The notes beneath the pieces were generated by a model, which had not been told where the DNA came from, did no database searches, and saw nothing but the letters and a program-made list of their open reading frames with translations. The translations under genes were made by a program, and so were the position numbers. Positions 1 through 21,194 of a stretch of DNA of 21,194 nucleotides are shown here, one piece after another (position 1 is the stretch's first letter; each line of letters opens with the position of its first letter). Source of the stretch: a virus; the IMG/VR virus record IMGVR_UViG_3300039207_000002, positions 1 through 21,194 of that record, one strand, 5' to 3'.

Positions 1-1
1 G

Positions 2-400
2 GCCTACTCCGCACCAGGCCAGACCTCGACGGCCGCCGGGAACGAGGTCAAGCCGGAGCCGAAGACGGCGCCGCTGGCACCGAAGCCCGTCGGGACTCCT
101 GGCGACTCGGGCGCGGCGGGAAGGTCTGAGACGTTGGCGGTCCGGTTCGAGCAGGCACCTCCGCAGCCGATCAATATCACCGTCGAGCAGCCACCCGCCC
201 CACCCGCACCGGTGGTGAACGTGACGGTTGCCCCGGCGGTACCTGCACCGCCGGTCATCACGGTCAGCCCGACCCCGGTGTCTGTTGTGACTCCCGTGAC
301 GGTGCAGCCGGCGGCGGTGACGGTGCTTCCGACGAAGCCGACGACCAGGCGGATCAAGCGGAACTCGGCTGGGGAGATCACCAGCGTGGAGGAGTCCTGA
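2..400 (+). CDS. Portal protein, C-terminal part (partial, 5' end outside window)
   Basis: The frame is open from the first complete codon at position 2 to the TGA at 398-400, so the gene begins upstream. An internal ATG at 134 is probably not the start because the reading frame and composition continue across it. The visible 132 residues are low-complexity Pro/Val/Ala/Thr sequence with repeated V-x-V-x-P-type strands (for example INITVEQPP and VVNVTVAP), ending in a basic stretch RRIKRNSAGEITSVEES. From memory, extended Pro/Val tails followed by a short K/R-rich end of this kind occur at the C terminus of many siphophage portal proteins. The position, upstream of the protease and capsid genes, fits. 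The fold domain itself is not in the window, so a minor head protein is an alternative. Confidence 0.6.
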   Translation, partial: AYSAPGQTSTAAGNEVKPEPKTAPLAPKPVGTPGDSGAAGRSETLAVRFEQAPPQPINITVEQPPAPPAPVVNVTVAPAVPAPPVITVSPTPVSVVTPVTVQPAAVTVLPTKPTTRRIKRNSAGEITSVEES

Positions 401-401
401 A

Positions 402-614
402 GTGGACATCGACCTCGCCGATCCGGCGTTCAAGCCCAAGCGCGGTTATGCCGCGACGACGATGGCGACGAACAAAGTCTGCGCCGTCATCACCGGGCCG
501 GACGGTAAGGCCCACAACCTCGGGCGGATCGACCGCAAATGGTGGGCGCCCCGGGCATGGTTCTACCGCTACATCACCTTCCCGCGCCTCAAGCACGCTC
601 GCGAGAAGGGCTAG
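402..614 (+). CDS. Small phage protein of unknown function
   Basis: A 70-residue protein with GTG start at 402. A strong GGAGGAG ribosome binding site lies inside the end of the portal gene, and only one base separates the two genes, so translation is probably coupled. The product is basic and rich in Trp/Tyr/Phe in its second half (RKWWAPRAWFYRYITF). It has no signal peptide, membrane segment or motif that I recognise. Its stop codon TAG (612-614) overlaps the stop of the opposing homing endonuclease gene through a shared CTAG. It is probably a minor head-region protein, but this rests on position only. Confidence 0.6.
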   Translation: MDIDLADPAFKPKRGYAATTMATNKVCAVITGPDGKAHNLGRIDRKWWAPRAWFYRYITFPRLKHAREKG

Positions 615-1105
615 TGAGTCCCTCGCTCATCTGACAAACCCCATGCCAGCGCCAGTTCAGCCTTCTCTTGCTTGACGATGAGATAGGGCATCAGGGCTTG
701 TAGAAGCACCACGACGTCTCGACGCCGTGATACCTGCCAGGTCCACACAGGACGACGGTTCACCTCTCGCTCGCGCGACTGGTACGCCAGCGTTCCTCCG
801 AGCGCATGAAGCCAGCGCATCACAGGTTCGTCTGTCATGCCGACCTTCACCTGCCAGTGTCCCGTATTGGTCCGCAGGATCGAACCCTCCCCGTCAATGA
901 TCCCTGCGACGTAACCCAACACGCCTGGGTCGCTGCCCATCTCCAGCGTCGAAGACCAAAGATGACGACGCTCTAAGACGTACCCCGCTGCCTTTAGTCG
1001 CCGATAAATCCACGGGGCGCTGACATGCCGCTCGCGGCAGAACTGCCGGACCGACTGCCCTCCCTCGATCGCGCTGATGACCTCGTTTAGTGCGATCTCA
1101 CTCAT
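611..1105 (-). CDS. Free-standing LAGLIDADG homing endonuclease
   Basis: A 164-residue protein on the - strand, opposite to every virion gene. Residues 63-76 read LGYVAGIIDGEGSI, a clear LAGLIDADG helix with the acidic metal-binding residue in IIDGEG. There is one copy, so the enzyme should act as a homodimer, as single-motif members of the family do. Residues about 8-45 (SVRQFCRERHVSAPWIYRRLKAAG) look like an N-terminal helix-turn-helix for DNA binding. The rest (WQVKVGMTDEP, WTWQVSRRRDVVVLL) fits the alpha/beta DNA-binding saddle. I chose the ATG at 1105 because a TATGAT box lies exactly 6 nt upstream and no good ribosome binding site is present, suggesting a leaderless mRNA. The frame stays open further upstream, but that part is antisense to the next gene. 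No intron or intein splice features are visible, so this is a free-standing mobile gene between two head genes. Confidence 0.85.
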   Translation of the reverse strand: MSEIALNEVISAIEGGQSVRQFCRERHVSAPWIYRRLKAAGYVLERRHLWSSTLEMGSDPGVLGYVAGIIDGEGSILRTNTGHWQVKVGMTDEPVMRWLHALGGTLAYQSREREVNRRPVWTWQVSRRRDVVVLLQALMPYLIVKQEKAELALAWGLSDERGTH

Positions 1106-1111
1106 GGCTAC

Positions 1112-1117
1112 ATCATA
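1112..1117 (-). promoter_or_regulatory. -10 box (TATGAT) for a leaderless homing endonuclease transcript
   Basis: On the - strand TATGAT matches the sigma-70 -10 consensus at 5 of 6 positions and is followed by 6 nt and then ATG. A transcript starting about 7 nt after the box would begin at or next to the A of ATG. Leaderless mRNAs with this spacing are common in actinobacteria. No convincing -35 box is seen. Confidence 0.45.
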
Positions 1118-1125
1118 CACCCCCC

Positions 1126-1130
1126 GGAGG
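1126..1130 (+). promoter_or_regulatory. Shine-Dalgarno GGAGG that favours an ATT start at 1139
   Basis: GGAGG ends 8 nt before ATT (1139) but 17 nt before the first conventional start in the frame, GTG at 1148. Normal spacing therefore favours the ATT codon. No in-frame ATG, GTG or TTG lies between this site and 1148. Confidence 0.5.
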
Positions 1131-1138
1131 GCAGAATC

Positions 1139-1510
1139 ATTGCCACCGTGTTCACAAACGCAGGCAAGGCCTACGTTGCGGCGAAACTGGACGGGACGAA
1201 CACGAACCCGCCGCACTTCATCGGCTGGGGCACCGGCACGACCACCGCCGCCGCCGCCGACACGGTGATCCAAACCGAATCGGCTGAGACCCGTGCGGTA
1301 GGGGCCAAGAGCAGGGTCACGACGACAGTCACGAACGACACCTTCCAGGTCGTCGGGACCCTCACCAGCCTGTCGGGTCAGACGATCGGGAACGTCGGCG
1401 TCCTCGACGCCTCCACCTCCGGCATTCTGGTGATCCACGCCGACCACACAGGGCTGCCGCTGCTGACGGGCGACTCGATCCAGTACACCGTCCAACTCAA
1501 GTTCGCCTAG
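1139..1510 (+). CDS. Small virion (head decoration or tail-fibre-like) protein with probable ATT start
   Basis: About 123 residues. The sequence after the start reads ATVFTNAGKAYVAAKL, followed by a Thr/Val/Gly-rich, strand-rich body (WGTGTTTAAAAD, RVTTTVTNDTFQVVGTLT, GNVGVLDASTSG) and a terminal VQLKFA. I recall this as a recurring small phage structural family whose members often begin with M-A-x-x-F-T-N; it is sometimes labelled tail-fibre-like and encoded near head genes. GTG at 1148 would remove ATV and is 17 nt from the only good ribosome binding site. The gene lies immediately after the divergently read homing endonuclease, and its 5' region contains that gene's promoter. It may be a decoration protein or an anchor for the glycine-rich protein that follows. 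The function is inferred from composition and position. Confidence 0.65.
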   Translation: MATVFTNAGKAYVAAKLDGTNTNPPHFIGWGTGTTTAAAADTVIQTESAETRAVGAKSRVTTTVTNDTFQVVGTLTSLSGQTIGNVGVLDASTSGILVIHADHTGLPLLTGDSIQYTVQLKFA

Positions 1511-1514
1511 TCCG

Positions 1515-2531
1515 GTGACGCTCCACGTCACCACCTTCACCTCCACACAGTCCTACGTCATCCCTGAAGGGGTGACGGTCATGCTGGTGGAGTGCTGGGG
1601 CGCCGGTGGCAACGGTGTCGCAGGGACACTCTCCGCCACCGGTCCGGGTGGTGGTGGTGGGGCGTACTCGGCCCAGTCTGCGCAGGCGGTCACCGCCGGC
1701 GACACATGGACAGTGACCGTCGGCGCAACATCCGGTGCTGATGCCTCATTCGTGCGGGTCACCGGTGGTGCCCTGACCGCATGCCTGGCGAAAGGCGGCG
1801 GGAACGCCTCGGGGGCATCAGCGGGGACGGGTGGCGCGTCCGGCTCTGGGACCGGTGACTCGAAGTTCTCGGGTGGGAACGGAGCCGTCGCGCAGGCCCT
1901 CGGCGGTGGTGGCGGCGGTGGTGGTGCTGGTTCGTCTGGCGCCGGCGGGTCTACCACGACGAGCACGGGTGGCACAGGGACCGCGACGGGCGGAGGCGCG
2001 GGCGGAACCGGACCCGCCGCAGGTGCTGGCGCGGCTGGCACGGCAGCAGGCGGCGGCGGCTCAGGTGGCGGCACTGCCACTGGTGCAGCTGGGCCCGGTG
2101 CTCGTGGTCAGGTTCAGGTGTCCTACCAGCAGAACTTCGCCCGGTCGTTCACGTTGACGGGCACAGGTACGCCAGTCGTCACCAAGCAGATCGGGAAGTC
2201 GATCCCCACGGCGACCGCCACCGGCACTCCGTCGCTGCTCGTGGGCATGGGCGTCTCGGTCTTGGCCAGGCTCGGGCCGACTGACTTCACCGGCTCTTCG
2301 CCGATGAAGGCCATCGCCGGGGTCGTGACCACCTCGGGAGCCCCAACCTCAGGGGCAACCTGTCGTCTGCTCCGTGACAGCGATGACTTCCTCTGTGCCA
2401 CGACCACCACGAGTGGTGCCGGGGCGTACTCGTTCACGCGAGACTCCGCAGACACGAACACCTACCACGTTGAGGTCTACGTCGGGACGACGCTGCACGG
2501 CCTCACCGACCGAGGCCTGGTCCCCTCGTGA
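1515..2531 (+). CDS. Glycine-rich head-fibre / adhesin-like protein
   Basis: A 338-residue protein with GTG start at 1515, 4 nt after the previous stop, and no strong ribosome binding site, so translation may be coupled. Residues about 1-30 (TFTSTQSYVIPEGVTVMLVECWGAGG) match the opening of phage glycine-rich-domain adhesins. Residues about 30-205 are extremely Gly/Ala/Ser/Thr rich, with long glycine runs suggesting a polyglycine-II-type sandwich. After a Thr/Gly linker, residues about 265-335 (KAIAGVVTTSGAPTSGATCRLL, then TTSGAGAYSF) resemble a carboxypeptidase-regulatory or Ig-like beta-sandwich. Such proteins are usually at fibre tips. Here the gene lies between portal and protease rather than among the tail genes, which suggests a capsid-attached fibre. 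That placement is inference. Confidence 0.7.
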   Translation: MTLHVTTFTSTQSYVIPEGVTVMLVECWGAGGNGVAGTLSATGPGGGGGAYSAQSAQAVTAGDTWTVTVGATSGADASFVRVTGGALTACLAKGGGNASGASAGTGGASGSGTGDSKFSGGNGAVAQALGGGGGGGGAGSSGAGGSTTTSTGGTGTATGGGAGGTGPAAGAGAAGTAAGGGGSGGGTATGAAGPGARGQVQVSYQQNFARSFTLTGTGTPVVTKQIGKSIPTATATGTPSLLVGMGVSVLARLGPTDFTGSSPMKAIAGVVTTSGAPTSGATCRLLRDSDDFLCATTTTSGAGAYSFTRDSADTNTYHVEVYVGTTLHGLTDRGLVPS

Positions 2532-2710
2532 GCGTCGCTCTCAAGACCAACCCGGGCCGGCCGCAGGACGTCGAACTGGCCGACGTCCTTGCCGCCGTCC
2601 TCGGTGGCGGCGGCCTACCGCAGCACCTCTATCGGGGACACCCGCCAATCCATCCCTCGTCGCGTCGTCGCGCCGACGAACTTGCCCTGTTCGTCCTCGG
2701 CGTTCTGTAA
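2528..2710 (+). CDS. Small hypothetical protein
   Basis: A 60-residue frame starting at GTG 2528, overlapping the previous stop by 4 nt (GTGA), and ending 19 nt before the protease gene. The tight junctions and the absence of any other gene in the gap support it. The product begins MSVALKTNPGRPQDVELADVLAAVL and ends in a hydrophobic ALFVLGVL. I recognise no family. It could be a small partner of the upstream fibre protein. Confidence 0.45.
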   Translation: MSVALKTNPGRPQDVELADVLAAVLGGGGLPQHLYRGHPPIHPSSRRRADELALFVLGVL

Positions 2711-2729
2711 CCCTGATCGGAGACCTCAT

Positions 2730-3524
2730 ATGACCCTCTTCACGCGCACCTACGCGCTGGAAGACGTCTCCATCCGCTCAGCGGCCCAAGGAGGCGACGG
2801 CCGGACCGTAGACGCCTACTGCGCCGTCTTCGACACACCCGCAGAGGTCAACAACCGGACCGAGGGCAACTTCAACGAGGTCATCCGCCGCGGAGCCTTC
2901 AAGAAGACACTCGAGCAGAACCGAGACAAGCTAATCGTTCTGTTCAACCACGGCAAAACCCTGTACGGCACCCCCTCCGAGCGGTTCGCGATGACCCTCG
3001 GGAAGTGCATCGACGCCCGCGAAGACCAGCGGGGAGTGTTCACCTCCACCCGCTACAACCGCTCCACCCTCGCCGACGAGGTGCTCGCGGGAATCGAGAA
3101 CGACGAGATCACCGGGCAGTCCTTCACCGGCTCCTTCGTCCGCTCCGACCCACTAACCCGCGGCGCCATCCGGTCCAAGCCCGACGGCACCCTGGCAACC
3201 GTGACCCGGACGGAGATCTCCATGCGGGAGTACGGCCCCAGCATCATCCCCGTCTACAAGGACGCCGCCATCGTCGGCGTCCGCGCTGAGGAGATCGCCG
3301 ACCTCCTCGTCAACCTCGACCCCGCACTACGGGCCGAGCTCCTCCAGATCATCTCGGAAACCAGCACCCGCCCTCATGGCGCGCCGCTGCCAGCCGAGCG
3401 TTCCGACGCCGCCCTCCCTCAGGAGAGCACCTCGGGCGACCCCGCCGCACTCGCGGCGGAACTCGCAGCCCAGTCCTGGGCTGTCGTCCGCAGGGCACTT
3501 CACCTGAAGGGAATCAAGCCATGA
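2730..3524 (+). CDS. HK97-family prohead protease
   Basis: A 264-residue protein. ATG 2730 is chosen because GGAG (2719-2722) sits 7 nt upstream, and the start gives the family's typical N-terminal strand. The family (peptidase U35, herpesvirus-assemblin fold) cleaves the capsid delta domain and itself inside the prohead. Visible features are the nucleation region FNEVIRRGAFKKTL (residues 48-61), the catalytic His in LFNHGK (H74), the probable nucleophile Ser in ITGQSFTGSF (S131), and the EISMREYGPSIIPVYKDAAI segment (about 163-182) with a conserved acid. The C-terminal 60 residues are a Pro/Ala/Ser linker and a helix, probably a scaffold-like or self-cleaved tail. It overlaps the capsid gene by ATGA, which fits coupled synthesis. 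Confidence 0.93.
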   Translation: MTLFTRTYALEDVSIRSAAQGGDGRTVDAYCAVFDTPAEVNNRTEGNFNEVIRRGAFKKTLEQNRDKLIVLFNHGKTLYGTPSERFAMTLGKCIDAREDQRGVFTSTRYNRSTLADEVLAGIENDEITGQSFTGSFVRSDPLTRGAIRSKPDGTLATVTRTEISMREYGPSIIPVYKDAAIVGVRAEEIADLLVNLDPALRAELLQIISETSTRPHGAPLPAERSDAALPQESTSGDPAALAAELAAQSWAVVRRALHLKGIKP

Positions 3525-4990
3525 GTCGTCTCGACGACATCAACGCCAGGCTCGCGGAGATCCAGACTGATCTCCTCGCGCTCGAGAGCACCGAGGCCAG
3601 CCGCAGTGCTGACCTGTCCACCCGCACCGCCGAGGAGACGGCCGCATCGACCGCTGACGCGACCCGCTCCAACGAGCTCCTCGACGAGTTCGAGGCGCTC
3701 ACCGCCGAGGCCGTCCCGCTGCTCGCCCACCGGGCCCGCGTCGAGGCCGTCCGTACCGCCAGCTTCATCCCGAGCAACCGCGAGCGGGGTAGCCAGGACG
3801 ACGGCGGGAACACCGGCCGGACGCGGAACATCTACGACATCGGGCACCTGCGGAACAACCCGCTGAACGACAGCGACACCGTCCGCTCCGAGCTGATCAG
3901 TCGCGCCTACGACGCCATCGAAGACCTCCCCAAGAGGATCAGCGACGACGTCAGGGAGCAGGCGACCCGCACCCTGGAAACCGTCAACGGCGACCAGGCC
4001 GCAGTCGCCCTGCACCTGCTCACCACCGGCGCCCCCGCATACCGGTCGGCGTTCCGCAAGGTCGTCAAGGGCGAGCAGGTCGGCTGGCTTCAAGGCGAAG
4101 AGGCCGCCGCGATGCGTGCCTCGATGAGCCTCACGACCACCGCCGGCGGCTTCCTGCTCCCGTTCGAGCTGGACCCGACGATCATCCTCACCAACGCCGG
4201 GACTTCCACCGGTATCCGGTCGGTCGCCCGGGTGGAGCAGGTCACCCAGAACGTCTGGCACGGGGTCTCCTCGGCCGGCGTCACCGCCGAGTGGACCTCA
4301 GAGGCATCGGAAGCCACCGACGCCTCCCCGACGTTCGCGCAGCCCACCGTGACCTGCTACAAGGCCGACGCCTACCTTCAGGCGTCCTTCGAGTTCCTCC
4401 AGGACTCCAACATCGAGTCGCAGGTCGGCATGCTCGTCGCCGACGCCAAGGAGCGCCTCGAAGCCACCGCGTTCGCCACCGGTAACGGCACCTCCCAGCC
4501 CAAGGGCATCGTCACCGCCCTCCAGGCAGTCACGGCATCGCGGACTGCTGCCAACACGAACGCGTCGCTGGGTGTTGTCGACGTCTACGCCCTGGACAAC
4601 GCCCTCGGCCCGCGGTGGCGCGAGAACGCCACCTTCGTCGCCAACAAGGGCATCTACAACCTGGTGCGCCAGCTCGGCACGTCGGCCTACCAGACGTTCT
4701 GGGTCGACTTCGGCGGCGGGATCCCGGCGCAGCTCATCGGCTACCCGACGAAGCAGGCCTCGGACATGACCGCTTCGCTGTCCAGTGCAACGGCGTCCAA
4801 CGACGACGTGCTCATCCTTGGCGACTTCAAGCAGTACCTCATCACTGACCGCATCGGCATGTCGATGGTGTACGAGCCCCTGGTGAAGGGCTCTAATGCC
4901 CGTCCTATCGGTTCTGTAGGATGGTACACCACTTGGCGAGTGGGTGCCGACGCGCTCGTGGCAAGCGCATTCCAGATGCTCCGCGTCTAA
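3521..4990 (+). CDS. HK97-fold major capsid protein
   Basis: A 489-residue protein with ATG 3521, overlapping the protease stop. Residues 1 to about 80 form a charged coiled coil (LDDINARLAEIQTDLLALE, then LLDEFEALTAE), the delta/scaffold domain removed by the protease. A variable linker follows to about 200. The HK97 fold starts near TTTAGGFLLPFELD (204-217), with later hallmarks DAYLQASFEFLQDSNI, RLEATAFATGNGTSQPKGI (the E-loop/A-domain G-x-G-T-x-x-P-x-G signature) and the closing GWYTTWRVGADALVASAFQML. The 120-residue spacer between the coiled coil and the fold is long. The TAA stop lies inside the left arm of a long inverted repeat that may end or stabilise the capsid mRNA. Confidence 0.95.
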   Translation: MSRLDDINARLAEIQTDLLALESTEASRSADLSTRTAEETAASTADATRSNELLDEFEALTAEAVPLLAHRARVEAVRTASFIPSNRERGSQDDGGNTGRTRNIYDIGHLRNNPLNDSDTVRSELISRAYDAIEDLPKRISDDVREQATRTLETVNGDQAAVALHLLTTGAPAYRSAFRKVVKGEQVGWLQGEEAAAMRASMSLTTTAGGFLLPFELDPTIILTNAGTSTGIRSVARVEQVTQNVWHGVSSAGVTAEWTSEASEATDASPTFAQPTVTCYKADAYLQASFEFLQDSNIESQVGMLVADAKERLEATAFATGNGTSQPKGIVTALQAVTASRTAANTNASLGVVDVYALDNALGPRWRENATFVANKGIYNLVRQLGTSAYQTFWVDFGGGIPAQLIGYPTKQASDMTASLSSATASNDDVLILGDFKQYLITDRIGMSMVYEPLVKGSNARPIGSVGWYTTWRVGADALVASAFQMLRV

Positions 4991-5052
4991 TCTAGCATCC
5001 GTCCGTAGGGCCTGCTGGTACTTGCAGGCAGGCCCTACGGATGCTAGATTAG
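4987..5052 (+). terminator. Long inverted repeat at the capsid stop: hairpin/attenuator overlapping a promoter
   Basis: The left arm 4987-5015 and right arm 5028-5052 pair over 25 bp without a mismatch, apart from a 4-nt bulge made by a CCGT duplication in the left arm. The loop is 5016-5027. The left arm contains the capsid TAA stop, and the right arm and loop contain the promoter elements of the HNH gene. No U-tract follows, so a classical intrinsic terminator is not certain. RNA 3'-end protection, attenuation or sequestering of the downstream start region are alternatives. Confidence 0.75.
5022..5050 (+). promoter_or_regulatory. Promoter for the HNH endonuclease gene, leaderless type
   Basis: TTGCAG (5022-5027), a 17-bp spacer and TAGATT (5045-5050) are followed by 6 nt and then ATG at 5057. 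Both boxes are partial matches to sigma-70 consensus but the spacing is ideal. The AGGAG at 5051-5055 is only 1 nt from ATG, too close for a working ribosome binding site, so initiation on a leaderless mRNA is likelier. The -35 lies in the hairpin loop and the -10 in its right arm. Confidence 0.5.
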
Positions 5053-5056
5053 GAGC

Positions 5057-5873
5057 ATGGAAACCACCTGCAACGTCCCAGACTGTGAACGTCTGATCGT
5101 GGGGCGGGGGATGTGTTCCCCGCACTACCAGCGACTCAAGGAGGGGCGCTCCCTCACGGAGCCGCTCCGTCCTCGCCGCAAGAGCGCCGAGCCGCCGCCA
5201 CCGTGTTCGGTCGACGATTGTGAGAACGCCGCGAAGTCGAAAGGCATGTGCTCGAAGCACTACCACCGGCTGACCCGCAACGGCGACGTGTCGGTGACCA
5301 AGCGTCTTGCGCGCTACACCGATCCCTGCAAGGCCCACGACTGTGACCGCAAGGCGAAGGCGAACGGTTACTGCACGGGCCACAACGCCCGATTCAAGGC
5401 CGATTGGGTGGTCGTGGACTCCACCCCTCTGGGTGTGATGAGCAGCGCCCCGAAGGAACCCTGCACCGTCGACGACTGCGAGAAGCCTCGCTACTTCCGA
5501 AACGCTCCGTACTGTGCGATGCACACCAAGCGTCTCGCTATGACGGGTGCACTGGACAAGCCGACGCGATACCGCAAGGACGGCGTTGGCTACATCAACG
5601 CTGAGGGCTATCGGGTCATGTCGGTCAACGGCGTGGCCCGCAAAGAGCACTCGCTAGTCATGGAAGCACCTGGGCCGCCCCCTCGTTGAGGGCGAGAACG
5701 TCCACCATCGCAACGGATTCCGTGCCGATAACCGCCTCGAGAACCTCGAGCTCTGGTACGTGTCGCAGCCCGCCGGTGCCCGCGTCGATGACCTCATCGC
5801 CTACGTGACGACGTATCACCCCGCCGAGGTTGAGGCGGCTCTCTCAGCAGGACGGTCTAAGCCGCCGTCCTAG
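5057..5873 (+). pseudogene. HNH homing endonuclease with four zinc fingers, split by a frameshift
   Basis: The first frame (5057-5689) gives 210 residues. It has four tandem fingers of pattern C-x4-C-x9/11-C-x2-H: C5/C10/C20/H23, C50/C55/C65/H68, C91/C96/C106/H109 and C136/C141/C153/H156. Then comes the beginning of an HNH domain (GYINAEGYRVMSVNG, KEHSLVME). The frame then runs out of homology (APGPPPR) to TGA 5687-5689. The rest of the HNH domain is in the +1 frame from 5667 to TAG 5871-5873: HLGRPLVEGENVHHRNG, DNRLENLELW and a helical tail. The family motif is continuous only if one base is skipped near 5663-5667, so a 1-nt insertion or 2-nt deletion is likeliest. Repaired, the protein would be about 272 residues. 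In the first product the catalytic HH and N are missing. Programmed +1 slippage at the C-run 5678-5682 or an assembly error are alternatives. Confidence 0.85.
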
Positions 5874-5908
5874 GCACCCTCGGTCTTCCTCTATGGGCCG
5901 AGGGTGCC
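5873..5908 (+). terminator. Perfect 11-bp hairpin after the HNH gene
   Basis: GGCACCCTCGG (5873-5883) pairs with CCGAGGGTGCC (5898-5908) over a 14-nt loop, starting at the last base of the HNH remnant's stop. There is no U-tract. It could weaken transcription entering the glycan cassette. Confidence 0.5.
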
Positions 5909-5922
5909 GCCCCAACCGGGGC
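5909..5922 (+). terminator. Second small hairpin, directly adjacent
   Basis: GCCCC AACC GGGGC is a perfect 5-bp stem with a 4-nt loop immediately following the previous hairpin. The two together form a structured 50-nt block before the next gene. No other gene is seen in 5874-5960. Confidence 0.4.
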
Positions 5923-5960
5923 GAATCCCTAGCCAGTAGAGAACTCACTGAGGAGAAACT

Positions 5961-7400
5961 GTGTCCAAGCGCCATGTTGGTAAGCCCGGCCCACGCCAGT
6001 CCCCCCGACCCCGCACTGCTGCTGATGTGTTCGCTACCGAACAGGTCATCGTCGCCTACCTCCACCCTGCTGATCATGTGGGGGCGGCGTTCCACAAGTC
6101 GATGCTGGACCTGATCGTGGCCGACTCGTTCCAGCCGCGCCGCACTGTTGTCGGCACCCTGGACATGGCGTCCGGGGCGAACATCACCACGGCGCGCAAC
6201 ATCATCGTGCGCGACTTTCTGCGCACGAAGGCCGACTGGTTGTGGCTGATCGACGCGGACATGAAGTTCCCCGCCGACACGCTGGACAAGCTGCTCACCG
6301 TCGCCGATAAGACTGAGCGTCCCATCGTCGGCGGCTTGTGTTTCCGGGTGACCCAGGTCGGTGACGACCTGACGCTCACCCCAACGCTCTACGGGCTGAA
6401 CGACATGACCCCGCCACGCACGGTCGTGTACCACGACTACCCGCCGGATGCGCTCGCCGAGGTCGCGGCGACCGGCGCAGCGTGCCTACTGGTACACCGC
6501 CGGGTGTTCGAGACGATCGAAGCATCAGGGCACTTCCAGAAGCCGTGGACATGGTTCGCCGAGACTCTCTATGTCGAGTACGACGACGTGATCTCCGAGG
6601 ACATCACGTTCTGCCTGCGTGCCCGTAAGTGCGGGTTCCCGGTGTTCGTCCACACCGGCATCGAGATCGGTCACCAGAAGTCGATCGTGGCGACCCCTGC
6701 GCTGTTCCAGCACACGAAGCCCCGCATCCCATCCTTCGTGGTGATCCCGGGCCTTGACCGGCACCAGATGACCGCGGACCTGATCTCCGACTTGCAGGGT
6801 CAGGGCGCGGAGATCCTGCTGTACGACAACGGCTCCGATCCGGCGTATGACTTCGACGGTTGCGAGGTCATCGACGCCAAGGGCTGGGGCCTGCACGAGA
6901 TGTGGGCAGCCGGGATCGCCCGAGCCCGCGAAAACGCTCCCGTCTGTGACATCGCGATCCTGAACAACGATCTGCGGGTCGGTCCGGACTTCTTGCGGCT
7001 GCTCTCCGGCGGTTTACGGGCACGGGAAGAGGTGTGGATCTCCTACCCCAACGTCCACGGCGCAGCTCTGGCGCCCGGTCAGTGCGCGAAGACAGGTGGT
7101 CCTGGTCAGGGACAGTCGCTGTCGGGGTACGCCTTCATGATCCGTGGTGAGTCCGACCTGGCCGTCGATGAGGGTTTCGGCTTCTGGTACGGCGACATCG
7201 ATCTGGAGATGCAGGCCAGGGCCGCCGAGAAGGCTGTCGTGACGGTCGGCGGCTGCGAGGTCGAGCACCTGGAGCCGACGTTGTCGACACGGGGTGAGCG
7301 GCTCGAGCAGGCTCATGTGGACGAGAAGTTGTTTGCGGCCAAGTGGGACCTTGACCCGGAGGCGCTGTTCCTGGCGAAGAATCCGGGGTGGGGCGAATGA
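5961..7400 (+). CDS. Two-domain GT-A (GT2-like) glycosyltransferase
   Basis: A 479-residue protein with GTG 5961 and GAGGAG about 6 nt upstream. It contains two glycosyltransferase-like units in tandem. Unit 1 (about 28-245) has SGANITTARNIIVRDFL, then LWLIDADMKF with the DxD-type metal/nucleotide-sugar site (DAD, 98-100), and ISEDITFCLRARKCGFPVFV (211-230), the GT2-type acidic catalytic region followed by a conserved HTGIEIGH. Unit 2 (about 257-440) has LLYDNGSDPAYD (287-298), ILNNDLRVGPDF (333-344) and GFGFWYGDIDLEMQARA (405-421) with HLE near the end. Two active sites may add two sugars in sequence. There is no membrane segment or signal peptide, so it should act in the cytoplasm. It is the first gene of the tightly packed cassette that follows the capsid gene. 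The substrate is not readable from the sequence. Confidence 0.82.
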   Translation: MSKRHVGKPGPRQSPRPRTAADVFATEQVIVAYLHPADHVGAAFHKSMLDLIVADSFQPRRTVVGTLDMASGANITTARNIIVRDFLRTKADWLWLIDADMKFPADTLDKLLTVADKTERPIVGGLCFRVTQVGDDLTLTPTLYGLNDMTPPRTVVYHDYPPDALAEVAATGAACLLVHRRVFETIEASGHFQKPWTWFAETLYVEYDDVISEDITFCLRARKCGFPVFVHTGIEIGHQKSIVATPALFQHTKPRIPSFVVIPGLDRHQMTADLISDLQGQGAEILLYDNGSDPAYDFDGCEVIDAKGWGLHEMWAAGIARARENAPVCDIAILNNDLRVGPDFLRLLSGGLRAREEVWISYPNVHGAALAPGQCAKTGGPGQGQSLSGYAFMIRGESDLAVDEGFGFWYGDIDLEMQARAAEKAVVTVGGCEVEHLEPTLSTRGERLEQAHVDEKLFAAKWDLDPEALFLAKNPGWGE

Positions 7401-8014
7401 CCGTCGGCTGCGTCGTCGTGTCGGACCGCGGCGACTTGTACCTGCCACAGTGTCTTGAGGCGCTAGCTCCGCCGATGCAAGACTGGACCGTTCCGTTTCA
7501 CGTCGTTGATGATCGTGAGCACAAGCTCGGTCTCGCGGGAGCTGCTCGGGCAGCCTGGCAGATCGCTCTCGATGAGGGCTGGGACTTCTTGCTGCACTGG
7601 GAAGAGGACTTCCTCCCCAACGAGCTGCTGCCGCTCGAGAACATGGTCGAGATGCTCGAGATCGACCGAGTCCGCCCCGATGGTCCGCAGCTGGCGCAGA
7701 TCGTCCTGAAGCGGCAGCCGTGGTCGACCGAGGAGATCGCCGCCGGCGGGATCATCGAGAAGGACCCCGACGACTACCGTGACGTCTTCATACTCGGCTT
7801 GCCGATGGTGGTGCATCGCCGGATCTTCTCCCTGAACCCATGCCTGATCCCACGGTGGGTACTTGAGCTCGGCTGGCCTGACAGCAACGAGGCCGGGATG
7901 ACCGAGCGACTGTGCGTCGACCCGAATGTCCTGTTCGCCTACTACGGCAAGCTCGACGACCCGCCGCTGGTGACGCATGTTGGGACCGTCAGGGGGACCG
8001 GATGGTCGCTGTAG
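7397..8014 (+). CDS. Small GT2-like glycosyltransferase
   Basis: A 205-residue protein with ATG 7397 overlapping the previous stop as ATGA. The opening MTVGCVVVSDRGDLYLPQCLEAL, then FHVVDD (34-39), is a GT-A-type first strand and nucleotide-binding start. WDFLLHWEEDF (62-72) occupies the DxD position, with acidic EED in place of DxD. A later MVVHRRIFSLNPCLIPRW and a C-terminal HVGTVRGTGWSL are reminiscent of small actinophage glycosyltransferase-like proteins. It is short for a complete GT2 enzyme (usually 230-300 residues), so it may be a minimal enzyme or rely on the neighbours. Confidence 0.65.
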   Translation: MTVGCVVVSDRGDLYLPQCLEALAPPMQDWTVPFHVVDDREHKLGLAGAARAAWQIALDEGWDFLLHWEEDFLPNELLPLENMVEMLEIDRVRPDGPQLAQIVLKRQPWSTEEIAAGGIIEKDPDDYRDVFILGLPMVVHRRIFSLNPCLIPRWVLELGWPDSNEAGMTERLCVDPNVLFAYYGKLDDPPLVTHVGTVRGTGWSL

Positions 8015-8562
8015 TCGGCGCCGGCGGGCACGGGCATGACATCGCCGCGATCATCAATGCCCTCGGCGGCGCCGCGAACTTCTACGATGACGAGCCCGGC
8101 CGCGGCATGGCCATCAAGCCGGGCGTTGGCCTGGTCGGGTACGTCGTGGGGATCAACGACCCCGCCCAGCGACAGTCGATGGTCGACAGGCTCAATGACG
8201 CCGGGTCCAAGGCTCAACGTCCGATCATCCACCCGACCTCGGTCGTGGGTGTCGGTGAGCCCTCCCACGGATGTGTCGTGGGGCCGCTGTCCAGCCTGCT
8301 CTACAACGTGGTTCTTGCTGAGCACGTCCACGTCGGTGCCGGTTGCCATCTGACCCGCTGCACGGTCGGGGCTTTCACGACGATCTCGCCCGGCGTAACG
8401 ATCTGCGGGGACGTCAAGATCGGCTCCGGTTGCCTGATCGGTGCCGGGGCGGTCATCAAGAACCTCGTCACCATCGGCGACAACGTCACCGTCGGCGCCG
8501 GCGCTGTCGTGGTGAAGGACCTCGAAGACGGTGTGACGGTCAAGGGAAATCCGGCGCGATGA
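8002..8562 (+). CDS. PglD/NeuD-like sugar O/N-acyltransferase (hexapeptide repeat)
   Basis: A 186-residue protein with ATG 8002, GGGGG 6 nt upstream and a 13-nt overlap with the previous gene. Residues 1-75 form a small Rossmann-like nucleotide-sugar-binding domain starting VAVVGAGGHGHDIAA, typical of PglD/NeuD acyltransferases. Residues about 77-186 are a left-handed beta-helix of hexapeptide repeats (TISPGVTICGDVKIGSGCLIGAGAVI, TIGDNVTVGAGAVV) ending VTVKGNPAR. Family members transfer acetyl from acetyl-CoA to an amino or hydroxyl sugar as trimers. The usual catalytic His-Asp pair just before the C-x-V/I-G turn appears to be Thr118-Arg119 here, with a His two residues earlier (H116), so activity or chemistry may differ. 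Confidence 0.82.
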   Translation: MVAVVGAGGHGHDIAAIINALGGAANFYDDEPGRGMAIKPGVGLVGYVVGINDPAQRQSMVDRLNDAGSKAQRPIIHPTSVVGVGEPSHGCVVGPLSSLLYNVVLAEHVHVGAGCHLTRCTVGAFTTISPGVTICGDVKIGSGCLIGAGAVIKNLVTIGDNVTVGAGAVVVKDLEDGVTVKGNPAR

Positions 8563-8753
8563 GCGAGGAAGAGGTGCTCCTCGGGAAGCCGTTGCTGATC
8601 GAGCCTGGCTGCACCTATGTGGTCCAGGTTCAACGCTGCCTATCGTTTGAGATGGCGCGGGCGATACTCGAACGACTCCAACTTGCTGCGCCAGGCTCCC
8701 GCTTCATCATTCTCGATGACCGGATGCAGATCGCCCGGGAGTCCGAGCGATGA
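8559..8753 (+). CDS. Small conserved-type phage protein, unknown function
   Basis: A 64-residue protein with ATG 8559 (ATGA overlap) and again ATGA with the next gene, so it is embedded in the coupled array. The core PGCTYVVQVQRCLSFEMARAI, then APGSRFIILDDRM, predicts a beta-alpha-beta unit. I recall short phage proteins with this layout near structural genes, but no function for them. It has no metal-binding or catalytic motif. It may be a small accessory subunit of the cassette or a virion protein. Confidence 0.6.
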   Translation: MSEEEVLLGKPLLIEPGCTYVVQVQRCLSFEMARAILERLQLAAPGSRFIILDDRMQIARESER

Positions 8754-9337
8754 GCCCGGAGTTGCTTGCCCTGGCCGATGCCACGAAGGGCTGGCTGCAC
8801 CCCTCGGAGGGTATGGCCCTGTACGACGCCGCCGCGAGCTGTAGCGGTCCCTTCCTAGAGGTCGGGACCTACTGCGGGAAGTCGACGGTGTTCCTCGGCG
8901 CGGCGGCGAAGGCGAACAAGACGGTGCTGTTCACCGTTGACCACCATCGAGGCTCGCCCGAGATGGCAGCAGATCGTGAGTGCCACGACCCTGAGGTTCT
9001 CGATGCGTGGGGCGATCACGACACGCTACTGACGTTGCGCCGGACGCTGCTACTGGCGGACCTTGAGTCGACGGTGATCCCCGTCGTGGGCTCAACCGCG
9101 ACTGTTGGTCCGCACTGGACGACGCGCGTGGGGTTCGCCTTCATCGACGCGGCACACGACGACGACGGAGTGATGCTCGACGCGACGACCTGGGGGCGTC
9201 ACGTTCGCCGCGATGGGATCATTGCTTTTCACGACACGACCATCCCGGGAATCGCTAGGGCTGTTGAGCACTTGCTCGCGACCGGGTTCAATGACGAGGG
9301 CACCGTCGACACACTTCGACTGCTGCGCCGCGAATGA
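8750..9337 (+). CDS. Class I SAM-dependent methyltransferase (Methyltransf_24 type)
   Basis: A 195-residue protein with ATG 8750 and GGGAG 8 nt upstream. Motif I is FLEVGTYCGKSTVFLG (35-50) for SAM binding, the acidic motif II region is LFTVDHH (60-66), and FIDAAHDDDGVMLD (131-144) is the characteristic F-I-D-x-x-H strand of this family. IAFHDTTIPGIARAV follows near the C terminus, as expected for Methyltransf_24. Related enzymes O-methylate sugars or small molecules. Its place between an acyltransferase and glycosyltransferases suggests methylation of the same glycan (inference). Confidence 0.85.
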   Translation: MSPELLALADATKGWLHPSEGMALYDAAASCSGPFLEVGTYCGKSTVFLGAAAKANKTVLFTVDHHRGSPEMAADRECHDPEVLDAWGDHDTLLTLRRTLLLADLESTVIPVVGSTATVGPHWTTRVGFAFIDAAHDDDGVMLDATTWGRHVRRDGIIAFHDTTIPGIARAVEHLLATGFNDEGTVDTLRLLRRE

Positions 9338-10053
9338 TTGTCGCGGTCAGCATGTTCCGTGACGAGGCTGACGTCGCACAGCACGTCGTCGAGCACCTGC
9401 TTGGCGAGGGCGTCGACAAGATCGTGGTCGCCGACAACCGCAGCACGGATGGGACGCGGGAGATCCTCGAGTCCCTGCCCGTCACGGTGGTCGATGACAG
9501 TGAGGTCGGCTACTACCAGTCAGCGAAGATCACCCACCTCGTCCACGAGCACTGCACCACTGGCGACTGGGTGATCCCCTTCGACGCCGACGAGCTGTGG
9601 ACCGGCGACACAGACACCCTCGCAGGCGCCCTCGCAACGGCAACCGCGGATGTCCTCATCGCTCCGGTCTACGACTACATCCCGCAGCCTTCAGACGACC
9701 CTGACGAGGCTGATCCGTTCACCCGGATCAGGTGGCGCCTGGACCGCCCCGAGCAGTTTCCCGTCATGGCCTTCCGCTACCACCCCGAAGCGGTCGTCAA
9801 GCAGGGCGCGCACGACCTCGTTCACCCGGGAGTTCGCAGCCCGGGGCTGTGGGTGGATCACTTCCAGTATCGCTCCTGGCAGCAGTTCTGCCGCAAGCTC
9901 CGCAACGGGCGGGAAGCCTACGCATCCTCCAACCTCCCGGCATGGGAAGGAGCGCACTGGCGCACCTGGGGAGCCCTCGACGATGAGGCCCTCCGTGTCC
10001 ACTGGGATGCGCTGCTCGCTACGCCGGGGCTGGTGTACGACCCGTGTCGGTGA
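9334..10053 (+). CDS. GT2-like glycosyltransferase
   Basis: A 239-residue protein with ATG 9334 overlapping the methyltransferase stop and no separate ribosome binding site. It shows the GT-A features MIVAVSMFRDEADVAQHVVEHLL, IVVADNRSTDGT (30-41) for nucleotide binding and WVIPFDADELW (79-89) with the D-A-D metal site. The C-terminal part (HDLVHPGVRSPGLWVDHFQYRSWQQFCRKL) carries the conserved His and a basic helix found in Glyco_tranf_2_4-type enzymes. It is cytoplasmic. Donor and acceptor are unknown. Confidence 0.85.
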   Translation: MIVAVSMFRDEADVAQHVVEHLLGEGVDKIVVADNRSTDGTREILESLPVTVVDDSEVGYYQSAKITHLVHEHCTTGDWVIPFDADELWTGDTDTLAGALATATADVLIAPVYDYIPQPSDDPDEADPFTRIRWRLDRPEQFPVMAFRYHPEAVVKQGAHDLVHPGVRSPGLWVDHFQYRSWQQFCRKLRNGREAYASSNLPAWEGAHWRTWGALDDEALRVHWDALLATPGLVYDPCR

Positions 10054-10595
10054 CAGCGTGCATCGTCAGCCTGCCCGAGCGTCACACGCTGCTCGCTGAG
10101 GCGATGGCGAGCGTCCGCGAGCAGACCGTGCAGCCCGAGGCGGTCCTGATCGGCATCGACCCCCGCATTTGTGGCGAGGCCGAGAACTGCAACCGCCTGA
10201 TCCGGGCAGCGTCGACCGAGTGGGTCGCGTTCCTGCACGACGATGACCTGTGGAGACCGAACCATCTCGAGCAGTTGCTGGCGCACTCCGCGGATGCTGA
10301 TGTGGTCTGCGCCTCCTTCGACCTCGACGGCCGGCCAGAATCGAGCATCGAGCCGCACCACTGCGACTACGACGACCTGACACGCACGAACTGGATGTGG
10401 CCCGGCTGCGTGATGGCCCGCAGGGATGCCCTGCTGGACTGGGGTGGCTTCATCCAGGCCCCACACGGTCAATGGGTCGACTGGACGTCCTTCAAGTCCT
10501 GGCTGGCTCAGGGGGCCCGCTTCGCTTGCTCGCATGAACGCACGGCCATCTACCGCTTCGGGCATGGCTTCGGCAACGGATCGTGGAAGGGCTGA
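10044..10595 (+). CDS. GT2-like glycosyltransferase (short)
   Basis: A 183-residue protein with GTG 10044 overlapping the previous gene by 10 nt. The start is kept because MSVTACIVSLPERHTLLAEAM supplies the first GT-A strand. SVREQTVQPEAVLIGID and VAFLHDDDLWRPNHLEQL (61-78) give the typical helix, strand and D-D-D metal site. The later GCVMARRDALLDWGGF is the usual acceptor-side strand. At 183 residues it lacks the C-terminal extension of many GT2 enzymes. It is the last gene of the cassette, with the next gene starting 1 nt downstream of its stop. Confidence 0.8.
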   Translation: MSVTACIVSLPERHTLLAEAMASVREQTVQPEAVLIGIDPRICGEAENCNRLIRAASTEWVAFLHDDDLWRPNHLEQLLAHSADADVVCASFDLDGRPESSIEPHHCDYDDLTRTNWMWPGCVMARRDALLDWGGFIQAPHGQWVDWTSFKSWLAQGARFACSHERTAIYRFGHGFGNGSWKG

Positions 10596-10596
10596 C

Positions 10597-10782
10597 ATGG
10601 ACACCGACCTGGGCACTCCGGCGTTGCTGAACTATCAGCCGCGCGCCATCCTCGACGGTGAGCAGACCCTGGAACTCATCTCCCTGGACTCGGCCAACCG
10701 GAACGTCCACCAGTTCCGGCTCACTCCGCAGACCGAGTTCCGGTTCATCGACGACGGCGGCCCTGAGCTCGGGGCCGGCTGA
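10597..10782 (+). CDS. Small hypothetical head-tail region protein
   Basis: A 61-residue protein with ATG 10597, a GGAAGGG site just upstream, and a 1-nt overlap with the connector gene (TGATG). It is acidic overall and includes LNYQPRAILDGEQTLELISL and HQFRLTPQTEFRF, which predict a few beta strands. I recognise no family. Its place directly before the connector suggests a virion or head-completion role. It links the glycan cassette to the neck genes without a gap. Confidence 0.55.
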   Translation: MDTDLGTPALLNYQPRAILDGEQTLELISLDSANRNVHQFRLTPQTEFRFIDDGGPELGAG

Positions 10783-11423
10783 TGGCCGACACCTTGGACA
10801 TCGTGACGCTGGCGGAAGCCAGGAGCGCGGTGAACATCAACACCGCCGGCTATGTCGCTGATGACACGCGGCTCGCCGCGTTTGTCACGGCGATCTCTAG
10901 GCACTTCGACAACCTCGTCGGCCCGGTCGTGCAACGTACCGTCACTGCTGAGGTGCAGGACGGCGGCCGGAACTTCATCACCCTCGACCTGGCCCCGATC
11001 AGCGCCGTCACCTCGATCACCGAATACTCAGGGACCGCCGCGACCGTCCTGGCATCGGCTTCCAACACCTCCCAGCCCAGCAACGGGTACCTGCTTGATC
11101 CGTGGCGGGACGGTTTCTATAAGGGCCGGATCTACCGCCGGAGCGGTAACACCAACGCTTCCTTTCCTGACGGCCGGGGCAACGTCGTCATCACCTACAC
11201 CGCCGGCCGCTACGCCAACACAGCCGCGGTCGACCAGCGGTTCAAGACCGCCACCGAACTGACCTTGGCGAACGTGTTCCGCCGTGAGCAGCGCCCCGTC
11301 AACCCCGGCTTCGGTGGACCGGAGGCCATGAACGACGTGGTCGCCACTGCCTTCCCAGGCTATCTGGTCCCGAACGCCGCCCTGGCCTACCTCGTCGACG
11401 ACATCATCGGCAGCGTGGCGTGA
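10782..11423 (+). CDS. Head-tail connector (HK97 gp6-like adaptor)
   Basis: A 213-residue protein with ATG 10782. The helical N-terminal part (VTLAEARSAVNINTAGYVADDTRLAAFVTAISRHFDNLVG) and the following strand VVQRTVTAEVQDGG with LDLAPISAVTSITEYSG are typical of the gp6/SPP1 gp15-type adaptor fold. In those proteins a helix bundle forms a ring under the portal. The later VVITYTAGRYANTAAVDQRFKTATELTLANVFRREQ is the family's C-terminal helix. It seals the filled head and provides the tail docking surface. It overlaps the tail-terminator gene by 4 nt. Confidence 0.85.
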   Translation: MADTLDIVTLAEARSAVNINTAGYVADDTRLAAFVTAISRHFDNLVGPVVQRTVTAEVQDGGRNFITLDLAPISAVTSITEYSGTAATVLASASNTSQPSNGYLLDPWRDGFYKGRIYRRSGNTNASFPDGRGNVVITYTAGRYANTAAVDQRFKTATELTLANVFRREQRPVNPGFGGPEAMNDVVATAFPGYLVPNAALAYLVDDIIGSVA

Positions 11424-11881
11424 CCATCACGGTCAGCACTATCCCCGCCGTGAAGGCTTATCTCGTCGCCGGAGTGAAGGACAACACCACGGTTGCTGCC
11501 GATCCGAGTATCGGTGTCTTCTACGACGGCCCAGCCTCCGGTGAACAGCCGAATGACATCATCAGCATCGGCCGTGCCGAGCAGGAGTACGACGTTGCTG
11601 GAATGGTCGGCTCTGGTGGCACCGGCTGGCTCGGGGAGCTGTACCACGTCGAGGTCACCGTGACCGTCTTCGACGGCGGGAATGATCCGCAGACCGCCAC
11701 CGAACGCTGCTGCGCCCTGATGGGCTGCGTCATCGACGTCGTCCGCACCGACCCTTCCCTCGGCGCCCTGGTGATCGTGGCCCGACCGGAGACGGCCGGC
11801 TACGAGACCTTGTGGTCTGAGGATGGCGGCGGCCGGTTCGCCGTGGGGACCTTGCGGATCAGGGTCCGCGCCCTCAACTAG
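11420..11881 (+). CDS. Tail terminator / tail completion protein
   Basis: A 153-residue protein with GTG 11420 inside the connector's end (GTGA). The layout matches small alpha/beta tail terminators of siphophages: an N-terminal helix (IPAVKAYLVAGV), a strand with DIISIGRAEQEYDV, a long strand ELYHVEVTVTVFDGG, the helix QTATERCCALMGCVIDVVRTDPSLGALV and the final strand FAVGTLRIRVRAL. These form the ring that caps tail-tube growth. Identification is by pattern and by its place directly before the tail tube gene. No separate head-stopper gene is visible between it and the connector. Confidence 0.65.
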   Translation: MTITVSTIPAVKAYLVAGVKDNTTVAADPSIGVFYDGPASGEQPNDIISIGRAEQEYDVAGMVGSGGTGWLGELYHVEVTVTVFDGGNDPQTATERCCALMGCVIDVVRTDPSLGALVIVARPETAGYETLWSEDGGGRFAVGTLRIRVRALN

Positions 11882-11944
11882 CAACACCCCTTCTACCCCG
11901 CAGCGCCTGTTGTGGGGGTTCCGTCATACCCGTAGGAGCCTGAC
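11882..11944 (+). other. Intergenic spacer before the tail tube gene
   Basis: This 63-nt gap holds a possible weak stem (ACCCC near 11896 with GGGGT near 11919) and the ribosome binding site AGGAG 7 nt before the tail tube ATG. It may be a 5' leader element for the highly expressed tail tube. No promoter is convincing. Confidence 0.3.
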
Positions 11945-12919
11945 ATGCTCTCTCCGCAGCCGACCTACAGGTCATTCTTGGCGGTTGCCAAGGAGGCCAC
12001 GCGCGGAACCGCCGTGACCGCAACCGACGCGATCGCAGTCCGCACCGTCACGCCCCAAGACATCGTCATGCCCCTGTGGGACAAGGGCCTGCGCGGGTCG
12101 ATGGCCGAGACCTACGGGCACGTCCCCGGCCCGACCTACTCCACGTTCGACTTCGGTGGGGACGTGTTCGCCGACACCATCGGCTATCCGCTGTCGGCGC
12201 TGCTCGGGAACGTCGCGACCACCGGCGGCGGCGCCTCGCCCTTCACCCACACCTTCGCCCTGTTGAACTCCGGTGACGGTCAGCCGACCTCGATGACCCT
12301 GACGGACTTCGACGTCACCAATGCTCGGCAGTATGCCGCGTGGCTGTGCTCGGAGGTGGCGTTCAAGTTCAACGGCGACGGACTGCTGGAGTACACCGCG
12401 AAGGGCATGTCGCTGGCCTCCCAGACCTGCGCGACAACCTCAGCGACCTTCTCCGCCGTCAACCCGGCCTTCGGCTGGGGGATCGCGACGACGGTCGGGT
12501 CTTCGACGGTCTCGACGCTGATCGACGGTGAGGTCAACATCAAGCGCCCGGTGTCGGCCCTGCACACGGCCGATGGCACCCAGGCGCCCTACAAGATCTT
12601 CGGCGGGGCACTGTCGGTCGACGGCAAGCTGAAGTTCATCATGGAGGACGACTCGCGCCTGTCGGACTTCCTGCTCGCAACCCAGCAGATCCTCGACCTG
12701 AACTTCTCCACCGGGTCGGGTGCAACCGCCACGCAGGTCAAGCTCCACATGACCAAGGCGCTGTTTGAGGTCGCGACGATCGACCGCGGTGGGGACTACG
12801 TCGCGATCGACTGCACCTTCCAGGCGATTGCGAACAGCACCGACACGGGCACGTCCTCTGGCTACTCGCCCATCAAGGTCACGACGCAGTGCTCCAAGAC
12901 CGGCGGAACCTACGCCTAG
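11945..12919 (+). CDS. Major tail tube protein
   Basis: A 324-residue protein with ATG 11945 and AGGAG 7 nt upstream. It starts SFLAVAKEATRGTAVTATDAIAVRTVTPQDIVMPLWDKGLRGSM, a typical siphophage tube-protein opening. A strand-rich body follows (STFDFGGDVFADTIGYPLSALLG, TSMTLTDFDVTNARQYAAWLCSEVAFKFNGDGLLEYTAKGMSLAS). The W-x-C-S-E-V-x-F-x-F-N-x-x-G-L-L-E-Y-T region is the beta-barrel signature of tube proteins in this group. It polymerises into the hollow tail tube around the tape measure protein. Length is normal to slightly long for the type. Confidence 0.88.
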   Translation: MLSPQPTYRSFLAVAKEATRGTAVTATDAIAVRTVTPQDIVMPLWDKGLRGSMAETYGHVPGPTYSTFDFGGDVFADTIGYPLSALLGNVATTGGGASPFTHTFALLNSGDGQPTSMTLTDFDVTNARQYAAWLCSEVAFKFNGDGLLEYTAKGMSLASQTCATTSATFSAVNPAFGWGIATTVGSSTVSTLIDGEVNIKRPVSALHTADGTQAPYKIFGGALSVDGKLKFIMEDDSRLSDFLLATQQILDLNFSTGSGATATQVKLHMTKALFEVATIDRGGDYVAIDCTFQAIANSTDTGTSSGYSPIKVTTQCSKTGGTYA

Positions 12920-12950
12920 TTGTTCTGTCCACATCTCATAGAGGAGACCC

Positions 12951-13343
12951 ATGAAGATCGCGCTGCCCGACGATGGTTGGGCGATGCTCCGCGCCCCCGA
13001 GAAGGTTCCCGACCGGCTCCGGAAACCGATCAGCCTTCTGTTCGCGAAGCTGTCCCAGACCCGTGCTGCTGCCCAGATCGCAGCGGCCGGCGTGAAGATG
13101 GAAGAGTCCGGACTGGACCCGGACGCGCTCGAGATCGTCTACGAGCTCGACGATGCGGTGATCCTCGCCATGGTGTCGGAATGGTCCTTCGACCTACCCA
13201 TCACCGCCGAGTCCCTGGACGAGATTCCCGGCGATGCCAAGGACGTCCTGAATACCGAGTCAGCGAAGCACCTGGACGCGCTGATGCCGTCGTTCGCGGT
13301 CAACCCTGACCCGGCGTCCCCTACCGAGCCCTCGAGCGTCTGA
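12951..13343 (+). CDS. Tail assembly chaperone, short form (G-like)
   Basis: A 130-residue protein with ATG 12951 and a GAGGAG site 7 nt upstream. It opens MKIALPDDGWAMLRAPEKVPDRLRKPI, then is helical with VYELDDAVILAMVSEWSFDLPITAESLDEIPGDAKDVL, typical of siphophage chaperones lying between tail tube and tape measure. Its C terminus (NPDPASPTEPSSV) is the linker where the ribosome can shift frame to make the longer product. Confidence 0.85.
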   Translation: MKIALPDDGWAMLRAPEKVPDRLRKPISLLFAKLSQTRAAAQIAAAGVKMEESGLDPDALEIVYELDDAVILAMVSEWSFDLPITAESLDEIPGDAKDVLNTESAKHLDALMPSFAVNPDPASPTEPSSV

Positions 13344-13507
13344 GAGGCGCGCTGGAGGGCTTGCACGTCCCGGTCTGCGACCTGCCCCCTGACGTCCGGA
13401 CCTACCGCCTAGTGAAGCTCACGGGATGGTCTCTGGCCGAGATTGAGAACACCTCGGCGGTGCAGTTGGACTGGCTGCTCGCCATCGACGACGTTTTCAC
13501 CTCATAG
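12951..13507 (+). CDS. Tail assembly chaperone, -1 frameshift product (GT-like)
   Basis: The -1 frame is blocked by TGA at 13307-13309 and then open from 13310 to TAG 13505-13507. It encodes ALERLRGALEGL, VCDLPPDVRTYRLVKLTGWSLAEI and VQLDWLLAIDDVF, typical of chaperone T parts. No start codon with a ribosome binding site precedes it, so it is expected only as a fusion with the upstream protein, about 185 residues in total. The shift must occur between 13310 and 13341. The best candidate is the C-run in GTCCCCT (13316-13322), where a proline tRNA on CCT can re-pair on CCC. The fusion is thought to load tail tube subunits onto the tape measure protein. Confidence 0.8.
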
Positions 13508-13517
13508 GAGCTTGGCG

Positions 13518-13934
13518 ATGGCGGACGGTTTCTCCTTCAAGTTCAGCGGCCTCGATCAGTTGCGGCACGAGTTCAAGGCGATCGACAAACGCGCTGACCG
13601 CGGCGCAATGTGGGCGATACGCGAAGCAGGTCGCCGGGTAAAGCGTGAAGCCAAGCGTGAAGCACCGGTCTACCACGGTGAGCCTGACGGGGACATTGAC
13701 CCCCGTGTCATCAAGGGCGCGTACAAGAAGTCCATTCGGTCCTCCAAGAACCTCAAGCGCCACGGCGTCGGGGACTACTCGCTGAAGGTCGGGCCGCGTG
13801 GCGAGAAGGTCCACCTGTACGCCGAGAAGGTCGAAGAGCAGTACCACCCGATGACCAAAGGGTATGAGCGAGTGCTCCCTCAGATCCGGGCGATCCACGA
13901 ACGTGCCTGGTCCCGCGCCATCCACAAGAAGTAG
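13518..13934 (+). CDS. HK97 gp10-like neck/tail-component protein
   Basis: A 138-residue protein with ATG 13518 and AGGAG (13506-13510) 7 nt upstream, overlapping the stop of the chaperone T frame. FKFSGLDQLRHEFKAIDKRADRGAMWAIREAGRRVKREAKREAPV (about 6-55) is the family's N-terminal helix pair. A basic central part and a C-terminal region with KVHLYAEKVEEQYHPMTKGYERVLPQIRAIHERAWSRAI follow. HK97 gp10-type proteins are usually encoded between the connector and the tail terminator and act in the neck. Here the gene lies after the chaperones and before the tape measure, so its role may have moved to the tail. Confidence 0.75.
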   Translation: MADGFSFKFSGLDQLRHEFKAIDKRADRGAMWAIREAGRRVKREAKREAPVYHGEPDGDIDPRVIKGAYKKSIRSSKNLKRHGVGDYSLKVGPRGEKVHLYAEKVEEQYHPMTKGYERVLPQIRAIHERAWSRAIHKK

Positions 13935-13948
13935 CGGAGGAACTCACC

Positions 13949-15847
13949 GTGGTCTCTCCCGTCTTCGTTGAGCTGCGCGCGTCGATAGGTGAGTTCCGCG
14001 CCAAGATGGCTGAGGCGCAGCACGAGATCGACCATCTGAGCCGCAAGGGTGGCAGCGGCTTCGACAAGCTCGCCGCTGTCGGTCGTAGTGCTCTGCTCGG
14101 CATCGGTGGGGCCGCTGTCGCGGTCGGCACGATGGCAGTGCATCTCGCGGATCAGTTTGAGACCGCCCACGCCCACCTCGAGACCGCTCTGAAGAACGCC
14201 GGCTCCTCCTTCGACGCCTACCGCAAGCGCATCGCTGCCGTCAGCAAGACGAACGAGAACCTCGGCTACACCAACGCCCAGGTCGAGGAAGCCCTGGCCC
14301 GGCTGACGACCGCAACCGGCAGCCCCACCAAAGCCCTCGCTCTGCTGGCCACGGCCGTCAACCTGGCCCGGCTCCGGAACCTCGACCTGGCCGACTCCGC
14401 CGTTGTGGTCGGGAAGGCCAGCAACGGACTGCTCCGTCCCCTCAAGATGCTCGGCATCGACCTGCCGATCGCCGCCGATGGGGCGCTGAAAGCCAAGCAG
14501 GCCTCCGACGGGTTGGCGAAGGCCCAGCAGCACCTGACCGACCTGATCGCCCGGCTCCACGCCAAGCAATCCCAGAGCCGCGGCTCGACCGACTCACTCG
14601 CGAAAGCGTCCTCGTCGCTGGCTGACATGCAAGCTCGGGTCGCGGACAAGCTCGGAAAGACCCTCGGGTCCACCAAGGACGTGGAGAAGGCCCAGCAGCG
14701 GCTGTATGACCTGCAGGGCCGTCAGGCCACCATGGGTGTCCAGACCGTCTCGATGCGCCAGGCCGAGCAGCGCGCGATGCAAGCCGTCACCGACGCGACC
14801 GAACGCCTGAACACCCACCAGACCTTGACCCTCGGCCAGCAGCAAGCCCTGCTGAACGCCAAAGACCGCGTCGCGGCCGCTGACGCCCGCCTCCACACCG
14901 GCACGCAGTTGTCCGTCGCTGATGAGCAGTCGCTGGCGGCAGCGAAGCAGAAGGTCACGGACGCCCAGAAGCGATTGTCGGCGGCGCAGGTGTCAGGCGC
15001 GGTCATCATCGACACCGTCAACAAGAAGACGTCGGGCGCGGCGAAGATCTTCGGGGAGACGTTCGCCGGGAAGCTCCAGATTCTCGAGGCGAAGTCCATC
15101 GACCTCGCGACAAGTCTCGGCATCTGGCTGATCCCCAAGCTCGCGACACTCGCCGAGAAGACCCTGACGGTCGTCAAATGGTTCGAGAAGCACAAAACCA
15201 TCACCGAGGCACTCGCAGTCGTGATCGGCGGTGCGCTGACGATCTCGATGGCCGCCTACATCACCAAGCTGATCATCGCGAACGTCCAGTCGGCGATCTT
15301 CGCGGCCCGCACGATCTGGGTGAACGGCGCGGTCCTGATCGCGATCGGCCGGAACTGGGCGCTGGCCGCATCGGCTGATGGGGCAGCTGTGTCGCTCACG
15401 GCCGAGGCGGCCGCGATGGGCGTGCTCGCCCTGGACGTCGTCGCCGTCACGGGAGCATTCAAGGCGCTGTCCAACGTCAAGCATGACGTGGCTGGCTTCG
15501 GCCTCAACGAGAAGGTCAAGAAGTACTACGAGAGCGACTACTACAAGAAGGCCTCACCGCAGGTAAAGGCCGTCCTGGACGCCAACCGAGGTGCCATCGG
15601 GGCAGGACTGGCCGCCACCCAGAAAGGTTCGGTCTGGGACAAGGCCACCGGCAACGTCCACACCGGCAAGCTCGAGAAGGCCATGGCGGGCTTGGAGAAG
15701 GCACTCGGAGCCCTGAAGACCTCTCCGAAGCCATTGCCGATCAACATCCACGTCACCATTGGTGCCGGGCAGATCACCACCGCTGTCGTGCAGCAAATCA
15801 ACCAGCAGTCCAGGCGCAGCGTCAGCGGCGGACTCCGTGCCGAATAG
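13949..15847 (+). CDS. Tape measure protein (short)
   Basis: A 632-residue protein with GTG 13949 and a GGAGGAA site upstream. Residues about 1-35 open FVELRASIGEFRAKMAEAQHEI, the common start of these proteins. Residues about 64-172 (HLADQFETAHAHLETALKNAG, LARLTTATGSPTKALALLATAVNLARLRNLDL, then LLRPLKMLGIDLP) match the conserved tape measure domain. Residues about 190-345 are a coiled-coil region with a visible 28-residue tandem repeat (287-314 and 315-342). Hydrophobic segments lie at about 421-445, 449-470 and 483-504, suited to membrane passage during DNA entry. No peptidase or lytic domain is evident. At roughly 0.15 nm per residue (a rule of thumb) the tail would be about 95 nm. Confidence 0.92.
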   Translation: MVSPVFVELRASIGEFRAKMAEAQHEIDHLSRKGGSGFDKLAAVGRSALLGIGGAAVAVGTMAVHLADQFETAHAHLETALKNAGSSFDAYRKRIAAVSKTNENLGYTNAQVEEALARLTTATGSPTKALALLATAVNLARLRNLDLADSAVVVGKASNGLLRPLKMLGIDLPIAADGALKAKQASDGLAKAQQHLTDLIARLHAKQSQSRGSTDSLAKASSSLADMQARVADKLGKTLGSTKDVEKAQQRLYDLQGRQATMGVQTVSMRQAEQRAMQAVTDATERLNTHQTLTLGQQQALLNAKDRVAAADARLHTGTQLSVADEQSLAAAKQKVTDAQKRLSAAQVSGAVIIDTVNKKTSGAAKIFGETFAGKLQILEAKSIDLATSLGIWLIPKLATLAEKTLTVVKWFEKHKTITEALAVVIGGALTISMAAYITKLIIANVQSAIFAARTIWVNGAVLIAIGRNWALAASADGAAVSLTAEAAAMGVLALDVVAVTGAFKALSNVKHDVAGFGLNEKVKKYYESDYYKKASPQVKAVLDANRGAIGAGLAATQKGSVWDKATGNVHTGKLEKAMAGLEKALGALKTSPKPLPINIHVTIGAGQITTAVVQQINQQSRRSVSGGLRAE

Positions 15848-15856
15848 GAGCCCGCT

Positions 15857-17434
15857 GTGGTAGCCGTCGACCTGTTTGGCCCGCAGGATCTGCTCAACGG
15901 GCTCACGACCAACCCGATCCTGATGGCGAACACGTCCGTGACGGTCACGAACGCAGCGGACAACAGCGCCGCCACGCTCTACACCGACAACACCGGCACG
16001 TCGACGACCACCAACATCATCAGCACCAACAGTCAGGGACTGCTGTCGTTCTATGCCGTCGCCGGCTGGTACAAGCTCGCCTACACCAATGCGATCGGGG
16101 CGCAGACCCGCACGGTCGAGGTCGGCGGGGCGCACGATAGCGGCTCTTACCCAGCGAGGCCCGCCGGGTCATCTGCGACTGCCGCACCCATCCCGATGCT
16201 CAACGTGGTGGACTTCGGAGCCGATCCGGCCGGCGTGGCGAACAGCACAGCGGCGATTCTGGCCGCATGTCAGGCAGCCTTCACCACCTTGCAGCGGGGC
16301 AACAGGCCTGCCTACGGGGTATGGGTCCCTGCCGGGCAGTACAAGATCAACTCCTTGCTGGACTTCTCCACCCTGACCGCGACCGGCTTGCAAGACGATC
16401 TGGGCGCGTCGAACGTGTCCGGGTTCCACTTCCTGTGCGCCCCCGGCGCGGTGTTCGTCTGGTCAGGGGGGACTAACTCCAACGCGGTGAAGATCGCCCC
16501 ACCATCGGGCATGACTTACTTCACGCAATGCACCTTCCGGTTCGGCTCGATCATCGACAACGCCCGAGTAGCAGGAACAAACGGGCTGTACGTGACGGGC
16601 CTGCGCCAGTCAGTCGTTGAGGCTGAGGACGTGTTTCACTTCGGTGGGCACGGTGTGTACCTGGCGGGGACCGCAACCCAGGTGTTCAACAACGTCATGC
16701 GGTTCGGGGAGCTATCGACCTGCTCCGGCTACGGCATCGCCACGGACGGCGGCGGTGGCGTCTCGGATGGTGTGCAGGGTAACGAGATTCACGTTCAGCG
16801 CCCGGTGAGCAACACTCTTGGCGGGATCTGCCTGGACGTTGCTGGGACCGGGCAGCAAAGCAAGTGGAACACCTGGCACATCGGCGCGGCCGAGTTCAAC
16901 ACCGGCCCTGGCATCGTCGACAAGTGTGGGCTCAACAACTTCCTGGTCGCTAACAGCAACAGCAACAGCCTCGGGTACGAACTGATCTCCCCGAGCAATG
17001 GACCCTCTACGGTCGTCGGGTACGTCACGGACGGCATCAACCTTCACGGCCAAGCCTGCGCGGTGACCAACACCGGAGTGCACGAGCAGGCAGCGGTCAA
17101 GCACCTGATCGCCTCCGGGTCCGCCCCCACCATCGCAGTCGGATCAGCAGCAGGCACAGGAGCAGCAGCAGCAGCCATCACGGGTAAGGACTCCGGTGGG
17201 CTCATTCACATCACCATTGGCACCGCCCCCGGCACGGGGACATTGTTCACTGTCACGTTCAACCAGCCGTTCGTCGTCGCCCCGAGCGCTCCCCCTGCGA
17301 TGACCCGCGCCAGCCCAGGCGGTTACACGGCCGACACGCTGTACGTAGCGGCTCTGTCCGCAACTCAGTGGGCCGTCACGGCAACAGCGGCGATCACCGG
17401 GGACGTCTGGCTCTACTACGGGCCCCCGACCTAG
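15857..17434 (+). CDS. Tailspike with pectin-lyase (right-handed beta-helix) fold
   Basis: A 525-residue protein with GTG 15857 and AGGAG (15846-15850) 6 nt upstream. Residues about 28-80 (SVTVTNAADNSAATLYTDN to LLSFYAVAGWYKLAYTN) form a small beta-sandwich found at the head of many actinophage minor tail proteins, possibly the virion anchor. Residues about 115-420 begin LNVVDFGADPAG, the classic Pectate_lyase_3 opening, and continue as parallel beta-helix coils. Residues about 421-525 (APTIAVGSAAGTG, GTAPGTGTLFTVTF, ending DVWLYYGPP) are a separate beta domain, probably for trimerisation or receptor binding. Such spikes bind and often cut host surface polysaccharide. The position between tape measure and Dit-like genes is unusual. 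Confidence 0.85.
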   Translation: MVAVDLFGPQDLLNGLTTNPILMANTSVTVTNAADNSAATLYTDNTGTSTTTNIISTNSQGLLSFYAVAGWYKLAYTNAIGAQTRTVEVGGAHDSGSYPARPAGSSATAAPIPMLNVVDFGADPAGVANSTAAILAACQAAFTTLQRGNRPAYGVWVPAGQYKINSLLDFSTLTATGLQDDLGASNVSGFHFLCAPGAVFVWSGGTNSNAVKIAPPSGMTYFTQCTFRFGSIIDNARVAGTNGLYVTGLRQSVVEAEDVFHFGGHGVYLAGTATQVFNNVMRFGELSTCSGYGIATDGGGGVSDGVQGNEIHVQRPVSNTLGGICLDVAGTGQQSKWNTWHIGAAEFNTGPGIVDKCGLNNFLVANSNSNSLGYELISPSNGPSTVVGYVTDGINLHGQACAVTNTGVHEQAAVKHLIASGSAPTIAVGSAAGTGAAAAAITGKDSGGLIHITIGTAPGTGTLFTVTFNQPFVVAPSAPPAMTRASPGGYTADTLYVAALSATQWAVTATAAITGDVWLYYGPPT

Positions 17435-17435
17435 C

Positions 17436-17486
17436 ACTCGGTAAGGCCGAGTAGCGATGACTGCTACACCTTCCAAGCCGTAGCAG
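17436..17486 (+). terminator. Two hairpins after the tailspike gene
   Basis: ACTCGG (17436-17441) pairs with CCGAGT (17447-17452) over 5 nt. CTGCTAC (17461-17467) pairs with GTAGCAG (17480-17486) over 12 nt. Neither has a U-tract. They mark a break in the otherwise tightly packed operon before the lone HTH gene. Confidence 0.35.
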
Positions 17487-17532
17487 CGGCTGCTGAGGCG
17501 ATATTCGGAAGCGGGCGTTCTACCGTCGCCGG

Positions 17533-17841
17533 GTGCCGCAGCAGCGTGGGATCCCACCTCGTGAGGCAGCTGAGCGTGTCATCGGGGCGCAGGCGGCCCT
17601 CAAGGCCGCGAAGCTCGAGCGGGACGCGGCCCTCGCATCGGCCCTCAACGCCGGCGGGTCGGTTCGCGAGGTCGCCGCGATCGCTGGGATGAGCGAACGC
17701 CAGGTCCAGAACATCGGCCACGCCAACGGCTGGCCGTCCGAGTCGATCAAGCGTAGGCGCGCGCAGGAAGCGGCGGACCGCCAACGGTGGCACGACGCCG
17801 TCGAGGTCTTCCGGAAGACGGGCAAGCTCCCTACCGAGTAG
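17533..17841 (+). CDS. Helix-turn-helix DNA-binding protein (lone insertion in tail operon)
   Basis: A 102-residue basic protein. GTG 17533 is the only good start and no strong ribosome binding site precedes it. Residues 12-40 are a charged helix (AAERVIGAQAALKAAKLERDAALASAL). Residues 43-66 (SVREVAAIAGMSERQVQNIGHANG) are a clear helix-turn-helix of the kind seen in small phage regulators and sigma-like HTH proteins. The tail (SIKRRRAQEAADRQRWHDAVEVFRKTG) is helical. It stands apart from its neighbours, with 98 nt before and 100 nt after and hairpins upstream, like an independently acquired moron gene. Regulation of its own region or of host genes is possible but not shown. Confidence 0.7.
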   Translation: MPQQRGIPPREAAERVIGAQAALKAAKLERDAALASALNAGGSVREVAAIAGMSERQVQNIGHANGWPSESIKRRRAQEAADRQRWHDAVEVFRKTGKLPTE

Positions 17842-17885
17842 CGAGTGCCGACCAGCCCGTAGTCGTTCCATCGCCCTCCGTGACC

Positions 17886-17900
17886 TTCACCGATGGTGAA
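17886..17900. promoter_or_regulatory. Perfect 15-bp palindrome (possible operator or small hairpin)
   Basis: TTCACC GAT GGTGAA is a 6-bp dyad with a 3-nt centre, in the 100-nt gap after the HTH gene. It could be a binding site for the HTH protein, or a short hairpin followed by GATTTTCC acting as a weak terminator. Nothing else is visible in 17842-17941. Confidence 0.3.
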
Positions 17901-17941
17901 CGGCCGATTTTCCTCTGACCTCTGACAGAAGCGGGTGAGCC

Positions 17942-19948
17942 GTGCCGATCAGCCTGCCTGGCAGTCCGCTGAACTGGCCCATCGTCACCGACCGGATGGA
18001 CGTCACGAACGATCCAACCTCAGTCACGACGACCTGGACCACCCTCGCTGACAGCGCTGGGCACTCGCTGGTCAAAGCGTTCTCTTCTCACTCCGGTCGT
18101 ACCCATGAGCTCGGACGCACCGACACTGGCACCGCCACTGTTGAGGTCGAGAACAGTGACGGCAGGTTCGACCCGACGAACACAGCGTCGCCGCTGAACA
18201 GCGCCGGCAAGTCCCTGCTCCCGATGCGCCGCTACAACCGGCAAGCCACCTGGAACGGTGTCACCTACGACATCTGGACCGGCAACGTCGAACGGTATCC
18301 GCAGTCCTGGGCCGAGTCCGGCAACCTCGGGTCTGTCGCGATGACCTGCGTCGACGCCCTCGCCCCGCTCTCGCAGATCACCCTCAAAGGTCCGGTGCAG
18401 GCCGAGCTTCTCCTCCAGGCACCCACCGCCTACTACCCGCTGCGAGACGAAGCCGGGTCCACCTCCGCCGCGTCGATCGCCGCCACCCCGCAACCGTTGG
18501 CGCGGATCTTGCACGGCAAAGCGACGGGGGGTATCTCGGAGTTCGGGTCGGTCGCTGGGAGTGGCAACCTGTCCGGGGACACCGGAACCGGACTGACCCT
18601 GACCCCGACGCTGAACACCCTCGGGGTGAACCTCGCCGGCAACTACCTCCGAACCGCCGACGCCTCTGGCGGGCCGATGCTGGCCCTCGGCGGCTTCTCT
18701 GTGAGCGGCTGGTTCAACGGCCTCGACACTGCCACGAACTTCGACTCCCAACTGTTCCTGCAATCCAGCGCCGCCTCAGTGCAGCAGGCGCAGATCTACC
18801 TCAACCCGATCACCGGCGGGTACTCCCCGATCTTCCAGCTCGGCGACGGCACCACCAACATCATCGTCAGCGGCACCACCCTGATCTCCGACGGACTGTG
18901 GCATCACATCGGATGCACCCTGGCCGCCGACAACAAGACTGCCAAGCTGTACGTCGACGGGGTACTACAGGCCACCACCGTGGGTGCGTTGGCGCTGGTC
19001 TGGAAGCCAGGTGTGAGCCAGATCTGGGGCGGCCTCCTCACCCCGGCCTACTCCTACGGGTCCTCGTTCCTGCACGGCACCCTCGCGCACCTGGCGATCT
19101 TCAAGGGGACCGTCCTGACCGGCGCGCAGATGCTGACGCAGTTCACGTCCGGGGCGAACTTCGTCGGCGACACCTCCGGTGTCCGTGCCGCCCGCTACCT
19201 GAACTATGCGAACTGGCCCACCGCCGCACGAGCACTAGACGCCGGGAACTCCACCATCGGCGGTGGAACTGTCACGGGTGAGTCCGTGTCCCAGGCACTG
19301 CTGGACCTCACCGAGTGGGAAGCCGGCTGCCTGTACGTCGCCCCGGATGGGAAGCTCACGTTCAAGGCTCGCAGCGCCCGGTTCAACGCCAGCAGTGTCG
19401 CAACCTTCGGCGACGGCGCCGGCGAGCTCCCTTACCTCGGTGACATCCTGTTCGACTTCGACACCGACGAGATCTACAACGACATCCAGATGACCCGCAC
19501 CGGCGGGATCAGCGTCGAGATCCAGGACACCACCAGCCAAGGGCATTACTACCCGCGGAGCCTCCCGCAGACCGTGGGGCTCAACACCGACGCGGAGACC
19601 ACCGACCGGGCGAACTTCCGACTCGGCTACTACAAGGACCCGCACTTACGACTTGCCCGCCTGACCATCGAGCCCTCTTCCAACCCTGCCCTGTGGCCCA
19701 CCGCCCTCGGCAGGGTCATCGGGGAGCGCGTCACCGTCAAACGCCGGCCGCTCGGCGGTGCCCCGGTGATCTCGGCGGACTTCTTCATCGAGGCTATCGA
19801 CCACAACGTCATCCCCGGCTCGTGGAAGACCACCTACCTGCTAAGCCCGGCGGGGTCGCAGATCAGCGACTTCTGGCGCATCGAAGACCCCGTGTACGGC
19901 TACATCGAAGGCTCGGGCGGCCATGTGTCGTACCCAGTCGCCTACTGA
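17942..19948 (+). CDS. Dit/Tal-like minor tail protein with inserted LamG domain
   Basis: A 668-residue protein with GTG 17942 and a weak GGGTGAG site. Residues about 55-150 (GRTHELGRTDTGTATVEVENSDGRFDPTN, then WNGVTYDIWTGNVERYPQSW and VAMTCVDALAPLS) match the N-terminal distal-tail part of actinophage minor tail proteins. Residues about 160-405 are a concanavalin/LamG-like jelly roll: AYYPLRDEAGSTSAA, GGFSVSGWF (250-258), DGLWHHIGCTLAADNKTAKLYVDGVLQ (317-343) and the final HGTLAHLAIFKGTVLTGAQM. Residues about 410-668 return to the baseplate-hub-like part (ALLDLTEWEAGCLYVAPDGKLTF, DEIYNDIQMTRTGG, GERVTVKRRP, FFIEAIDHNVIPGSW). It should form the tail tip. The LamG domain is probably exposed for carbohydrate or surface binding. 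Confidence 0.85.
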   Translation: MPISLPGSPLNWPIVTDRMDVTNDPTSVTTTWTTLADSAGHSLVKAFSSHSGRTHELGRTDTGTATVEVENSDGRFDPTNTASPLNSAGKSLLPMRRYNRQATWNGVTYDIWTGNVERYPQSWAESGNLGSVAMTCVDALAPLSQITLKGPVQAELLLQAPTAYYPLRDEAGSTSAASIAATPQPLARILHGKATGGISEFGSVAGSGNLSGDTGTGLTLTPTLNTLGVNLAGNYLRTADASGGPMLALGGFSVSGWFNGLDTATNFDSQLFLQSSAASVQQAQIYLNPITGGYSPIFQLGDGTTNIIVSGTTLISDGLWHHIGCTLAADNKTAKLYVDGVLQATTVGALALVWKPGVSQIWGGLLTPAYSYGSSFLHGTLAHLAIFKGTVLTGAQMLTQFTSGANFVGDTSGVRAARYLNYANWPTAARALDAGNSTIGGGTVTGESVSQALLDLTEWEAGCLYVAPDGKLTFKARSARFNASSVATFGDGAGELPYLGDILFDFDTDEIYNDIQMTRTGGISVEIQDTTSQGHYYPRSLPQTVGLNTDAETTDRANFRLGYYKDPHLRLARLTIEPSSNPALWPTALGRVIGERVTVKRRPLGGAPVISADFFIEAIDHNVIPGSWKTTYLLSPAGSQISDFWRIEDPVYGYIEGSGGHVSYPVAY

Positions 19949-19959
19949 AGGAGTGACAG

Positions 19960-20529
19960 GTGGCAACGACGCTCCCCACGCCGGCGACGATCAGCGCGAA
20001 CACCAATCCGACCGCGGCGAACCTCAACACCTACCGTGACTCCGCGCAGCAGTTGCAAGGCCTGTCCCCCACCGGCGGGCAGGGGCCGTTGGACTTCTTC
20101 ACTGCCATCCAGTCCTCTGCACAGACCGGCCTCGGCACCGGGAACAACGCCATCACCTTCAGCTCCGCCGATGAGGTCATCGACTCGGCCAGCGGCCACG
20201 TCGGCGGTGCCACCGCCTCGAAGTACACCGGCCAGACCCCCGGCTACTACGAGGTCTCAGGTGTCGTCGCGCACGCGGGCAGTACATCAGGCACGAACCG
20301 AACCTCCTTCGTGTCGCTGAACGGTAACCCCATCGGTGGCTCGCGTAACCAGACAGGCCCTGCGGGTGCCGCGGTCGCCGTCTGCCTCCCGACTCCTGTT
20401 GTCTACGTCTACATGAACGGCACCACGGACTACGTCGAGCTCTACGGCGGGGCCGACTACGCCTCCTGGGCAACCGTCGCTTCGACGAGTGCTGCCTGTC
20501 GGCTGAACGTCCGCTGGGTCCACGTCTAG
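19960..20529 (+). CDS. Minor tail protein with C1q/TNF-like jelly-roll domain
   Basis: A 189-residue protein with GTG 19960 and AAGGAG 8 nt upstream. The N-terminal part (TTLPTPATISANTNPTAANLNTYRDSAQ) is a typical trimerising or anchor segment of actinophage tail proteins. Residues about 75-189 (GYYEVSGVVAHAGSTSG, RTSFVSLNGNPIGGS, then VVYVYMNGTTDYVELYGG and the final CRLNVRWVHV) have the strand order of C1q-like domains. These usually form trimeric receptor-binding tips. It lies next to the Dit/Tal-like gene, consistent with a tail-tip adhesin. Confidence 0.75.
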   Translation: MATTLPTPATISANTNPTAANLNTYRDSAQQLQGLSPTGGQGPLDFFTAIQSSAQTGLGTGNNAITFSSADEVIDSASGHVGGATASKYTGQTPGYYEVSGVVAHAGSTSGTNRTSFVSLNGNPIGGSRNQTGPAGAAVAVCLPTPVVYVYMNGTTDYVELYGGADYASWATVASTSAACRLNVRWVHV

Positions 20530-20531
20530 CG

Positions 20532-20846
20532 ATGACCCGACCCGAAGGCCCCGAGCGACGTCATGATGCCGAGGTCCTGGCTGTCCTGGTCAGCCGGCTC
20601 GAAGCCATCACTGTGGACCTGCGTGGCGCCCTGATAAGGATCGACGCCCTCGACGCGGTGTACGTCCGCAAGGGCGAGTACGGCATCCAGCACGAGGCAG
20701 ACAAGGGCCTGATGACTGAGCTTCGGACGGACTTCGATGGCCTGGTCGATCGGCAGCGCCGGACCTTGGCGATCGCGATCGGCAGCGGCCTGCTGCCTCT
20801 GCTCGTCGGGCTGTTGCTGCTGGTCTTCCAGGCGGTGCTGAAGTGA
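20532..20846 (+). CDS. Small C-terminal-anchored membrane protein
   Basis: A 104-residue protein with ATG 20532, 2 nt after the previous stop. Residues 10-75 are charged and helical (EVLAVLVSRLEAITVDLRGALIRIDAL, YVRKGEYGIQHEADK), suggesting a coiled coil. Residues 79-101 form one transmembrane helix (LAIAIGSGLLPLLVGLLLLVF), followed by a short AVLK tail. I recall similar coil-plus-membrane-anchor proteins between tail genes and lysis genes in many phages, without an assigned role. A holin or lysis accessory role is possible but unproven. Confidence 0.65.
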   Translation: MTRPEGPERRHDAEVLAVLVSRLEAITVDLRGALIRIDALDAVYVRKGEYGIQHEADKGLMTELRTDFDGLVDRQRRTLAIAIGSGLLPLLVGLLLLVFQAVLK

Positions 20847-21194
20847 GACGTCCTACGCGCAGTGAGCGCCTGATCGGGGCGAGCGTGCTGTGCTTGGCTG
20901 TGGTGCTCGCCGTGCTGCTCCTGGCCTGGGCATCTATCACCTCCGCCTTGGACTCGTCCCGCGCTGATGTGCAGACGCTGCGGAGGCAGGTCATCGGCCT
21001 GGGTGCGACCCCGGCAGTGAGTGCCCCGCCGGGCGTGAGAGGGATTCCGGGGCTCAGTGTCGTCGGGCCTGCTGGTCGGGATGGGCTGAGCATTGTCGGC
21101 CCGCGTGGTGAGCTCGGGCCGGTCGGGAAGCCAGGCTTGCACGGCATCCCCGGCATGGCCGGTGCAATGGGCGTTGCAGGCGGGCAGGGTGCTG
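20843..21194 (+). CDS. Membrane-anchored collagen-like protein (partial, 3' end outside window)
   Basis: GTG 20843 overlaps the previous stop as GTGA. The frame stays open to the window end (117 residues visible). Residues 1-10 are basic and residues 11-33 are a strong transmembrane helix (LIGASVLCLAVVLAVLLLAWA), placing the rest outside the membrane or in the periplasm-like space. A short coil (37-52) follows. From residue 64 there are Gly-X-Y triplets, nearly continuous from 75 to 116 with one LSIV interruption, including GPAGRDG, GPRGELGPVGKPG and GIPGMAG. Collagen-like repeats in phage proteins usually form trimeric stalks in fibres. A membrane anchor is unusual for one. Confidence 0.75.
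   Translation, partial: MRRPTRSERLIGASVLCLAVVLAVLLLAWASITSALDSSRADVQTLRRQVIGLGATPAVSAPPGVRGIPGLSVVGPAGRDGLSIVGPRGELGPVGKPGLHGIPGMAGAMGVAGGQGA

Follow-up and report, generated by a model that had tools for sequence, protein, structure and literature searches.

A candidate capsid-glycosylation locus between the capsid and head-tail adaptor genes of an uncultured phage

The window, by which we mean the whole stretch of 21,194 nucleotides that was analysed (positions 1 to 21,194 of IMG/VR record IMGVR_UViG_3300039207_000002), carries seven open reading frames at 5961-10595, between the genes for the major capsid protein and a head-tail adaptor (Table 1). All seven lie where the initial annotation placed a seven-gene glycan cassette. 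Their order is GTA-GTB-ACT-U64-MT-GTC-GTD, that is, two glycosyltransferases (GTs), an acyltransferase, an orphan, a methyltransferase and two more GTs. The annotation spoke of four GTs in a row. There are four GT genes, but they are split by ACT, U64 and MT, and GTA has two domains, so the cassette holds five GT domains. Five of the six internal junctions are 4-nt ATGA or GTGA overlaps, and the gene run continues into the adaptor gene with no break. The tail tube gene (11945-12919) is part of the same block. The other border is less simple. The capsid gene does lie upstream, but the cassette is not directly at it, as the gap holds two strong hairpins and an HNH gene. The first hairpin folds with -48.7 kcal/mol over 4985-5060 (z -7.7). 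The HNH gene is frameshifted near 5668; its first ORF ends at 5689 and the homologous frame continues to 5873. Families were called with Pfam over the curated cut-offs and also with PHROGs, NCBIfam and PADLOC. PADLOC gave no defence match, and Rfam gave no match.

Table 1. Features from the protease gene to the adaptor gene, with the match or signal behind each call
Feature	Position	Strand	Evidence
Prohead serine protease (Peptidase_S78)	2727..3524 (start approximate)	+	PF04586, E 4.9e-14
HK97-type major capsid protein, the proposed acceptor	3521..4990	+	PF05065, 134.5 bits; phrog_10
Long hairpin directly 3' of capsid gene, arms 29 nt	4987..5052	+	folding energy
HNH endonuclease gene	5057..5873	+	phrog_5351, E 1.9e-37
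Second hairpin, 5' of cassette, perfect 11-nt arms	5873..5908	+	
GTA, glycosyltransferase with two tandem domains, the N half matching phrog_1574	5961..7400	+	PF00535, 27.8 bits (cut-off 23.3)
GTB, GT-A-fold glycosyltransferase, related to cluster C1 mycobacteriophage gp241	7397..8014	+	phrog_3047
ACT, left-handed beta-helix sugar acyltransferase fold, PglB/VioB/NeuD-like	8002..8562	+	Hexapep, 59.6 bits (cut-off 27)
U64, orphan of 64 aa with translational coupling to both neighbours	8559..8753	+	
MT, class I SAM methyltransferase (Methyltransf_24), sugar-O-methyltransferase-like	8750..9337	+	PF13578, 71.7 bits (cut-off 26.3)
GTC, family 2 glycosyltransferase	9334..10053	+	PF13704, 51.5 bits (cut-off 27.5)
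GTD, short family 2 glycosyltransferase	10050..10595	+	PF00535, 40.7 bits (cut-off 23.3)
61-aa ORF, function unknown	10597..10782	+	
Head-tail adaptor, downstream border of cassette	10782..11423	+	phrog_442, E 1.1e-13

GTA starts at a GTG codon with GAGGAG ahead of it. Residues 29-243 give a full-length match to phrog_1574 (E 3.2e-17, profile positions 13-233 of 240), a family annotated as 'unknown function'. D98 and D100 of its DxD-type motif are invariant among the aligned GTA relatives. A GT-A fold is predicted with a pTM of 0.58, and the whole-chain TM-scores are low because the two domains pack uncertainly. GTB has no Pfam match and is instead called from the galactosyl transferase family phrog_3047 (3e-11) and from gp241 of the cluster C1 phage Nappy (3.6e-17); its DxD-type motif, E69/D71, is invariant among aligned relatives, and a GT-A fold is again predicted. 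Foldseek matches the N half of GTA to STIV A197, and GTB to both A197 and the PBCV-1 capsid glycosyltransferase, all of these being fold-level likenesses only (TM about 0.5 to 0.7). GTA matches Nappy gp239 by a weak profile match only. The corresponding motifs are FDADE in GTC and HDDD in GTD, and GTD is a weak relative of Che8 gp108 (4.5e-7).

The remaining three genes are of unequal clarity. The call of a PglD/NeuD-like acyltransferase stands as far as fold goes: TIGR03570 is the best family of ACT, PglB (4m98) is its best solved match, and it has the two-part architecture of the NeuD/PglB/VioB sugar acetyltransferases. However, its 117.6 bits fall under the curated cut-off of 160.8, and the region of the catalytic histidine is altered, with TR-C in the window where PglB has DHDC. 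We take this beta-helix histidine to be the catalytic residue of PglB and PglD. Since ACT is without it, we do not retain the annotation's suggestion that the glycan is acylated. Only two of the ACT relatives compared, in loci L010 and L098, retain a histidine at the site. The Methyltransf_24 call is sound, the match of MT spanning the full profile. Its nearest solved relative is 6g7d (E 5e-35), presumably MeT1 of M. hassiacum, a mannoside 1-O-methyltransferase. MeT1 methylates mannosides (PMC9883506). U64 has no meaningful match in Pfam, PHROGs, NCBIfam or PADLOC. The gene content supports the earlier view that the locus builds and decorates a glycan.

The question is then what this glycan would be attached to, and here the relatives are informative. 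Two scans of IMG/VR for GTA relatives (phrog_1574), made with no capsid input, together gave 151 distinct contigs; each scan keeps its best 80, and the counts favour near relatives. Among the matches listed, a homologous capsid gene lies just upstream on the same strand in 144 of the 151 (74 of 81 loci in one scan and 78 of 78 in the other). Six of the other seven contigs end within 2.2 kb, and one has no upstream capsid. A scan seeded with GTC only returned capsid-GTA-GTB-ACT-GTC, which is the window order with slight variants, and GTB is present in 71 and ACT in 58 of these best 80 loci. Queries with a single sequence, either the capsid or GTA, found nothing in IMG/VR; alignments were required. 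In the first capsid scan GTA had looked rare, with 3 of 48 records among the matches listed, but this result was discarded, as that scan had missed closer capsids found later. We also rejected two matches as capsid-linked cases: that in S-CAM9 has no capsid gene beside it, and that in Rugosimonospora has neither a capsid match nor recognised phage neighbours. A phrog_1574 gene is also present in a prophage-like element of Nocardioides sp. LHD-245 (L176, 7992-8771).

The initial annotation described the cassette as inserted between capsid and neck genes and proposed a comparison with relatives lacking it. Six database relatives serve for this; they have no GT in the stretch from capsid to adaptor. 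It is important to realize, however, that across the 151 contigs the arrangement is a lineage-wide trait. What lies behind GTA varies. Among the matches listed, 17 loci have an NAD epimerase, and other relatives have a UDP-sugar dehydrogenase family member, a sugar C-methyltransferase, an FkbM methyltransferase or further GTs, while locus L094 has GTA alone. A small conserved protein adjoins GTA in many relatives, collagen-like ORFs flank it in L012 and L174, and HNH genes have also inserted behind the capsid gene, with GTA present or absent.

Those HNH insertions could mean that the spot beside the capsid gene merely tolerates foreign DNA, and that the cassette is unrelated cargo with no role in the virion. 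We consider this very improbable. The linkage of capsid and GTA is kept over GTAs divergent enough to form 48 clusters at 70% identity among the matches listed, the catalytic motifs are conserved, and a capsid tree of 124 rows shows only about five changes between presence and absence of GTA. Because GTA relatives sit behind homologous capsid genes, we propose the capsid as acceptor, as the annotation had done from linkage in the window. A cousin module, GT-GTB-GTC, is found immediately after head genes of two other families, phrog_283 (at least 11 contigs) and phrog_1650 (at least one), which adds to the case.

We believe, from gene content and gene order, that the cassette is probably a late-expressed capsid-glycosylation locus. 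The sequence shows an operon of overlapping genes for glycan enzymes among the head genes, and the linkage of capsid and GTA is kept across many divergent phages. Its genes would be expressed late, at the same time as those for the head proteins. As a soluble enzyme with tandem GT-A domains, GTA would use host nucleotide-sugars via D98-x-D100 and attach the first sugar or sugars to the major capsid protein or to some head protein of high abundance. Chain extension would fall to GTB, GTC and GTD, MT would cap or decorate the chain by O-methylation, and ACT, if active, would modify a sugar. The head would end up with a short glycan that differs between strains: swaps of the genes behind GTA would alter it, and the priming enzyme would remain matched to the capsid. 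We count several points against this reading: the hairpins and the HNH gene between capsid and cassette, the lost histidine of ACT, the lack of an enzyme of the Che8 gp110 type, and a window capsid with no C-terminal extension.

The capsid sequences themselves hold little sign of an acceptor. Comparing 70 GTA-positive with 54 GTA-negative capsids, we found no GTA-specific insert and no Ser/Thr column. An extra C-terminal tail of 10-11 residues occurs in 20 of the 70 and in none of the 54. The main acceptor might be sought elsewhere in the virion, in a decoration protein or a tail tube or fibre protein. Mycobacteriophage glycans are found on capsid and tail tube alike (PMC12619734), and the tail tube gene of the same block, the small adjoining protein and the collagen-like ORFs are all candidates. 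Yet these come and go, whereas the capsid gene is the constant neighbour of GTA, and the cousin module is also found after head genes of other families. We think another main acceptor is unlikely.

Two further readings would take the glycan off the virion altogether. The enzymes could modify the host surface, for serotype conversion or superinfection exclusion, as gtr clusters do. GTs, acyltransferases and methyltransferases are typical of envelope glycan pathways too, and phage GTs are able to alter host surfaces (PMC10202952). However, the family search found no GtrA flippase, bactoprenol-linked membrane GT or other membrane protein in the cassette, which sits inside the late head block and tracks the capsid across lineages, and we judge such a role improbable. 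Phage GTs can also hypermodify DNA (Pyle 2024, as cited in PMC12619734), but glycosylation of modified bases seems a very poor fit for a module among late head genes, in a window (the record is a genome fragment) with no pyrimidine hydroxymethylase or other base-modifying gene.

If capsid glycosylation is the right reading, virion glycosylation would be widespread in uncultured phages and recognisable by gene order alone, phrog_1574 would gain a testable role in place of a function unknown so far, and a variable head glycan would become an object of study for adsorption and host recognition. Among 50,697 GenBank phage records the module hardly occurs, which may explain why it has gone unnoticed. 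A broader proposal, on which we are evenly divided, is that phrog_1574/GTA is an unrecognised class of capsid-priming GT. The stretch behind the capsid gene in a large group of uncultured phages would then be a swappable glycan island, where phages retain the priming enzyme but differ in the enzymes that build and decorate the chain; heads in nature would wear diverse sugar coats, and a related module would have combined with other capsid types.

To our knowledge, phage virion glycosylation has been reported only recently and in a few mycobacteriophages. That it occurs in actinophages, as the annotation stated, is established (Freeman 2023, as cited in PMC12363180 and PMC11256854). The nearest precedents are the virion-glycosylation loci of the mycobacteriophages Che8, Corndog and Myrna. 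The head operon of Corndog (cluster O, gp35-gp38), here compared by its published description, like our cassette has an O-methyltransferase and several GTs, three in this case, within an actinophage head block (PMC4351075). Capsid glycosylation is reported for Corndog, and gp38 is essential (PMC12363180). The Corndog locus lies between portal and protease and the window cassette between capsid and adaptor, and the gene orders differ. The cassette also has ACT, whereas the Corndog description mentions no acyltransferase (PMC4351075).

The Che8 gp108-110 and cluster C (Myrna, Nappy) loci are likewise phage-encoded GT clusters, and the relatives of GTD and GTB there, Che8 gp108 and Nappy gp241, both sit in loci with Che8 gp110 or a relative of it. 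No cassette protein matches this essential enzyme type (Che8 gp110, Myrna gp238, Nappy gp244). Unlike our cassette, these loci do not adjoin the capsid gene in the regions read. In the Che8/Corndog/Myrna type the glycan is attached C-terminally to the capsid and tail tube proteins; the window capsid has no C-terminal extension. STIV A197, the proposed glycosyltransferase of the STIV capsid, and the PBCV-1 capsid GT are GT-A enzymes with a single domain, from viruses whose capsids are glycosylated (PMC10551542), and rank as top or near-top fold matches, but they come from archaeal and algal viruses with other capsid folds. GX15bay (MK557849) has relatives of GTB and GTC adjacent and in the same order, at 37-40% identity and with a methyltransferase nearby; its cluster lies upstream of the terminase gene, whereas ours lies behind the capsid gene. 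Compared with these systems, the cassette would extend the virion glycosylation known from a few mycobacteriophages in a new arrangement.

The window is taken as a fragment, 21,194 bases from a virus, and its head genes run in the order protease, capsid, HNH gene, seven cassette genes, a 61-aa ORF and head-tail adaptor. The cassette encodes four glycosyltransferases (GTA to GTD), an acyltransferase fold (ACT), a methyltransferase (MT) and a 64-aa orphan (U64). Five of its six junctions are ATGA or GTGA overlaps (at 7397, 8559, 8750, 9334 and 10050) and the sixth, at 8002, is a 13-nt overlap. The 61-aa ORF begins one base after GTD and its stop overlaps the adaptor start. This arrangement suggests one translationally coupled unit reaching into the structural genes. 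The cassette is probably expressed late.

Positions and properties of features in the window
Feature	Position	Remarks
Minus-strand ORF	611-1546	LAGLIDADG-like stretch (YVAGIIDGEGSI); helix-turn-helix-like N part; no Pfam match at 0.001
Fibre-like (Gp80) and glycine-rich proteins	1148-2531	Immediately 5' of prohead protease, at expected portal position
Capsid gene	3521-4990	
Hairpin	4987-5052	z against shuffles -7.7
HNH endonuclease gene	5057-5873	Frameshift near 5668
Hairpin	5873-5908	z against shuffles -5.1
Seven-gene cassette	5961-10595	GTA, GTB, ACT, U64, MT, GTC, GTD
Head-tail adaptor	10782-11423	
Putative tail spike	15857-17434	Weak pectate-lyase-like match
Large tail protein	17942-19948	Concanavalin-A-like lectin domain

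A frameshift interrupts the HNH gene that follows the capsid, reflecting either decay or a sequencing error; many related loci carry HNH genes there, with or without GTA. The very stable hairpins on either side lack T tracts; they may act as terminators or processing sites, or may be traces of a mobile insertion. They may reduce read-through from the capsid transcript. Further downstream, the putative tail spike and large tail protein possibly bind or cleave glycans.

Six database relatives (Eyre, Mcklovin, Xula, Jflix2, Sbash and prophiGD02-2) have no glycosyltransferase between capsid and adaptor. Scanning uncultured phages with GTA relatives as query gave at least 560 hits among 600 candidates; the best 80 per scan were kept, and the counts apply to those rather than to natural frequencies. 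Among the matches listed, the capsid lies upstream of GTA on the same strand in 74 of the 81 loci studied in the first scan (median gap about 0.33 kb), and in 78 of 78 when a distant GTA subfamily was the query. Six of the seven remaining loci run out within 2.2 kb upstream of GTA; the other, L149, offers 5.3 kb with no recognised capsid. Since the scans share eight contigs, the linkage holds in 144 of 151 distinct contigs among the matches listed. Loci of the first set group into 68 clusters at 95% identity and 48 at 70%. A 124-row capsid tree shows five or more changes of GTA status, a rough figure given uneven sampling. Two loci (L152, L161) carry two tandem GTA copies behind a single capsid gene.

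A third scan used only GTC as query and was blind to GTA and capsid. Its best 80 loci contain GTB in 71, ACT in 58 and a GTA-profile match in 76, and the order capsid-GTA-GTB-ACT-GTC recurs with slight variants (ACT and GTB are swapped in L259) wherever the window's capsid family is in view. In a further group, a cousin GT-GTB-GTC module is found behind different head proteins (phrog_283 in at least 11 contigs and phrog_1650 in at least one), usually within about 1 kb as derived from contig ranges, so a position beside head genes is common to three head-protein families.

The genes behind GTA vary. Among the matches listed, an NAD-dependent epimerase occurs in 17 loci and, counting the window, GTD-like genes in 11 and ACT in 6; others encode the UDP-sugar dehydrogenase family, a C-methyltransferase, an FkbM methyltransferase, an FAD oxidoreductase and extra glycosyltransferases. 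L094 has GTA alone. Collagen-like (Gly-X-Y) proteins are encoded next to GTA at L012:4219-5148 and L174:7069-7443.

GTA consists of two glycosyltransferase domains in tandem: the N half matches phrog_1574 (E 3e-17), a family of unknown function, and the C half resembles family 2 glycosyltransferases; D98 and D100 are invariant across 22 relatives. Its AlphaFold2 model (pLDDT 83, pTM 0.58) resembles, at fold level, two-domain glycosyltransferases, COLGALT1 and chondroitin polymerase among them. One of its domains, which we take to be the N half, matches STIV A197 (TM 0.71 by target length, fold level). GTB falls in no Pfam family. At fold level, the top match to its model (pLDDT 86) is STIV A197, and the PBCV-1 capsid glycosyltransferase is listed as well. 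GTC and GTD are family 2 enzymes, and GmaR is the only solved match for GTC. MT is nearest to 6g7d (E 5e-35), presumably the mannoside 1-O-methyltransferase MeT1, and probably O-methylates the glycan. The function of MeT1 is described in PMC9883506. ACT is nearest to PglB and VioB but lacks their His, and acylation is doubtful. No nucleotide-sugar synthesis genes were recognised within the window, so sugar donors would come from the host.

We infer that the capsid is the acceptor, and GTA is the candidate for the priming step otherwise missing from the cassette. A C-terminal tail of 10-11 residues (for example NTTAAFTAKAS or NQVAAATALA) ends 20 of 70 GTA-positive capsids (L108, L109, L111, L120, L146 and L162 included) versus 0 of 54 GTA-negative ones, and may serve as acceptor in these phages. 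The host is hinted to be actinomycetotal by the similarity of the capsid to those of actinophages and by relatives that occur in an Actinomycetota bin and in Nocardioides. In Nocardioides sp. LHD-245 a prophage-like region (L176:3236-9148) has a head-tail region with a portal, a protease-capsid fusion, a probable glycosyltransferase and a phrog_1574 gene.

Virion proteins of mycobacteriophages Che8, Corndog and Myrna are glycosylated (Freeman 2023, as cited in PMC12363180, PMC11256854 and PMC12619734). Between its portal and protease genes Corndog has an O-methyltransferase, two glycosyltransferases and a GlcNAc-transferase; a role for these in capsid modification was proposed as early as 2015 (PMC4351075). 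Compared directly with Che8, Myrna and Nappy, the cassette proteins include relatives of Nappy gp241 (GTB) and, weakly, Che8 gp108 (GTD), and none of the Che8 gp110 family. Because GTB and GTD have such relatives but the gp110 family is absent, the cassette would act like the Che8, Corndog and Myrna loci while being a different system.
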